Source: Fermentimonas sp.
GTDB lineage: Bacteria > Bacteroidota > Bacteroidia > Bacteroidales > Dysgonomonadaceae
Assembly (NCBI GenBank): GCA_015478775.1
Contig: JADMKP010000007.1
Coordinates: 682,001-746,000 of the forward strand
Length of the DNA: 64,000 nt
Reading direction: 5' to 3'
A program made the position numbers and the translations under genes. Within the stretch, counting starts at the first letter, position 1. Every line of letters starts with the position of its first letter. Of this stretch, positions 1 to 64,000 are shown piece by piece. The notes beneath the pieces were generated by a model that had not been told where the DNA came from, searched no databases, and saw only the letters and a list, made by a program, of their open reading frames with translations.

Positions 1-212
<212 letters not shown>

Positions 213-219
213 TTAATAA

Positions 220-235
220 CCTACTCAAAAGTAGG
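220..235. repeat. Small perfect hairpin between cas1 and cas2
   Basis: CCTACT (220-225), loop CAAA, AGTAGG (230-235): a 6-base perfect stem. On the transcribed minus strand it ends about 10 bases before the cas2 ATG, so it could mask or present the AGTAGG, which resembles a weak ribosome binding site. No T-run follows on the minus strand, so it is not a normal terminator. Confidence 0.4.
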
Positions 236-248
236 ATATTTTATTTTT

Positions 249-1154
249 CTAATCTCTCCTGAAAAACATTTGTAAAGTGAAGCTGTTGTTTGACCAACGG
301 CAATCATAAGGGGGCTTCTGTCCATCAATTATAACATCAAGCACGGGGACATTGAGAAGCTTGAATTTAATTTCTTGCTTAAGTTCTTCAATACTCTTTT
401 CTTCATTCATGATATTACAGACCAATTTATCTACAAAGGGTCGATAGGGTTCCATAATATCATCTGCCAAACAATAAGCATTGTATTTATTGCGATGGTG
501 AATACCTAATGTTGGCAATAATCCACTAGCAACTAACGATCTAGCAACAACTGCTCTTAAAATGGCATATCCGTAATTAAGGAGATTATTTGGAGGTATA
601 CCTTCACGATGACGGGTAAACCCACCTATTTCGTTAAATAAATTTGCCCAATAGTAAACTGCTGAACGAGCTTCATAATTGTCAGGGTCTCCACTTTTTG
701 TATCAGAGGCCCAAACCAGCATATTCTTAACTATTGTATTGTTTTTATTTGACAAAATATAGGCTTGATTTCTAATTTTAAACTGAACTGTTTGTTGCCA
801 AAGTTGCTTTTTTAAAGGGATTGAAGCGTTAATCTGATCACGATATCGTTCTGTTTGTGTTTTATTACCAGATAGAGGCAGCATTAATCCTGTAGGCATT
901 CGAGAGCTATCACAAGTAATTAGTGCAGAGTTATTCTCCAATAAAGCTTCAATTACCCCCTGAGTTATTGTTATTCGTTTATTGTCAAGTACTATAACGC
1001 CAATATCTTCAATGGGTATAGTTCTTGTTGACTGTTTTTTGAACTCGTCAGGTAAGTTTTTATTGTTCTCTACTTCAGGTATTTTAACTACTAACTGCTT
1101 GTTACTTAAACTCAAGTAAGCAGGATTACCGAAATACAGAGTTTTTTTTATCAT
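249..1154 (-). CDS. cas1: Cas1, CRISPR spacer integrase (type II-C)
   Basis: The 301-residue protein is the usual length for type II Cas1. It has the N-terminal beta-rich domain (MIKKTLYFGNPAYLSL, then IPIEDIGVIVLDN), and the C-terminal helical catalytic domain with the expected metal ligands: the Glu of DNYEARSAVYYW, the His of LGIHHRNKYNA and the acidic pair in LADDIMEPYRPFVD. Cas1 with Cas2 integrates new spacers at the leader end of the CRISPR array. The gene starts 11 bases after the cas9 stop and is followed by cas2, so cas9-cas1-cas2 is one transcription unit. No cas4 or csn2 is seen, which points to subtype II-C. Confidence 0.97.
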   Translation of the reverse strand: MIKKTLYFGNPAYLSLSNKQLVVKIPEVENNKNLPDEFKKQSTRTIPIEDIGVIVLDNKRITITQGVIEALLENNSALITCDSSRMPTGLMLPLSGNKTQTERYRDQINASIPLKKQLWQQTVQFKIRNQAYILSNKNNTIVKNMLVWASDTKSGDPDNYEARSAVYYWANLFNEIGGFTRHREGIPPNNLLNYGYAILRAVVARSLVASGLLPTLGIHHRNKYNAYCLADDIMEPYRPFVDKLVCNIMNEEKSIEELKQEIKFKLLNVPVLDVIIDGQKPPYDCRWSNNSFTLQMFFRRD

Positions 1155-1165
1155 AGGCTTTAGCT

Positions 1166-4100
1166 TTAATATTCACCAACAGATACAATTTTCCCTATAT
1201 GATTTATACGAACTTTTATGATTCCCTTTAATCCATTAGGGGTTTGTATTCTTCTAAAAGTAAATTCTAAATCATTTGTTACGGTAGTTTCAAGATGATG
1301 CCTGAATACATAATATTTAGACCCAATCTTTTGCACTCTATAAAGGTTCTTGCTTATTTGCTGGTAATTATCTGGATTCATAAGATCAACCTCATTCGGA
1401 TCAAAATCATCTGAGGGTAAAACAAACATTTCATTTTGCTTCATTGTAAATAAAAACTCCCAGCCTAAATGTGCATTATACGATTTATCAATAATGGGCA
1501 TTCCTTGATTTACTCTTTCAACGACTTCGTAAAAAGAAACAACAGATTCTTGTAAATTGTCTGCCTCAACTTTGTAAATAGCAACATGATGGTTATTCCC
1601 CGTTTGCACGTAATCTACATTTATTTTCTCTCCTTCCTCTCCAGTTATTTCTTGCCCTAGGTGGTCTTTCTTATGACGTAATGCTATTGCATTATTTACC
1701 CCTGTAATTGTAACTCTTTTTATCGGTATCCCTTTTTCTTTGTTCAACCAAATAGGATTTTCCTCGATGTTTGAAAAGGCTTCTTTTGGGTTTCCATTGA
1801 ACTCATCAAGTCTATCTTGTAAAACATTTCTAACTCCTTCATCAATAACTTTATCAAGCTTTAAGTCTGGACCAATTGGTTTTCTTATAGTAAATATTTC
1901 TTCAAAACATGCAACTTCTTTAAGTGGCTCTCCTTTAAATGTAATTGGATCGTTTTTCAGGGTTTTGGAAGAAAAGGCAACATCACATTTATTGTCATAT
2001 TTGGATAAATGCTTAAACACCAATTCACGTTCTTCTTTATTTATAATAAGATTGGCTGTTTCAATATTAAACTTGCTGTTAAGTCTTACAGGCTTAGCCA
2101 TTGGCCGCAAAGACCTACCATAAACAGTTTCTTTATGCAACTGTCCTCTAGGGGTCGATTGCATGGCTTTTTTATATCGTTGTTTCCCCGATAATTTGGT
2201 CTTATTTATATTATTTGTGGTAACTTTATTTTTAGCCTTGTATGACACGAGTATAGACTCAATTTCTTTTCTGGCAACATCACGAAAATAGGGAATTGGT
2301 TCTTTAAATATTGGTTTGCCATTTACCCTTTCAGTTATTACATTTTCGATTGCACGTATTATACTATGTTTTTTATTATTAGTATCCCTTCGTGCATTTA
2401 AATTATTAATATACTGTATATGGTTGTGCGTAGTAAAAGCTACAGTTAATGCATCTACAGCATGATGCCTGTGATCGTTTCGTTTGGTCCAATCTGTTAT
2501 TACCTCTACCTCTTTTATTTTCTCGGCACCAATATCATATCGTTTTTCTATTTCTATTAAGCCTAATGCTCTATATTTAGGCAGACTTAATTCCTTCATA
2601 ATATTTGTCAATCCCCAATCTTGGCGTAATTTATCGGTAATACTTCCAGTTGTAGGAACAACAGTTCTGAATGCTTCAAGAAGCATTTCTCTTGCTTTTT
2701 TTGAAATATACTGAGTGTTCCTTAAATCGCGTTCTATAAATCCATCTGGAATATCTGCATGAGCCATAAGGAGCTTATTCATTTTGGCTTTTGAGATACA
2801 TCCATTTTTATGCCAAGCTCCAACACTTGTCTCAAAATCTGTTTTAGTGCTATTATAGTCCTGACATATATAATCATATGCAGTGCGATTACTCTTCTGC
2901 AAATTCTCACTGTGATACGCCAGTGTTTTATTTGAATATGAATCGTCAAACAATAGTGCTTGTGGTATTATATGTTCAATCTCTACATCTTTAGAGAAAA
3001 GTTTTTCTTTTGGTATATACAAATCTCTAAAAATAGTTTTATGACCTCTCGATCTCAACTCTTCCCATAGTCTATATCTAACTACATCTGTTTTTGTGGG
3101 ATTAGGTATTCCAAAGTCTGTAATTATTAGGCTCTTTATGTCTTCATTGCGTCTGGTTGCTTCTGCAATACCTTTATTCATTTTATCGCGCTCATCTGCA
3201 GTTTTCTTAAGTTCTCGAGCCAACTCTATCCGCACTTCATCTGGTTTGCCATACTCATCTACAACCTGATTTACAAGGTTAACCATTTGATTTAAAATTT
3301 TCTCAACTACAGGGTTTCGAAGACTGTTTTTTGGTAGTATTGCCAATTTATCTTTTAATATTTTCTTCTTCAGATCATCGGCCGTTTCGCTGTTAGAGTG
3401 GTTGTATCCTGCTAGGTCACACGCTCCAACTTCAACCATATTCTCACTGCTTTTTGCATATGGATGCCCTGCTTGCAAATAGGGGATAATTTTACGCATT
3501 GCTCTTGAAGAAAGGTTTCCATAATCTTGTGGGAAGGAAATATTTGATAGCAACGATGTATACTCTGGTTTAAACCCATATTTAGTATGAAGTGTTTTGC
3601 GTAACTTGGTGTCATTATTACCATACAACAACCTGTCTTCTTCAGTTGCTTTGCCTCCATCTTCTGCAGAATATAATAAATGCCACAATTGATAATTAGG
3701 CTGTTTATCAAACTCTTTGCTGTTAGAGTCGAAGTGTAAAATTTCTTTATCGACTCCAATTTCCGGGAAGACTGCCTCTAACTCTTCTATTATATCTTTT
3801 GCAGATTTCTTTCCCCAATCAAAACCATAACCTTCAGTCTCTGCTATACTTTGATAAATATTGAAGAGGGCTTTGTTAGTTGTGTTTCCCTGAATTTCTT
3901 CAAAATTACATTTCCAATCAGTTATCTTAATAATGACTAAATGTCTGGAAAGAACTTTCAATAAGTCTCTGGGTGATAGATTTCCACGAATATTTAATTC
4001 TTGAAAAACTTCATCCCTCACATTTTCGTCTAACTTACGTACTTCAATTTTCTCATTTAATTTTTCATTTTCGAAAACTAGATTATTAAGATTCTGCCAA

Positions 4101-5356
4101 ATTTTAAATTCCTGAAAAACAGGTGAAGAGCGAGGTGCAACTTTCTGCCCAATTGTTCTAGTTTTTGTTTTACCAGTTGCTGCATCAAAATACTCTTCCT
4201 GTTTACTCTCAAACTGGCAAAAACTTATCAGACCTTTTTGAGACTTAAGTTTGCGTTGATAAAAAATCACAACATCCCTTATCTCTTCTTTTAACTGATT
4301 CGATAATATCTCTGGATAATATTTAGCTTGAGTTTCCCATATCTGCTCAAATTCATCTAAATAATCTTGACGATAAAAGACCTGATTTTTTAATGATGTA
4401 TGTGGATTCTTTTCTATCTGATTATAAAGATAATCACCAACAGTAATTTTATTAAAATAAAGTTTTTTGCTTCTATCTGAAATAGCTCCAAGGTAACCAC
4501 TTGATTTAGCTAGCTCACCATTTATTTCTTGTAAAACAATTGTAAGCTTCTCGAGTTCTAGCTTTTCTGATAATGCTTGTTTCCTCCATTTATATCTCTC
4601 TAATCTTTGCTCATCTTTTTTGCTCGTTTGTTTATATCCTTTCAATTCCCAAGGCTCTTCTAAAATTTTATAAGTCTGACCTTTTTTTTTATCTTCAATT
4701 TCATGAAAAAGATTATTTGTAAGTTGGGTTGGATAAAACTCAATCTGTTTATCCCAAATTAATTTAATCTCATTCCGTAAATCAGAGCGGTAGAAATCAG
4801 GAATATATTTCTTGCCATCAATTAGAGTTTGATAAACATATTGCCCCGGAGTAAGGTTTTCATCATACAATATTTTGGCTACAGTCATTCCATCAACTGC
4901 TACACCCTCATCATCGCCTTTCGACTTCCTGCTACTTTTATAGCCTCTTTTTTTATTTATTGCAAGTAGTATTTTTGCAAAATCGTGGAGATCTACTTTA
5001 CTATGAGCAGCTTTAGCTCTAAGCATTAGTGTCTGATAGGTTGTGTTTTTCCCCACCTCAGTTAGAGCAGAGTCATCAGAAATAAAACCATGTTTTATAA
5101 GAATCTCGATTAAGTTTTCACGTCTTTGTTTATATCTTTGAAGACTCCTACGTGCGCCTCTTTTTAAGGTTCTATCGGCATTGGTAGTTATTGGTCGCCC
5201 CTTCTCAAAATTAGTTTGTTCATCAACTGTTAACGGATTTACCCTAACACCCAATTTTATTATCTCAGATTTCTGGCTTGAGTCAGTTGCTTCTTTAACT
5301 AATGCCCATCCAATTGAATTTGTGCCAAGGTCTAGACCTAATATTGTTTTGCTCAT
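1166..5356 (-). CDS. cas9: Cas9, RNA-guided DNA endonuclease (type II-C)
   Basis: The 1,396-residue protein opens with the RuvC-I motif LGLDLGTNSIGWALV (catalytic Asp9). An arginine-rich bridge helix follows near residues 60-75 (RTLKRGARRSLQRYKQRR). RuvC-II is VRIELARELKK (Glu711), HNH is EIEHIIPQALLFDDS (His795) and RuvC-III is HHAVDALTVAF (Asp968). All catalytic residues are present, so the enzyme looks active. The C-terminal 400 residues should hold the PAM-interacting domain. The length is at the larger end of II-C but usual for Bacteroidetes. It is guided by crRNA plus the tracrRNA encoded divergently at 5451-5524. A TATCTTTG -7 box sits about 35 bases upstream. PAM and array content cannot be read here. 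Confidence 0.98.
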   Translation of the reverse strand: MSKTILGLDLGTNSIGWALVKEATDSSQKSEIIKLGVRVNPLTVDEQTNFEKGRPITTNADRTLKRGARRSLQRYKQRRENLIEILIKHGFISDDSALTEVGKNTTYQTLMLRAKAAHSKVDLHDFAKILLAINKKRGYKSSRKSKGDDEGVAVDGMTVAKILYDENLTPGQYVYQTLIDGKKYIPDFYRSDLRNEIKLIWDKQIEFYPTQLTNNLFHEIEDKKKGQTYKILEEPWELKGYKQTSKKDEQRLERYKWRKQALSEKLELEKLTIVLQEINGELAKSSGYLGAISDRSKKLYFNKITVGDYLYNQIEKNPHTSLKNQVFYRQDYLDEFEQIWETQAKYYPEILSNQLKEEIRDVVIFYQRKLKSQKGLISFCQFESKQEEYFDAATGKTKTRTIGQKVAPRSSPVFQEFKIWQNLNNLVFENEKLNEKIEVRKLDENVRDEVFQELNIRGNLSPRDLLKVLSRHLVIIKITDWKCNFEEIQGNTTNKALFNIYQSIAETEGYGFDWGKKSAKDIIEELEAVFPEIGVDKEILHFDSNSKEFDKQPNYQLWHLLYSAEDGGKATEEDRLLYGNNDTKLRKTLHTKYGFKPEYTSLLSNISFPQDYGNLSSRAMRKIIPYLQAGHPYAKSSENMVEVGACDLAGYNHSNSETADDLKKKILKDKLAILPKNSLRNPVVEKILNQMVNLVNQVVDEYGKPDEVRIELARELKKTADERDKMNKGIAEATRRNEDIKSLIITDFGIPNPTKTDVVRYRLWEELRSRGHKTIFRDLYIPKEKLFSKDVEIEHIIPQALLFDDSYSNKTLAYHSENLQKSNRTAYDYICQDYNSTKTDFETSVGAWHKNGCISKAKMNKLLMAHADIPDGFIERDLRNTQYISKKAREMLLEAFRTVVPTTGSITDKLRQDWGLTNIMKELSLPKYRALGLIEIEKRYDIGAEKIKEVEVITDWTKRNDHRHHAVDALTVAFTTHNHIQYINNLNARRDTNNKKHSIIRAIENVITERVNGKPIFKEPIPYFRDVARKEIESILVSYKAKNKVTTNNINKTKLSGKQRYKKAMQSTPRGQLHKETVYGRSLRPMAKPVRLNSKFNIETANLIINKEERELVFKHLSKYDNKCDVAFSSKTLKNDPITFKGEPLKEVACFEEIFTIRKPIGPDLKLDKVIDEGVRNVLQDRLDEFNGNPKEAFSNIEENPIWLNKEKGIPIKRVTITGVNNAIALRHKKDHLGQEITGEEGEKINVDYVQTGNNHHVAIYKVEADNLQESVVSFYEVVERVNQGMPIIDKSYNAHLGWEFLFTMKQNEMFVLPSDDFDPNEVDLMNPDNYQQISKNLYRVQKIGSKYYVFRHHLETTVTNDLEFTFRRIQTPNGLKGIIKVRINHIGKIVSVGEY

Positions 5357-5390
5357 AGTATATAGGATATAAATTTATAGTGCTAAATAT

Positions 5391-5398
5391 CAAAGATA
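5391..5398 (-). promoter_or_regulatory. -7 box of the cas9 promoter
   Basis: CAAAGATA on the plus strand reads TATCTTTG on the minus strand, an exact TAnnTTTG. It lies 35 bases before the cas9 ATG. A good -33 TTTG at the normal spacing is not obvious. Confidence 0.6.
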
Positions 5399-5442
5399 TA
5401 ATAATTTAACAAAATAATGATGAATTTTGTAATAATATTTCA

Positions 5443-5450
5443 TATGTTTG
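5443..5450 (+). promoter_or_regulatory. -7 box of the tracrRNA promoter
   Basis: TATGTTTG matches TAnnTTTG exactly and would start transcription near 5456, at the head of the anti-repeat. A TTTG lies 13 bases upstream, which is too close for a standard -33 box. Confidence 0.6.
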
Positions 5451-5524
5451 CACTTGAAAGCAATTCACAATAAGGATTATTCCGTTGTGAAAACATTCAA
5501 AGCGGCCTTAGGGTCGCTTTTTTT
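5451..5524 (+). ncRNA. tracrRNA for the type II-C Cas9
   Basis: An anti-repeat (CACTTGAAAGCAATTCACAA, 5451-5470) is followed by the AATAAGGATTATTCCG hairpin (about 5470-5484), then GTTGTGAAAAC and a spacer, and a strong terminator at 5501-5524. This order matches known tracrRNAs of Bacteroidetes type II-C loci. The complement of the anti-repeat, TTGTGAATTGCTTTCAAGTG, predicts the 5' part of the CRISPR repeat; published Bacteroidetes II-C repeats start similarly (GTTGTGA..TGCTTTCAA). It is transcribed divergently from cas9. Both ends are inferred from promoter and terminator signals; the 5' end may be a few bases later. Confidence 0.88.
5501..5524 (+). terminator. Terminator of the tracrRNA
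   Basis: AGCGGCC, loop TTAG, GGTCGCT gives a 7-pair stem with one G-U pair, followed directly by seven T. It also serves as the 3' hairpin of the tracrRNA. Confidence 0.9.
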
Positions 5525-5604
5525 AATTATCCAATCACAGCAATAATCTTCACTTTTCTACGTAAAATTAACATTAAATTCAACAGACCCTCTCATGACC
5601 CCCT

Positions 5605-5660
5605 CCATACCTTCTCCTTACCTCGCTCGGTTAATCCTCGTTTATAACCGAATAAAGTAA
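5605..5660. repeat. Dispersed palindromic repeat, copy A
   Basis: Bases 5605-5633 match the complement of 59592-59620 at 25 of 29 positions, with shared blocks CCATACCTT, TTACCTCG and TCGGTTA. The mirrored half TAACCGA follows at 5645-5651 after an 11-base insertion, and AGTAA at 5656-5660. It lies in the tracrRNA-porX gap. It looks like a worn copy of the hairpin element at 59564-59630. Confidence 0.6.
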
Positions 5661-5726
5661 AGACTTGATCCCCCTGATATAAGGCTATTACATATATAAT
5701 GTCAGACTATATTATTATGATGAAAC

Positions 5727-5758
5727 ATTGTGATATAGGTACTAATTGCATATTTTTG
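5727..5758 (+). promoter_or_regulatory. porX promoter
   Basis: ATTG (5727-5730), 20 bases, then TATTTTTG (5751-5758), an exact -7 box. The predicted transcript starts only a few bases before the ATG at 5770, which excludes the in-frame ATG at 5746 as the start. Confidence 0.7.
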
Positions 5759-5769
5759 TATCTGTAATT

Positions 5770-7344
5770 ATGAGCAAAGCACATTTTCTCTGGGTAGACG
5801 ATGAGATTGATCTCCTTAAACCTCATATACTTTTTCTGGCAGAGAAGGGGTACACAACTGTGTGCGCAACAAATGGGCACGATGCTATTGAAATGTGCAG
5901 GTCTGCCAACTATGATATTATCTTTCTTGACGAACATATGCCTGGACTTTCGGGTTTGGAAACTCTGGTGGAGCTTAAAAAAGATTCACCTGATGTTCCT
6001 GTAGTAATGATTACAAAAAGTGAGGATGAGGGTATTATGAACCAAGCTATTGGGAGAAAGATAACCGATTATCTGATTAAACCGGTCAACCCAAATCAGG
6101 TATTGTTGTCTATAAAAAAAATACTCGACAAAAGAAGATTGGTTAACGAGACTCTGTTAAATAACTATAGTGAAGAGTATAGTAATCTGAATAGAGAGAT
6201 AAGTAGCTGTTATAGTGCGGCCGACTGGAAGAAGATGTATCTTAAACTTGTGCGATGGGAGCTTGAGCTTGAGAAGTCTGATGCTACCTTAAGGGTGATG
6301 GTTGAAAATCAGAAAGAGGATGCAAATGTTTCTTTTGCCAAGCTTGTAAGGAAAAACTATAGTAACTGGATTTCTAGTAATAACGGTACTTCAATTGAAC
6401 AGGCGGATGGGCCTATAATGAGTCATAGCCTCTTTAAGGAGTCTGTTCTACCAATAATAGACAATGGCGAGAAATTATATTTTATTCTGATTGATAATTT
6501 TAGACTCGACCAGTGGGAGATGGTTAAAGGTATTGTTTCGGAGCATTATGATTTTAATGAGGATCTTTATTTTAGCATCTTGCCAACTGCCACCCCTTAC
6601 TCGCGCAATGCTCTGTTCTCGGGATTAATGCCTGTACAGATTTCAAAGAATTACTCTAATCTTTGGGTAGATGAAACTGATGATAGGGGCAAAAATGATC
6701 ATGAGGAAGAGTTGATTCATTCGCTTTTATCGAGATGTGGTAAAGATATTTCTTTTTCGTATCACAAATTAAATACAAATAGTGAAGCAGAAAGGGTGAT
6801 AGATCGTCTTAAAGAGCTAGACAAGAACTTGCTGAATGTGATGGTGTTTAATTTTATAGATATGCTTTCGCATGCCGGAACAGAGTCTAAAACTATTCGC
6901 GAACTGGCATCTGATGATTCTGCTTACCGTTCGCTTACAAAAACATGGTTTACCCATTCTCCAATTAATAAATTGCTTAAGAAAATTGCAGAGAGTGGTA
7001 GTCGAGTAATTCTAACTTCAGATCATGGTTCTATTAGAGTAAAAAAAGGTCTAAAAATTAAAGGTGATAGCGAAACAAACAACAATTTGCGCTATAAGCT
7101 AGGCCGAAGTCTGGCATATGACCCTAAAATGGTATTCGACATTATCAATCCCAATAATTATGGTCTTCCCTCACCAAATATCAGTACAAGGTATATCTTT
7201 GCTCAAAACAGAGATTTTTTTCTTTATCAGAATAACTACAACCATTATTTGAATATTTTTGAGGATACCTACCAACATGGGGGTATCTCAATGGAAGAGA
7301 TGATGGTACCATTAATTACACTTACTCCAAAAAAGAATAAATAA
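5770..7344 (+). CDS. porX: PorX, response regulator with PglZ phosphatase domain (type IX secretion regulator)
   Basis: The 524-residue cytoplasmic protein has an N-terminal CheY-like receiver domain (HFLWVDDEIDLL, phospho-acceptor Asp54 in IIFLDEHMPG, Lys in YLIKPVN) joined by a helical middle to a PglZ/alkaline-phosphatase domain. The latter shows the nucleophile loop LPTATPYSRNALFSGL (Thr273), the metal-binding ILTSDHGSIRV and the C-terminal HGGISMEEMMVP. This architecture and length are those of PorX, which with the sensor PorY controls type IX secretion genes and hydrolyses oligonucleotides in its PglZ domain. No porY is in the window. I chose the ATG at 5770 because a -7 box covers the region just upstream. 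tsaE follows after 6 bases, a common arrangement in the phylum. Confidence 0.93.
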   Translation: MSKAHFLWVDDEIDLLKPHILFLAEKGYTTVCATNGHDAIEMCRSANYDIIFLDEHMPGLSGLETLVELKKDSPDVPVVMITKSEDEGIMNQAIGRKITDYLIKPVNPNQVLLSIKKILDKRRLVNETLLNNYSEEYSNLNREISSCYSAADWKKMYLKLVRWELELEKSDATLRVMVENQKEDANVSFAKLVRKNYSNWISSNNGTSIEQADGPIMSHSLFKESVLPIIDNGEKLYFILIDNFRLDQWEMVKGIVSEHYDFNEDLYFSILPTATPYSRNALFSGLMPVQISKNYSNLWVDETDDRGKNDHEEELIHSLLSRCGKDISFSYHKLNTNSEAERVIDRLKELDKNLLNVMVFNFIDMLSHAGTESKTIRELASDDSAYRSLTKTWFTHSPINKLLKKIAESGSRVILTSDHGSIRVKKGLKIKGDSETNNNLRYKLGRSLAYDPKMVFDIINPNNYGLPSPNISTRYIFAQNRDFFLYQNNYNHYLNIFEDTYQHGGISMEEMMVPLITLTPKKNK

Positions 7345-7350
7345 TATAAT

Positions 7351-7770
7351 ATGCAGATAGTAATTGAGAATAAAAGTCAAGTAAAAGAAGCTGCGAAGAA
7401 GTTCATAGACTTTATGGAAAATAACAGGGTTTTTGCATTTCAAGGTTCTATGGGTGCAGGCAAAACAACGCTCATAAAAGCAATATGCGAAGAGCTTGGT
7501 GTGAAGGAATCTGTAACAAGCCCCACATTTGCCATAATTAATGAATATAAAGATAAAAACGGGGAGTCGATTTATCACTTCGACTTCTATAGAATAAACA
7601 AACTAGAGGAAGCGTTTGATTTTGGGTATGAAGATTACTTTTATAGTGGCAATCTCTGCTTTATTGAATGGCCTGAAATTGTTGAGTCTTTATTGCCTGA
7701 AAATTGTGTTAAGGTAACTATTGAAGAGATAGAAGGAGGAATTAGGGTGTTGAAATTAAACGAAAAGTAA
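7351..7770 (+). CDS. tsaE: TsaE, ATPase of the tRNA t6A synthesis complex
   Basis: The 139-residue P-loop protein has Walker A GSMGAGKTTLIKAI near residue 32 and the TsaE motifs VTSPTFAIINEY and YHFDFYRI. TsaE works with TsaB and TsaD to place threonylcarbamoyl on A37 of ANN-decoding tRNAs. Length fits the family. It begins 6 bases after porX and is probably co-transcribed with it; tcdA, which acts on the same modification, is elsewhere in this window (54322). Confidence 0.95.
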   Translation: MQIVIENKSQVKEAAKKFIDFMENNRVFAFQGSMGAGKTTLIKAICEELGVKESVTSPTFAIINEYKDKNGESIYHFDFYRINKLEEAFDFGYEDYFYSGNLCFIEWPEIVESLLPENCVKVTIEEIEGGIRVLKLNEK

Positions 7771-7790
7771 TAATCTGACTCTTAATAGTA

Positions 7791-7811
7791 TGCAATATCA
7801 ATTATATTGCA
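7791..7811. repeat. Perfect 8-base inverted repeat upstream of the TPR gene
   Basis: TGCAATAT (7791-7798), spacer CAATT, ATATTGCA (7804-7811). It lies between tsaE and the TPR protein, 38 bases before the latter's ATG. It has no T-run and could be an operator or a weak transcript end. Confidence 0.4.
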
Positions 7812-7848
7812 GAAAATATTATATATTAGCACACCCAAACAATTAAAG

Positions 7849-9909
7849 ATGAAACAATTTATTACTGCACTCATATTATTTTTTATTTCACTCAATTCAT
7901 ACTCTCAGGTAGATACCGATCGTGTAATGATAATTGGTAAGAATGCACTCTATTTTGAGGACTATGTGCTGGCTATACAGTATTTTAATCAGGTGATTTC
8001 TGCTAAGCCATATCTTGCCGAGCCATACTATTTTAGGGCTGTTTCTAAATTTATGCTCGATGATTTTAAAGGTGCAGAGGAGGATGGCACCGAATGTCTT
8101 AATCGCAATCCTTATTACACTGCAGCATACCAACTTAGAGGAGCAGCAAGACAAAATCAGGAGAAGTATGAATTGGCTGCCACCGACTATCAACGAAGCC
8201 TTGAATTTTATCCTGAGGACAGGCTAACTCTAGTGAATATGGGTATAGTGAATGTTGAAATGGAGCAGTATGATGTTGCAGAAAAATTCTTTGATGTGTT
8301 GTTACGTCGCTTTCCCGACTATACACCTGGTTATCTTTCGCGCGCAAATATGTATATGGTTATGGAGGATACAACTAATGCCATGACAGATTTAAACAAA
8401 GCCATAGAAATTGACCCTTATACTTCTCATTCTTTCTCTGCACGAGGGTTGCTTTATTTTCAGCAGAAAGATTATAATTCGGCTCTTGCCGATCTGGATG
8501 AGGCAATTCGCCTGGACCCATATATTGAAGGGAATTTTATAAACAGAGGGTTAATTAAATATTACTTGAACGACCTCCGGGGAGCTATGGCCGACTACGA
8601 CAGGGTTATTGAAATGGATGAGAATAATGTTATTGCACGTTTTAATAGGGGCTTGCTAAGAGCTCAGGTGGCAGATAATAACAGGGCTATACGTGATTTT
8701 GATAAGGTAATTGAACTACAACCTGATAATAATCTTGCTTACCTCAACAGGGCAGTTCTGAACAATGAAATTGGCAATAATACGGGTGCTTTAGCCGATT
8801 TGGATATTGTGCTTGAATCTCACCCAGATTATTTCTCCGGTTACTATATGCGTTCACAGATTAAACGTCAGTTAAATGATCTTCAGGGAGCAGAGAGAGA
8901 TTATAACCTTGCCAGGAATCTGGAGTCAAGGGCACACTCAATTGCTACAACAGAGCCTCAAGGTCTTGCTTCTGTAAATGAAGCATCGGAAAATAAAGAA
9001 ACCAGAGAGCAGACTGATCAGGATATCGATAAATTTAATTTGCTGGTTACTGCTGAGGAGACTAAATCTGAAGATTCAAAATATCAACGTCAGAGCAGAG
9101 GAAGGGTGCAAAATATTAATGCGCCAGTTGAGCTTGAACCTAAATTTGTACTGACCTATTACGAAAACGATTTTGATGTTCGTCGCCCTGTTTATTATTC
9201 AGAGATAATGGATAGAGCCAATAATGTTTTATCATTAAACTGGATACTTAAGGTAACAAATAATGAGTCTTCTTTAAATGAAGTGCAGATTCAGTCGCAC
9301 TTCCGATCTATCAGAAATTACTCGGGTATGATTGAAAATAATCCAGATAATATTTCACTGTATTTTGGCAGGGCAATGGATTTTATACATATTCAGGACT
9401 ATGAAAGTGCTTTAAAAGATATGAATAAAGTGATTGAGTTGAACCCCAACTTACTTTTGGGACATTTTGCACGTGCTATCATTAGAACTAATCAACTAGA
9501 GTATGATTATCAAGTTTCGGATGAGTCTACTTTCTCAGATAACAGGAAAACTGGTATTACTTTTGATCAAAAATTGGCAGGAGCCGCAAAATTGCCCGAG
9601 ATATCTGTTAAATCGGTACACTATGAGGAAATACTTAAAGAGTATGAACAGATTATTAAAATTGATTCCGATTTTATTTATGCCTATTATAACAGGGCAC
9701 AAATCTTTTCAATAGAAAAAGATTTTAGAGCTGCTATATCAGATTATAATAAAGCAATAGAAATTGAACCTCAATTTGCAGAAGCATATTTCAACAGGGG
9801 TATTGCTAAATTGTCTATTGGTGAAACTCCATCGGGTCTGGATGATTTGCGTAAGGCAGGCGAACTGGGTATCGTTCAATCTTATAGCATTATAAAAAGG
9901 ATGCAATAG
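7849..9909 (+). CDS. Secreted tetratricopeptide repeat (TPR) protein
   Basis: The 686-residue protein starts with a signal peptide (MKQFITALILFFISLNSYSQ, cleavage after about residue 20). At least eight TPR units follow in the first 370 residues (for example LAEPYYFRAVSKFMLDDFKG and NVIARFNRGLLRAQVADNNR), then a low-complexity linker rich in charged residues (about 385-440), and a second TPR block at about 500-680. TPRs mediate protein-protein contacts; the location is periplasm or outer membrane. The start at 7849 is chosen over an in-frame 7807 start because it gives a clean signal peptide. No specific partner can be named. Similar large secreted TPR proteins are common near housekeeping genes in Bacteroidetes. 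Confidence 0.85.
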   Translation: MKQFITALILFFISLNSYSQVDTDRVMIIGKNALYFEDYVLAIQYFNQVISAKPYLAEPYYFRAVSKFMLDDFKGAEEDGTECLNRNPYYTAAYQLRGAARQNQEKYELAATDYQRSLEFYPEDRLTLVNMGIVNVEMEQYDVAEKFFDVLLRRFPDYTPGYLSRANMYMVMEDTTNAMTDLNKAIEIDPYTSHSFSARGLLYFQQKDYNSALADLDEAIRLDPYIEGNFINRGLIKYYLNDLRGAMADYDRVIEMDENNVIARFNRGLLRAQVADNNRAIRDFDKVIELQPDNNLAYLNRAVLNNEIGNNTGALADLDIVLESHPDYFSGYYMRSQIKRQLNDLQGAERDYNLARNLESRAHSIATTEPQGLASVNEASENKETREQTDQDIDKFNLLVTAEETKSEDSKYQRQSRGRVQNINAPVELEPKFVLTYYENDFDVRRPVYYSEIMDRANNVLSLNWILKVTNNESSLNEVQIQSHFRSIRNYSGMIENNPDNISLYFGRAMDFIHIQDYESALKDMNKVIELNPNLLLGHFARAIIRTNQLEYDYQVSDESTFSDNRKTGITFDQKLAGAAKLPEISVKSVHYEEILKEYEQIIKIDSDFIYAYYNRAQIFSIEKDFRAAISDYNKAIEIEPQFAEAYFNRGIAKLSIGETPSGLDDLRKAGELGIVQSYSIIKRMQ

Positions 9910-9930
9910 TAAATGTTTACACAAAATTAC

Positions 9931-9938
9931 TACATTTG
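9931..9938 (+). promoter_or_regulatory. -7 box upstream of thrS
   Basis: TACATTTG is an exact TAnnTTTG, 41 bases before the thrS ATG; the -33 region is weak. Confidence 0.5.
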
Positions 9939-9978
9939 CATTCATAAATAGAAAAAGGAATTTTTAGAATAAGTAAGC

Positions 9979-11928
9979 ATGATAAAAATTACATTTCCCG
10001 ATGCGTCTGTAAGGGAATATGAAAAAGGTATTACAGGGTTAGAAATTGCAGAAAGCATAAGCCGCAGGCTTGCTCAGGATGCACTTGCCGTTAGTGTTAA
10101 TGGTGAAACCTGGGATTTAACACGACCTATTAATAATGATTCTGATGTTAATATCCTTAAGTGGGAAGATGAGCAAGGGAAGCATGCATATTGGCACTCT
10201 TCAGCTCATTTAATGGCTGAAGCATTGCAAATGCTCTATCCCGGTATTAAGTTTGGAATTGGACCTGCTATCGAAAATGGTTTTTACTACGATGTGGATC
10301 CGGGTGCAGGTGTTGCTATTAAAGAAGCAGATTTTCCTCTTATAGAGAAAAAGATGATGGAATTGATAGCGGCAAAGGAAGACATTCAGCGCAAAAGTAT
10401 AACTAAGGATGATGCTGTGAAAATGTTCTCTGAAAGGGATGAGAACTATAAGGTAGAGCTAATTAGTGAATTGGAAGATGGCACGATAACCACATATACT
10501 CAAGGTGTTTTCACCGATTTATGTCGTGGGCCACACTTGCCAAATACTTCATATATAAAGGCTGTAAAGATATTATCTTCTGCGGGAGCTTACTGGCGTG
10601 GAGACGAGAAACGTCCGCAGTTGACCAGGTTATATGGTATAACATTTCCTAAAAAGAAGATGCTCGATGAGTATCTGGTGTTACTTGAAGAGGCTAAAAA
10701 GCGCGACCACAGAAAAATTGGTAAGGAGCTTCAACTATTTACCTTTTCTCAAACTGTTGGGTCTGGTTTGCCTTTATGGTTGCCAAAAGGTACTCAGTTG
10801 CGTTTGAAACTTGAGGATTTTCTGAAGAAGATACAATTGGAGTTCGATTATCAACAAGTTATTACTCCTCATATTGGTCATAAACAGCTTTATGTTACTT
10901 CGGGGCATTATGCAAAGTATGGCGCGGATTCTTTTAAACCTATTCAAACTCCCGAAGAGGGTGAGGAGTTTCTACTAAAACCGATGAATTGCCCTCACCA
11001 TTGTGAGATTTACAAGGCTTTTCCTCATTCTTATAAGGATTTACCATTGCGTCTTGCAGAATTTGGTACTGTATATCGTTACGAACAGAGTGGCGAGCTG
11101 CATGGGTTAACTCGTGTGAGAGGTTTTACACAAGATGATGCTCATATTTTTTGTACACCCGACCAGGTTAAAGATGAATTTCTTAAGGTAGTTGATATTA
11201 TTTTTATTATCTTTAATGCATTGAACTTCCAGAACTTCGAGGCTCAGATATCATTACGTGATCCTAACGACAGGGATAAGTATATCGGTTCGGATGAAAA
11301 CTGGGAGAAAGCCGAGCGTGCCATTATTGAAGCATGTGAAGAGAAAGGGTTGAAAACTAAGATTGAACTTGGTGAAGCTGCTTTTTATGGTCCCAAGCTG
11401 GATTTTATGGTTAAGGATGCTCTTGGTCGTCGCTGGCAGCTGGGTACAATTCAGGTTGATTATAATCTTCCCGATCGATTTGAACTTGAATATACGGGTG
11501 CTGATAATCAAAAGCACCGACCTGTTATGATTCACAGAGCGCCTTTTGGTTCTATGGAACGTTTTGTTGCGTTGCTTATTGAGCATACGGCAGGTAAATT
11601 TCCGTTATGGTTAGCTCCTACACAAGCTGTGGTGTTGCCCGTAAGTGAAAAATTCAATGATTATGCATATAATATTGTTAAAGAATTAAAGAAGTTTGAT
11701 ATTCGGGCCGAAGTTGATGACCGTAATGAGAAAGTGGGACGTAAAATTAGAGATAATGAATTAAAACGAATTCCATACCTGCTCATTGTTGGAGAGAAAG
11801 AGGCGGAAAATGAGGAAGTTTCGGTAAGAAAACAGGGCGGAGAAGATAAAGGTATAGTAAAATTGCATACATTTGCAGACAATATTCTGCTAGAGCAGAA
11901 TGAAATGATGAACGCCGGTAGGGTTTAA
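9979..11928 (+). CDS. thrS: Threonine--tRNA ligase
   Basis: The 649-residue class II aminoacyl-tRNA synthetase has an N-terminal TGS domain (about 1-62), an editing domain with [11 protein letters not shown] and the CRGPHLPNT metal motif, a catalytic core and a C-terminal anticodon-binding domain (from about 545). The three zinc ligands that select threonine are present: Cys338 in [10 protein letters not shown], His389 in QDDAHIF and His519 in MIHRAPFGS. It charges tRNA-Thr and edits Ser-tRNA-Thr. It heads the conserved thrS-infC-rpmI-rplT cluster; infC follows after 53 bases. Confidence 0.98.
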
Positions 11929-11981
11929 TAAGTATTAATAACAGTAAAAATAAACATTAGAAAAAAATTAAAAGTATTTGA

Positions 11982-12527
11982 ATGGCAAAAAACTCAAAAG
12001 AACAACACAGAATTAATGATCGAATCAGAGTCCCCGAAGTCCGTCTTGTGGGCGAAAATGTAACAGAAGGAGTTTATTCAACAAGAGAAGCATTGCGTAT
12101 TGCTGAAGATCTAGAGCTTGACCTGGTTGAGATTGCTCCAATGGCCAATCCTCCGGTTTGTAAGATTACTGATTATAAAAAGTTCGTTTATCAGCAAAAG
12201 AAAAAGCTAAAAGAACAGAAAGCAAAAGCAATAAAAGTTACAGTTAAGGAAATTCGCTTCGGACCACAAACTGACGATCATGATTATAACTTTAAATTAA
12301 AGCATGCAATAAACTTCTTGAAGGAAGGATCAAAAGTAAAGGCTTTTGTTTTCTTCAGAGGAAGATCGATACTGTTTAAGGAACAAGGTGAAGTTCTTCT
12401 ATTACGTTTTGCAAACGACCTCGAGGAGTATGCAAAGGTTGAAAATATGCCAATAATGGAAGGAAAGAGAATGTCTGTTATGCTTTCACCAAAGAAAAGC
12501 CCATCAAGTTCTAAGAAAGAAAGTTAA
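11982..12527 (+). CDS. infC: Translation initiation factor IF-3
   Basis: The 181-residue protein has the IF-3 N domain ([15 protein letters not shown], then [16 protein letters not shown]), a lysine-rich linker (about 70-90) and the C domain ([30 protein letters not shown]). IF-3 binds the 30S subunit and checks the start codon. Unlike the AUU start used for autoregulation in enterobacteria, this gene has a plain ATG. A short Ser/Lys tail extends past the C domain. Confidence 0.98.
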
Positions 12528-12560
12528 ATTTCGATCACGCACTTATAAATTCACTAATAA

Positions 12561-12592
12561 TTTGCATAACGAAAATAAAATCGTTACTTTTG
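12561..12592 (+). promoter_or_regulatory. Consensus promoter for rpmI-rplT
   Basis: TTTG (12561-12564), 20 bases, TACTTTTG (12585-12592): exact matches to both Bacteroidetes housekeeping boxes at the standard spacing. The start would be near 12598, giving a leader of about 65 bases before rpmI, so the two ribosomal genes can be expressed apart from infC. Confidence 0.8.
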
Positions 12593-12664
12593 CAAACTTT
12601 TTCGTGCTGACTAACAGTGAACGGAACGTATAAATATTCATTACAAATAATTTAAGACAGCAAA

Positions 12665-12862
12665 ATGCCTAAAATGAAGACTAATTCCGGTGCTAAAAAG
12701 AGGTTCGCCCTTACCGGAACAGGAAAGATCAAAAGGAAACATGCGTATAAAAGTCATATTTTGACTAAGAAGACTAAAAAACAGAAGAGAAATCTTACTA
12801 AAATGGGTCTAGTAGACAAATCTGACGTTAATAACATTAAGATGTTATTAGCGATGAAGTAA
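12665..12862 (+). CDS. rpmI: 50S ribosomal protein L35
   Basis: The 65-residue basic protein [20 protein letters not shown] has the L35 signature, including [15 protein letters not shown]. It belongs to the large ribosomal subunit. It lies between infC and rplT, with its own promoter upstream. The leader of about 65 bases could carry L20-type control, but I cannot show a structure. Confidence 0.98.
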
Positions 12863-12962
12863 CTTTCGCAAAAAATTTCCAAAAAAGATTTATTAACAGG
12901 ATGTATATGCCACAAAGTGCTCTGCATGACGGAGACGCTATCATTCAAAACAAGTAAACATT

Positions 12963-13307
12963 ATGCCAAGATCAGTAAATCATGTTGCTTCACGCAATAG
13001 AAGAAAAAAAGTTCTGAAACTTACCAGAGGCTACATTGGTGCACGCAAGAATGTGTGGACAGTAGCCAAAAACGTGTGGGAAAAAGGTCTTACCTACGCC
13101 TATCGTGACAGAAAAAACAAAAAACGTACTTTCCGCGCATTGTGGATTCAGCGTATAAACGCAGCAGCCAGAGAAAACGGAATGTCTTATTCTCGCCTTA
13201 TGGGTGCTTTACACAAAAATGAAATTGATATCAACCGTAAGGTTCTTGCCGACTTAGCAATGAATCATCCGGAAGCATTTAAAGCAATTGTAGATAAAGT
13301 AAAATAG
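12963..13307 (+). CDS. rplT: 50S ribosomal protein L20
   Basis: The 114-residue protein [20 protein letters not shown] has all L20 features, including [33 protein letters not shown] and SYSRLMGAL. It binds 23S rRNA early in assembly of the large subunit and in other bacteria represses its own operon. It ends the thrS-infC-rpmI-rplT cluster, with a terminator downstream at 13341-13372. Confidence 0.98.
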
Positions 13308-13340
13308 TGTTGCTGAATAAGCATTATTGAACACAAATAG

Positions 13341-13372
13341 AAAAGGAAGATCTTACGAGGTTTTCCTTTTTT
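13341..13372 (+). terminator. Terminator after rplT
   Basis: AAAAGGAA (13341-13348) pairs with TTCCTTTT (13363-13370) around a 14-base loop, and the T-run continues to 13372. Confidence 0.75.
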
Positions 13373-13374
13373 GT

Positions 13375-13382
13375 TATCTTTG
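13375..13382 (+). promoter_or_regulatory. -7 box upstream of the GH43 gene
   Basis: TATCTTTG is an exact TAnnTTTG, 27 bases before the ATG and directly after the rplT terminator. Confidence 0.55.
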
Positions 13383-13409
13383 TATGAGTAGTAACAAAAA
13401 AATAATCAT

Positions 13410-14543
13410 ATGATATCTTCTAAATTACATTCTAATAAAACATATTTATTAGTTTTATTATTAATATCAACAATCTCATTCTATAGTTGTATTGGTAATA
13501 ATAGTAGCTCCGACCAACCTTTAGTTTACTCCAATCCACTGCAAGTTGCATTTGGAGATCCATTTGTTCTTTCGGCTTCAGATGGTAAATATTATATGTA
13601 CGGTACAGGTGGAGTTGAGAAAGGTTTTGCTGCTTATAGTTCAGATAATCTTGTAGATTGGCATTTTGAGGGAGAAGTATATTCAGGTAATCAGCCAAAT
13701 TCATGGACGGTAAAGAACTACTGGGCTCCCGAAGTGTATGAGATTGAAGGTAAGTATTATATGTTTTTTAGTGCCGATTGGAATGTTAATCCTACTAATG
13801 AATTAGAAAATTTTAGGATAGGTGTAGCTGTATCTGAAAATCCAACTGGTCCGTTTATCGAAGTTTCTGATAAGCCTCTCTTTGATCCTGGCTATCCAAT
13901 TATAGATGCCAATATTTTAAAGCATAAAGGTAAAACATATTTATACTACTCTCGTTGTTGCTACAAGCATCCTGTTGAGAGTGAAATTGCCGATTGGGCA
14001 AGAAAAAATGATATGTTTGACGAGATTGAAGAGAGCTGGGTTTATGGAATTGAAATTTCTAATGATTTCAAAGAGGTTATTGGTGAACCCGTATTATTAT
14101 TACAGCCACCTTATAGTATGAACGACTCCCAAACAGAGTGGGAAAGCCGTTCGGTAACTAGTGGAGAAGTAAACCGCAGATGGACAGAAGGATCATTTGC
14201 TTTTGAAAATAATGGTAAGATTTATATGATGTACTCTGCAAATTATTTTGGTGGTGAACATTATGCTGTGGGTTATGCAGTTGCCGATAATCCTCTTGGC
14301 CCTTTTGTTAAAGCATCAAATAATCCGGTTCTCGAAAAGAATACTGCATCTGGTGGGGATGTTACAGGCACTGGTCATAATATGGTTTTTAATTCAAAGG
14401 ATGGCAAAAAAATGTATTGTGTGTATCATGGGCGCACGCATAAAACCGGTGACGAAAGAGTTGTTTTTATTGATGAAATGTGGATAGATGACAATGGCCA
14501 TATTATAGTTGATGGGCCTACTACAGAAGAAAAAGAACTGTAA
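13410..14543 (+). CDS. Glycoside hydrolase family 43-type lipoprotein
   Basis: The 377-residue protein has a lipoprotein signal with the acylated Cys27 in ISFYSCIGNN. A five-bladed propeller of GH43 type follows, with the expected acidic residues: Asp in FGDPFVLSASDGKYYMYGTG, Asp in PIIDANILKHKGKTYLYYS and Glu in RRWTEGSFAFENNGKIYMMY. The family removes arabinose, xylose or related sugars from plant or algal polysaccharides. Its substrate cannot be read from sequence alone, and no SusC/SusD pair is nearby, so it is not in a typical polysaccharide utilisation locus. It probably sits at the cell surface or facing the periplasm. Confidence 0.85.
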   Translation: MISSKLHSNKTYLLVLLLISTISFYSCIGNNSSSDQPLVYSNPLQVAFGDPFVLSASDGKYYMYGTGGVEKGFAAYSSDNLVDWHFEGEVYSGNQPNSWTVKNYWAPEVYEIEGKYYMFFSADWNVNPTNELENFRIGVAVSENPTGPFIEVSDKPLFDPGYPIIDANILKHKGKTYLYYSRCCYKHPVESEIADWARKNDMFDEIEESWVYGIEISNDFKEVIGEPVLLLQPPYSMNDSQTEWESRSVTSGEVNRRWTEGSFAFENNGKIYMMYSANYFGGEHYAVGYAVADNPLGPFVKASNNPVLEKNTASGGDVTGTGHNMVFNSKDGKKMYCVYHGRTHKTGDERVVFIDEMWIDDNGHIIVDGPTTEEKEL

Positions 14544-14557
14544 AACAACCTTTTTTT

Positions 14558-15052
14558 ATGAGAACAATTCCAGTTGAGGATTTTAATCGCATTGAGGAGA
14601 TAATTATATCCTGTAAAATTTGTCATGTAGGCATGGTGGACCAAAGTGGCATCCCTTATGTGCTGCCAATGAACTTTGGCTACAAAGAGGGTGTTATATA
14701 TTTACACTCTGCGCAAGAGGGTAGTTCTATTTCTATTCTTGAATTTAATCCGAATATTTGCATTACTTTTTGTACAGATACAAAACTGTTATGGCAGAAT
14801 GAGGAAGTAGCATGTAGTTACAGAATGAACTGCGAGAGTGCTATTTGTCACGGCAAAGTTGTGTTTGAAGAAGATTTCGACGAAAAAGTGAAAGCTTTGA
14901 ATATAATTATGAGTCAATATTCTTCAAGAGAGTTTAGCTACTCTGATCCTTCGGTAAACAATGTAAAAATATGGAAAGTGAATATCGATAAATATTCTGC
15001 TAAAGTGTTTGGAGCACCTGGGAAGAAGCCTTCAATTTTTACATCTAAATAA
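14558..15052 (+). CDS. Pyridoxamine 5'-phosphate oxidase-like (NimA-type) flavin split-barrel protein
   Basis: The 164-residue protein has the split-barrel fold of the PNPOx/Nim group: ISCKICHVGMVDQSGIPYVLPMNFGY, then VIYLHSAQEGSSISIL, and late ICHGKVVFEE and WKVNIDKYSAKVFG. The members bind FMN or haem and reduce small molecules; some (Nim) inactivate nitroimidazoles, but most are uncharacterised. The start is 14 bases after the GH43 stop, so the two may be co-transcribed. No resistance role should be assumed. Confidence 0.82.
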   Translation: MRTIPVEDFNRIEEIIISCKICHVGMVDQSGIPYVLPMNFGYKEGVIYLHSAQEGSSISILEFNPNICITFCTDTKLLWQNEEVACSYRMNCESAICHGKVVFEEDFDEKVKALNIIMSQYSSREFSYSDPSVNNVKIWKVNIDKYSAKVFGAPGKKPSIFTSK

Positions 15053-15086
15053 TACATAGTAATCACAGCGTATTAATTCAAACATT

Positions 15087-15542
15087 ATGAAAAAGATCAT
15101 TACTCTACTTGTAGTATTATTATTTATATTTTCCGCAAACGCAGCAAATCCTCAGTCTAAGGAAACAGCTAAACCTATCGATCTAACGAAAGAAACTTTC
15201 ATAGAAAAGGTTTTTGATTATGAAACTAATCCGGAAGAATGGAAATATATTGGGGATAAGCCGGCGATTGTCGATTTTCATGCAGATTGGTGTGGCCCTT
15301 GCAGAATTACCTCTCCTATATTGGCTGAGTTAGCCGCTGAATATGGAGGTGAGTTATACATATACAAGATTAATGTAGATGAACAGCCTGAGCTGGCACA
15401 TATATTTGGAGCCAGAAGTATTCCTATGTTTTTGTTTATCCCAATGGGTGAAACTCCGCAAATGGGAGTTGGGGCATTACCTAAGGAATCTTTTCGTGAG
15501 GTTATAGACACTTTTTTATTGAAAAAAGATTTGGCAAACTAA
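15087..15542 (+). CDS. Secreted thioredoxin-family protein
   Basis: The 151-residue protein starts with a signal peptide (MKKIITLLVVLLFIFSANA). A thioredoxin domain follows, with the redox motif ADWCGPCR and the cis-Pro loop GARSIPMFLFI. It should act in the periplasm as a disulfide reductase or chaperone of thiol chemistry. Its stop overlaps the ATG of the next gene (TAATG), so it is translated with the RNA methyltransferase. Confidence 0.92.
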   Translation: MKKIITLLVVLLFIFSANAANPQSKETAKPIDLTKETFIEKVFDYETNPEEWKYIGDKPAIVDFHADWCGPCRITSPILAELAAEYGGELYIYKINVDEQPELAHIFGARSIPMFLFIPMGETPQMGVGALPKESFREVIDTFLLKKDLAN

Positions 15543-16330
15543 TGATTACAAGTCTGCAAAACGCTGCTATAAAAAATATTGTAAAGCTTTATAAGGGCAG
15601 TAGAGAAAGACGAGATCAGCAGCTTTTTGTAATAGAAGGTGCGCGCGAACTCTCTTTGGCAATACAAAGCAACTATAAAATTAAATCTGTATATGTTTGC
15701 AGGGATATGTTTGGTAGCACTAAATATCCTGATGTTTTGAATTCTCTGGCCGAAAACATAATTTTTGATATATCTTCTTCTGTTTTTGAGAAAATTGCCT
15801 ACAGAGAAAACAGTGATGGTATTGTAGCGTTAGCTGAGCCTAAACTACATGGATTGAGTGATATTAATATTTCAGATAATCCTTATATAATAATTCTTGA
15901 GTCGGTAGAGAAACCCGGAAACCTTGGAGCTGTGTTACGTACAGCAGATGCGGCAGCTGTTGATGCGGTTATTATTTGTGATAATCAGACTGACCTTTAT
16001 AATCCAAATGTTATTCGATCGGGGGTAGGTGGATTGTTTACCGTTCAAACTGCCATATGCTCATCTGTGGAGGCTTTAGAATGGCTAAATGCTTGCAAGA
16101 TCAATGTTTATGCTGCAGAGCTGAATGGGGCTAAACAATATCAAACTATAGACTATACTCTCCCGTCTGCAATTGTTATGGGCACTGAGGCTGAGGGGCT
16201 AACAGATTTTTGGATTAATAATTCAAAAGAGCGAATAAAAATTCCTATGAGGGGAAAGATTGACTCGCTCAATGTTTCTGTATCTACTGCCGTCATCACC
16301 TTTGAAGCAATGAGGCAACGGGGTTTTTAA
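15542..16330 (+). CDS. SpoU/TrmH-family RNA 2'-O-methyltransferase
   Basis: The 262-residue SPOUT protein has an N-terminal substrate-binding domain (RRDQQLFVIEGARELSLAI). The knotted methyltransferase domain contains the three SpoU motifs: LESVEKPGNLGAVLRTADAA, AIVMGTEAEGL and IKIPMRGKIDSLNVSVSTAV. It uses S-adenosylmethionine to methylate a ribose in rRNA or tRNA; the exact target is not clear. Its last four bases overlap the end of the convergent S9 peptidase gene. Confidence 0.93.
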   Translation: MITSLQNAAIKNIVKLYKGSRERRDQQLFVIEGARELSLAIQSNYKIKSVYVCRDMFGSTKYPDVLNSLAENIIFDISSSVFEKIAYRENSDGIVALAEPKLHGLSDINISDNPYIIILESVEKPGNLGAVLRTADAAAVDAVIICDNQTDLYNPNVIRSGVGGLFTVQTAICSSVEALEWLNACKINVYAAELNGAKQYQTIDYTLPSAIVMGTEAEGLTDFWINNSKERIKIPMRGKIDSLNVSVSTAVITFEAMRQRGF

Positions 16331-19104
16331 TCAATATCGTATCCCCACGTTTTACCTTTTTCAATAGCAGGAACTCCTCGTGTCATCCATACCGGTGCAG
16401 GTTCTCCTTTTAAATAATAATCGAAGAATTGCTGAAGTCTTATCGCCAGGTCTTTAGTATTTCTACGATGAATAAGATTATGGTCTTCATTATTGTATTG
16501 CAACATCCATACGGGTTTTCCTAAACGTCGCATCGACATATACATTTCAATTCCCTGATACCAAGGAACAGCTCCATCTTTATCGTTATGCATTATTAAA
16601 AGTGGAGTTTCAATATCTTTTACAAAGAAGACTGGTGAGTTATTGATATAAAGTTCTAAAGAATCACTTAGTGTTGAGCCAATTCTCGACTGAGTCTTCT
16701 CGTATTGATACTGTCTGCTACGTCCAGTTCCCCATCTTATACCACCATATGCACTGGTCATATTTGAAACCGGTGCTCCCGAGCCTGCTGCTTTAAACAT
16801 ATTGGTTTTAGTTATAAGATATGCAACTTGATAACCTCCCCAACTTTGACCTTGTATTGCCATGTTTTCTGCATCAACCCAATCAAACTTTATAAGCTCT
16901 TCTGCTCCTGATACTATTGAATTAAAAGCATCCATGCCAGGTTGTCCAACTGTATAATTAATATCTGGTGTAAATACCACATATCCCCTGCTTACGAAGA
17001 ATGGAATATTAATAGTTGACCGACTTGGAGCGGGTGTCATGTAGGAATATAAATTGTCTGAATGTTTTTCGTAGAAGTATATCATAACTGGATATTTCTT
17101 TGAAGGATCAAAGTCTTCAGGTTTATAAATTATTCCCTGTAGTGGTACATCGGCAAACGAGGTCCAGCTAAACAGTTCTGCAGTACCCCAATTATAATCG
17201 CTCATCTGAGGATTGATATCCGTTAGTTGAGAAGATGACTTCCATAGGTTGGATGTAACATGAAGATTGGGAGAAGTGCCAAAATTGCTTTTTTGAAAGA
17301 GCAACAGTTCTGCATCTTTTGCTTTAAGTAAACCAGTAAAGTTGTATTTATCCATTACCCTTTCTGTAAGAGGATTGCGCCCTGATTGTCTTAGCGTATA
17401 ATATCCTCTTTCTTTGGTGATATTATTGAAAGCTGATAAAAGCAACTCGTCTTTTGGATTTATGTACCTTTTTTCACTATCAAGATTTACATATCTGAAT
17501 GTAATTGAATCTGTGCGCCCTTTACCTATAGTTATATTTTCAGGCTCTTTTACTCCACTTGGATAGATTTTCCAAATATCAAACATATCATTAATCAGTA
17601 TAAACTCATCATTTTCACCCCATGAGGCTATACCATACGAAGCAGGTGTTCTGGGGACATCATTTCTTTCATCCCAAAAGTTAACTTCAATATCTTGAGT
17701 TAGGTTCTTTACTATTCCATTTCTATTGTCGTGAGTGAACCAATGTTTAGCATCATCATCCCACCAATAGATATAATTGCCCTGCGGAGAAAATGATGGT
17801 CGGCCGTTAATAGGTTTACCCACCTCTTTTACATCCATGTCATTTAAATCCAAAATCATAACATCGGTTTTTGATGAAAGATCCCATTGACTTTCCAATA
17901 GATATGGCAAGTTCGACCAAATAAGTGCATATTGTCCGTTCCCTTCGTTTGAAACTGAAGCGTAAGGCATGTTTTCGCTGGCTAATGGTATAAATTTATC
18001 TTTAAGGTTAGTGTATATTACACCTTGGTATGTACGACTTTCTTCTCTTTTTAGTTCTTTCAACTGCTGTGGCTGTATAACAGGATCTTGCCAATGCCAT
18101 ATATCTAGTTCAGCCATTTCAAAATCTACTATTGTAGTATCTTTTGGCTCTCTTGGTGGAGCTGCTCCAACTAGAATTCTTGTACCATCTTTACTGAAAG
18201 AGGGTGATGCATTTTCATTAAACAACCAATTATTTGGTAATCCCTTTGTGTTACTATCAGCTATTATAATTGCAGAATCTGCACCTGTTGTATAGTATCT
18301 GATGTCGTAAGCTTTTTGTACTATTTTAGATGTATCGGCTGTTGAAAGATATACAAGTTGAGTGCCTTCTTCATTAAACGAAAGTGATTTATACTCCAAA
18401 GGCTCATTAGAGATATTTATTTGATTATTCAATTTGAGGTCTTTAAAAACCACTCTTTTATAATCTGTTGTGTCTTTACTATCAGGTTCGATTGTTACAA
18501 CAAATGAGTTGCCATATTTATTAAAAATATGTTCTTTTGAATTCCTGAAACTATCCTCCTCTTGAGTAAGCAGATTGCGTAGTATTAGAACATCTTTTTG
18601 TTTGGCACTGTTTTTGACACTATCATTAGTAGGACTAACAGTGTAAGTAAGATGTGAGTTAAATTCATTTGCTGTTTTATATGACTTAACTCCCGGAATC
18701 TTATAAGATTCAAAAGTGAGATTGTCAATAATAAGCAGCGAGTCTTGTGGCATATCCTCTTTCTTTTTCTTGTCTATCCGTGATTGTCTACGTTCGGCAA
18801 GAGGAGCTTTAATTAAAGCTATGGTCCATCTTCCATCACTTGAAAGCCTATAGCCAGTAACTCTTACAAAGGTTTTACTTCTACCTAGCTTTGAGTTTTT
18901 GGGATCTATTCTCTGAATAAATAGAGTGGTATCTCCCTCCTGAGGAGCGATAAGTGATGTAATTACATTGCCTTTATCATTAACGTTAGTGTTAGTAAGG
19001 CTCTTCCAACTGTCATAAACAGTGTGATCGAGTACTTTCTTCTGAGAAAAAAGGAAAGTTGTTGTTAAGATCAAAAAAGTTGAAAGAAATATAGATTTAC
19101 GCAT
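16327..19104 (-). CDS. Secreted S9-family (prolyl oligopeptidase-like) peptidase, large form
   Basis: The 925-residue protein has a signal peptide (MRKSIFLSTFLILTTTFLFSQ). A long propeller-like N-terminal part extends to about residue 640, followed by an alpha/beta hydrolase domain with the nucleophile Ser754 in IQGQSWGGYQ, the Asp region IMHNDKDGAVPWYQG and the His in YNNEDHNLIHRR. It should cleave short peptides in the periplasm or at the surface. It is transcribed alone, convergent with the methyltransferase. No clear -7 box is seen upstream. A second, shorter S9 enzyme is at 57062. Confidence 0.92.
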   Translation of the reverse strand: MRKSIFLSTFLILTTTFLFSQKKVLDHTVYDSWKSLTNTNVNDKGNVITSLIAPQEGDTTLFIQRIDPKNSKLGRSKTFVRVTGYRLSSDGRWTIALIKAPLAERRQSRIDKKKKEDMPQDSLLIIDNLTFESYKIPGVKSYKTANEFNSHLTYTVSPTNDSVKNSAKQKDVLILRNLLTQEEDSFRNSKEHIFNKYGNSFVVTIEPDSKDTTDYKRVVFKDLKLNNQINISNEPLEYKSLSFNEEGTQLVYLSTADTSKIVQKAYDIRYYTTGADSAIIIADSNTKGLPNNWLFNENASPSFSKDGTRILVGAAPPREPKDTTIVDFEMAELDIWHWQDPVIQPQQLKELKREESRTYQGVIYTNLKDKFIPLASENMPYASVSNEGNGQYALIWSNLPYLLESQWDLSSKTDVMILDLNDMDVKEVGKPINGRPSFSPQGNYIYWWDDDAKHWFTHDNRNGIVKNLTQDIEVNFWDERNDVPRTPASYGIASWGENDEFILINDMFDIWKIYPSGVKEPENITIGKGRTDSITFRYVNLDSEKRYINPKDELLLSAFNNITKERGYYTLRQSGRNPLTERVMDKYNFTGLLKAKDAELLLFQKSNFGTSPNLHVTSNLWKSSSQLTDINPQMSDYNWGTAELFSWTSFADVPLQGIIYKPEDFDPSKKYPVMIYFYEKHSDNLYSYMTPAPSRSTINIPFFVSRGYVVFTPDINYTVGQPGMDAFNSIVSGAEELIKFDWVDAENMAIQGQSWGGYQVAYLITKTNMFKAAGSGAPVSNMTSAYGGIRWGTGRSRQYQYEKTQSRIGSTLSDSLELYINNSPVFFVKDIETPLLIMHNDKDGAVPWYQGIEMYMSMRRLGKPVWMLQYNNEDHNLIHRRNTKDLAIRLQQFFDYYLKGEPAPVWMTRGVPAIEKGKTWGYDID

Positions 19105-19144
19105 AATTTGATGGATTAAAATTGTAGAATAGTAACAAGATTTT

Positions 19145-19245
19145 CAGCGTTTATTACTTAAGTTCTGAGCAATTATTATTAAAGCACTTTAGTACTCGAG
19201 CTCTAAACTTTTATTACTTTTGAGCAATAATTAACAAAAATACAA
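19145..19245 (+). promoter_or_regulatory. Upstream region of copA with a -7 box and a diverged direct repeat
   Basis: TACTTTTG at 19215-19222 matches the -7 box. TTATTACTT followed by TGAGCAAT occurs twice, near 19151-19173 and 19211-19228, with a 6-base length difference. The second copy overlaps the -7 box, so the repeat could be a regulator site. The leader to the ATG at 19331 would be about 100 bases. Confidence 0.45.
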
Positions 19246-19330
19246 TTTATTTTCATAATATGGCATAAAAAGCCCTATTTGAACATAGGCATAGAACCGA
19301 TTGTTCTATTTAAAGATAAGGATTAAGCAT

Positions 19331-21748
19331 ATGATTTCAAATAACATATATAACATAAATATTGCAGAAGATATTACTCTTCCTAAAGATCAGATTAAAA
19401 AAATAGAAGGAGTAACTTCGGTAGAATATAATGGTTTAGAACGTAATATTTCAATAACCATAGACAACAAACATAAAGATGATGCTGCAGAAATATTACA
19501 AGAAGTTGTAGCCACAGTTCGTCAGTCAGATGGAAAAGTAATTACAGAAAACATTACACGTCCTGTACTTAATATGACTTGCGCTGCTTGCGCTTCAAGC
19601 TCACAAAACATCCTTTCATATGTGCCGGGAGTTGTTTCAGCATCAGTTAATTATGGCAACGGTAAGGGTGCAATTGAATATATCCCCGGTATTGTTACAC
19701 CTCTAGAAATGAAAAACTCACTTCAGGAAATAGGTTACGACCTATTAATTGATGACGAGGAAGCTTCATTTGAAAATGTAGAACATATTAAAGAAGAGAA
19801 TTATAAAAAGCTGCGTCGCCATACTATTTGGGCAATAATACTAGCTATTCCGCTTACACTTATAGGAATGGTGTTTATGCATATGCCTTATGCAAATGAA
19901 GCAATGCTACTTTTATCAACTCCAATACTCTTTATTTTTGGCAACCGATTCTTTGTGGGTGCATGGAAGCAAGCAAAAAATCGCAGTGCTAATATGGATA
20001 CCCTAGTAGCTCTGAGTACCGGTATAGCGTATCTATTCAGCCTTTTCAATATGATATATCCTCAATTTTGGGAAAGCAGAGGATTAGAGGCACATGTTTA
20101 TTTTGAAGCAGCGGGAGTTATTATCGCCTTTATCTTGCTAGGGAAGATGATGGAAGCGCGAGCTACCGGACATACCTCTGATGCAATAAAAAAGCTTATG
20201 GGATTACAACCCTCATCGGTAGTCGTTTCCCGAGAAGGTGAACCGATAGTAATTCCAATTGCGGATGTAATTATTGGTGATATAGTATTAGTAAAGCCTG
20301 GTGATAAGATTGCAGTTGATGGTGAAGTAGTTGAAGGGAGTTCGTTTGTTGATGAGAGCATGATTTCTGGTGAACCCATACATGTTGAAAAGTCACCAGG
20401 AACCAAGGTATTTGCTGGAACAATTAATCAAAAAGGAAGCTTTAGTTTCAAAGCCGTTAAAATAGGAAAGGACACACTACTTGCACAGATAATAAAAACA
20501 GTTGACGAGGCACAGGGCAGTAAAGCGCCCGTGCAAGGACTAGTTGATAGGATTGCAGGTATTTTTGTTCCGGTCGTTATTGGCATAGCATTGTTGAGTT
20601 TTATAATCTGGCTCATCTTCGGGGGTGATACAGGATTTGTGTATGGGTTGATGGCCATGGTAACAGTACTGGTAATTGCGTGTCCTTGTGCCCTGGGGCT
20701 TGCAACTCCAACAGCAATAATGGTTGCAATAGGAAAAGGTGCCTGTGAAGGAATACTTATTAAAGATGCTGAGAGCCTCGAGCTCGCTAAAGAAATTGAT
20801 GTTGTGGTGCTTGATAAAACAGGTACTATAACCGAAGGCAAACCTCAAGTTACAAATATAACATGGTCTGCAAAGGCGCTCCCCGTTCATAAAGATATTC
20901 TCTTTAGCATCGAGCATCGATCCGAACACCCATTAGCCGATGCAATAACAGCGTTTCTAAAAGATGAGTGCAATCTGTTGGATGGTGTATCTATTGAGCA
21001 GGTAAGTGGAAAGGGCATTGAAGGCACTTATGAAAATACTACTTATTATATAGGTAATGAGAGCTATATGATCTCAAAGGATATTTCAATTCCTACCGAT
21101 TTGCAGAAACAGATTGATCTAGAGCTTGAAGCTGCACATACAATTTCAATTATGGCTGATGGCCAAGAAGCCTATGGTGTGGTTGGCATAACAGATAAAA
21201 TGAAGTCTACTTCTAAAGAGGCAATTGCCAAATTACAAAGCATGGGAATAGAAGTTGCTATATATACAGGTGATAACGAGAAGGTAGCTACGGCTTTAGC
21301 AAAACAAGTTGGAGTAACAAACTATAGAGGAGGTGTACTTCCGGAAGAGAAAGCTGATCTTGTGAAAAAGCTGCAAAATCAAGGCAAGAAAGTAGCAATG
21401 GTGGGTGATGGAATTAATGACAGTGGTGCACTCGCACAGGCTGATGTGAGTATAGCCATGGGAGCAGGTAGTGATATAGCTATGGATGTAGCAAAAATGA
21501 CAATCATTTCATCCGATTTAAATAAGATACCCAAGGCCATACATCTGTCAAAAGCAACTGTAAGGACAATTCGTCAGAACCTATTCTGGGCGTTTATATA
21601 CAATGTTATAGGAATACCTATAGCAGCAGGACTTCTGTATCCAATTACAGGTTTTATGCTCAACCCGATGATAGCTGGTGCTGCAATGGCGCTTAGTTCT
21701 GTTAGTGTTGTTACAAACAGTTTAAGGCTGAAGACAAAAAAGATTTAG
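19331..21748 (+). CDS. copA: Copper-translocating P-type ATPase
   Basis: The 805-residue P1B-type ATPase has two N-terminal HMA-like domains. The first (about 1-68) has no CxxC; the second carries MTCAACAS with Cys84 and Cys87. Membrane helices follow, with the transport motif ACPCALG (Cys451, Cys453), the phosphorylation site DKTGT (Asp495), a nucleotide domain with SEHPLADAI and the hinge GDGINDSGALAQADV. CPC and the late MxxS-type helix fit monovalent copper export. I start at 19331; the in-frame ATG at 19301 would add ten residues with no family match. A lone HMA protein is encoded at 23128, perhaps its chaperone. Confidence 0.93.
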   Translation: MISNNIYNINIAEDITLPKDQIKKIEGVTSVEYNGLERNISITIDNKHKDDAAEILQEVVATVRQSDGKVITENITRPVLNMTCAACASSSQNILSYVPGVVSASVNYGNGKGAIEYIPGIVTPLEMKNSLQEIGYDLLIDDEEASFENVEHIKEENYKKLRRHTIWAIILAIPLTLIGMVFMHMPYANEAMLLLSTPILFIFGNRFFVGAWKQAKNRSANMDTLVALSTGIAYLFSLFNMIYPQFWESRGLEAHVYFEAAGVIIAFILLGKMMEARATGHTSDAIKKLMGLQPSSVVVSREGEPIVIPIADVIIGDIVLVKPGDKIAVDGEVVEGSSFVDESMISGEPIHVEKSPGTKVFAGTINQKGSFSFKAVKIGKDTLLAQIIKTVDEAQGSKAPVQGLVDRIAGIFVPVVIGIALLSFIIWLIFGGDTGFVYGLMAMVTVLVIACPCALGLATPTAIMVAIGKGACEGILIKDAESLELAKEIDVVVLDKTGTITEGKPQVTNITWSAKALPVHKDILFSIEHRSEHPLADAITAFLKDECNLLDGVSIEQVSGKGIEGTYENTTYYIGNESYMISKDISIPTDLQKQIDLELEAAHTISIMADGQEAYGVVGITDKMKSTSKEAIAKLQSMGIEVAIYTGDNEKVATALAKQVGVTNYRGGVLPEEKADLVKKLQNQGKKVAMVGDGINDSGALAQADVSIAMGAGSDIAMDVAKMTIISSDLNKIPKAIHLSKATVRTIRQNLFWAFIYNVIGIPIAAGLLYPITGFMLNPMIAGAAMALSSVSVVTNSLRLKTKKI

Positions 21749-21847
21749 TTAAAACACAGCACTTATTGGATTGTTGGATAAGATAGGTATTTTCAAAACA
21801 TTTTTATCATATTGAAAGTAGTGAACCAGTATTTAGTTTAAAAGATT

Positions 21848-22930
21848 CTATTTAGTATTAAAGGAATCATAACTGGATATTAATAATCCAACCACCTCCG
21901 AGTAATTTTCTCTTCCTGAGCTAATCCTATTGCCTTTGAGGTAGGCATCGTAGGCTTTGTCCTGAACATCAGATAATGTTTCATTTCTAGCCGAAAGCCA
22001 GTGTTTGCGATTGTGTTGAAGGTCCTCAATTATTTTCGGATTAACTGAATTCAGTATCTCCTCATATTCATCGGGTATCAGCACTCTAACATCATTTAAA
22101 AGATAAATAATGGTAGATGCATAAGCACTATATCGAATTCTTTCGTCATCACTGTTTGTACAAACAATAAAAGCATATAGGTTGGCTTCAGACTCCTTTG
22201 CAATACCAAACTGATGCGCCATTTCATGAGCAAGTGTAAAAGGGTAGGTGAAGTTTAAGCTATAGCTGTTAACATGTATCTCGTTAAAGAAAGGACCGTA
22301 ATATCCAGAAATACTCATCTTGGTGAACAAAGATTCAAAAACCATCTTTTTCACCTTTCTTTTTCCATTTGGCCAATTTATTGCTAGTGGTTCACTGATG
22401 TGTTTATATACTCTCTCTATCTCTTTTCTTGTTTTCTCTTTCTCTATAATCTCAAATTCAACGTAAGAGTTATTAGCTTGAGTTATGAAATATGAAGTGA
22501 ACTCTCTGAGGTTATCAGCATTAAAAGATGTCTCTTGGATATTGGTGCGACTGTAATAATCTTTCCTGAAATATGAAATACCCCAACTAAAATAGAACCA
22601 TGCAATTAGGATAGTAACGAAACGAACCAGCGAGAAGAAAAATACCTTAAATGGTGTTTGTTTAATCATTACAAACAGAATCAGTTTAAGTAGATATAGC
22701 AAAGCAATTACAATAAAAACATCATAAACCGAAAAAGGAAACATTGCCGATATGGCTGATAGAAAAGTAGCAACAGCAGGATAAATCCTCATCATGTACC
22801 ATTCAGAGAGAGATGCATTTCGGCTGAAAAGGACAACAGATGCTAATACAATTGCACTGAAAATAAAAAGACATATAAAGTTTCTTTTCTTCTCGAATCT
22901 CTTGGAAGTCCTTCGTTTTGTTTGCTTCAT
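21848..22930 (-). CDS. DUF3810 membrane protein with a zinc-metallopeptidase motif
   Basis: The 360-residue protein has a basic N-terminus and three hydrophobic segments (about 19-37, 65-90, 97-115), followed by a soluble domain with FTLAHEMAHQFGIAKESEANL. HExxH with a downstream Glu is a gluzincin-like zinc site. This matches DUF3810, a family widespread in Bacteroidetes with no known function. It converges on copA with about 100 bases between, and diverges from the HMA gene. Confidence 0.87.
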   Translation of the reverse strand: MKQTKRRTSKRFEKKRNFICLFIFSAIVLASVVLFSRNASLSEWYMMRIYPAVATFLSAISAMFPFSVYDVFIVIALLYLLKLILFVMIKQTPFKVFFFSLVRFVTILIAWFYFSWGISYFRKDYYSRTNIQETSFNADNLREFTSYFITQANNSYVEFEIIEKEKTRKEIERVYKHISEPLAINWPNGKRKVKKMVFESLFTKMSISGYYGPFFNEIHVNSYSLNFTYPFTLAHEMAHQFGIAKESEANLYAFIVCTNSDDERIRYSAYASTIIYLLNDVRVLIPDEYEEILNSVNPKIIEDLQHNRKHWLSARNETLSDVQDKAYDAYLKGNRISSGRENYSEVVGLLISSYDSFNTK

Positions 22931-23033
22931 GTTTTAAACATTTATCATTTAACAGTTCACTCAAAATATTTGTTTTATGCTACTTTTCTGCATCTATTAT
23001 GAATAATATTAAGCCTGTAGAACAAAAAATAAT

Positions 23034-23041
23034 TATATTTG
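23034..23041 (+). promoter_or_regulatory. -7 box candidate for the HMA gene
   Basis: TATATTTG is an exact TAnnTTTG, 87 bases before the ATG of the HMA gene. Confidence 0.35.
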
Positions 23042-23127
23042 TATCAATTAGATTTTTATTAGATGCTTTCTATTTATGTAGTAACATCATAGTATATGCT
23101 TAATCACTATAAAAATTAAAACAGCAA

Positions 23128-23337
23128 ATGAAAACAATGAAATTCAAAACAAATATAAACTGCTCAAACTGTGTTGCAAAAGTAACTCCTTTTCTTGACA
23201 AAAAGACAGGAAAGGGTTCATGGAATGTAGATACTGAAAGTGATGATAAAATACTTACTGTTGAGAATAGCGAACTAACAGCAGAAGATATTGTTAAAAC
23301 AATAAAACGCACAGGCTTCGAGGCTAATCAAATTTAA
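23128..23337 (+). CDS. Small HMA-domain metal-binding protein
   Basis: The 69-residue protein is a single heavy-metal-associated domain with the metal site INCSNCVAKV, where Cys-x-x-Cys binds Cu(I) or a similar ion, and the fold-typical ending TAEDIVKTIKRTGFEA. It could deliver copper to the ATPase encoded 1.4 kb upstream; they are separated by the divergent DUF3810 gene, so this link is inferred. The start may be three codons later (MKFKTN). Confidence 0.88.
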   Translation: MKTMKFKTNINCSNCVAKVTPFLDKKTGKGSWNVDTESDDKILTVENSELTAEDIVKTIKRTGFEANQI

Positions 23338-23357
23338 TAATAGGTTATAATTGGAGT

Positions 23358-23762
23358 CTAGTCTGCATTATTGTCTTTTAATACCAGCACCTTTTCATTT
23401 TGATTTATCAAACTAGTACATATTAAATATAGCAAGGTTGATAATGCTGATGAAAATAAAGACAATTCTACATAAAAGGGGGACTGCATACCAAATTTGA
23501 AAAACAATGTAAAGATGAATTGGCTAATAATGTAATATATAAGAAATATTATTGCATCGAACTGGCCCTTTGTATTTTTGGTTTTAATACAAAAAGGTGA
23601 TATTACAAAAATAAGCATAGGTGCTATGATTAGGAATGGAGCACAAAACAGCCAAATACGATTAAATTGTCTATGATTTTTATAGACTGAGATTAATCCC
23701 CATGTATAGAATACTATCATCAGAATTAAAAACCCCATAAGAGAGAATCCAATATCATTCAT
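23358..23762 (-). CDS. Small integral membrane protein, function unknown
   Basis: The 134-residue protein is not recognised. It has four likely membrane segments (about 5-25, 37-57, 69-90, 98-117) and a short charged tail (NQNEKVLVLKDNNAD). It converges on the HMA gene, 20 bases apart. Nothing points to a function. Confidence 0.6.
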   Translation of the reverse strand: MNDIGFSLMGFLILMIVFYTWGLISVYKNHRQFNRIWLFCAPFLIIAPMLIFVISPFCIKTKNTKGQFDAIIFLIYYIISQFIFTLFFKFGMQSPFYVELSLFSSALSTLLYLICTSLINQNEKVLVLKDNNAD

Positions 23763-23853
23763 ATTTTCCTAAATTGTCTTTAACATTTGTCTATAGCTAA
23801 TGCCGCATTCATAATGGCGCATGGAACTGATAATAATGTGCATACAATGTCAT

Positions 23854-24077
23854 TTAACATATCATCTTCAATTCTTTATAAAAATTTACCCATGTGTTCT
23901 CATAATTTAAAATTGATGTATTTATTTGGGAAATAAATGAATCTTTTGAAATTACTGCCTCATCTTCTACATTACTTGTCTTAATATCATAAATATTGAT
24001 GCGGTTTGCATCTTCACACGAACAATAAATGAGGCTTGAAATCAAGAATAAATAAATAAACTATAATTCTTACTCAT
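23854..24077 (-). pseudogene. Small lipoprotein gene, one TTTA unit out of frame (phase-variable or broken)
   Basis: An open frame from 24045 (TTG) to 23854 encodes ISSLIYCSCEDANRINIYDI and about 40 further residues, with a lipobox-like LIYC but no hydrophobic signal. An ATG at 24077 opens a second frame, MSKNYSLFIYS, that stops after 11 codons. The two frames meet at TTTATTTATTTA (about 24048-24060 on the complement). With one more TTTA unit the reading would be MSKNYSLFIYLFLISSLIYC, a good lipoprotein signal joined to the body. The gene is therefore either switched by slippage of this repeat or recently frameshifted. Function unknown. Confidence 0.5.
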
Positions 24078-24307
24078 AATATTTGTTTGTTTTAAATTGA
24101 ATTTACAAATATATTTATAAAATTCATTATACTGTTATAAATAACAAGACAATACATCTTATGTGCTGAGAGAACGATCATTCGAAGAGTTGCTGAGTTT
24201 TTTTATTAAAACAATTACAAAAAGTTGTAATTACACCCATTTCTTATCATCTTTGTGGAATAGATGAAATATTTCTAGCTAATTTTTTTAAATTACAAAA
24301 TAGAATT

Positions 24308-25222
24308 ATGTCAAATAAATTACTTCCTTTAATAACTGTACTCTTTTTGTTAATTGCTAGTTGTGGTCCTAAAGAAGGTGAAGAGCATTATCTGAAATTT
24401 AAAAAACTAAAGAACACGCAAGAGTATTTCGCATACAAAGCGGATAGTACTATTTTAGTTAGCGGTCACAGAGGTAGTCGTGAAGCAGGCTTCCCCGAGA
24501 ATAGTATCGAGGGATTCCAACAAATATTAAGTCGGATTCCCGCATTTTTTGAAGTAGATCCCAGATTAACCAAGGACAGTGTTATTGTGCTTATGCATGA
24601 TGAAACTATTGACAGAACTACAAATGGTACCGGAAAGCTCTCTGATTTTACATATGATGATTTACAAGCCTATAGACTAAAGGATTCCGAGGGCAATATT
24701 ACAGCCGCAATGGTTCCAACACTTGAAGATGTACTTGAATGGAGTAATAAAAAAACTATAATTAATCTTGATAAGAAAGATGTACCTCTTCAAATGATTG
24801 TTGATTTGATCAAGAAAAAGAAAGCTCAAAAGTATGTTATGCTCACTGCGCATACGGGTGCTCAGGCTAGATTTTATCACGACAAACTGCCCGGAGTCAT
24901 GCTTTCGGTATTTGCAAGAAACGACGCCGAATATGAAGATATCGCAATATCCGGTGTACCATGGGATAATATGATAGCTTATGTAGGGCAGAGAATTGAT
25001 GATTCAAACAGGCATATTGTAGAGAAACTTCATGCTAAAGGGGTTAGATGCATGATTTCTTTTGCCCCATCCCACGATAGATTAGGAGCCACCGAGCAGC
25101 GTATGGCTGCATATATAAAAGAGGTTGAGAATTCTGTTTATAGACCAGACATTATTGAATCTGACTACCCTATTGATGTATGGAATATTTATGGAAAAAA
25201 GCAAATTGGAGTAGAAGAATAG
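24308..25222 (+). CDS. Glycerophosphodiester phosphodiesterase lipoprotein
   Basis: The 304-residue protein has a lipoprotein signal (LLIASC, Cys19). A GDPD TIM-barrel follows with the active-site signature SGHRGSREAGFPENSIEGF, FEVDPRLTKDSVIVLMHDETIDRTTNGTGKL and a late Lys/Glu region INLDKKD. It hydrolyses glycerophosphodiesters to glycerol-3-phosphate plus an alcohol, probably in the periplasm. It is a single gene; the trp leader begins 50 bases after its stop. Confidence 0.92.
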   Translation: MSNKLLPLITVLFLLIASCGPKEGEEHYLKFKKLKNTQEYFAYKADSTILVSGHRGSREAGFPENSIEGFQQILSRIPAFFEVDPRLTKDSVIVLMHDETIDRTTNGTGKLSDFTYDDLQAYRLKDSEGNITAAMVPTLEDVLEWSNKKTIINLDKKDVPLQMIVDLIKKKKAQKYVMLTAHTGAQARFYHDKLPGVMLSVFARNDAEYEDIAISGVPWDNMIAYVGQRIDDSNRHIVEKLHAKGVRCMISFAPSHDRLGATEQRMAAYIKEVENSVYRPDIIESDYPIDVWNIYGKKQIGVEE

Positions 25223-25252
25223 TTACAGAATCTGTTAAAAAGAACAAAACTG

Positions 25253-25283
25253 TTGCAAGTTGTTTATGTATAGCATATATTTG
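25253..25283 (+). promoter_or_regulatory. trp operon promoter
   Basis: TTG at 25253-25255 (three of four bases of the -33 box), 20 bases, then TATATTTG at 25276-25283, an exact -7 box. Transcription would start near 25290, about 12 bases before the leader peptide ATG. Confidence 0.75.
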
Positions 25284-25301
25284 CATCACATTAAACGAAA
25301 A

Positions 25302-25361
25302 ATGATGAATATACTTACAAACGGATATTGGTGGCGCTACTTACAACACATAAAGTCGTAA
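25302..25361 (+). CDS. trpL: trp operon leader peptide
   Basis: The 19-codon frame reads MMNILTNGYWWRYLQHIKS and ends in TAA. Two adjacent Trp codons (25329-25334) in a short frame just after a promoter, 50 bases before an intrinsic terminator and upstream of seven trp genes, are the hallmark of a ribosome-stalling leader. A ribosome waiting at the Trp codons would change leader RNA folding and let transcription read into trpB. The start may be either of the two consecutive ATGs. The peptide was too short for standard gene finding. Confidence 0.85.
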   Translation: MMNILTNGYWWRYLQHIKS

Positions 25362-25411
25362 GGAAGAACAGTCGTATCTGAAAATAAGTATAAAAAACTA
25401 TAAAATTAAAG

Positions 25412-25441
25412 AGCCTGTCGCAATCCTGCGACGGGCTTTTT
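25412..25441 (+). terminator. trp attenuator terminator
   Basis: AGCCTGTCGCA (25412-25422), loop ATCC, TGCGACGGGCT (25427-25437): an 11-pair stem with one G-U pair, followed by five T. It ends about 175 bases before trpB. GTCGTA occurs twice in the leader (25355-25360 and 25371-25376) and can pair with TGCGAC of the 3' arm, offering a possible competing fold. The stem 5' arm has no obvious upstream partner. Confidence 0.85.
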
Positions 25442-25617
25442 AAGTTTAAAGGGGTTTATAAAGTCAGGAGTAATATACAATTAGGTTAGTGCAATATTAA
25501 ATAAGATTACAAGAGTATTATCAAAGAACAAAATGACAATAGCCTGACAAATGGAGCCATACGGTGAGTTATTGAAGATCTATAATATTAAAAGAGAATA
25601 ATATAACAAATATAAAT

Positions 25618-26811
25618 ATGCAAAAATATACAGTAGATGAAAGAGGATATTATGGTGATTTTGGTGGAGCTTACATTCCTGAAATACTTCATAAATGCGT
25701 AACAGAACTAGAAACGGCATATCTGAGAATAATAGAAAGCGAAACTTTTCAAAACGATTTTAATCAGCTGCTACACGATTATGTGGGCAGACCATCTCCA
25801 TTATATCATTCAAAGCAGTTATCAGAACGATACGGTGCAAAGATCTACCTGAAGCGCGAGGATCTTAACCATACCGGTGCTCATAAAATAAATAACACAA
25901 TAGGTCAGATATTGATAGCTAGAGAAATGGGTAAAACGCGTATTATAGCAGAAACAGGAGCAGGTCAGCACGGAGTAGCCACCGCCACAGTTTGTGCCCT
26001 AATGCAAATGCCCTGCACCGTGTATATGGGAGAAACGGATGTAAAACGTCAGCAGGTAAATGTAAAGAAAATGGAGATGCTTGGGGCAACTGTAGTTCCG
26101 GTTACATCAGGAAATATGACGCTAAAAGATGCTACCAACGATGCTATACGCGACTGGTGCAGCAACCCGGCAGATACTCATTATATAATAGGCTCAACTG
26201 TAGGTCCACACCCCTACCCCGACATGGTAGCTCGCCTTCAATCGGTTATCAGCAAGGAGATAAAAGTTCAACTTTTAGAAAAAGAGGGGCGAGACTATCC
26301 CGATTACCTAATAGCATGTGTTGGAGGGGGCAGTAATGCAGCGGGCACAATCTATGAATATCTAGACAATGAAAATGTTAAGATTGTATTGGCAGAAGCA
26401 GGCGGCAAAGGCGTAGATAGCGGAGAGTCTGCAGCAACAATTCATTTAGGCAGATCGGGAATATTGCATGGTAGTAAAACATTGCTTATGCAAGACGAAG
26501 ATGGGCAGATAACTGAACCTTACTCAATATCGGCAGGGTTAGACTATCCGGGCATTGGCCCCATTCATGCAAATCTTGCCATAACAAAGCGTGCAAGAGT
26601 ATATGCTGTAAATGATGACGAAGCACTTCGTGCCGCATTTGAATTAACACGTAATGAAGGAATAATACCTGCTCTAGAATCTGCACATGCAATTGCAGTC
26701 TTAGAAAAAGTAACTTTCGATACTGATGACATTGTAGTTCTAACTCTTTCTGGCAGAGGCGATAAAGATTTAGAAACCTACTTCAAATACGAGAGTCACT
26801 TCGCAAAATAA
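25618..26811 (+). CDS. trpB: Tryptophan synthase beta chain
   Basis: The 397-residue PLP enzyme joins indole and serine to make tryptophan. It has the cofactor lysine Lys90 in NHTGAHKINN, the phosphate loop CVGGGSNAAG and EAGGKGVDSG, and the usual length. It is the first structural gene of the operon, an order common in Bacteroidetes but unlike trpE-first operons. About 175 bases separate it from the attenuator terminator. Confidence 0.98.
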   Translation: MQKYTVDERGYYGDFGGAYIPEILHKCVTELETAYLRIIESETFQNDFNQLLHDYVGRPSPLYHSKQLSERYGAKIYLKREDLNHTGAHKINNTIGQILIAREMGKTRIIAETGAGQHGVATATVCALMQMPCTVYMGETDVKRQQVNVKKMEMLGATVVPVTSGNMTLKDATNDAIRDWCSNPADTHYIIGSTVGPHPYPDMVARLQSVISKEIKVQLLEKEGRDYPDYLIACVGGGSNAAGTIYEYLDNENVKIVLAEAGGKGVDSGESAATIHLGRSGILHGSKTLLMQDEDGQITEPYSISAGLDYPGIGPIHANLAITKRARVYAVNDDEALRAAFELTRNEGIIPALESAHAIAVLEKVTFDTDDIVVLTLSGRGDKDLETYFKYESHFAK

Positions 26812-26853
26812 TAGAACTAATATACTAGTAATAACAGTAAAGCAGTAGATTGT

Positions 26854-28260
26854 ATGCAGTATAAATATCAAACAAACAGCCGCAAAATAATGGGTGATCT
26901 CCATACTCCGGTGAGCATTTACCTAAAAGTAAGAGATACATTTCCACAGTCGGCACTACTCGAGAGTTCCGATTTTCATGCAAAAGAAAATAGCATCTCA
27001 TACCTGGCTCTCAAGCCAATAGCAAGGATTGAAGTTAACAGAGGAATAAGCAAAATGGTGTTCCCCGATGATAAAGAAGAGAGCAGAGAACTTTCTGATG
27101 AGTTCACAATCTCTGACTCATTAAACAATTTTATCGAGAGATTTGAGGTTGAAGATAGTGACATTGACAACATTGGTCTGTTTGGTTACACAACCTTCAA
27201 CTGTGTAAAATATACCGAGAACATTAATATTAAAGAGAGTAAGGAAGATAAAAACGATGCTCCCGATATGCTCTATATTTTGTATAAGTATATATTGGTA
27301 TTCAATCATTTTTCAGACGAAATTACCCTTATCGAGTTACAGGAGAAGGATGAACTGAGCAATTTAAATAAAATTGAATCGCTAATCAATCAACGAAACT
27401 TTGCAAATTATAATTTCTTTACCGAAGGAGATGAGTACAGTACTATTTCCAACGAAGAGTATAAGCAGTATGTTAGAACTGGTGTGGAGCACTGTATGAA
27501 AGGCGATATATTTCAGATTGTTCTCTCACGCAGATTTGTACAGCCATTTTCGGGTGACGATTTTAAGGTTTATAGAGCATTACGTAGTATTAATCCTTCG
27601 CCATATCTTTTTTATTTCGACTTTGGGGGTTATCGTATTTTTGGCTCATCTCCAGAAACTCATTGCAAAGTTGAGGGAAACAAAATAAGCATCGATCCAA
27701 TAGCAGGAACTACAAAGCGAACAGGTAATTATCAGGAAGATATGGAGGGTGTAGAATTTTTACTGAACGACCCCAAAGAGAATGCAGAGCATGTTATGTT
27801 GGTTGATTTGGCACGAAACGATCTAAGCAGAAATGCTCATGATGTGGAGGTTGAGTTCTTTAAGGAGCCGCAGTTCTATTCACATGTTATTCACCTGGTA
27901 TCTCGTGTAAGTGGTGTCTTAAATTTCAGTGCAAATCCCATTAAAGCCTTCTTCGATACTTTCCCCGCAGGTACATTGTCGGGAGCACCAAAAGTGAGAG
28001 CTATGCAACTTATATCTGAGATAGAAACGCATAACCGAGGAGCTTATGGCGGTTGCATCGGCTTCATAGGGTTAAATGGAGATATCAATCAAGCCATAAC
28101 AATTCGCACCTTCGTGAGCCGTAATAACGAATTGTGGTATCAGGCCGGTGCTGGAGTTGTATCGCAAAGCAAGGATGAGTACGAACTAAACGAAGTTAAC
28201 AGTAAACTTGGTGCATTGCATATGGCCATTGAAAAAGCAACAAAACTCCATAATTCTTAA
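26854..28260 (+). CDS. trpE: Anthranilate synthase component I
   Basis: The 468-residue chorismate-utilising enzyme has the core motifs GDIFQIVLSRRF, FGSSPETHCKVEG, DPIAGTTKRTG and FPAGTLSGAPKVRAMQLI. It turns chorismate and ammonia (from TrpG) into anthranilate, the first step of the pathway. A regulatory N-terminal part that would bind tryptophan is present. It is 42 bases after trpB and 11 bases before trpG. Confidence 0.97.
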   Translation: MQYKYQTNSRKIMGDLHTPVSIYLKVRDTFPQSALLESSDFHAKENSISYLALKPIARIEVNRGISKMVFPDDKEESRELSDEFTISDSLNNFIERFEVEDSDIDNIGLFGYTTFNCVKYTENINIKESKEDKNDAPDMLYILYKYILVFNHFSDEITLIELQEKDELSNLNKIESLINQRNFANYNFFTEGDEYSTISNEEYKQYVRTGVEHCMKGDIFQIVLSRRFVQPFSGDDFKVYRALRSINPSPYLFYFDFGGYRIFGSSPETHCKVEGNKISIDPIAGTTKRTGNYQEDMEGVEFLLNDPKENAEHVMLVDLARNDLSRNAHDVEVEFFKEPQFYSHVIHLVSRVSGVLNFSANPIKAFFDTFPAGTLSGAPKVRAMQLISEIETHNRGAYGGCIGFIGLNGDINQAITIRTFVSRNNELWYQAGAGVVSQSKDEYELNEVNSKLGALHMAIEKATKLHNS

Positions 28261-28271
28261 TGTAGGAAAAT

Positions 28272-28853
28272 ATGAAATCTATAAAAATTCTCTTGTTAGA
28301 TAACTACGACTCCTTCACATATAACCTGGTTCATGTTATAAAATCGTTGGGTTATGAAAACGTTGATGTGTATCGCAACGATAAAATTGAGCTCTCTCAG
28401 ATAGATCAGTATGATAAAATAATACTTTCACCGGGGCCGGGTCTGCCTTCTGAAGCCGGCATAATGATGGAGCTGATAAAAGAGTATGCAGGTAAGAAAA
28501 GCATATTGGGAGTTTGTCTTGGTCACCAAGCCATAGCAGAGGTCTTTGGCGCCAAGCTCGAAAATATCCCTACCGTCTTTCATGGCGTACAAACAGCAAT
28601 TAAAATTGTGATTGAGGATTATATTTTTGCAGGATTACCAAAAGAGATACCTGCAGGACGATATCACTCTTGGATTGTTTCCAAGAATGATTTCCCTAAT
28701 GAACTTGAAGTCACAGCTGTGGATAGGGCGGGCGACATTATGGCATTGAAACATAAAAAGCTCGATCTGCATGGAGTGCAATTCCACCCCGAGTCTATCC
28801 TCACTCCCGATGGAGCACGGATAATTCAGAATTTCTTACAATCAAAAAAGTAG
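28272..28853 (+). CDS. trpG: Anthranilate synthase component II (glutamine amidotransferase)
   Basis: The 193-residue class I amidotransferase has the start LLLDNYDSFTYNLVH, the nucleophile Cys in GVCLGHQAIAEVFG and the His/Glu pair in GVQFHPESILT. It supplies ammonia to TrpE, encoded just upstream. It is not fused to trpE or trpD. trpD starts 4 bases after its stop. Confidence 0.97.
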   Translation: MKSIKILLLDNYDSFTYNLVHVIKSLGYENVDVYRNDKIELSQIDQYDKIILSPGPGLPSEAGIMMELIKEYAGKKSILGVCLGHQAIAEVFGAKLENIPTVFHGVQTAIKIVIEDYIFAGLPKEIPAGRYHSWIVSKNDFPNELEVTAVDRAGDIMALKHKKLDLHGVQFHPESILTPDGARIIQNFLQSKK

Positions 28854-28857
28854 CAGA

Positions 28858-29853
28858 ATGAAGGATATTCTTTATAAACTTTTCGATTATCAGTACCTAT
28901 CCCGCGATGAAGCAAAGCAAGTGCTTTTTGAAATAGTTAAAGGAGATGTGCCCGAAACTCAGATTGCATCTTTGATAACCTCGTTTTTAATGCGAAGTAT
29001 ATCCGTAGATGAAATACTTGGTTTTAGAGATGCACTGCTTGAGATGCGGGTGACTGTCGACCTTTCAGATTATTCACCTTTGGATATAGTTGGCACAGGA
29101 GGAGATGGCAAAAACACTTTTAATATATCTACAACATCTTGCTTTGTGGTAGCTGGTGCAGGATACAACGTAGTAAAACATGGCAATTACGGCGCCACAT
29201 CAATTAGTGGAGCAAGCAATGTAATTGAGCAGCAAGGAGTGAAGTTCAGCACCGATAACGATCGTTTTAGAAAGAGTCTCGATAAATGCCACATAGCCTA
29301 TCTTCACGCACCATTGTTTAGTCCAGCACTTAAAGCAGTTGCCCCTGTTCGTAAAAGCTTGGGTGTCCGCAACTTCTTTAACGTACTTGGACCACTAGTC
29401 AATCCCGTGCAGCCTAAATATCAAATGCTGGGAGTATATGATTTAGCAATGCTGAGGTTATACAGTTATATTTATCAAGAGGAAAACAGGAATTTCACAA
29501 TCGTGCATAGCATGGATGGATATGATGAAGTATCGCTAACCAGTCAGTTTAAAGTTACATCCAATAATGGCGAGCATTTATTTATGCCTGAAGACTTAGG
29601 CTTTAAAACACTCAGTCAGAACCAATTATATGGAGGAGACACTCCCGAAGAGGCTGCTTCCATATTCAGGAATGTTATTAATGCAAGTGCCACCGATGCC
29701 CAAATGAACGTGGTGATTGTTAATGCTGCATTGGGCATTCAAACCATAGAACAGCAAAAATCAATTGAAGAATGTATAGATATTGCCCGTGATGCTCTCT
29801 ATAGTAAAAAGGCATTAAGAGTATTGCAAACATTTGTTGAAATAAATAGTTGA
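28858..29853 (+). CDS. trpD: Anthranilate phosphoribosyltransferase
   Basis: The 331-residue protein has the PRPP-binding glycine loop DIVGTGGDGKNTFNIST, the VKHGNYGATSISGASNV motif and VRNFFNVLGPLVNP. It attaches phosphoribosyl to anthranilate. Length fits the family. It lies between trpG and trpC with almost no gaps. Confidence 0.97.
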   Translation: MKDILYKLFDYQYLSRDEAKQVLFEIVKGDVPETQIASLITSFLMRSISVDEILGFRDALLEMRVTVDLSDYSPLDIVGTGGDGKNTFNISTTSCFVVAGAGYNVVKHGNYGATSISGASNVIEQQGVKFSTDNDRFRKSLDKCHIAYLHAPLFSPALKAVAPVRKSLGVRNFFNVLGPLVNPVQPKYQMLGVYDLAMLRLYSYIYQEENRNFTIVHSMDGYDEVSLTSQFKVTSNNGEHLFMPEDLGFKTLSQNQLYGGDTPEEAASIFRNVINASATDAQMNVVIVNAALGIQTIEQQKSIEECIDIARDALYSKKALRVLQTFVEINS

Positions 29854-29858
29854 GAGTT

Positions 29859-30653
29859 ATGAAAGATGTTTTAAGCGAAATAGTTTTAAATAAAAAAGTT
29901 GAGGTAGCCAGGCAAAAAGAATTGGTGCCATTAATTGAATTAGAGAAACATCTACTTCAAAAAAAGGATACAATAAAATTCAGATCGCTGAAAGAAGCTT
30001 TATTAAACTCCACAACTGGCATTATTGCAGAGTTCAAACGCCGGTCACCAAGCAAAGGATGGTTGCATCAGAATGCTGCTGTTGACATAGTAACCAAGGC
30101 ATATGAAAATGCAGGAGCATCGGCACTATCAGTATTAACCGATGAGAGTTATTTTGGAGGCACTCTGGCTGATTTAAACAGTGCTGTGCAAAATGTGCAG
30201 ATTCCTGTAATGAGAAAAGAGTTTATTGTGGATGAGTATCAGATCTTTGAAGCAAAACTTATGGGTGCAAGTGCAATTCTACTTATTGCTGCAGCCATCA
30301 CACAAGAAGAATCTATGCGATTTACAAGGCTTGCAAACGAGTTGCAATTGGATGTACTATTAGAGTTGCACGATGAAAGTGAGACCGACTATATAACCCC
30401 TTTAAACAGCGTTATTGGAATTAATAACCGCAATCTGGGTAGTTTTGTTACAGATTTACAGAAATCGTTCCGTATGGCTCAATTACTCCCTATGGATTCT
30501 GTTTGGGTCTCAGAAAGTGGTTTATCAGATGCAAACGTTGTAAAAGAGCTTAGAGATGCAGGTTACAAAGGATTTTTAATAGGAGAATATTTTATGAAAT
30601 CAGGCAACCCCGAAGCCAGCCTAAAAGAATTTATTCAACAGATTGAGGGTTAG
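29859..30653 (+). CDS. trpC: Indole-3-glycerol-phosphate synthase
   Basis: The 264-residue TIM-barrel enzyme closes the indole ring. Typical segments are IIAEFKRRSPSKGW, ALSVLTDESYFGG, MRKEFIVDEYQI, GINNRNLGSF and VSESGL. I start at the ATG at 29859 (MKDVLSEIVLNKKVEVARQ); a TTG at 29850 overlapping the trpD stop is possible. It is not fused with trpF, which follows 62 bases later. Confidence 0.96.
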   Translation: MKDVLSEIVLNKKVEVARQKELVPLIELEKHLLQKKDTIKFRSLKEALLNSTTGIIAEFKRRSPSKGWLHQNAAVDIVTKAYENAGASALSVLTDESYFGGTLADLNSAVQNVQIPVMRKEFIVDEYQIFEAKLMGASAILLIAAAITQEESMRFTRLANELQLDVLLELHDESETDYITPLNSVIGINNRNLGSFVTDLQKSFRMAQLLPMDSVWVSESGLSDANVVKELRDAGYKGFLIGEYFMKSGNPEASLKEFIQQIEG

Positions 30654-30715
30654 CGATGTTTAATTGTAATACAAATTGCTTTGTAAATCAATAGTAGTAT
30701 TTAAACAACATAATC

Positions 30716-31327
30716 ATGATTATAAAAGTTTGTGGAATGTGTGATGTGGAGAATATCCGTCAGCTAGAACAGCTTGATATAGATTGGATGGGATTTATAT
30801 TCTATTCAGATTCACCACGCTATGTGGGACCAAAAGTGAGCTACCTCCCTAAAAAAGTGAAGAAGATTGGCGTTTTTGTTGATCAGATACCTCAAATAAT
30901 TAGTGAACGCGCCAAACAAAATCATCTCCAAATGATACAACTCCATGGTAGCGAGCCGCCATGGTACTGTATCAACTTGCAAGAGGAGGGCTATAAGATT
31001 ATTAAATCGTTTGGAATCGACACTGACGGATTCATACCCAATGCACAATTAAATGCATATGAAGGTAAGTGCGATTACTTTCTTTTTGACACAAAAACAA
31101 AACTGCACGGCGGTTCGGGCAAAAGATTTAATTGGGAAAAGCTTGCTAATTATGATGGCGACACCCCTTTTATATTAAGTGGTGGTATATCGCCCGAAGA
31201 TACTGAGGAGATAAAATCATTTAAGCATCCAAAATTTGCAGGAATAGATATCAACAGTCGTTTCGAAATTGAACCAGCATATAAGGATATCGAAATGGTT
31301 AAATCGTTTATAAAACAAATAAGATAA
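30716..31327 (+). CDS. trpF: Phosphoribosylanthranilate isomerase
   Basis: The 203-residue TIM-barrel protein begins IIKVCGMCDVENI, with the catalytic Cys in KVCGM, and has the phosphate site LSGGISPEDTEE and the end FAGIDINSRFE. It isomerises PRA to CdRP. The start is 62 bases after trpC, the widest gap inside the operon after trpB. Confidence 0.97.
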   Translation: MIIKVCGMCDVENIRQLEQLDIDWMGFIFYSDSPRYVGPKVSYLPKKVKKIGVFVDQIPQIISERAKQNHLQMIQLHGSEPPWYCINLQEEGYKIIKSFGIDTDGFIPNAQLNAYEGKCDYFLFDTKTKLHGGSGKRFNWEKLANYDGDTPFILSGGISPEDTEEIKSFKHPKFAGIDINSRFEIEPAYKDIEMVKSFIKQIR

Positions 31328-31342
31328 AGTGCAATTATAATT

Positions 31343-32113
31343 ATGAACAGAATAGATAAGTTATTTAAAGAGAAGAAAGAGAATATACTATCGGTCTACT
31401 TTACCGCAGGATACCCAAAATCTGATGATACCATAGAAGTGATAAAAACACTTGAGAAAAATGGAGTGGATCTATTAGAGATTGGAGTGCCATTTAGCGA
31501 CCCGATGGCCGATGGCCCTGTTATACAAGCATCTGGAAATGAGGCACTACGCAATGGCATGAGTTTAAAAAAACTCTTTGCTCAATTAAAAAATGTGCGT
31601 GCAGAAGCTTCTATCCCTTTGGTGTTAATGGGTTATCTTAATCCAATTATGCAATATGGATTCGAAAACTATTGCAAAAGTGCTGCAGAGTGTGGTGTTG
31701 ATGGATTAATAATACCCGATCTGCCATTCTCAGAATATATGGAGACTTATAAATCAATTGCAGAAAAACATGGCTTGCATATGATAATGCTAGTAACTCC
31801 CGAAACATCAGAAGAAAGAATAAGATTGATCGACCAAAACACTTCCGGCTTTATCTATATGGTATCATCGGCATCGGTAACAGGTGCAAGAAATTCGTTC
31901 AGCGAGACAAACCTCAACTACTTCAGGCGCGTTAATAAAATGAATTTGCAAAACCCCCGTTTAATTGGTTTTGGTATATCTAATAAAGAAACATTTGAAG
32001 CGGCATGCCGAGAATCTTCGGGTGCCATAATTGGTAGTAAGTTTATATCTCTTTTAAACAGTGAGAGCACAATTGAAGCTGCTGCAGAAAAGTTGATTGA
32101 GGCAATTAGTTAA
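31343..32113 (+). CDS. trpA: Tryptophan synthase alpha chain
   Basis: The 256-residue TIM-barrel enzyme splits indole-3-glycerol phosphate. It has the catalytic Glu and Asp region LLEIGVPFSDPMADGPVIQ, GLIIPDLPFSE, and SSASVTGARNSF. It passes indole to TrpB, which is encoded at the other end of the operon. It is the last trp gene. No clear terminator is visible in the 68 bases before the next gene. Confidence 0.97.
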   Translation: MNRIDKLFKEKKENILSVYFTAGYPKSDDTIEVIKTLEKNGVDLLEIGVPFSDPMADGPVIQASGNEALRNGMSLKKLFAQLKNVRAEASIPLVLMGYLNPIMQYGFENYCKSAAECGVDGLIIPDLPFSEYMETYKSIAEKHGLHMIMLVTPETSEERIRLIDQNTSGFIYMVSSASVTGARNSFSETNLNYFRRVNKMNLQNPRLIGFGISNKETFEAACRESSGAIIGSKFISLLNSESTIEAAAEKLIEAIS

Positions 32114-32136
32114 TACATTGTATTGAAAAATTAGAG

Positions 32137-32144
32137 TACATTTG
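32137..32144 (+). promoter_or_regulatory. -7 box upstream of the DMT transporter gene
   Basis: TACATTTG is an exact TAnnTTTG, 38 bases before the ATG, so the transporter has a promoter separate from the trp operon. Confidence 0.5.
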
Positions 32145-32181
32145 CAAATCTTTTGTACGCTAAAATTCAACAATATTATTA

Positions 32182-33066
32182 ATGCCTTTTCAATCACACA
32201 TTGGTGAAATTGCTTCACTTCTTACAGCTATTTGCTGGACTCTAAGTGCTATATACTTTGAGAAGGCAGGCAGAAGGATTGGGTCGTTATCGGTAAACAT
32301 TATTCGCATTTTCCTTGGGGTTATCTTCCTGGGAATAACAACCTATTTTACCAGAGGGATGTTTTTCCCTATGGATGCAACTCCCTATAACTGGTTATGG
32401 CTTGGCATTTCGGGTATAGTTGGCTTCTTTTTGGGAGATCTGTTTCTTTTTAAATCTTATACCATTATAGGCTCCAGAACGTCGCAACTGGTTATGAGTC
32501 TTGCACCTATGCTTACTGCCATTATTGGATGGTTTTTCCTGCACGAGATATTATCAGTTAAAAGCATAATTGGTATAATAGTGAGCGTAACAGGAATTAT
32601 GATTGCCGTAGCGGGCAAGAAATTAAAATTGAACGTTCCATTACGCGGATTTCTTTATGCCCTTGGCGGAGCCATGGGACAGGCAGTGGGACTCATACTC
32701 AGCAAGAAAGGTATGGGCGATTATGATGCTATTGCGGCTACTCAAATAAGGGCAATTGTTGGTTTTGCAGCTTTTGCTATTTTGGTTACAGTGATGAGAA
32801 GGTGGAAAAGGGTACTGATAACTACAACTGATAAAATGAGTATGAAGGCAACAACCATTGGGGCTATTTTTGGTCCATTTATTGGTGTTGCTCTTTCACT
32901 TTACGCAGTTCAGCATACCTCTACAGGTATTGCGTCTGCTCTTATGGCCTTAACTCCAGTATTCATTATTGTTCCTTCTGCAATTATGTTTAAAGAGAAA
33001 ATCACTGCTCCCCAAGTTATAGGAGCAGTGATTAGTATTATTGGAGCGACTATATTTTTCTTGTAG
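32182..33066 (+). CDS. EamA/DMT-superfamily membrane transporter
   Basis: The 294-residue protein has ten hydrophobic segments arranged as two EamA repeats (about 1-140 and 150-294), with the typical SAIYFEKAGRRIG, PMLTAIIGWFFLHE and TPVFIIVPSAIMFKEKIT ends. These carriers export amino acids or metabolites. Position after the trp operon is suggestive, but a tryptophan role is only a guess. Its stop is 2 bases from the stop of the convergent oxidoreductase. Confidence 0.9.
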   Translation: MPFQSHIGEIASLLTAICWTLSAIYFEKAGRRIGSLSVNIIRIFLGVIFLGITTYFTRGMFFPMDATPYNWLWLGISGIVGFFLGDLFLFKSYTIIGSRTSQLVMSLAPMLTAIIGWFFLHEILSVKSIIGIIVSVTGIMIAVAGKKLKLNVPLRGFLYALGGAMGQAVGLILSKKGMGDYDAIAATQIRAIVGFAAFAILVTVMRRWKRVLITTTDKMSMKATTIGAIFGPFIGVALSLYAVQHTSTGIASALMALTPVFIIVPSAIMFKEKITAPQVIGAVISIIGATIFFL

Positions 33067-33068
33067 GC

Positions 33069-34133
33069 CTACTCAACAGTTATTGTTCTCTTCTCTTTGC
33101 TACTCTGAAATGCGAGTTCAATAATTCTCATAACATCACGTGCTTCTTCTGCTTTAACTGCTAGTTCTCCTTTACCATTAATAGCATCACGAAGATTAAT
33201 AAAATAATCTTTATAATCACCAAGCTCACTCTCAATCTTGCCCGATATTTTTACTCCTTTGTATTCTGCATTTAATGTGCCCCAAATATCTTGAGGCTCT
33301 TTCCCCCAATCTTTTCCAAATGGCTTTGCTCCTCCATCTAAAGTGGCTTCCTGCACATCTAGACCATATTTTACAAAAGATCCATTTGTTCCATGTAGCA
33401 TATATGTGGGACCAGGAATGCGACAAATCATGCCGGATTTTAGTGTTGCAGTAAAGTTAGTGTAGTGTAAGCGAACATCAAAATGATCATCTACATTTGC
33501 CCAAGGGCGTTGTTTGTTAATCTCGGCGGTAACAGCTTTGGGCATTCCAAAAAACCATAATGCCTGATCAATTAAATGCGAACCCAAATCGTAGAATATA
33601 CCCGATCCCGGTAATGTCTGCTCGCGCCATGCTCCATTTGGCCTGGGGTCTGTACGATATCTGTCGAAATGAGTTTCATAATCAACTATTTCGCCGAGTA
33701 ATCCGCTATCCAAAAGCTTTTTTACTGTTTTGGTATCGCTCGTAAACCTACGGTTATGATATACCGATAGTACTTTATTCTGCTTCTTTGCCAGCTTAAT
33801 CAATTCATCGGCTTCTGCAACATTTATTGTGAATGGTTTTTCTACTACTGCATGTTTACCAGCCAGTAGCGCCTCCTTGGCCCATCTAAAATGATCGGTG
33901 TTTGGTGATGTAACTAATACCAGATCTATATTAGGATCGTTAATTATATTTTCTGCATCGGGTACGATTTCTGTTGATGCATAACGCTTATGTGCCAAAG
34001 CTATCCGTTCTGGGTTTGATGTGCTTATTTTTGAAAGTTCATAGCCTTCCACCACATCAATAAATGGTGCATGAAATACTCTTCCTGATAGTCCGTAACC
34101 TATTACTCCTGTGCGAATGTTGCTTGTTGACAT
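33069..34133 (-). CDS. Gfo/Idh/MocA-family NAD(P)-dependent oxidoreductase
   Basis: The 354-residue protein has a Rossmann start (RTGVIGYGLSGRVFHAPFI), the family motif AVVEKPFTIN with its catalytic Lys, and a C-terminal dimerisation domain with GSGIFYDLGSHLIDQALWFFG. Such enzymes oxidise sugars, inositols or related compounds. It resembles the YdgJ-type cytoplasmic members. It is alone on the minus strand with its own -7 box (TATCTTTG, 34182-34175). Confidence 0.93.
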   Translation of the reverse strand: MSTSNIRTGVIGYGLSGRVFHAPFIDVVEGYELSKISTSNPERIALAHKRYASTEIVPDAENIINDPNIDLVLVTSPNTDHFRWAKEALLAGKHAVVEKPFTINVAEADELIKLAKKQNKVLSVYHNRRFTSDTKTVKKLLDSGLLGEIVDYETHFDRYRTDPRPNGAWREQTLPGSGIFYDLGSHLIDQALWFFGMPKAVTAEINKQRPWANVDDHFDVRLHYTNFTATLKSGMICRIPGPTYMLHGTNGSFVKYGLDVQEATLDGGAKPFGKDWGKEPQDIWGTLNAEYKGVKISGKIESELGDYKDYFINLRDAINGKGELAVKAEEARDVMRIIELAFQSSKEKRTITVE

Positions 34134-34174
34134 AGCTTATAAGATTTAATATTCTAAATTATTTGTTTGTTGAT

Positions 34175-34182
34175 CAAAGATA
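34175..34182 (-). promoter_or_regulatory. -7 box of the oxidoreductase gene
   Basis: CAAAGATA on the plus strand reads TATCTTTG on the minus strand, about 42 bases before the ATG. Confidence 0.5.
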
Positions 34183-34259
34183 GTGATTTTTTTATTGATA
34201 CTATTTAACGATGAATGAAGTAAGTGATTCTCCATATTAGCTACCTATTAAGTTTTCAC

Positions 34260-34301
34260 CAACTACCTAGCAACTACCTACCAACTCCCTACCAACTCCT
34301 A
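34260..34301. repeat. 11-base tandem repeat
   Basis: Units CAACTACCTAG, CAACTACCTAC, CAACTCCCTAC and a partial CAACTCCTA follow each other in the oxidoreductase-DUF1080 gap. It is part of a 340-base stretch that holds no convincing gene. Confidence 0.75.
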
Positions 34302-34335
34302 ATTAACACTGTATATAAACAGAGTTTGTTAGGAC

Positions 34336-34490
34336 TTGGTCTGAACGATGTAGGGCGATGGTACCAAGTAAATATATCTGTGGGCAGTCATGAAATTAAT
34401 TCAAATAGCGCATTTTTCGTCCTACATCGACTTTACTTTTTTGTAAAAATTGGATTGAATAATGTAGACCAATTTCACATGGTAAATTAC
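34336..34490. repeat. Intergenic element with inverted and diverged direct repeats
   Basis: CGATGTAGGGCGA (34346-34358) is inverted at 34417-34429 (TCGTCCTACATCG), 12 of 13 paired. In addition TTGG-TGAA-ATGTAG and GTAAAT occur at the same spacing at 34336 and 34450 (114 apart). A 92-codon open frame crosses it, but its repeats and lack of family likeness suggest it is not a gene. Confidence 0.55.
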
Positions 34491-34536
34491 AGTAAACAGT
34501 GACATATTAATTTTTCTTTTCTTCAGATAAAAAGCT

Positions 34537-34544
34537 TATTTTTG
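34537..34544 (+). promoter_or_regulatory. -7 box of the DUF1080 lipoprotein gene
   Basis: TATTTTTG is an exact TAnnTTTG, 25 bases before the ATG. Confidence 0.55.
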
Positions 34545-34568
34545 TAAAGAAACATAAACAATAATCGT

Positions 34569-35204
34569 ATGAGAAAAACAAACTTATCGACTTTGATGCT
34601 GCTTTTGATTTTATTGGCTAGTAGCTGTAAACAACAATCTATGGAAATATTTAATGGTAAAGATCTTTCAAACTGGGAGTTTGTATTGCATAATGATGCT
34701 GCACCTGCGGATGAGGTGTACACTGTAAATGATGGAGTTATCACAATTGCGGGCGAACCTCTTGGGTATATGTATACTAAAGAGAAATACAGAAACTATA
34801 CTCTTGAGATGGAGTATAGATGGGCTGAAAATGCAAGTAATAGTGGTATATTTGTTCTGATTGAAGATCCTACCAATCCCTTCCCTAACGGAATTGAGTG
34901 CCAGTTGAAAGCTGGACAAGCGGGTGATTTAGTACTACTTGGGGGTTCTGATTTAAATGAATATACTCTTCCGGAGGGTGTAACGGAAAGACCTGCATTT
35001 CCGGTAATTGACAAGAAAGAGTCTTCTAGCGAAAATCCAACGGGAGAGTGGAATAGGGCTAAAATTGTAGTTCTTGATGGTGATATAACTGTGTATATTA
35101 ACGACCTACTGCAAAACAGAGCTAGCAGCAATGTAATGGAAGGACACATTGGTCTGCAAAGTGAAGGTGGAGCTATTCAATTTAAAAATATAGTTATCAG
35201 TTAG
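34569..35204 (+). CDS. DUF1080 (3-keto-disaccharide hydrolase-like) lipoprotein
   Basis: The 211-residue protein has a lipoprotein signal (LLASSC, Cys23 approx.). A single concanavalin-like beta-sandwich follows: MEIFNGKDLSNWEFV, GVITIAGEPLGYMYTKEKYRNYTLEMEYRW, NSGIFVLIED, NGIECQLK and late GHIGLQSEGGAIQFKNI. This is the DUF1080 family, now linked to 3-keto-glycoside hydrolysis in Bacteroidetes. The neighbouring Gfo/Idh/MocA oxidoreductase could make 3-keto sugars, but the two genes are divergent and this pairing is an inference. Confidence 0.9.
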   Translation: MRKTNLSTLMLLLILLASSCKQQSMEIFNGKDLSNWEFVLHNDAAPADEVYTVNDGVITIAGEPLGYMYTKEKYRNYTLEMEYRWAENASNSGIFVLIEDPTNPFPNGIECQLKAGQAGDLVLLGGSDLNEYTLPEGVTERPAFPVIDKKESSSENPTGEWNRAKIVVLDGDITVYINDLLQNRASSNVMEGHIGLQSEGGAIQFKNIVIS

Positions 35205-35261
35205 TACTGAAGGATAGTTGCTTCTTTCATTATAATTATTAATTCCTTAAAGTATAAAAAC

Positions 35262-36494
35262 ATGAATATATCGGATACGGCAAAAAAATATATAGAACAA
35301 GAAAATAAATATGGAGCTCATAATTATCACCCCCTGCCTGTTGTATTAAGCAAGGGTCAGGGTTGCTACGTATGGGATGTTGATGGGAAGAAATATTTTG
35401 ATTTCTTGTCGGCTTACTCCGCAGTTAATCAAGGTCATTGCCACCCCAAAATTGTGAAAGCACTTATAGATCAAGCCGAGACTCTATGCCTTACATCACG
35501 TGCATTTTTTAATGATACCCTGGGGCCCTATGAAGAGTTTATTCACAACTACTTTGGTTACGACAAAGTGTTGCCCATGAACACTGGTGCCGAGGGTGTA
35601 GAAACTGCACTAAAACTTGCTCGTAAGTGGGGATACCTAAAAAAAAGTATTCCTGAAAATGAAGCTATTATTGTGGCTTGTGAAGGAAATTTTCATGGAA
35701 GGACTATTACTATTGTATCAATATCGACTGACCCCGATGCACGCGACGATTATGGTCCGTATACCCCGGGCATTGAAGTGATTCCCTACAACGACAGTGC
35801 TGCTCTTTCTACTTTTTTGGAAGAGAAGGGTGATAAAGTGGCTGGTTTTTTGGTTGAACCAATTCAGGGTGAAGCAGGTGTTTTTGTTCCTGATGATGGT
35901 TATCTAAAAGAGTGTTATGACCTCTGCAAGAAGCACAATGTGTTATTTATTGCTGATGAGGTTCAAACCGGAATTGCACGTACAGGCAAATTATTGTGCT
36001 GTGAGCATGAAAATGTGCGACCCGACATTGTTATTTTAGGTAAAGCAATTTCAGGTGGAGTTCTTCCAGTTTCTGCTGTACTAGCCGATGATGATATTAT
36101 TCTGACAATACAACCCGGTCAGCATGGTTCTACATTTGGGGGTTTCCCATTAGCCTGTAAGGTTGCAACCGCTGCTCTAGAAGTGGTAAAGGACGAGAAC
36201 CTGGTTGATAGAGCCGAACATCTTGGAAAAATATTCCGTGATGAGATGCTAAAGATCGATAGTCCGTTTATTAAGGATGTGAGGGGAAAGGGACTGCTAA
36301 ACGCTATCGTGATTGAACCTCATAATGGCAAAGAGGCTTGGGATGTATGTTTGGTAATGGCAGAAAATGGTTTACTAGCTAAGCCTACTCATGGTCATAT
36401 CATTAGATTTGCCCCACCATTAATTATTAGTGAGGATGAGCTAAGAGAGGCAATAGGTATTATTGCGATGTCGGTTAAATCTCTTGAAGGGTAG
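35262..36494 (+). CDS. rocD: Ornithine--oxo-acid aminotransferase
   Basis: The 410-residue class III PLP aminotransferase has [19 protein letters not shown], the Asp motif [16 protein letters not shown] and the cofactor Lys in [13 protein letters not shown]. It converts ornithine and 2-oxoglutarate to glutamate semialdehyde and glutamate. It is followed 38 bases later by ctlX, so the pair can pass citrulline or arginine through ornithine to glutamate. Confidence 0.95.
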
Positions 36495-36532
36495 GTATCG
36501 ACTAATATTATGAATTTTAGAATATAAATAAT

Positions 36533-37435
36533 ATGCAAACAACTGCTAAGCTATTAATGGTTCGTCCTGCTAATTTCGCTTTTAATGAGCAGACTGCAGA
36601 GAATAATTATTTTCAGCAAAATTCTGATCAGTCGCAAGTTGCCGAGAAAGCACTATCGGAATTTGATGCCTTGGTGAAGTTGCTTAAGGCAAATGATGTT
36701 GATGTAATTGTAGTACAGGACACAACAGAGCCTTGGACTCCCGATTCTATATTCCCTAATAACTGGTTCTCTTCTCACTTTGATGGAGAGTTGGTTTTAT
36801 ATCCTATGTTTGCCCAAAACAGAAGATTAGAAAGGAAAGAGCATGTTCTGAATCTTCTTAAAAGGGGCTTTAATCACAATAAGGTGGTGGACTTAACTCA
36901 TTGGGAAGAAGAAGGTGAGTTTTTGGAAGGCACGGGGAGCATGGTTTTAGACCGTAGAAAACACATTGCATATTGTTGCAGATCGGCACGTACATCTGAG
37001 AAAGTATTGTCTGAGTTCTGTTCTGTTATGAATTATCAACCTGTAGTTTTTGATGCTTTTGATAAGAATAACAACCAAATATATCATACTAATGTGATAA
37101 TGAACATTGGCATGCAGGTGGCGGTTATCTGCCTTGAATCTATTAAGGATGAGAATGATCGGAAGAAAATAGTTTCTCATTTAACTTCAACTGGCAAAAT
37201 TATAGTTGATATTTCATTGGAGCAGGTTGATAGCTTTGTAGGTAATATGCTTGAGGTAAGAAGCAGAAATGGCACCCCTATAACGATTATGTCGTCGGCG
37301 GCGCACAAAGCTTTGACATTTGAACAGGAGAATACTATATCTACATTTAGTAAAATAATTTCTTCTGATCTACAGACAATAGAAAAAAACGGTGGTGGCT
37401 CTGCCCGTTGCATGATTGCAGAAATTTTTTACTAA
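36533..37435 (+). CDS. ctlX: CtlX-type amidinotransferase-fold hydrolase (citrulline/arginine use)
   Basis: The 300-residue protein has the five-fold pseudo-symmetric amidinotransferase/arginine-deiminase fold: LLMVRPANFAFN, PWTPDSIFPNNWFSSH, EGTGSMVLDRR, YHTNVIMNIG and the C-terminal nucleophile Cys in GGGSARCMIAEIFY. This matches CtlX of citrulline/arginine-using Bacteroidetes. Its place right after rocD supports a role in arginine or citrulline breakdown to ornithine. Confidence 0.92.
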   Translation: MQTTAKLLMVRPANFAFNEQTAENNYFQQNSDQSQVAEKALSEFDALVKLLKANDVDVIVVQDTTEPWTPDSIFPNNWFSSHFDGELVLYPMFAQNRRLERKEHVLNLLKRGFNHNKVVDLTHWEEEGEFLEGTGSMVLDRRKHIAYCCRSARTSEKVLSEFCSVMNYQPVVFDAFDKNNNQIYHTNVIMNIGMQVAVICLESIKDENDRKKIVSHLTSTGKIIVDISLEQVDSFVGNMLEVRSRNGTPITIMSSAAHKALTFEQENTISTFSKIISSDLQTIEKNGGGSARCMIAEIFY

Positions 37436-37502
37436 TATCCAATCTATTTCATAATTATTGTTTACTTTGCAGTACTGAAGATTTTTTCATTTTTAATCCA
37501 TA

Positions 37503-37931
37503 ATGAGTATGTCATTTAAAACAGAGCTAAAAGAATTTTTAATGCGCGGTAGTGTTGTTGACATGGCCGTAGGTATCGTAATTGGAGCAGCTTTTGGAAA
37601 GATCGTTACATCATTTGTTAACGATATATTAATGCCACCCATTGCGTTGCTGGTAGGAGACAGCAAGTTTGTAGAACTAAAAGTAGTTTTAAAAGAGGCT
37701 GTAATGGAAGGCAGTGAGATAATAACACCAGCAATTACTTGGAACTATGGTGCATTTATTCAATCTGTTATAGATTTTCTAATTATTGGTGTTTCAATCT
37801 TCCTGGTTATAAAAGCTATGAATAAAATGAAACGTAAGAAAATTGAAGAGCCTGTAACCGAGGCACCTCCAGTTCTCACAAAGGAAGAAACATTGCTTAC
37901 AGAAATACGAGATCTGCTAAAAGTGAAGTAG
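37503..37931 (+). CDS. mscL: Large-conductance mechanosensitive channel
   Basis: The 142-residue protein has the MscL pattern: an N-terminal amphipathic helix, TM1 ([20 protein letters not shown]), a periplasmic loop, TM2 ([19 protein letters not shown]) and a cytoplasmic helix (LTEIRDLL). It opens under membrane tension to release solutes in osmotic downshock. It has its own terminator at 37960-37996. Confidence 0.97.
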
Positions 37932-37959
37932 AAAACGTTTTCTTAATACACGGTATATT

Positions 37960-37996
37960 AAAGATCGCTTTGGTTGTTAAACAGAGCGATCTTTTG
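37960..37996 (+). terminator. Terminator after mscL
   Basis: AAAGATCGCT (37960-37969) pairs perfectly with AGCGATCTTT (37985-37994) around a 15-base loop; a short T-rich tail follows. Confidence 0.8.
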
Positions 37997-38101
37997 TTGT
38001 ATATGATATAATGATATTCTATTTATATATATAGTGAACTAGGTGATAATCGCAATTATAGTACATAAAATCATATAGTATATATTAAACTCATGTAAAA
38101 T

Positions 38102-38184
38102 ATAGATTAATTTCATATTGCACGTAAATTTAATCTATGTTTTTTGTAACCGAATACTTGAATAGGCAGTCATATTTACGTAAA
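38102..38184. promoter_or_regulatory. Nested inverted repeats upstream of the DUF6249-ECF operon
   Basis: ATAGATTAA (38102-38110) with TTAATCTAT (38130-38138) forms a 9-pair stem followed by GTTTTTTG. ACGTAAAT (38122-38129) is inverted at 38174-38181, and TTTACGTAAA (38175-38184) is itself a palindrome. No standard -7 box is seen, so this 285-base gap may hold an alternative-sigma promoter and its operators. Confidence 0.35.
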
Positions 38185-38216
38185 CAGTAAAATTAACTTT
38201 TAAAAAATTAATAATT

Positions 38217-38612
38217 ATGGTTGGAGAATTAGTTCCTATACTTGCAATAATTTGCACAATTGGCTTACCTATTCTTGTGGGATTATTGTTAGGCCTGAGG
38301 TGGTTGAACAACAGGAATCAAGAACGGATGGGTTTGATAAATCAGGGTATTATTCCTCCTGATACACCCAGAAGTAAGGCAACACCTAACAAATTTATTG
38401 CTTTAAGAAACGGTATATTACTTGTTGCAATTGGAATTGGAATTATAGTTGGCTTCTTATGCTCTGAATATCTAGTTATTGGGAAAGGGAATGAATTTTG
38501 GATTACCGGTGCTAGTATAGTCTTCTTTATGGGCTTGGGCTATCTTATATACTTTTTGGTGTCTCAAAAGATGCCACAGGCAATTCAAAGAGAAGATATT
38601 GAATTGGAATAA
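38217..38612 (+). CDS. DUF6249 small membrane protein
   Basis: The 131-residue protein has three hydrophobic segments (about 3-26, 63-84, 93-115) with a cytoplasmic stretch NNRNQERMGLINQGIIPPD between the first two. This matches DUF6249, which in Bacteroidetes usually lies next to an ECF sigma gene, as here (8 bases before it). Function unknown. Confidence 0.82.
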   Translation: MVGELVPILAIICTIGLPILVGLLLGLRWLNNRNQERMGLINQGIIPPDTPRSKATPNKFIALRNGILLVAIGIGIIVGFLCSEYLVIGKGNEFWITGASIVFFMGLGYLIYFLVSQKMPQAIQREDIELE

Positions 38613-38620
38613 CTATTGCG

Positions 38621-39178
38621 ATGAACGAGATTCAGCGAGTTCAACAGGTTCTTTCGGGCAACACTTCCGCATTCGCGCACTTTGTAGAGTCCTATCAGGA
38701 TATGGCAATAACAATTGCTTATAGGATTTGTGGCAACATGCAGGATGCGGAAGATGTTGTACAAGAAAGTTTTGTGAAAGCTTTTAGGAATTTGCATAGC
38801 TTCAGGGCAGAAAGTAAGTTTTCTACTTGGTTATATCGCATTGTCTATAATACTGCTGTAACTTCTACAAAATCTCAGATGTGGCTAACCACGCGAGAAG
38901 CAACTATTGAAGATGGACTACAAGTAGGTACAAACAGCTTAGAGAAGGAGATTGAAGACATTGAGAGAGAAGAAATTGTTGCCGACGTTATGCAAAAGAT
39001 ACCCAAGGGTGACGCTCTTTTGCTTACTCTATATTATATGGAGGATAATCCGATTAAAGAGATTGCAAAAATTACTGGTTTAAATGAATCTAACGTTAAG
39101 GTTAAACTGTTTAGGGCAAGAAAACTTTTCGGTGAGATTGCTGTTTCACATTATGGTTTACAAATAACAGGATCCTAA
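38621..39178 (+). CDS. ECF-type RNA polymerase sigma factor
   Basis: The 185-residue protein has region 2 (FVESYQDMAITIAYRICGN, DAEDVVQESFVKAFRNL, FSTWLYRIVYNTA) and region 4 (LTLYYMEDNPIKEIAKITG, SNVKVKLFRARKLF). It should direct RNA polymerase to a set of stress or envelope genes. It lies between two small membrane-protein genes; the next one may be its anti-sigma factor. Confidence 0.95.
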   Translation: MNEIQRVQQVLSGNTSAFAHFVESYQDMAITIAYRICGNMQDAEDVVQESFVKAFRNLHSFRAESKFSTWLYRIVYNTAVTSTKSQMWLTTREATIEDGLQVGTNSLEKEIEDIEREEIVADVMQKIPKGDALLLTLYYMEDNPIKEIAKITGLNESNVKVKLFRARKLFGEIAVSHYGLQITGS

Positions 39179-39179
39179 A

Positions 39180-39614
39180 ATGATAATTAAGATGAATAAG
39201 TATAAAGAACAGAAAGAAGATGAAAAGATTGGCCGGCTCATTTCATCTGCAAAAATGAAGGCTCCTGAGAACTTGAAGTATAGGATTATGCATCAGATTG
39301 AGTATGAGAGCGTACTTTCGGGAGATAAAAACAATAAAAATAAGTCGGTAAACAGAGAGAATGGATCAGTTATAAGAGATTTAGGCTCAATTTTTGGTAC
39401 TATGTATGCAGTTTTTGCAATTATAGCAATAGCAGCATATATTATACAGGGTACTGAATTTTATCTATCTATAGAGTTTTGGGGATCTATAGCGTTAGTT
39501 GCTGTTGTTTTTAGCTTCTTTTGGCTATTTAGCAGAATTGATGCATATATTAAAGAGAAGGAACAGAGAAAGACTCTTAGCAATGCATTATCAAATTCTG
39601 AAAAGAGAAAGTGA
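39180..39614 (+). CDS. Putative anti-sigma membrane protein
   Basis: The 144-residue protein begins one base after the sigma gene stop. It has a charged soluble N-terminus (about 1-65; KAPENLKYRIMHQI resembles zinc-less anti-sigma N-domains) and two membrane helices (about 70-90 and 98-118). Position and topology fit an anti-sigma factor, but no family motif is decisive. The start may be four codons later (MNKYKEQ). Confidence 0.6.
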   Translation: MIIKMNKYKEQKEDEKIGRLISSAKMKAPENLKYRIMHQIEYESVLSGDKNNKNKSVNRENGSVIRDLGSIFGTMYAVFAIIAIAAYIIQGTEFYLSIEFWGSIALVAVVFSFFWLFSRIDAYIKEKEQRKTLSNALSNSEKRK

Positions 39615-39620
39615 TTCAGA

Positions 39621-40493
39621 TTATTCTTTTATTAGTTTCTCTCTAGCTTTCTCTAGTAATTCTTTTGATTCTGCAGGTGGATAATGCAGGTCTAGTGATT
39701 TAAAAAGTTCTAGAATAATATCACCTACAGAAACTCGGGCAAAGAACTTTTTATCTGCAGGTATCACATACCAGGGAGCATGTGGCTTAGATGTTTTTTC
39801 GAGCATTTCTTCAAAAGCTGTGCTATAATCATCCCACTGAGCCCTGGCATGTAAATCGGCACTGCTAAACTTCCAGTTTTTATCGGGTTCATCTATACGT
39901 GAAATAAAACGCTCTTTTTGCTCTTCCTTTGATACATTAAGAAAGAACTTCAAGATTCTCATTCCATTTTGATGAAGATGCTTCTCAATAGCATTTATGT
40001 TTTCATATCTACTATCCCAAAAATCTTGATCTAATTTATCTACTGAATTATAGCCGGGTATGCGCTCGTTTAATATCCACTGAGGATTTACCTTGGTTGC
40101 CAGCACATTTTCGTAATGAGAGCGGTTAAATATCTCTATCATTCCTCTTTCGGGTAGAGCTTTGTAGTGTCGCCAAAAATAATCGTGTTCTAACTCATTC
40201 GTTGTAGGTGTTTTAAAACTGTGCACCCTGCACCCTTGAGGATTTATGCCAGACATTACATGCCTTATAACACCATCTTTACCAGCAGCATCACGTGCTT
40301 GCAGTATTATTAGCAAAGAGTACCTGTTGTCGGCATAAAACATTTCCTGAAACTTCTTAAGCTCCTTTATATTCCCTTTGATTTCTTCCTTTGCTGTTTT
40401 CTTGGTATACCCGCCATCTTCTAGTGCCGATAAATTATCCAATCTAACTTTATCTCCTTCGTTTACACGAAATTTACTATAATCAAAGTTCAT
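39621..40493 (-). CDS. Polyphosphate kinase 2 family protein
   Basis: The 290-residue protein has Walker A LQARDAAGKDGVIRHVMSG, the lid region with NPQGCRVHSFKTPT, the Walker B-like IEIFNRSHYENVLATKV and the PDKNWKFSSADLHARAQWDDY segment. PPK2 enzymes use polyphosphate to phosphorylate nucleotides. The single-domain size and sequence style resemble the members acting on AMP and ADP, but the class is not certain. It lies downstream of the ctpA gene across a repeat array. Confidence 0.92.
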   Translation of the reverse strand: MNFDYSKFRVNEGDKVRLDNLSALEDGGYTKKTAKEEIKGNIKELKKFQEMFYADNRYSLLIILQARDAAGKDGVIRHVMSGINPQGCRVHSFKTPTTNELEHDYFWRHYKALPERGMIEIFNRSHYENVLATKVNPQWILNERIPGYNSVDKLDQDFWDSRYENINAIEKHLHQNGMRILKFFLNVSKEEQKERFISRIDEPDKNWKFSSADLHARAQWDDYSTAFEEMLEKTSKPHAPWYVIPADKKFFARVSVGDIILELFKSLDLHYPPAESKELLEKAREKLIKE

Positions 40494-40531
40494 ATTATTT
40501 ATGTTTAAGGGTTGGTTATGATCTTATTAAG

Positions 40532-40637
40532 ATTGTTACATAGTCTAAATTACATTGTCACATAAACTTATTTAGATTGTCAAGTAGTCAAGTTTAATTT
40601 GTCAAATAGTTAAGTTTATCAAATAGTCAAGTTTAAG
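40532..40637. repeat. 22-base periodic array upstream of the PPK2 gene
   Basis: Five diverged units with core TTGTCAAATAGTCAAGTTTA begin at about 40532, 40554, 40576, 40598 and 40619 (the last is shorter). They fill the gap between ctpA and the PPK2 gene on the latter's upstream side. A 22-base spacing equals about two DNA turns, so the sites face one side of the helix. Confidence 0.6.
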
Positions 40638-40660
40638 TTAATCAATATAAGGAATTTTAT

Positions 40661-42259
40661 TCATTCCCCTTTAAGGAGTTCCTCATATTTTTTATCATCA
40701 AGAATAATCTTTAATCCCTCGAGATAGATATCATTTTCATCGTTTATTATTCTATAAAAAGCAGATGAATCATATAAATCTCTTGCAATCAATGCTTTTA
40801 ACTGTACAAATATCAGCTGTTTAGATTTAATATATTCATCATCACTCCAATCAACTTCAACTTCTTTTGCAATTGCTTTTAGTTTATCTTCTAATGTATC
40901 TGTAACCTCATAATCGTTCATAAAAGAAATGACATTGGGGTACTTTGCTAAAAGACTTGCACGATTATTATCAACTTCTGAAATGGATGTTCTGTTTATT
41001 ACTCCTTTAGCATTAAGAGTTGCATGAAACATTGTGCCGGAGGTTGTATCAATGGGAACAAAATAATCGGGCATTATACCTCCACCTCCATAAACTGTGC
41101 GTTCATTTATGAGTGTTTTATATTTCAATGAATCTGGCAAATGAATACTATCTGCTTCAAACAGTTCGCCACTGTTATATCTATTGATAAAATCGCGGTT
41201 ATAAGCATCTATATCGCCACTTTCGTAAGGTTTTTGAATACTTCTGCCTGAAGGTGTATAATAACGCGCCACAGTGAGCCTGATCATTGTGCCATCGGGC
41301 AAGGGGAGCTGTCGTTGCACCAAACCTTTACCAAATGATCTGCGACCAACTATTACTCCTCTATCCCAATCTTGTATAGCTCCGGCTAGAATTTCACTTG
41401 CAGATGCAGATGATCCATTTACTAATACAATTAGCCTACCACCATTAAGTTCGTCATTACCGGTGGCATTCATTACAAAACGAGGTTGATTTTTACCTTC
41501 GGTATATACTATAACCTTGCCGTCACCCAAAAACTCATCTACTATTTCATTTGCGGTTTGCAGGATGCCTCCACCATTATCCGTAAGGTCGAGCAACATA
41601 TGCTTCATCCCTTGTTTGCGAAGTGACTCTTCTGCTTCTTTAAACTCATTTGCTGATGTAATACCAAATCGACTTAATCTTATATATCCTACATCATTGG
41701 TTATCATATAGGAAGCGTCAATACTTGTGATAGGTATCTTATCACGAACTATTCGGAATTCAATTAAATCTGCTACTCCCCTGCGCAATACTTTAACATT
41801 AACAGTGGTTCCTTTTGGACCACGCAACATTTTAATAACATCCTGATTATTTATACTTACGCCGGCTATGAGGTTGTTGTCTACATAAATAATTTTATCA
41901 CCTGGCATTATACCTACCTTTTGAGATGGACCACCTGATATAACCTCCATTACATAAAGAGTGTCGGTGAGCATATTAAATGAAATTCCTATACCATCGA
42001 AGTTACCTTGCAGAGGTTCATTCATAGCTTTGACCTCCTCCTCGTTAAGATAAGTTGAATGAGGATCGAGCTCGCTTAGCATGGCACGAATGGCTGCTTC
42101 TGTAAGATCCTTGGCATCAGTATCGTCAACATACAAGCCGTTGATAAGCTGGAGGGTACGTTCAAATTTTAATCCCTCGGGACTTGGTCTAAATTGCGCA
42201 AAAGCGCTACCTGATATCAGGATAGCGCTTAGCATTAATACAACTATTTTATTTAGCAT
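40661..42259 (-). CDS. C-terminal processing peptidase (S41 family)
   Basis: The 532-residue protein has a signal peptide (MLNKIVVLMLSAILISGSAFA). An N-terminal helical part follows, then a PDZ domain (about 85-170, DGIGISFNML to RRGVADLIEF) and the S41 core with NGSSASASEILAGA (catalytic Ser) and GKGLVQRQLPLPDG (Lys). These periplasmic proteases trim C-termini of envelope proteins. It is 29 bases after coaD and ends a four-gene run. Confidence 0.94.
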   Translation of the reverse strand: MLNKIVVLMLSAILISGSAFAQFRPSPEGLKFERTLQLINGLYVDDTDAKDLTEAAIRAMLSELDPHSTYLNEEEVKAMNEPLQGNFDGIGISFNMLTDTLYVMEVISGGPSQKVGIMPGDKIIYVDNNLIAGVSINNQDVIKMLRGPKGTTVNVKVLRRGVADLIEFRIVRDKIPITSIDASYMITNDVGYIRLSRFGITSANEFKEAEESLRKQGMKHMLLDLTDNGGGILQTANEIVDEFLGDGKVIVYTEGKNQPRFVMNATGNDELNGGRLIVLVNGSSASASEILAGAIQDWDRGVIVGRRSFGKGLVQRQLPLPDGTMIRLTVARYYTPSGRSIQKPYESGDIDAYNRDFINRYNSGELFEADSIHLPDSLKYKTLINERTVYGGGGIMPDYFVPIDTTSGTMFHATLNAKGVINRTSISEVDNNRASLLAKYPNVISFMNDYEVTDTLEDKLKAIAKEVEVDWSDDEYIKSKQLIFVQLKALIARDLYDSSAFYRIINDENDIYLEGLKIILDDKKYEELLKGE

Positions 42260-42288
42260 TATTTCTTTATTGAAAATTTAATTGTTCC

Positions 42289-42753
42289 TTATTTAGGCAG
42301 TAACATGCCCATTGGAATAAAATCACTAACGTCGTAACCATATCTTAGCAATTCTCTTACATGTGAAGAGCTTATATGAGTAAGAGATGGCTCAGTGAAT
42401 AATACAAACGTTTCTATTCCAGAAATAGTTCGGTTCATATCGGCTATAGTTTTTTCATATTCAAAGTCAATTACTGAACGTATTCCTCGAAGAATATAGC
42501 GAGCACCCATCTTTTGGGCAAAATCAATAGTCAGACTATTATAACTCTCTACTTTAATTCTTGGCTCACCTTTATATAATTGAGATATAGACTCCAGACG
42601 CTGAGCAAGAGTAAAATAAGATTGTTTAGAATCATTTACACCAATGGCAATAATGATTTCATCCATTAACAGTAAGCCCCTTTTTACTAAAGATTCGTGA
42701 CCTATCGTGTAAGGATCAAAGGTTCCGGGGAATAGTGCAATTTTTTTATCCAT
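42289..42753 (-). CDS. coaD: Phosphopantetheine adenylyltransferase
   Basis: The 154-residue nucleotidyltransferase has [16 protein letters not shown] (the TxGH site), [15 protein letters not shown] and the [13 protein letters not shown] end. It performs the fourth step of coenzyme A synthesis. It lies between parE and ctpA with short gaps. Confidence 0.97.
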
Positions 42754-42762
42754 ATTGCTTTT

Positions 42763-44631
42763 TTATGCAACAACCTCCTCTTCTACAACTAGGTTGTCGA
42801 TTATAAATGTTTGTCGTTCAGGTGTGTTTTTTCCCATATAGAACTCAAGGAGCTCTTTTAGAAGGTCTTCCTTTTTCATTGTAACCTTATCGAGCCTGAT
42901 GTCTTCTCCAATGAAGTTTGCAAACTCGTTGGGTGATATTTCTCCCAATCCTTTAAAACGAGTTATCTCTGGGTTAGGACCTAACTCATCAATTGCGTTG
43001 ATTCGCTCTTCCTCAGAATAACAGTAAATTGTTTTCTTTTTATTGCGCACACGGAACAGAGGTGTTTGGAAAATATAAACGTGCCCCTTTTTAATTAAAT
43101 CGGGAAAGAACTGAAGGAAAAATGTGAGTAAAAGCAGTCGGATATGCATACCATCTGTATCGGCATCGGTTGCAATAATCACCTTATTATACCTTAGGCC
43201 TTCCATTCCGTCCTCTATATTAAGAGCTGCTTGCAACAGATTGAACTCTTCGTTTTCATAAACAATTCTCTTTGTTAGCCCAAAGCTGTTCAGAGGCTTA
43301 CCTCGTAAACTAAAAACAGCCTGAAGATTCGGGTTACGACTCTTGGTAATTGAACCACTTGCGGAGTCTCCCTCAGTTATAAATAAACTGGTCTCGTCTA
43401 GCAAATCACCTTTTGCATCATTATAATGTATGCGGCAGTCGCGAAGCTTTTTATTATGCAGATTTGCCTTCTTTGCCCTGTCTCTTGCAAGCTTTGTAAC
43501 ACCTGCAATGGCTTTACGCTCTTTCTCTGATTCTTGTATTTTTTTCTGTAATATTTCAACGGCATCTGGGTGCTTATGCAGATAGTTATCAAGCTCCTTT
43601 TTAAGAAAGTCGTTTATAAACTTATTAACCGTAACTCCGTTTGGCTCCATCTCTTTAGAACCTAGTTTAGTTTTGGTCTGCGATTCAAATACAGGTTCTT
43701 CAACTTTAATACTGATAGCTGCAACAATACCATTTCGGATATCTGAATACTCGAAATTACGTGCATAAAACTCTTTAATTACACGTGCCGTGGCTTCTCT
43801 AAATGCAACTAGGTGAGTACCTCCTTGAGTAGTGTGCTGACCGTTTACAAAAGAATAGTACTCTTCACCATACTGATTTGTATGTGTAATTGCAACTTCT
43901 ATATCATCACCTATAAGGTGAATTATTGGATATAACTCTTCATCGGTAAGATTTTCGTTTAGTAAATCTACCAAACCATTTTTGGAAGTATATTTCTTAT
44001 CATTAAATACTATTGTTAGACCAATATTCAAAAAGCAATAGTTTTTTAGTAATGGTTCGATATGAACTTCACGATAATGATATTCTCCAAATATTTCCGG
44101 GTCGGGTGTAAACTCGATACGAGTTCCGTTTGCCTTACTTGTTTGTTCAAGATCACTATCTATAAGAACTTCCCCCTTACTGAAAGAGACCGTTTTAGAC
44201 TGACCTTCACGCGCACTTACCATTGTAAAGTTAGATGAGAGAGCATTAACAGCTTTAATACCCACTCCATTTAACCCTACTGATTTCTTAAATGCCTTTG
44301 AATCGTACTTGGCCCCAGTGTTCATCTTAGAACAAACATCCTTTACTTTTCCAAGTGGAACCCCTCTACCATAATCCTGAACTGTTACACTCTCATTTTC
44401 TATTTTTACCTCAATTGTTTTCCCGAAACCCATCATATATTCGTCGATGGAGTTGTCGAGAACTTCTTTTAGTAGCACATATATACCATCATCACTTGAT
44501 GATCCATCTCCTAATTTACCAATATACATTCCAGGGCGACGGCGTATATGCTCTTTCCACTCGAGTGTAATTATATTGTCTTCTTGATAATTATCTTGTA
44601 ATATCTGTAATGCTTTTTCTTCTTCGCTCAC
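42763..44631 (-). CDS. parE: DNA topoisomerase IV subunit B
   Basis: The 622-residue GHKL ATPase has the N-motif [26 protein letters not shown] and [17 protein letters not shown], the TOPRIM motif [11 protein letters not shown] with [13 protein letters not shown], and a GyrB/ParE C-terminus. With ParC it separates daughter chromosomes. parC is not in the window. The length and the lack of a GyrB insert favour ParE over GyrB. coaD follows after 9 bases. Confidence 0.94.
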
Positions 44632-44648
44632 TTTTAACCCCTCTTATT

Positions 44649-45782
44649 CTAAAGATTTTTTATATATGCTCTTCTTCTTTTGTGCTGCTCTACATCAAGA
44701 CCATTCCATAATGAATGAACTTTACTGTTATCTTCTAGTTCTACATTACTTTCGGCAGCTGTCATTCCCGATTTATTAGCAGCTGGAATGAATTCATTAA
44801 ACATAAGTGCATTAACACCTTTGCCTTGATATTCAGGATCAACTGCTATCATTAAAAGATCTAGAACACCTCCATGACTATTACCTTTTAATGCTTTATA
44901 AAGATGATACCAACCTTTTGGCAGGAATCTGCCTTTTGCATTTCTTAATCCTATAGACATGCTTGGCAATCCTATTCCTACGCCCACAAGCTTATTATCT
45001 GTTTGCCTTAATACAAGTGTCACAAAGTCTAAACGTATCATTGGGATATACATATCAACGTAATAGTCTATCTGTTTATCGGTTAACTCTACGTATCCAT
45101 AAAGATCTTTATATGCCCTATTTATAAGGACAAACATTTCTTTGGCATAAGGATAAATTTCCTGCTTCTTCTTAAAATGTTTAACTGTAAGACCAAAGCG
45201 CTTCTTTACAACATCGGCCATTCTTGAAAATCTATCTGGTACTTCAGGAGGTATCTGAATAAGAAACTCAAGCCAATCTTTATCCTTCACGTAACCCAAT
45301 CTCTCTATCTGTTCTTTGTAATAAGGATAATTATAAATGGTTGCCATTGTTCCCATCCGGTCATACCCTTCAATTAGCATGCCCTCATGGTCCAGATCGG
45401 TGAATCCGAGAGGTCCATGTATTTTTTCCATACCTCTGGCACGTGACCAGCTCTCTGCAGCACCAAATAGAGAATCAACAACATCATTATTATCAATAAA
45501 ATCAACAAATCCAAATCTTGCATGTTTTTGATTCCATCTCTCGTTTGACTTACGGTTGATTATTGCTGCAATTCTTCCAACAATTTCACCTTCTCTATAA
45601 GCAAGGAAATATGTTGCATCACAATGATCGAAAGCCGGATTCTTACTTCTATTAAGTGTAGCTCTCTCATCGTAAATTAAAGGAGGGACAAAAAAGTCAT
45701 TCCCCTTATACAAATCGATACCAAAATGGATGAATTTCATTATATCATCCTTAGATGTGACTTTCTTAATTATAACTGACAT
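44649..45782 (-). CDS. GNAT-like acyltransferase family protein
   Basis: The 377-residue protein begins MSVIIKKVTSKDDIMKFIHF and has a first acetyltransferase-like half (YFLAYREGEIVGRIAAI, HGPLGFTDLDHEGMLIEGY) and a late CoA-type motif (IAVDPEYQGKGVNALMFNEFIPA). Members are common in Bacteroidetes and often named N-acetyltransferase; the substrate is not known. It is the first gene of the run leading to parE, coaD and ctpA, with a -7 box at 45852-45845. Confidence 0.75.
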   Translation of the reverse strand: MSVIIKKVTSKDDIMKFIHFGIDLYKGNDFFVPPLIYDERATLNRSKNPAFDHCDATYFLAYREGEIVGRIAAIINRKSNERWNQKHARFGFVDFIDNNDVVDSLFGAAESWSRARGMEKIHGPLGFTDLDHEGMLIEGYDRMGTMATIYNYPYYKEQIERLGYVKDKDWLEFLIQIPPEVPDRFSRMADVVKKRFGLTVKHFKKKQEIYPYAKEMFVLINRAYKDLYGYVELTDKQIDYYVDMYIPMIRLDFVTLVLRQTDNKLVGVGIGLPSMSIGLRNAKGRFLPKGWYHLYKALKGNSHGGVLDLLMIAVDPEYQGKGVNALMFNEFIPAANKSGMTAAESNVELEDNSKVHSLWNGLDVEQHKRRRAYIKNL

Positions 45783-45844
45783 TATATTAAATTCTATTGG
45801 TTCTTATGTATGCTATTGTTCATCTACTAATATCTGACGCCTCA

Positions 45845-45852
45845 CAAAGATA
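45845..45852 (-). promoter_or_regulatory. -7 box for the GNAT-parE-coaD-ctpA run
   Basis: CAAAGATA on the plus strand reads TATCTTTG on the minus strand, 63 bases before the first ATG. Confidence 0.5.
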
Positions 45853-45884
45853 ATGATTTTTTCATTTAACAGTAGAAGACAGTC

Positions 45885-47273
45885 TTATTCTTTAATTTTC
45901 TCTTTGAATTGCAGCCACCAACCCATAACATCGTTAACATAGTTAACAGTTTCATCACCCCTGAAGTAGCCATTTTTACAAACAGGATCGTTATAATACT
46001 GCTCTAATCGTTTTAGCTGTATAAATTTTTCAACACTCCCATCCCACACATTTTCATCGGCACCATATTTCTCTGCAAGCGCTCTGGCATCGGAGATATG
46101 GCCTATGCCTCCATTATAAGAAGCTAATGCCAACTTTAAACGCTCATCGCTATTTTCTACAGAATTAAAAAGAACAATCAATTTTTTAAGATATTCGGCT
46201 CCTGCTCTAATATTGGCTTCAGGATCTATCAACATAGCACTATCGACACCCAAAGAGGCCGCAGTGGCCGGCATCAACCCCATCAGTCCTTTTGCTCCTG
46301 CCCAAGAGCTGCCTTCACTATTAAATGTAGACTCCTGATAAGAAACTGCTGCAAGCAACCTCCAATCTAACCCCACCGCATCTCCATATTGCCTGAAATA
46401 GACATCGTAAGGTGATATTACTCCTTTTCCCAGATTACTATTAAAGGTAGGTAAATGAACATCAGAGTATCCTTTTGCAACCTCAAAATATCTTTTTATG
46501 ATTCGCAAATATACCGGTTGAGATACGCTCTTTTCGAACCAGCTGTTTAGTGAGTCGGCAAGAATAGGGCTATCCTTTCTAACCATCCAAGAAGATCTTT
46601 GATCGAAACTAATTGAGAGATGAACATCTATATTGTTGAAATATGTTTGATTGAACTTTGCCAAGTTATCATCTGCAACGGTATATTCAATTTCCCCTCT
46701 TGAAACCATACGCACTAAATCTTCTACAAGTGTTGTATCTCCGCTAATCGCTTCAATAATAATACCTCCTCCCAGTTCATTATTAAGATTCGTTATTCTA
46801 TCATGAAAGCGAGAACCTTCTATAACTGTTATTTTTTTTCCTATTAAATTTGTAACATCAGTTACCATAAAGTCTATATGCTGTACTCTCTGAACCAGCA
46901 CTTGATGAGAAATTTGCTGCATTCCACAATATAGAAATGAATCTCGCATTTCATTTGTAACAGGCATATTATATGCAATTACATTAGCAACTCCCTTCTT
47001 AAGCAACTCCAGCATTGTGGTTGAATTTTCTGCCACAATAATTTTTGGGATAAGGTTATATTTACTACTGAACTCTATAATCATATCATAATGATAACCC
47101 ATGGGTTGATCGCGATAAATGAAATAGGAAGTAGAAGAGTTTAAAGTTAGCACACGTAATGTATCATTTTGCAATATCTGAGGAAGGTCATAACCTTTTT
47201 TAAATTTACTCCCTTTTCCACAGGAAACTGACAATGAAATTACAGTTAATGATATTAATAGGATTCTTATCAT
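45885..47273 (-). CDS. mltF: MltF-type membrane-bound lytic transglycosylase
   Basis: The 462-residue protein has a lipoprotein signal (SLSVSCGK, Cys18). A periplasmic solute-binding-like domain (about 40-270, LRVLTLNSSTSYFIYR to YFEVAKGY) precedes a lysozyme-like SLT domain with the catalytic Glu in SYQESTFNSEGSSWAGAKGLMGLMPATA and LALASYNGG. It cuts peptidoglycan strands, forming 1,6-anhydro ends. The start is supported by the lipobox. A 14-base palindrome lies just upstream. Confidence 0.93.
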   Translation of the reverse strand: MIRILLISLTVISLSVSCGKGSKFKKGYDLPQILQNDTLRVLTLNSSTSYFIYRDQPMGYHYDMIIEFSSKYNLIPKIIVAENSTTMLELLKKGVANVIAYNMPVTNEMRDSFLYCGMQQISHQVLVQRVQHIDFMVTDVTNLIGKKITVIEGSRFHDRITNLNNELGGGIIIEAISGDTTLVEDLVRMVSRGEIEYTVADDNLAKFNQTYFNNIDVHLSISFDQRSSWMVRKDSPILADSLNSWFEKSVSQPVYLRIIKRYFEVAKGYSDVHLPTFNSNLGKGVISPYDVYFRQYGDAVGLDWRLLAAVSYQESTFNSEGSSWAGAKGLMGLMPATAASLGVDSAMLIDPEANIRAGAEYLKKLIVLFNSVENSDERLKLALASYNGGIGHISDARALAEKYGADENVWDGSVEKFIQLKRLEQYYNDPVCKNGYFRGDETVNYVNDVMGWWLQFKEKIKE

Positions 47274-47295
47274 GCACTTTGTAATATTAAAACTG

Positions 47296-47309
47296 TTGTA
47301 AATTTACAA
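47296..47309. promoter_or_regulatory. 14-base perfect palindrome upstream of mltF
   Basis: TTGTAAATTTACAA equals its own complement. It lies 23 bases before the mltF ATG on the minus strand, where an operator would be expected. In such AT-rich DNA chance occurrence is possible. Confidence 0.3.
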
Positions 47310-47390
47310 GTTTTTATTATTAATAGCTCATTTAAAATCAAATAAAGCATTAATTATATACCAGAAATAAAATAGAATATTCTTAAATGT

Positions 47391-47424
47391 AAAAAACAGG
47401 ATGTCTTTAATTAAAAACATCCTG
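47391..47424 (-). terminator. Terminator of the amt operon
   Basis: On the minus strand CAGGATGT pairs with ACATCCTG around a 12-base loop that can extend the stem, followed by six T. It lies 30 bases after the amtB stop. Confidence 0.88.
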
Positions 47425-47454
47425 CAACATTAAGGAATAATTTGACTTTGAACT

Positions 47455-48738
47455 CTACTCATAAGCAATTTCTCCATGTTCAGAAATATCAAGACCAACC
47501 GATTCACTTTCTGGGCTAATTCTTATACCCACAAGTTTGTCTACTACTTTAAAAAGTATCCATGTCATTAATGCACTAAAGAAAATAGTTGCAATTGTAG
47601 CGATAAATTGTATCCACAACTGATTCCAATCGCCATATAGAGCACCTTGCACTCCACCGTCTCCGGTTATTGTTTGAGTGGCAAAGACTCCAACAAGAAT
47701 TGAGCCGATTATTCCACCAATTCCGTGTACTCCAAAAGCGTCCAGAGAGTCATCATAACCAAATCGTGGCTTAACGTACGCCACCATCCAAAAACAAATA
47801 AGACCAGCAGTAATTCCTATTATGAAAGCTCCAAATACTCCAGTAGAACCAGCTGCAGGAGTTATAGCCACTAGTCCGGCAACTACTCCTGTACAAAAGC
47901 CAACAACTGTAGGTTTTTTATTTATTATTTGATCAAGAAGCGTCCAGGTGAGTGCTGCTGCAGCTGCTGCAATATTAGTAACTAATATGGCATTTGCCGA
48001 TATCCCGTCTGCTGCCAAACCACTTCCTCCATTAAAACCTAACCAACCAAGCCAGAGTAAGGCTGTGCCAATAACCACAAATGGAATATTATGAGGTGTT
48101 ATAGGATTTTCGTCTTTTACATTCCAACCCTTTCTTTTACCTAAAAGGATAGCCATAATCAGTGCAGATACACCGGCATTTATATGAACAACTGTACCTC
48201 CGGCAAAATCGATGGCACCCAATTCACCAATCCATCCACCACCCCACACCCAATGAGCTAGCGGGTTATAAACAATAAGTGCCCATAGTACAGAAAACAG
48301 CAGAAACCCTTTAAATTTGATACGTTCAGCAAAAGCTCCAATTATCAAAGCAGGAGTTATAACGGCAAACATTCCCTGAAATGACACAAACAACAATTCG
48401 GGAATTGAATAGCCCTCGAGTAATGCATTAATACCTATTCCATTTAGAAATATTTTATCAAAACCTCCAATAAAAAAATCCAGTTTATCACCTCCAGAAG
48501 TAAAAGCAAGGCTGTATCCAATAACCACCCATTCTATAATTATTACTGCTGTAAGAATTAGACATTGCATCAATACACTTAATATGTTCTTTCGGCGTAC
48601 CAACCCTCCGTAAAATAGTGCTAGTCCGGGGATTGTCATCATCAACACAAGAATAGTAGCTACAATTATCCATGCTGTATTTCCACTATCAAGCAATGAA
48701 TCTTCTACTTGCTCTAAAATATATAATTCTTCATTCAT
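47455..48738 (-). CDS. amtB: Ammonium transporter
   Basis: The 427-residue protein has eleven membrane helices and the Amt signatures AHWVWGGGWIGELGAIDFAGGTVVHINAGVSAL and FGVHGIGGIIGSILVG, with both pore His residues (in VVHINAG and GVHGIGG). It conducts ammonium into the cell. Its ATG overlaps the stop of the GlnK gene (ATGA), a coupling seen where GlnK gates the channel. Confidence 0.97.
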   Translation of the reverse strand: MNEELYILEQVEDSLLDSGNTAWIIVATILVLMMTIPGLALFYGGLVRRKNILSVLMQCLILTAVIIIEWVVIGYSLAFTSGGDKLDFFIGGFDKIFLNGIGINALLEGYSIPELLFVSFQGMFAVITPALIIGAFAERIKFKGFLLFSVLWALIVYNPLAHWVWGGGWIGELGAIDFAGGTVVHINAGVSALIMAILLGKRKGWNVKDENPITPHNIPFVVIGTALLWLGWLGFNGGSGLAADGISANAILVTNIAAAAAALTWTLLDQIINKKPTVVGFCTGVVAGLVAITPAAGSTGVFGAFIIGITAGLICFWMVAYVKPRFGYDDSLDAFGVHGIGGIIGSILVGVFATQTITGDGGVQGALYGDWNQLWIQFIATIATIFFSALMTWILFKVVDKLVGIRISPESESVGLDISEHGEIAYE

Positions 48739-49109
48739 ATCTTCAAATGTTTTTGTTGATATTTTTGTTTGTCATACAAAGATTCATCACCTCTATCACC
48801 TGTTCTAATTCTAATGGATTGATCAATATTGTATACAAAAATTCTACCATCACCACTTTCGCCTGTGAAAGCTGATTTAAGTATAGCATCAATAGATTTC
48901 TGAACATTTATTTCTCTTACTACAAATGAGAGAAAAATACGATCTATTGCATTTACATCATATGCAATACCTCTGAAGATGAGACCTTGAATTGCGGTTC
49001 CTTGTCCTTTAACTTCCCACCAAGACAGGAAGTCAATATCAGCATTATGTAATGCTTTTCTAACTTCGTCGAACTTCGACTTACGAATAATTGCTTCAAT
49101 CTTTTTCAT
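48735..49109 (-). CDS. glnK: P-II family nitrogen regulator, divergent T-loop
   Basis: The 124-residue protein starts MKKIEAIIRKSKFDEVRKAL and has the PII signature SAFTGESGDGRIFVYNIDQSIRIRTGDRGDESL near 80-112. The T-loop (KGQGTAIQGLIFRGIAYDV, about 34-52) differs from the usual form: the loop is one residue short, the RQKGH stretch is missing, and the usual Tyr at position 46 is Phe; a Tyr that aligns with the uridylylated Tyr51 is still there. Residues S29-W30-W31 are unusual. It should bind 2-oxoglutarate/ATP and control AmtB, translated right after it. Confidence 0.93.
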   Translation of the reverse strand: MKKIEAIIRKSKFDEVRKALHNADIDFLSWWEVKGQGTAIQGLIFRGIAYDVNAIDRIFLSFVVREINVQKSIDAILKSAFTGESGDGRIFVYNIDQSIRIRTGDRGDESLYDKQKYQQKHLKI

Positions 49110-49133
49110 TACTTATTTATTTATCGTTAATTA

Positions 49134-49799
49134 TCAGAATTTCATTCCAAATACCAAAAAAACATCCTTAGAATCGGGGTTAAGAATAGCTTGAGTATAA
49201 AGGGGGATAGAGAAAGTATCATTTATAGAAACCTCCTTACTGGCTTTAATAGAGGTCACAACAATTGCTAATCCATCTGAATAGAATCCCGCTTTAGGAG
49301 TAGCACCTAATATCAAATCAATATCTACAAAAGAAGTAGATATATTATAACTTACCTCCACATAAGTTGAATAGTCTTCATCACCAATAAAATTAGTATT
49401 CCAAACAAAAGTTAAGGGAAAAGACTCACGGAAAGAATAACCTATAGTACCTTCAACAAAATGTTCTTCAAAATCAAAATAACTGATCTTTTCACCATCC
49501 GGAAGATCATGCGGTAAGAAATAATCGGTTACCAATAAGCTCAGATTTCCAATTGAATAACCTGCATAAAGATCAAACTCCCTCCAACTGCTATCGAAGC
49601 TTGAAGATCCCCAAACGCCTAGGGTAAAACCGCCCGTTGAAATTGATATGCCGGGCTGAATAGAAGCAGGTCCAACATATAATCCACGCCAAATATAAGT
49701 ACTCACAATATCTGCTCCAGCATTAACTGTTACTTCCTGAGATTTGACTGGAGTCAAGAAGATAACTAGAGAAATAAACACAACAAATAATTTAATCAT
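49134..49799 (-). CDS. Outer-membrane beta-barrel protein of the amt operon
   Basis: The 221-residue protein has a signal peptide (MIKLFVVFISLVIFLTPVKSQ). Alternating strands then run to a C-terminal aromatic end (DVFLVFGMKF), typical of outer-membrane barrels. The start VNAGADIVSTYIWRGLYVG resembles TorF-type putative porins. It is the first gene of the operon with glnK and amtB, so it may let ammonium or another nitrogen source cross the outer membrane; this is inferred from position only. Confidence 0.72.
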   Translation of the reverse strand: MIKLFVVFISLVIFLTPVKSQEVTVNAGADIVSTYIWRGLYVGPASIQPGISISTGGFTLGVWGSSSFDSSWREFDLYAGYSIGNLSLLVTDYFLPHDLPDGEKISYFDFEEHFVEGTIGYSFRESFPLTFVWNTNFIGDEDYSTYVEVSYNISTSFVDIDLILGATPKAGFYSDGLAIVVTSIKASKEVSINDTFSIPLYTQAILNPDSKDVFLVFGMKF

Positions 49800-49918
49800 A
49801 CATCAATTTTTAAAAGTGAATAACCTAAAACCAATTTTTTTTTAAATGAATAAACGTAATAAGTATAAAACTGATATTTATAAGACGTCTTGAGTACCAT
49901 TTTGATTCTATTACGCTG

Positions 49919-49948
49919 CAAATATAATCATATAGATTTTATTACAAA
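49919..49948 (-). promoter_or_regulatory. Promoter of the amt operon
   Basis: On the minus strand TTTG (49948-49945), 18 bases, then TATATTTG (49926-49919). The leader to the first ATG would be about 115 bases, and a nitrogen-control site could lie in it. The other half of this 305-base gap serves the divergent HHH gene. Confidence 0.65.
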
Positions 49949-50052
49949 GCATTTGCAAACATTTTATTCATATTTTCTTAAATATTCAAACATTTTGCTT
50001 TTCACAATCACTGTAAACTAGATTTTTGCTAAAGTATCAATATCAGGCTAAG

Positions 50053-50084
50053 TTTGATATTGTAAGATTGAAAGGATATATTTG
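50053..50084 (+). promoter_or_regulatory. Consensus promoter of the HHH/outer-membrane protein gene
   Basis: TTTG (50053-50056), 20 bases, TATATTTG (50077-50084): exact boxes at the standard spacing. The start would be about 14 bases before the ATG. Confidence 0.78.
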
Positions 50085-50104
50085 GGAAAATTGACTTAAA
50101 AAAA

Positions 50105-52204
50105 ATGAAAAGCACAATATTTTATTTTTTCTTATTACTTATTGGAATGCCATTAAAAATTGAAGCTCAAAATGATAATTGGCGAGAGTATGTAATTCAG
50201 CTTGCAGAAGAGGAAGAGGCAAATGCTGCCGCCATAGAAAACATGTACGAAGAACTTTTAAGTTTAGAGTCCAACCCCTTAAATCTAAACACCTTAACAA
50301 AGGATGAACTAGAGAGTATACCGTTATTAAGTGATGAGCAAATAGATTTAATTATAGACTTTCTAAAGTTCAACCGCCCTGTTATGACAGTATATGAATT
50401 AAGGAATGTTAGAAATCTAAGCCACAAAACATTTCAACTTATTATACCTTTCTTTTATGTTGGAGTTGGAGGGGCGCGAAGAAACATTGAAAAAACAACA
50501 GAAAGTGCTAAAAGCTCAAACGTATATGTTCCGTCAAATGAAGTCACTAAAGCTTTAAAATATGGCAAGCATGAGATACAGATGAGGCTTGATAAAACAC
50601 TTACACCACGTGCAGGTTATGGTGATTTTAATGATAGCATTTTACTACGGTATCCAAACAGAAAGTATAGAGGTGAAGATTATTATAACTCAATTAGGTA
50701 CTCTTTTAAATACAGAGACAAAATTCAAATGGGGTTTACAGCCGAAAAAGATGCAGGAGAGCCTTTTCTTAAGCCAGATTATCCTAATGGTTATGATCAT
50801 TATGGATTTCATTTAATAGTAAATGACATGGGCAAGTTGAAGACAATTGCATTAGGTGATTACAGATTATCGTTTGGACAAGGGCTGATTCTTAATAATG
50901 ATTTTATAGGAAGCAAATCGTGGGGAGTCGACAACATTACAAGACGAACACTTAAACCAAAGCGACATTTCTCAACTGCTGAATATGGTTTTTTCAGAGG
51001 TGGGGCAGCTCTGTTTGAAATGTGTAATATTTCACTAACAACTTTCTACTCAAATAAACTTATTGATGCCAATATTTCAGAAGATGGTGAGATAACATCT
51101 TTTAAAAATGATGGATTACATCGGACTCCACTTGAAATGAGTAAAAAAGGTAACACACGTGAGCAAGTAGCAGGAGCAAATATAAATTACAGGAGAAATC
51201 GTTTTCAGACTGGCATTAGTGGTATATATCACACATATAGTAAAATGTATAATCCCACATTAAGCGAATATAATAAGTTCTTTTTAAGAGACTCTACTAA
51301 TTTTAATGCCAGTATAGATTACTCATATCAACTTCCGGGTTTTATTTTTGCCGGAGAAACTGCTATATCTAAGAATGGATCTGTAGCAAGTATAAATTCA
51401 ATGCAATACAGACCTTCAACAACAATTTCATTTTCTGCTTTATATAGATATTATCCAATTTCATACAATGCATTGCATGCACAGGCGTTTAGTGAAGGGA
51501 GCAGAATTCAGAATGAAAAAGGTGTTTATATCGGAGCATCCTTCAGTCCATTGAAGAAGTTAGCTGTTAGCACGTATATTGATTTTGTTAGGTTTCCATG
51601 GCCCAAATACGGTGTTGATATTCCATCAAATGCAACCGATTTTTATTTACTAGGTACATATAATTTAACGCAAAACTCATATTTTGAAGCACGGTATAAA
51701 TACAAGAAGAAAGAGAAAAATGTAAAACAACCTGAAACGAACAGTAACATTGTATTACCCTACGATACTCATAAACTTCGATTACGTTATTCTTTTGATA
51801 ATAATTTTGGATGGGTCTTAAGAACTACAGTTGATATTGCCAGATACAAAGTAAAGCAATCTGAAAAAGAACTCGGCCTAATGATTTCTCAAAATATAAA
51901 CTACAAGAGTAGAGGAAAGTTATCAGCAAATGCATTTCTGGCGGGATTTAATGCCGATACATACAATGCCAGGCTCTATTCATACGAACGTAATCTACTA
52001 AGCACTTTTTATATGCCATCACTTTATGGAAAAGGTATGCGATATGCTGTAAACGGTAAGTATGACTTATCATCATCTCTTTCCTTATCAATCAAAGTCG
52101 CTCGCACAAGATATTTTAATAAAGATACTATTAGCTCGGGAGCCGATCAGATAAATGGAAATAGCAGAACCGATATTTACACGTATTTAAGATTGAGGTT
52201 TTAG
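50105..52204 (+). CDS. Outer-membrane protein with N-terminal helix-hairpin-helix domain
   Basis: The 699-residue protein has a signal peptide (MKSTIFYFFLLLIGMPLKIEA). A ComEA-like helix-hairpin-helix part (about 52-120) has NPLNLNTLTKDELESIPLLS and VYELRNVRNLSHKTFQLIIP. From about residue 155 a long beta-strand region runs to the terminal TYLRLRF, as in outer-membrane barrels (for example GDYRLSFGQGLILNN). Such HHH-barrel proteins are widespread in Bacteroidetes but uncharacterised. HHH units usually bind DNA; whether this one does in the periplasm is unknown. Confidence 0.8.
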   Translation: MKSTIFYFFLLLIGMPLKIEAQNDNWREYVIQLAEEEEANAAAIENMYEELLSLESNPLNLNTLTKDELESIPLLSDEQIDLIIDFLKFNRPVMTVYELRNVRNLSHKTFQLIIPFFYVGVGGARRNIEKTTESAKSSNVYVPSNEVTKALKYGKHEIQMRLDKTLTPRAGYGDFNDSILLRYPNRKYRGEDYYNSIRYSFKYRDKIQMGFTAEKDAGEPFLKPDYPNGYDHYGFHLIVNDMGKLKTIALGDYRLSFGQGLILNNDFIGSKSWGVDNITRRTLKPKRHFSTAEYGFFRGGAALFEMCNISLTTFYSNKLIDANISEDGEITSFKNDGLHRTPLEMSKKGNTREQVAGANINYRRNRFQTGISGIYHTYSKMYNPTLSEYNKFFLRDSTNFNASIDYSYQLPGFIFAGETAISKNGSVASINSMQYRPSTTISFSALYRYYPISYNALHAQAFSEGSRIQNEKGVYIGASFSPLKKLAVSTYIDFVRFPWPKYGVDIPSNATDFYLLGTYNLTQNSYFEARYKYKKKEKNVKQPETNSNIVLPYDTHKLRLRYSFDNNFGWVLRTTVDIARYKVKQSEKELGLMISQNINYKSRGKLSANAFLAGFNADTYNARLYSYERNLLSTFYMPSLYGKGMRYAVNGKYDLSSSLSLSIKVARTRYFNKDTISSGADQINGNSRTDIYTYLRLRF

Positions 52205-52334
52205 TTTATTTCCTTTGTCTGCACTGTTTATGCGTTAAATTATCAACAAATATAAGGTTGCTCTAATGCGGTATTAAAATTACCCCAAATTATGGAGGTT
52301 TAAATTAGGTGTTTAATAATCAACAAGAATTTTG

Positions 52335-52342
52335 TATTTTTG
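52335..52342 (+). promoter_or_regulatory. -7 box of the ABC-F gene
   Basis: TATTTTTG is an exact TAnnTTTG, 20 bases before the ATG at 52362; TTTA 19 bases upstream is a three-of-four -33 box. This supports the start at 52362 over the in-frame ATG at 52332. Confidence 0.6.
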
Positions 52343-52361
52343 CATACTTATATACTCAATT

Positions 52362-54248
52362 ATGGCAAACCCCCTCTTACAAATAGATTCACTCACAAAA
52401 AGTTTTGGCGATCTACTTCTCTTCAATGAAATATCTTTTGGTATTGCAGAGGGAGATAAAATTGGATTAATAGCCGCCAATGGATCAGGAAAGACGACAC
52501 TCCTCAATATTATATCCGGAAAAGAACCTTACGATAGTGGGAGGGTTGTATTTCGAAATGACATCAGGGTAGATTACCTAGACCAAACCCCTTCGTTTGC
52601 ACCAGAGTTAACTGTTTTGGAAGCGTGCTTTAGTGTAGATAACGACACTGTAAAGCTAATTGCCAAGTATGAAGAAATAATGGCCTCAGGTAATCAGGAT
52701 GGTTTGGATGAAGTTCTTGCCAAAATGGATCTTTTGAATGCATGGGACTATGAGCAACGTATAAAGCAGATTTTAACTCAGCTTAAAATTGTCGACTTCA
52801 AACAAAAAATTGGAGAGCTGTCGGGTGGGCAAATGAAACGTGTTGCTCTTGCCAATGTGCTTATTGGAGAACCAGAGCTGGTTATGCTTGATGAGCCCAC
52901 CAACCACTTGGATCTAGAGATGGTTGAATGGCTCGAAGAGTATCTTTCTAGAAACAACATAAGCTTACTTATGGTAACACACGATAGATATTTCCTTGAT
53001 CGTGTATGTACCAGCATAATAGAGATAGACAATAAACAATTATACCAGTACAAAGGTAACTACTCATATTACCTAGAAAAAAGGGATGACCGCCTTTCTG
53101 CAGAAGGCTCTGAAGTGTCTAGGGCAAAAAATCTTATGAGAAAAGAACTGGAGTGGATGCGCAGACAACCCAAGGCCAGAGGCACAAAATCTAAATCGAG
53201 AATTGATGCATTTTACACGCTAGAAGAAAAAGCAAACAAGCGTCGAGACGAAAGTAGCTTACAGATTGCCGCAAAAGGAGCATACATAGGTAAGAAGATA
53301 TTTGAAGCCAAAAATGTAAGCAAAAGTTATGGTGATATCAAAATAACAAATGATTTCAACTACCTCTTTACCCGTTATGAGAAAATGGGAATTGTAGGAA
53401 ATAACGGTACGGGCAAGTCCACATTTATAAAAATGCTTCTAGGAGAAGTAAAACCAGACAGTGGAAGCTTTGAGATAGGAGAAACTATAAACTTCGGATA
53501 TTATAGTCAAGATGGATTAAACTTTAACGACCAGACAAAAGTTATAGATGTTGTTACAAACATAGCTGAAGTTATAGATATGGGCGATGGAAAACATCTA
53601 ACCGCATCGCAGTTCTTACTACATTTTATGTTCCCTCCCGAAAAACAACATAATTTTGTTTCTAAACTAAGTGGAGGCGAAAAAAGGAGGTTATATCTCT
53701 GTACCGTTTTAATAAAGAACCCTAATTTTCTTGTACTTGATGAGCCCACAAACGACCTTGACATTATAACTCTAAATATTCTTGAAGAGTATCTGGCAGG
53801 ATTTAAAGGGTGCCTTATTGTGGTCTCGCACGACCGCTATTTTATGGATAAGGTTGTTGATCATCTCCTGGTGTTTCATGGAAATGCTGAGATACAGAAC
53901 TTCCCGGGCAACTATACTCAGTTCAGAGAGTGGAAGTTAGAAAAAGATAAGGTTGAGGCTGAAGAAATAAAAGCCGAAAAAGCAGATAAAACTCTAAAGG
54001 CCACAACTGATCAAGGCGACAATAAAAATGAGAATAAAAAGAAATTGAGCTATCGCGAAAAGCAAGAATTTGAATCTCTTGAGAAAGAGATAGAAAGGCT
54101 AGAGAAAGAAAAGAAAAATATAACAACACAACTATCCTCGGGCACCTTGTCAAATGATGAGCTGCTTAACCACTCTAACCGTATAACAGAAATAATTGAG
54201 CTTATTGACGAAAAAACCATGCGCTGGTTGGAATTAAGCGAAATTTAG
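52362..54248 (+). CDS. ABC-F family ATPase (Uup-like)
   Basis: The 628-residue soluble protein has two ABC domains: Walker A GLIAANGSGKTTLL and GIVGNNGTGKSTFI, signatures ELSGGQMKRVALA and KLSGGEKRRLYLC, and Walker B VMLDEPTNHLD and LVLDEPTNDLD. A linker with the ARGTKSKSRIDAFY arm joins them, and a C-terminal coiled coil (about 560-628) resembles Uup. Without membrane segments it is not a transporter; ABC-F proteins act on the ribosome or, for Uup, affect DNA stability. Confidence 0.93.
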   Translation: MANPLLQIDSLTKSFGDLLLFNEISFGIAEGDKIGLIAANGSGKTTLLNIISGKEPYDSGRVVFRNDIRVDYLDQTPSFAPELTVLEACFSVDNDTVKLIAKYEEIMASGNQDGLDEVLAKMDLLNAWDYEQRIKQILTQLKIVDFKQKIGELSGGQMKRVALANVLIGEPELVMLDEPTNHLDLEMVEWLEEYLSRNNISLLMVTHDRYFLDRVCTSIIEIDNKQLYQYKGNYSYYLEKRDDRLSAEGSEVSRAKNLMRKELEWMRRQPKARGTKSKSRIDAFYTLEEKANKRRDESSLQIAAKGAYIGKKIFEAKNVSKSYGDIKITNDFNYLFTRYEKMGIVGNNGTGKSTFIKMLLGEVKPDSGSFEIGETINFGYYSQDGLNFNDQTKVIDVVTNIAEVIDMGDGKHLTASQFLLHFMFPPEKQHNFVSKLSGGEKRRLYLCTVLIKNPNFLVLDEPTNDLDIITLNILEEYLAGFKGCLIVVSHDRYFMDKVVDHLLVFHGNAEIQNFPGNYTQFREWKLEKDKVEAEEIKAEKADKTLKATTDQGDNKNENKKKLSYREKQEFESLEKEIERLEKEKKNITTQLSSGTLSNDELLNHSNRITEIIELIDEKTMRWLELSEI

Positions 54249-54290
54249 ATTAAATATAATTCTACATTTTTTTTATCACACCATTGATAT

Positions 54291-54298
54291 TAATTTTG
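54291..54298 (+). promoter_or_regulatory. -7 box of tcdA
   Basis: TAATTTTG is an exact TAnnTTTG, 24 bases before the ATG; the -33 region is only T-rich. Confidence 0.5.
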
Positions 54299-54321
54299 CA
54301 TGTTTTTTTAAACGAAAGTCG

Positions 54322-55083
54322 ATGGAGTATAATGAATTATTTGCCCGTACCGAACTATTACTAGGTTCAGAAACGATGCGAGAAGTTGCCTCAAAAAGCG
54401 TAATCCTTTTTGGTGTTGGAGGAGTTGGCAGCTGGTGTGCAGAAGGATTAATCAGAAGTGGTATCACAAAGCTAACAATTGTAGATTCAGACAAAGTAGC
54501 AGTTGCCAACATCAACCGGCAACTTCCTGCCACCACCAAAACAGTGGGTATGCTGAAAGTAGAAGTTTTGCAAAACAGATTACTTGAAATAAACCCCGAT
54601 GCAGAGATAACTTCAATACCCGAAATATATTGCCCTGAATCTGCAGAGTCATTCAATCTCAGTAAATACGATTATATAATTGATGCAATAGATTCACTTT
54701 CAAATAAAGTAGATCTACTATGCAGGGCCTCAGCAACTAATGCTGTTGTATTCTCATCTATGGGGGCGGGATTGAGGTTAGACCCCCAAAAAATAAAAGT
54801 AGCTGAATTTTATGAAGTACGTGGATGCAAACTTGCCGCCGCCCTAAGACGAAGGGTGAAAAAGGGTGAGAGCCTTAATAAACCCGTTCTATGTGTTTAT
54901 AGTGAGGAGATCAACATAAACAATGGTGAAGATGCATTAGTTAATGCAGACGAAAACAGCAGCTTCAAAAAGGCACGCATAAACGGAACAATGGTTCAAG
55001 TAACAGCAGTATTTGGCTTCACTCTTTCGGGATTAGTAATGCAAGATATAGTAAATGGCAATTCTCATAAAACTTTAAGCTGA
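54322..55083 (+). CDS. tcdA: tRNA threonylcarbamoyladenosine dehydratase
   Basis: The 253-residue ThiF/E1-like protein has the nucleotide loop VILFGVGGVGSWCAEGLIRSGI, DSDKVAVANINRQL and IIDAIDSLSNKVDL. TcdA (CsdL) uses ATP to cyclise t6A37 in tRNA to ct6A. TsaE, encoded at 7351, helps make the t6A substrate. The usual membrane anchor of E. coli TcdA is reduced to a weakly hydrophobic end (FGFTLSGLVMQDIV). Confidence 0.92.
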   Translation: MEYNELFARTELLLGSETMREVASKSVILFGVGGVGSWCAEGLIRSGITKLTIVDSDKVAVANINRQLPATTKTVGMLKVEVLQNRLLEINPDAEITSIPEIYCPESAESFNLSKYDYIIDAIDSLSNKVDLLCRASATNAVVFSSMGAGLRLDPQKIKVAEFYEVRGCKLAAALRRRVKKGESLNKPVLCVYSEEININNGEDALVNADENSSFKKARINGTMVQVTAVFGFTLSGLVMQDIVNGNSHKTLS

Positions 55084-55159
55084 TAGAACTTTCAATCAAA
55101 ATGCTTAACTTTGTGCTATCAAACAGCAACTTCCACAAGAAAAGTAAACAATCATAGGT

Positions 55160-56953
55160 ATGAACATCGAACACATTTTACAAGAAACAATAATCAGTGC
55201 AATAAGTGAGCTTTATGGTACTGTTGTAGATAAATCTCAAATAACACTGCAGAAAACAAATAAAGAGTTTAAAGGACATTACACCTTAGTAACCTTCCCA
55301 CTCTTAAAAATTTCTCGTAAAAACCCCGAGCTCACCGCTCAAGAGATTGGCTCATACCTTTCGCAGCATTCTCCAATTATTTCTGAATACAATGTAATTA
55401 AAGGATTTCTCAACCTCACAATTACCCCAGAAACATGGCTTAAACTATTTCAAACTATAGATAGCAACACCAATTATGGCTTTACACCAGTAGAAGATGA
55501 TGCACCATTATTTATGGTTGAATACTCTTCTCCAAACACAAATAAACCCCTGCATTTAGGTCACGTTCGCAACAACTTGCTAGGACATGCACTTAGCGAA
55601 GTACTGAAAGCAAATGGCAAGAAAGTAGTTAAAACCAATATTGTAAACGACCGTGGTATACATATATGCAAGTCGATGTTGGCATGGAAAAAATGGGGCA
55701 ACGATGAGACACCTGAATCTACAGGTAAAAAAGGAGATCATTTAACAGGCGATTTTTACGTACTGTTTGATCAGAATTATAAAAAAGAACTTGCAGAACT
55801 TCAAAGCAAAGGTTTAACAAAAGAAGAAGCAGAAGAAAAGTCGGAACTAATGGTCGAAGTGCGTGAGATGCTTCGTAAATGGGAAGATAATGACGCCGAA
55901 ACAGTTAACCTTTGGAAGATGATGAACAACTGGGTGTATGCCGGCTTTGATGATACATACAGAGAAATGGGAGTTTCATTTGACAAGATTTACTATGAAT
56001 CAGAAACATACCTTGCGGGAAAAGAAGAGGTGATGCGTGGACTTAAAGAAGGTATCTTTTATCAGAAACCCGATGGTTCTATTTGGGTGGACTTGACTGC
56101 ACATGGCCTAGATCATAAATTATTATTGAGGTCCGACGGAACATCGGTTTATATGACTCAAGATATTGGTACAGCAAAACTTCGATTTGATGATTACCAA
56201 ATTAACAGGATGATATATGTAGTAGGAAATGAGCAGAACTATCATTTCCAGGTACTATCAATAATTCTTGACATGCTAGGCTTTGAGTTTGGTAAAGGGC
56301 TGGTTCACTTCTCATACGGAATGGTGGAGCTACCTGAAGGCAAAATGAAGTCGCGCGAAGGTACAGTTGTAGATGCTGACGATCTAATGGCCGAAATGAT
56401 TGAAACTGCACGAGAGATGTCTCAGGAATTGGGCAAGCTAGATAATGCACCCCCTAAAGAAGTTGAAGAAATAAGTCGCATGATTGGATTAGGTGCACTT
56501 AAATATTTTATATTAAAAGTAGATCCTAAGAAAAATATGACCTTCAACCCAAAAGAATCAATAGACTTTAACGGCAATACAGGTCCTTTTATTCAATACA
56601 CACACGCACGTATCCAATCGGTACTAAGAAAAGCCGAAGACCAAAAAATTGAAATTCCCGAGACTATTGATAAAACAATAAGTTTATCAGAAAAAGAAGA
56701 AGGATTAATTCAGCTACACGCAGAGTTTAAGTCAGTTGTTAAACAGTCGGGCGAAGAGTATAACGTATCATTAATAGCCAATTATATATACGACCTAGCC
56801 AAGGAGTATAATCAATTCTATCACGATCACACTATTCTTAAAGAAGAGAACAGCGACATACGTAACTTCAGGTTGCTGCTCTCAAAGAATGTAGCACTTA
56901 CCATCAGTAAGGGTATGTCGCTGTTTGGAATAGAAGTTCCGGAACGAATGTAA
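55160..56953 (+). CDS. argS: Arginine--tRNA ligase
   Basis: The 597-residue class I synthetase has an N-terminal additional domain (about 1-110), the HIGH motif as KPLHLGHVRNN (His132, His135), the KMSKS-like GKMKSREGTVV and the C-terminal DALR anticodon domain ending in ALTISKGMSLFGIEVPERM. It charges tRNA-Arg. It is followed by a strong terminator. Confidence 0.97.
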   Translation: MNIEHILQETIISAISELYGTVVDKSQITLQKTNKEFKGHYTLVTFPLLKISRKNPELTAQEIGSYLSQHSPIISEYNVIKGFLNLTITPETWLKLFQTIDSNTNYGFTPVEDDAPLFMVEYSSPNTNKPLHLGHVRNNLLGHALSEVLKANGKKVVKTNIVNDRGIHICKSMLAWKKWGNDETPESTGKKGDHLTGDFYVLFDQNYKKELAELQSKGLTKEEAEEKSELMVEVREMLRKWEDNDAETVNLWKMMNNWVYAGFDDTYREMGVSFDKIYYESETYLAGKEEVMRGLKEGIFYQKPDGSIWVDLTAHGLDHKLLLRSDGTSVYMTQDIGTAKLRFDDYQINRMIYVVGNEQNYHFQVLSIILDMLGFEFGKGLVHFSYGMVELPEGKMKSREGTVVDADDLMAEMIETAREMSQELGKLDNAPPKEVEEISRMIGLGALKYFILKVDPKKNMTFNPKESIDFNGNTGPFIQYTHARIQSVLRKAEDQKIEIPETIDKTISLSEKEEGLIQLHAEFKSVVKQSGEEYNVSLIANYIYDLAKEYNQFYHDHTILKEENSDIRNFRLLLSKNVALTISKGMSLFGIEVPERM

Positions 56954-56987
56954 TTCTTGCTCCGGAACATTAAATAAATCTCACCTA

Positions 56988-57020
56988 TAATCTCACTTTA
57001 GATAAAGTGAGATTAATTTT
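56988..57020 (+). terminator. Terminator after argS
   Basis: TAATCTCACTTT (56988-56999), loop AGAT, AAAGTGAGATTA (57004-57015): 12 perfect pairs, then ATTTT. It separates argS from the convergent S9 peptidase. Confidence 0.85.
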
Positions 57021-57061
57021 ATGTGCTCAATATAATTGGTGCACTTTATTTTAAGTACTCC

Positions 57062-59335
57062 TTATTTAAGATACTTAGCTAAGAATCCTAGCATAGTACT
57101 ATAAAAATCCATTCGGTTCTCTTCCCTATAGAAGCCATGCCCTTCATTATATTTTACCATATAAGGTACATCCATCCCTTTGGCACGTAGTGCAGTAACT
57201 ATCTGATCAGACTCATTAATATTTACTCTTGGGTCATTTGCACCCTGCACAACATACACAGGTTTAATAATTCTATCGATTCTGTTAACGGGTGACACCT
57301 CTTTAGCTATTAAATTTTCTTCAGGATCATCAAGATCATACCAAATCTCTTTTACCATTTCGGTAAGAGGCTTCCAGTACTCGGGGAAAGAAGAGAAAAA
57401 TGTTTCAATATTCGATACACCCACATAATTAACACCACAAGTGTATAAATCGGGAGTGTTAACCAATCCCATTAACGTTGCATAACCACCATGGCTACCA
57501 CCATAAATGGCTATTTTATCTTTATCAACCCAACCTTGAGAAATTGCGTAATGCACACCATCCTCAACATCATCCATAACCTTACGACCAATTTGTTTAA
57601 ATCCTGCACGTAAAAACTCTTTACCGTAACCCCCCGAGATTCTGAAATTCACCTGCAATGTTGCATAACCTCTGCTAGCAAAAAGTTGTGTTTCGGGATT
57701 AAAACCCCAAGAATCGCGAATTCCTTGCGGACCACCGTGAGGATTCACTACCATTGGAACTTTCTCTCCATTTAAAGCTGCCTTAGGAAGTGTGATATAG
57801 CCATGAATTGTTAAACCATCACGACTTTTAAAAGTGATTGGTCGCATCTCTGCCATATCTTCTTCTTTAAGTTGAGGCATCAGATCGTATAGAAGCGTAA
57901 ACTCCTTCGATTTAGTATCATACTCGTAATATGTGCCATATAGCTTATCGCTCTGTAAGATAATAAGGAACTTATTTTCATCATCATCAAAATCTACAAT
58001 TCCATAAATCTTACCAGGGAAATTGGTTTTAACACCTTTGTCAATCTCTTTATAAAGTTCACTAACAGGAATAATTTCCGACTTCTCACCCTCGTAGCTA
58101 AAATAATCTATTTCATAATTACGCTTACGAGATAATCCCATACCCGATACATCGTAATTTGCATTATGAAATAACTCTTTAATTTCTTTGTCGTTTTTCA
58201 AATCATAAAGTACAATTCTTATTTTATCACCATCTAAGTTGGTAACAACATAAGCATCATCGGTATCGGGAGTATTATAATTAAATGCGATAATTCCGAA
58301 ACTATCATCCCAATTCATCTTTTTCTTCAGTTCAAACTCATTGGTATCACTGTTCTTATAATAAAATTCCATCTCTATTCCGTTTACCAACCTGGTATAA
58401 CCTCTAAGATTGCCATCCTTGTCGAAATCATAACCTTGAATTGGGTTAAGAGGATCGTTGTTTTCGTACAACTTCTCAAGTTCTCCTGTTACAACATTAA
58501 GTTTAAACGGCTCAAAAACCTGAGGATTATCTCTGTTCATTGAAATAATAATATAATCCTTCTGATCTTTTAATAATGATAATATAGATGCCCTAACACC
58601 ATCAAAAGGAGTTAGATTCAGAACATTTGTCCCATCAATATCAGCAGCGTAGATATGATAATTTTCATTACCACCATTATCCATAATATAAAACAGTCGG
58701 TTATCATTAACCCAGCCATAACCTTTTATCGGCTCTTCTTTCTCCTCTATTATACGCACAACCTCCTCTGTAGCAAGATCTTTAATATAAACATGGTTTT
58801 TTAAACCATCTTTCTCCATATACGACATATACTTACCATTTGGAGAAAGTTGAAAAGATGAAGCCTTTGGTCTGGCAAAATAATCGGCAACACTATACTT
58901 ATAATCACCCTCATCAAAAGCAATAAGCGATTTTAGTTCCTCATCGGTAGAAACCAGATCCGGATTACCCGGCAACACGCTTTCGAATCTATTAAGTGTA
59001 AGGTCCAGTGACATCCCTGCCTGCTCATAAACACCTACAATACTATCGGCCACAAGCTCTCCGTTGTAAACGATTTGTGCCATAGAAACACCTAGTTTTA
59101 CAGCATTACCATTCAGTTCTATTACATCTACAGGAATACCAACTGCCCCTTGTGCAGGAACATCCATCGTGCCAGCTAGTTCACCATCCTCATCTGTTAT
59201 GTGAAACATAAGTTCCAGTTCCATACCCTGCACCACAAGTGTGCCCTTCCAATCGCCCGCTATACTTTGCGCTTTAATGCTCATAGTTGAAAATATTATT
59301 GCCAGTATTAAACCAGCACTTTTTATCAGTTTCAT
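57062..59335 (-). CDS. Secreted S9-family (acylaminoacyl/prolyl oligopeptidase-like) peptidase
   Basis: The 757-residue protein has a signal peptide (MKLIKSAGLILAIIFSTMSIKA). An extra N-terminal lipocalin-like part (about 25-120, GDWKGTLVVQGMELELMFHI) precedes a propeller (about 145-480). The hydrolase domain has Ser614 in IYGGSHGGYATLMG, Asp in VQGANDPRVNI and His in YNEGHGFYREENR. It should cut peptides in the periplasm. It shares only the hydrolase type with the 925-residue enzyme at 16327. A -7 box is at 59407-59400. Confidence 0.93.
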   Translation of the reverse strand: MKLIKSAGLILAIIFSTMSIKAQSIAGDWKGTLVVQGMELELMFHITDEDGELAGTMDVPAQGAVGIPVDVIELNGNAVKLGVSMAQIVYNGELVADSIVGVYEQAGMSLDLTLNRFESVLPGNPDLVSTDEELKSLIAFDEGDYKYSVADYFARPKASSFQLSPNGKYMSYMEKDGLKNHVYIKDLATEEVVRIIEEKEEPIKGYGWVNDNRLFYIMDNGGNENYHIYAADIDGTNVLNLTPFDGVRASILSLLKDQKDYIIISMNRDNPQVFEPFKLNVVTGELEKLYENNDPLNPIQGYDFDKDGNLRGYTRLVNGIEMEFYYKNSDTNEFELKKKMNWDDSFGIIAFNYNTPDTDDAYVVTNLDGDKIRIVLYDLKNDKEIKELFHNANYDVSGMGLSRKRNYEIDYFSYEGEKSEIIPVSELYKEIDKGVKTNFPGKIYGIVDFDDDENKFLIILQSDKLYGTYYEYDTKSKEFTLLYDLMPQLKEEDMAEMRPITFKSRDGLTIHGYITLPKAALNGEKVPMVVNPHGGPQGIRDSWGFNPETQLFASRGYATLQVNFRISGGYGKEFLRAGFKQIGRKVMDDVEDGVHYAISQGWVDKDKIAIYGGSHGGYATLMGLVNTPDLYTCGVNYVGVSNIETFFSSFPEYWKPLTEMVKEIWYDLDDPEENLIAKEVSPVNRIDRIIKPVYVVQGANDPRVNINESDQIVTALRAKGMDVPYMVKYNEGHGFYREENRMDFYSTMLGFLAKYLK

Positions 59336-59399
59336 TTTTTATTTTGTTAGTGAATTAAAAATTAGTTTTCAAAAACAATACCATTAACATTTTACGAAA

Positions 59400-59407
59400 C
59401 AAATGTA
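59400..59407 (-). promoter_or_regulatory. -7 box of the S9 peptidase gene
   Basis: CAAATGTA on the plus strand reads TACATTTG on the minus strand, 65 bases before the ATG. Confidence 0.45.
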
Positions 59408-59466
59408 GTAATAATTTTAAAAAGTTGTGAATTACAAGGTCAATACTGTTTTAGTGTTGGACTCTG

Positions 59467-59503
59467 TATATTTGTTAGTTCGATAAAGTATTTTTGTTAG
59501 TTC
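59467..59503 (+). promoter_or_regulatory. Two -7-like boxes in a 22-base direct repeat
   Basis: TATATTTGTTAGTTC (59467-59481) and TATTTTTGTTAGTTC (59489-59503) are nearly the same and 22 bases apart; each begins with an exact TAnnTTTG. They lie about 300 bases before the mhq-like operon in a 464-base gap that also holds the hairpin repeat. Confidence 0.4.
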
Positions 59504-59563
59504 AACATTATAAATCTTTTATTTCAAAACTAAATATATTTTTTGGCTTGATGTTAACTAAAC

Positions 59564-59630
59564 CTGTCTTTTACCTTACCTTGCTCGGTTATAACCGAAC
59601 GAGGTAAGAGCAAGGTATGGGTAAAGACAG
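59564..59630. repeat. Dispersed palindromic repeat, copy B (67-base hairpin)
   Basis: The outer arms 59564-59586 and 59608-59630 pair at 20 of 23 positions, from CTGTCTTT to AAAGACAG. The centre CGGTTATAACCG is a perfect palindrome that gives an alternative fold. The element shares 25 of 29 bases with copy A at 5605-5633 in opposite orientation. It lies in the gap before the VOC operon. Confidence 0.7.
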
Positions 59631-59799
59631 AATAAGGTAAGTGCAAATAAGAGTAAATTAACAGTTTCTTTTTGGACTTCAAATTTAGAAATATGGTTTT
59701 GCAAATTCTAAAATTTAACTTAACATGGCACTTGAGAACAAAACCCTCCTCTTATTGTTATATCATATATCTAAACAAACAATATAAACTATATTTATC

Positions 59800-60729
59800 A
59801 TGCACAAAGATATATTAGGGTTGCATCACGTAACAGCAATCTCAAATAACGCAAAAAAGAACCATCAGTTTTATACAGAAGTACTGGGATTGAGGATGGT
59901 GAAAAAGACAGTCAATTTTGATGACCCAAGCACTTATCACTTCTATTTTGGGGATGAGCAGGGATCCCCGGGATCAATAATAACTTTTTTTCCTTGGGAA
60001 GGTATAGGCAAAGGGATTAATGGTGTCGGAATGGCAACTCATACCGGTTACTCTGTCCCCGAAGGCAGTTTTGAGTTTTGGAAAGAGCGACTTTCAAAAG
60101 AGGGTATCACTTCAAGTGAAAGTGAGATTTTTGGCGAAAAGGTTCTTTCTTTTAACGATCCTGACGGAATGCAACTTCAACTAATAATTCCAAATAAGAT
60201 TGATTCACGTGAACCATGGATAACCAATAGTATTTCGCCAGAATTTGCAATAAGAGGTTTTCATAATGTTACACTCACATTAAGGTCGGCTGATGCTACT
60301 TCTAAGGTGCTTACAGACATTCTCGGTTATTCATTAAAAGAGCAGAAAGGTAATCGCTACCGCTTTGAGACTGATACTATTGATACAGCCAATATTATAG
60401 ATATTATTGAAGATGAAAATGCTCCAGTGGGTCGTAATGCCGCCGGTACTAACCATCATATCGCATTTAGAGTAAAAAATGATGATGTTTTGATGGAGGT
60501 TCGCGAACGGGTTGTGGCAGCGGGATTAAGTATTACTCCTAAAATCGACAGAGACTATTTCTTTTCATTATATTTCCGCGAACCGGGTGGTGTGCTTTTT
60601 GAAGTTGCTACTAATAATCCAGGCTTCACGGTTGATGAGCCTCTTGAAAGTTTAGGATCTGCATTGAAGTTGCCTACTCAATATGAAAATATGAGAAGTA
60701 AAATTGAAGCTGTATTACCAAAACTATGA
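59800..60729 (+). CDS. VOC-family ring-cleaving dioxygenase (MhqO/YdfO-like), first copy
   Basis: The 309-residue protein has two glyoxalase/VOC modules: GLHHVTAISNNAKKNHQFYTEVLGLRMVKKTVNFDDP at the start and a second from about 150 (GFHNVTLTLRSADATSKVL). The likely metal ligands are His in LHHVTAI, His in AAGTNHHIAFRV and Glu in GGVLFEVAT. It resembles MhqO/YkcA-type enzymes that open hydroquinone-like rings. Its end overlaps the next gene by ATGA. Confidence 0.88.
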   Translation: MHKDILGLHHVTAISNNAKKNHQFYTEVLGLRMVKKTVNFDDPSTYHFYFGDEQGSPGSIITFFPWEGIGKGINGVGMATHTGYSVPEGSFEFWKERLSKEGITSSESEIFGEKVLSFNDPDGMQLQLIIPNKIDSREPWITNSISPEFAIRGFHNVTLTLRSADATSKVLTDILGYSLKEQKGNRYRFETDTIDTANIIDIIEDENAPVGRNAAGTNHHIAFRVKNDDVLMEVRERVVAAGLSITPKIDRDYFFSLYFREPGGVLFEVATNNPGFTVDEPLESLGSALKLPTQYENMRSKIEAVLPKL

Positions 60730-61694
60730 GCAAGCTGATTTCTGGAATTCACCATGTAACAGCAATTTCTGGAGATACTCAAAGAAATATTGATTTCTAC
60801 ACCGGGGTTCTTGGACTTTACTTGGTGAAACAGACAGTAAACTTCGATTATCCTGAAGTTTATCATTTTTATTTTGGTGATAAGCAAGGTACACCGGGAA
60901 CTATAATGACCACCTTTCCTTATGGTGAAGATGCAAGAATGGGCAGACATGGAAAAGGAAAGATAAGCACTACCGCATTTTCTGTACCATATCTTTCATT
61001 AAATTATTGGTTAAAAAGACTTGAGCATTTTCAAATCTTATATAAACATCCTCAAGAGAGGTTTAGTGGCAGTGAAGTGGTAGTTTATTTTGAAGATCAT
61101 GATGGAATGGGAATTGAATTGATTTTTAATGATGCGGACAATCGTGAGCCTATTACAAATGGATCAGTTCAAAGTGAGTATGCAATACTAGGAATTCACC
61201 ATGTTGAACTATGGTTAGAAAGCTATGAGCTAACAGCTGCATTACTTACAGAACAACTAAATCATAAACTTATAAGTGAAAGTTCTGGCACATTACGATT
61301 TGGAGTAGAGAACAGTCCGGGAAAGTTTGTAGATTTATTAGGTATGCCCAACTCTATGAAAGGATTAGAAGGAAGAGGAATGGTGCATCATGTAGCCTTT
61401 TCAACATCAGATGAAATTAAACTCAAGGGGTTAAAAGAGAATTTACTTTCTTACGGAATAGCTCCCACAAGTGTTAGAGATCGCAATTATTTCAAATCGA
61501 TATACTTTAATGAGCCTGGTGGTATTCTTTTTGAAATAGCAACTGAAAATCCAGGGTTTGCAGTTGATGAAGATCCTGATAGATTAGGACAGTCATTAAA
61601 ACTCCCCCTTCAATTTGAAGAAACAAGATCTTCTATTGAAAAGAAATTGATTAAGTTTAATTATAATCCAACAGAATTTAAATTATTACAATGA
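60726..61694 (+). CDS. VOC-family ring-cleaving dioxygenase (MhqO/YdfO-like), second copy
   Basis: The 322-residue protein is a paralogue of the upstream one, with the same order of motifs: GIHHVTAISGDTQRNIDFYTGVLGL, GIHHVELWLESYELTAALL, MVHHVAFST and GGILFEIATENPGFAVDED. Ligands are as in the first copy. Both overlaps (60726-60729 and 61691-61694) show translation coupling with its neighbours. The pair may form two enzymes with different ring substrates or a heteromer. Confidence 0.88.
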   Translation: MSKLISGIHHVTAISGDTQRNIDFYTGVLGLYLVKQTVNFDYPEVYHFYFGDKQGTPGTIMTTFPYGEDARMGRHGKGKISTTAFSVPYLSLNYWLKRLEHFQILYKHPQERFSGSEVVVYFEDHDGMGIELIFNDADNREPITNGSVQSEYAILGIHHVELWLESYELTAALLTEQLNHKLISESSGTLRFGVENSPGKFVDLLGMPNSMKGLEGRGMVHHVAFSTSDEIKLKGLKENLLSYGIAPTSVRDRNYFKSIYFNEPGGILFEIATENPGFAVDEDPDRLGQSLKLPLQFEETRSSIEKKLIKFNYNPTEFKLLQ

Positions 61695-62311
61695 GTCATA
61701 ATATAGATATTAAATATGCTGGAATACTTTTAGAAAGTGCTAAAAAGGCATTAATAATGCTTCACGGCAGAGGAGCAACCGCCGAGAGTATACTAACTCT
61801 TGCCGACCATTTGAATGTTGCGGAGTATGCTTTATTGGCACCCCAAGCAACAAATAACACATGGTATCCCTACTCTTTTATGGCACCTGTTGAAGAAAAT
61901 GAACCATGGTTAAGTTCTGCAATCGATATAGTGAAACAGACCGTTAATAAAGTGTTGCAATCGGGTATTAAATCTGAGAACATATATTTCTTGGGATTCT
62001 CACAAGGGGCGTGTCTTGCAACAGAATATACTACTCGCAATGCTCAGAAGTATGGAGGTGTTGTAGCTTTTACGGGTGGACTAATTGGTAAGGAGATAAA
62101 CAGAAACAATTATAGTGGTGATTTTGAACAAACTCCTGTGTTTTTTGGCACTAGCAATCCCGACTTTCATGTGCCTGTTGAAAGGGTATATGCTTCTGCA
62201 AATATTGCTCGTGAGATGAATGCAAGTGTTACTGAGAAAGTATATGAAAACAGGGGGCATACTATATCTGAAGATGAAATAAAGATAGTCAATAGCATTA
62301 TTTTTAAGTGA
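61691..62311 (+). CDS. Alpha/beta hydrolase of the phospholipase/carboxylesterase family (MhqD-like)
   Basis: The 206-residue hydrolase has the oxyanion motif LIMLHGRGATAESIL, the nucleophile Ser in FLGFSQGACLATEY, Asp in GTSNPDFHVPVERV and His in NRGHTISEDE. It resembles MhqD/YodD, encoded with MhqO-type dioxygenases in quinone-stress operons of Firmicutes. Here it follows two dioxygenase genes, which supports a common detoxification or degradation route. Confidence 0.88.
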   Translation: MSHNIDIKYAGILLESAKKALIMLHGRGATAESILTLADHLNVAEYALLAPQATNNTWYPYSFMAPVEENEPWLSSAIDIVKQTVNKVLQSGIKSENIYFLGFSQGACLATEYTTRNAQKYGGVVAFTGGLIGKEINRNNYSGDFEQTPVFFGTSNPDFHVPVERVYASANIAREMNASVTEKVYENRGHTISEDEIKIVNSIIFK

Positions 62312-62390
62312 TTAGCAGCAACTTCTATTTAAACAAAATACTATGCTTAATATTTAAGTGACTAATAACATATATTAAATCAACAGTGAA

Positions 62391-62741
62391 ATGAAGGTTA
62401 CAAGAGTTTACAGTGATGAAAATGGCGATTCTCAGTTTGAGGATGTTGATATAGAACTATTTAACAATGGAGAAATTGGTCAACTCTCTGAAAATATTGA
62501 TGTGAAATCGCTACAATTTAGAAAGGTTTCGCCCGATTATGATTATGATTTTCATCACGCGCCTCAAAGACAATATATAGTTTTGCTTGATGGTGGTGTT
62601 GAAATTACAACTTCACTTGGAGAAACTCGTCAGTTTCAAACAGGCGAAATTCTTCTTATGGAGGACACCACAGGCAAGGGCCATAAGACTAAGAATTTAG
62701 AGAGGCGTGAGCGCACTTCAATCTTTATTCATTTGAAGTGA
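62391..62741 (+). CDS. Cupin-fold protein
   Basis: The 116-residue protein has a single small cupin barrel: HHAPQRQYIVLLDGGVEITTSLGETRQFQTGEILLMEDTTGKGH. The two His and later His could hold a metal. It may be the last gene of the VOC operon (80 bases after the hydrolase) or have its own promoter. Substrate unknown. Its end overlaps the convergent TolB-like gene by 17 bases. Confidence 0.78.
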   Translation: MKVTRVYSDENGDSQFEDVDIELFNNGEIGQLSENIDVKSLQFRKVSPDYDYDFHHAPQRQYIVLLDGGVEITTSLGETRQFQTGEILLMEDTTGKGHKTKNLERRERTSIFIHLK

Positions 62742-63675
62742 GTTCGGAGTTGGTTACGTCATTAATATATTTAACATAAGCAATACTGTCTCCGTTGGGA
62801 GACCAACTATGAACATTTAATGACCCCTGACCGCCATAAAACACGGGGGTTATGTCTAATGTCTCTTTTGTTTCTACATTCAGCATTCTTAGTTTTACAT
62901 CTTTACCAAAGGGATGCCCTCCATTTTGGTCCTCAAGATATGATATATAAACAACATCTTTATTATTAGGTGCAGGGTGTGGAAACCAATTATCAAATTC
63001 GTCGAACGTTAATTGCGTTTGCTCACTTCCATCAGGTTTCATTCTGTAAATATGCATTCTGCCAGTACGGTTGCTATTAAAATATATCCATTGGCCATCG
63101 TAACTATATTCTGGTCCATCGTCTAACCCTTCGGCATCGGTTAGCCTAATCTCCTCATCTGTTATAACACGTGATTTGTAAACATCCCACTCTCCATTTC
63201 TCATGGCACAATATGTAACCCATTGGTTATCTGGACTTACCCCATGCCAATAACTAGGATAATTTGCTGTTATTAATCTAGGTACACCACCCGAGGCAGG
63301 TAAAATAAATATTCTGGAATTACCGCCTGGAGAACTTACTCTTGAGTCGTTGTGACTAATTATTAGCCACTTACCGTCAAATGATAGTCCGTGATCATTA
63401 TTGCAATTATCTGCAAACCCAGTGTCTATAACACCAAGATTCTTGCCTTTTAGAGATATTTTTTCAAGCTTTCCTCCAGAATTTATAATTAAAAACTTAC
63501 CATCTCTTGACCAGTTGGGTGCCTCGAAATGACGTTTTTCTCTTAGAATGACCTTCTCTTTTCCTGTCCTTACGTTTAATAGAATCAATTCACTCTCAAT
63601 GTTTTGTTGCGTTTGTCCTATTATAATAAACGAGGAAATGACTAACGACAATAAAGTTAAATATAGACATCTCAT
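62725..63675 (-). CDS. Secreted TolB-like beta-propeller protein
   Basis: The 316-residue protein has a signal peptide (MRCLYLTLLSLVISSFIIIGQ). WD40-like PD40 repeats follow, such as APNWSRDGKFLIINS, SFDGKWLIISHNDS, SYDGQWIYFNSNRTGRMHIYRM and SWSPNGDSIAYVKY. It should form a six-bladed propeller in the periplasm, binding protein or sugar partners. No enzyme motif is seen. Confidence 0.87.
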   Translation of the reverse strand: MRCLYLTLLSLVISSFIIIGQTQQNIESELILLNVRTGKEKVILREKRHFEAPNWSRDGKFLIINSGGKLEKISLKGKNLGVIDTGFADNCNNDHGLSFDGKWLIISHNDSRVSSPGGNSRIFILPASGGVPRLITANYPSYWHGVSPDNQWVTYCAMRNGEWDVYKSRVITDEEIRLTDAEGLDDGPEYSYDGQWIYFNSNRTGRMHIYRMKPDGSEQTQLTFDEFDNWFPHPAPNNKDVVYISYLEDQNGGHPFGKDVKLRMLNVETKETLDITPVFYGGQGSLNVHSWSPNGDSIAYVKYINDVTNSELTSNE

Positions 63676-63807
63676 AATTTTATGGCTTTAAACTTAAAAT
63701 AAACCTATTGCTAAAAGAGTTATTTAAAATGCAGACTTCTAGTATCAAAGATAATAAATTACAATTGAGTTGGATACTGATGTGAGCTTAATTTTCTAAG
63801 AACCAAA

Positions 63808-63815
63808 TATTTTTG
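63808..63815 (+). promoter_or_regulatory. -7 box of the helicase-like gene
   Basis: TATTTTTG is an exact TAnnTTTG, 35 bases before the ATG at 63850. Confidence 0.5.
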
Positions 63816-63849
63816 TAAATTTGTTAAAATGTACATCAATCAATAAATA

Positions 63850-64000
63850 ATGTGTATGAATTTCAGCGATCCCTACAAATCCGCCATGGAATTTGCAACA
63901 AATACTGATAGAAATATCTTTATTACAGGTAAAGCGGGTACTGGCAAAACTACTTTCCTTCGCAATTTTCGTGAACAGACAAACAAGCAAATTGCAATTG
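63850..64000 (+). CDS. Helicase-like P-loop ATPase, 5' end (continues beyond window)
   Basis: From ATG 63850 (or 63856) the frame runs open to the window end and reads MNFSDPYKSAMEFATNTDRN, then IFITGKAGTGKTTFLRNFRE. The Walker A GKAGTGKTT and its surroundings resemble the N-terminus of Pif1/RecD-like helicases, some with HRDC or HTH tails, that are common in Bacteroidetes. Only about 50 residues are visible, so the family is not certain. Confidence 0.7.
   Translation, partial: MCMNFSDPYKSAMEFATNTDRNIFITGKAGTGKTTFLRNFREQTNKQIAI

Follow-up and report, generated by a model that had tools for sequence, protein, structure and literature searches.

A trp Operon Leader in Fermentimonas with a Predicted Antiterminator for the Loop and Descending Arm of Its Terminator

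The trp operon of a Fermentimonas genome is preceded by a leader that we consider, with a probability of about three in four, to be a ribosome-mediated trp attenuator with an inverted antiterminator. In the textbook switch, the antiterminator prevails by sequestering the first-transcribed arm of the terminator. The sequence of the present leader indicates the reverse wiring, in which the terminator loop and the far arm, and not the near arm, are captured. This reading is built on the anatomy of the leader, its conservation, the covariation of leader with loop, and the pairing energies, all established by sequence and computation. The DNA analyzed, hereafter called the window, is the whole stretch of 64,000 nucleotides from contig JADMKP010000007.1 (assembly GCA_015478775.1, positions 682,001–746,000), and the coordinates given below refer to its forward strand, on which the attenuator and the trp operon are located.

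The attenuator region is found between a gene resembling glycerophosphodiester phosphodiesterases (24308–25222) and trpB, which begins at 25618. The Bacteroidota-type promoter (25253–25283) is composed of TTG at 25253–25255 and the TAnnTTTG box TATATTTG at 25276–25283; TAnnTTTG is the consensus of Bacteroidota promoters. Among 210 related units, 155 have the same box no more than 60 nt ahead of the leader ATG, compared with the 9.7 predicted by mononucleotide shuffling. A sigma-70 scan of 23000–35000 gave results at the level of chance (46 found, 47.3 expected). The leader peptide ORF, MMNILTNGYWWRYLQHIKS, has 19 codons and extends from the ATG at 25302 to the TAA stop codon at 25359–25361, with the regulatory Trp codons at positions 10 and 11 (25329–25334). 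From 25310 to 25392 the RNA is predicted to fold into protector hairpins, and the structure of Rfam family RF01692 (Bacteroid-trp) spans the same region. The first protector stem pairs TATACTTA (25310–25317) with TAAGTATA (25385–25392), and the second pairs CTTAC (25340–25344) with GTAAG (25358–25362). The intrinsic terminator (25412–25441) is an 11-pair hairpin, AGCCTGTCGCA/ATCC/TGCGACGGGCT (25412–25437), with a T tract. The ascending arm is at 25412–25422, the loop at 25423–25426, the descending arm at 25427–25437, and the five Ts at 25437–25441. This hairpin was absent from the output of a generic terminator scan. The RNA from 25290 to 25445 folds with an energy of −46.3 kcal/mol, compared with −22.5 (sd 2.8) in 200 shuffles (z −8.4). 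As in an attenuator, a leader peptide with cognate codons is followed by an intrinsic terminator, and both precede the trp operon. The promoter, the 19-residue Trp-Trp leader, and the 11-pair terminator ahead of trpBEGDCFA had been proposed in a preliminary description of this DNA and were confirmed by the sequence, the z score of the fold, and NCBIfam.

The controlled operon, trpB-trpE-trpG-trpD-trpC-trpF-trpA (25618–32113), was identified from its ORFs and from NCBIfam. The products of trpB, trpG, trpD, trpC, and trpA score at or above the cutoff of the fitting model, and those of trpE and trpF give strong matches that fall below it. Downstream of trpA, at 32182–33066, is a gene for a transporter of the drug/metabolite type; it weakly matches amino acid exporters, among them an exporter of aromatic amino acids. 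In three genomes of the same genus (L017, L020, and L023), the trpB match contains one TGA, which may simply be the end of the gene. From the closest TrpB sequences in named records (Porphyromonadaceae bacterium, Proteiniphilum, Fermentimonas, Petrimonas, and others), the genome of the window belongs to the Dysgonomonadaceae and is of the Proteiniphilum/Fermentimonas kind. A family search for the Trp repressor gave no match in this genome and weak matches in 2 of the 41 genomes searched, one of them barely above the cutoff of the family. Attenuation may bear more of the control of trp in this organism because its genome has no such match.

The candidate antiterminator element, GTCGTAAGGA, lies over the leader stop codon at 25355–25364. 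Its predicted target at 25424–25432 consists of TCC from the loop and TGCGAC from the descending arm, as indicated by folding and by loop swaps in relatives. The energy for pairing the element (25354–25365) with the loop and descending arm is −12.1 kcal/mol, and pairing this good was found in 24 of 5000 dinucleotide shuffles. In the class of pairing to which the window belongs, GUCGU and AGGA are matched with UCCU and GCGAC around one bulged A. The best partner for the ascending arm anywhere in the window's leader reaches −2.1 kcal/mol, which was matched in 4743 of 5000 dinucleotide shuffles, and on these figures a classical antiterminator was rejected for the window. The E. coli arrangement, in which a II:III antiterminator competes with a III:IV terminator by taking segment III, was found in the E. 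coli control and not in the window. The element presumably resembles a stretch of 16S rRNA as well; this likeness was set aside because covariation with the loop accounts for the element.

The preliminary description had noted repeated GTCGTA elements in the leader and had suggested that they might capture the 3′ arm of the terminator. Two copies indeed exist, beginning at 25355 and 25371. For the first copy the suggestion is borne out by loop covariation and duplex energies, with the amendment that the terminator loop belongs to the target along with the 3′ arm; it does not hold for the second copy, which is mostly unconserved. The region of the second copy (25371–25376) would pair with the target at −8.1 kcal/mol, and it was rejected as a switch element because a further TCGTA or TCGTG within 25 nt was present in just 17 of the 137 units with a first copy. 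From its conservation and pairing energy, it is probably part of a protector stem.

Related trp units from the Bacteroidota were collected with a script that searched for short ORFs with adjacent Trp codons and a terminator downstream of the ORF. A leader-terminator match was obtained at 248 of 271 loci, which yielded 218 distinct units, or 211 after seven that were judged spurious had been removed. The window's own unit (L001, L196) is outside this set because the finder apparently chose another hairpin, and it was analyzed by hand. For each unit, the leader was paired in silico with the loop and descending arm and, separately, with the ascending arm and loop; the best duplexes of the two kinds were compared, and a margin of more than 1 kcal/mol was used to assign the preferred partner. 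The best partner was the loop and descending arm in 160 of the 211 units and the ascending arm in 38, with 13 ties; the corresponding numbers before cleaning (218 units) were 162, 43, and 13. All 22 units from the same genus prefer the loop and descending arm. The trp units that prefer the ascending arm include members of families f28 (e.g., L149 and L153), f187 (L189, L252, and L262), f178 (L249 and L251), f208 (L250 and L256), f211 (L255), and f32 (L156 and L264), and such units also occur within the order of the window (L206, L214, L228, L244, and L247). At an earlier stage, 23 of 160 loci had no finder match and were inspected by eye. The pairing with the loop and descending arm was seen at several of these, including L143, L157, and L123, and L145 and L154 had the appearance of ascending-arm units. 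No Trp-Trp leader was present in the portion inspected of L158, L159, L160, and L138, and the loci L086 and L104 are incomplete.

The sequence NTCGTRA is found near the leader stop codon in 137 of the 211 units. TCG is the last codon in 113 of these, so that the second base of the stop codon (TAA or TGA) supplies R; in the other 24 the motif is present off its usual stop-codon register. The distance from the start of the last Trp codon to the start of the element is 23 nt in the window and in 76 of the 137 units, with a range of 14–24. The Trp codons, their spacing, the terminators, and the promoters of the relatives, together with the Rfam family, support the original proposal that this operon is probably controlled by ribosome-mediated attenuation. 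Three individual loci may be mentioned here. At L115, upstream of trpB, TTGTGG replaces the tandem Trp codons, and by eye the GTCGTAAG element and a CTTACGA target are kept. The terminator loop of L140 has grown to 11 nt and, by eye, complements the leader on either side of the insert. On the reverse strand of L243 (G042:C131:2800-3700), there are two tandem Trp-Trp-Trp leaders, each with its own terminator.

The match between loop and leader is independent evidence because the loop is unpaired in the terminator. After omission of 74 of the 211 units that lack the motif, 11 of the 137 that lack a CGR target, and 37 bulged units, 89 rows remained (34 distinct). The combinations of the key leader base and loop base in the 89 unbulged rows are A:U (29), G:C (55), G:U (5), and A:C (0), and the pair is formed in all 34 distinct rows (GC 19, AU 11, and GU 4). 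The 34-row set was chosen by NTCGTRA and the CGR target, which fixes columns 2–5, 7, 13, and 14; its covariation score is 0.269, compared with 0.196 when shuffled (0 of 500 as good) and at most 0.114 when slid. The percentage paired and the number of changed cells were also above all 500 shuffles. Two of the five measures fell within the shuffles, namely, the number of two-sided pair changes (293 of 500) and that of further pair types (158 of 500). Of the 34 rows, 13 have no pair at columns 1:16 and 10 have none at columns 8:9. Comparison of the relatives' leaders, which the preliminary description had put forward as a check, has thus yielded Trp codons and a terminator in 211 distinct units and a leader and loop that covary.

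Loops were also exchanged among 27 divergent units with no preselection, 12 of which are ascending-arm and 12 descending-arm units. The pairing with the loop and descending arm was −7.86 with the own loop and −6.31 with swapped loops (0 of 2000 permutations as good). The swaps weakened the ascending-arm pairing too, again with 0 of 2000 permutations as good, which is what the coexistence of the two topologies would predict. In a test with disjoint nearest-neighbor pairs, which was not based on a tree, own loops were better than foreign loops for the loop and descending arm by 32 to 8 at 80% identity (p = 1.8 × 10−4) and by 40 to 7 at 85%, and the result for the ascending arm was not significant at either identity. 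At 72% identity, with the 27-unit set and its equal numbers of the two kinds, the count was 8 to 4 for the loop and descending arm (p = 0.39, not significant) and 12 to 1 for the ascending arm. A TrpB tree of 96 rows places 5 changes at the key leader base and 6 at the loop base, and there are 3 independent pairs on supported branches and 5 on all branches. The pairs on supported branches differ, on average, in the same way in 2.2 cases, in the opposite way in 0, and show no difference in 0.8; these independent switches are too few for significance. L015, within the tree set, has a leader A against a loop C.

An alternative is that the switch works through the position of the ribosome alone, or through a long protector hairpin that competes with the terminator, and that the complementarity of leader and loop is a by-product of the fixed stop codon and the conserved terminator stem. 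The GTCG of the leader is identical to the GTCG of the ascending arm, and therefore the terminator itself accounts for some of the pairing; the small number of independent switches on the TrpB tree is also in keeping with a by-product. We nonetheless regard this explanation as unlikely, since the loop bases, which are unpaired in the terminator, still track the leader, and the motif is kept in the 24 units where it is off the usual stop-codon register.

Slightly less likely still is a classical trp attenuator in which an overlooked segment of the leader pairs with the ascending arm. The 38 units that prefer the ascending arm belong to other families of the class and, in some cases, to the same order, and most of the neighboring his, phe, and ilv leaders take the ascending arm as well. 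Against this stand the poor energy and shuffle result for the best ascending-arm partner in the window and the uniform preference of the 22 units from the same genus.

The his (HHHH), phe (FWFYFYF), and ilv leaders just mentioned precede genes for hisG, prephenate dehydratase, and ilvD at L275, L336, and 56 further loci. Homoserine dehydrogenase loci, whose sequences extend little past the start of the gene, were left out of the comparison. No leader was found at 3 of 30 his loci, 23 of 30 ilv loci, and 6 of 30 phe loci. The ascending arm was preferred by 21 of 27 his leaders near the window's genome (loop and descending arm 4, tie 2), all 7 ilv leaders, and all 24 phe leaders. The four contrary his units (L277, L285, L292, and L298) and the ilv leaders come from other families of the order, outside the genus. 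In the genome of the window itself, the his leader (L275) pairs with the ascending arm at −14.1 and with the alternative at −6.1, and the values for the phe leader (L336) are −12.8 and −3.8. For the E. coli trpL control, the energies were −10.9 kcal/mol for the ascending arm and −4.9 kcal/mol for the loop and descending arm. Most of these control leaders come out as classical, and therefore the duplex test recovers the textbook design where it is present.

The states of the inverted switch were calculated by masked folding, with energies for isolated RNA from an equilibrium model without pseudoknots. The mask for a stalled ribosome was set at codon 11 and extended through 13 nt past the start of the codon, which covers CTTAC. 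When 6 nt of the descending arm had emerged, the stalled state of the window gave an antiterminator probability of 0.90 and a terminator probability of 0.00. The antiterminator probability was 0.50–0.90 with 4–8 nt out and 0.03 with 9 nt out, where the terminator prevails. A stall at codon 10 gave much the same probabilities, and with the ribosome at the stop codon or absent the antiterminator probability was 0.00 throughout. Folding with and without a ribosome at codons 10–11 had been suggested beforehand as a check; in the outcome, the stalled state frees the element, and otherwise the terminator forms. For the 211 units with 6 nt out, the probability of the terminator was 0.08 when stalled, 0.94 at the stop codon, and 0.86 without a ribosome, and it was 0.27 in the stalled state when each unit was given two foreign loops. 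For the 160 descending-arm units in the stalled state, the probability was 0.04 at 6 nt, 0.29 at 8 nt, and 0.94 at 12 nt. In computation, then, an alternative structure that is freed by a stall and blocked by a ribosome at the stop codon is obtained as long as no more than 8 nt of the descending arm is out. The terminator wins at equilibrium once 9 nt is out, and therefore the switch needs kinetics or the footprint of the polymerase. Eight transcribed nucleotides are taken as unavailable for folding in the modeling described in PMC1183508. With this figure, the polymerase would be at about 25442–25443, just beyond the T tract, when the balance tips.

From these results we infer ribosome stalling, a race at the RNA exit channel, and a response to tryptophan, as follows. 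When charged tRNA-Trp is low, a ribosome would stall at codons 10–11 and mask CTTAC, and the protector hairpins would open. The freed GTCGTAAGGA would capture TCC and TGCGAC through nine pairs with one bulged A as the polymerase extrudes the loop and the early part of the descending arm. Transcription would continue into trpB because the ascending arm would be left with no partner while the polymerase crosses the T tract. With a ribosome at the stop codon, the terminator would form. In the absence of translation, or after the ribosome has been released, the element would be hidden by the protector hairpins and the terminator would again form.

Attenuator-derived sRNAs exist, which is a point in favor of a source that acts in trans. 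Sensing by a riboswitch, a T-box, or a trans-acting RNA or peptide instead of the ribosome is nevertheless very improbable here, even though a trp leader peptide is reported to act in trans in Sinorhizobium meliloti (PMC7298713), given that no Rfam family, T-box and riboswitches included, reached its gathering score in the 64-kb window, that no T-box was among the permissive matches to 25150–25650, and that the Trp codons lie 14–24 nt before the element in 137 units. An additional role of the leader in trans is conceivable alongside the inverted switch.

The permissive Rfam search returned RF01692 with 45.0 bits (E = 3.5 × 10−4) over the whole model (positions 1–131), and the curated gathering score of 49 bits was not reached by the window. 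Like the members of this family, the window's leader is upstream of trp genes in the Bacteroidota and contains Trp codons. Of 14 loci scanned, four pass RF01692, namely, L020 (58.8), L023 (53.6), L005 (52.8), and the more distant L030 (50.2); nine are below the cutoff, including the window's copy (L001), and L022 is not listed. The window's copy looks like an orthologue of the RF01692 members that is just below the cutoff. Matches to the family were obtained in 47 of 395 genomes of the phylum (E = 0.01), 78 of 393 of the order (E = 0.05), and 51 of 395 of the class (E = 0.05).

A trp attenuator in the Bacteroidetes is thus not new, having been known as RF01692 since 2010. The Bacteroid-trp motif appears once in the main text of Weinberg et al. 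2010 (PMC2864571), tabulated as a likely cis-regulator, and the words attenuation, leader peptide, and antiterminator are absent from that main text. In later papers, the Bacteroid-trp element is called similar to the E. coli leader (PMC6414381), leader-peptide attenuation is mentioned in general terms for Flavobacterium psychrophilum (PMC9723704), and short ORFs reminiscent of leader-peptide attenuation are mentioned, again in general terms, for Bacteroides thetaiotaomicron (PMC7366714). The accessible parts of PMC2864571, PMC6414381, PMC4833913, and PMC9723704 (supplements apart), and of PMC7366714, PMC8305728, PMC1183508, and PMC2965389, describe no antiterminator for the Bacteroid-trp leader and no antiterminator that takes a descending arm. 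As far as the accessible parts of these eight papers show, the antiterminator for the loop and descending arm seems to be new.

We think it fairly probable that these leaders represent a second topological class of attenuator, defined by an element at the stop codon, a loop toehold that leads into the descending arm, a race at the exit channel, and no release-dependent leak, and that the topology has changed at least once. If so, this change took place among the trp leaders of the Bacteroidota, with the Trp leader and the terminator preserved. In E. coli, basal read-through of trp arises from release of the ribosome once segment III is out, according to PMC1183508. The inverted design is predicted to be free of release-dependent basal read-through: early release would merely allow the protector to re-form, because the target is made only as the terminator itself is made. 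A conserved trp family seemingly reverses the rule of the first-made arm, in a genus whose his and phe leaders obey it. Through this natural comparison, co-transcriptional folding, the footprint of the polymerase, and basal leak become testable, and the mechanism proposed for trp regulation is a concrete one for a major gut and environmental phylum.

The leader of the window shares with RF01692 the site before the trp genes, the leader peptide, and the long hairpin. The RF01692 model differs in that it has no terminator loop, descending arm, or antiterminator; the loop and descending arm are missing because the final positions of the model fall on the terminator's ascending arm. The his and phe leaders from this genus and the ilv leaders from the order likewise have a terminator preceded by a peptide in which the product amino acid is abundant, but in these it is mostly the ascending arm that is captured. 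E. coli trpL has the same Trp-Trp leader, protector, antiterminator, terminator, and three ribosome states, whereas its leader takes the ascending arm and the leader of the window is predicted to take the loop and the descending arm.
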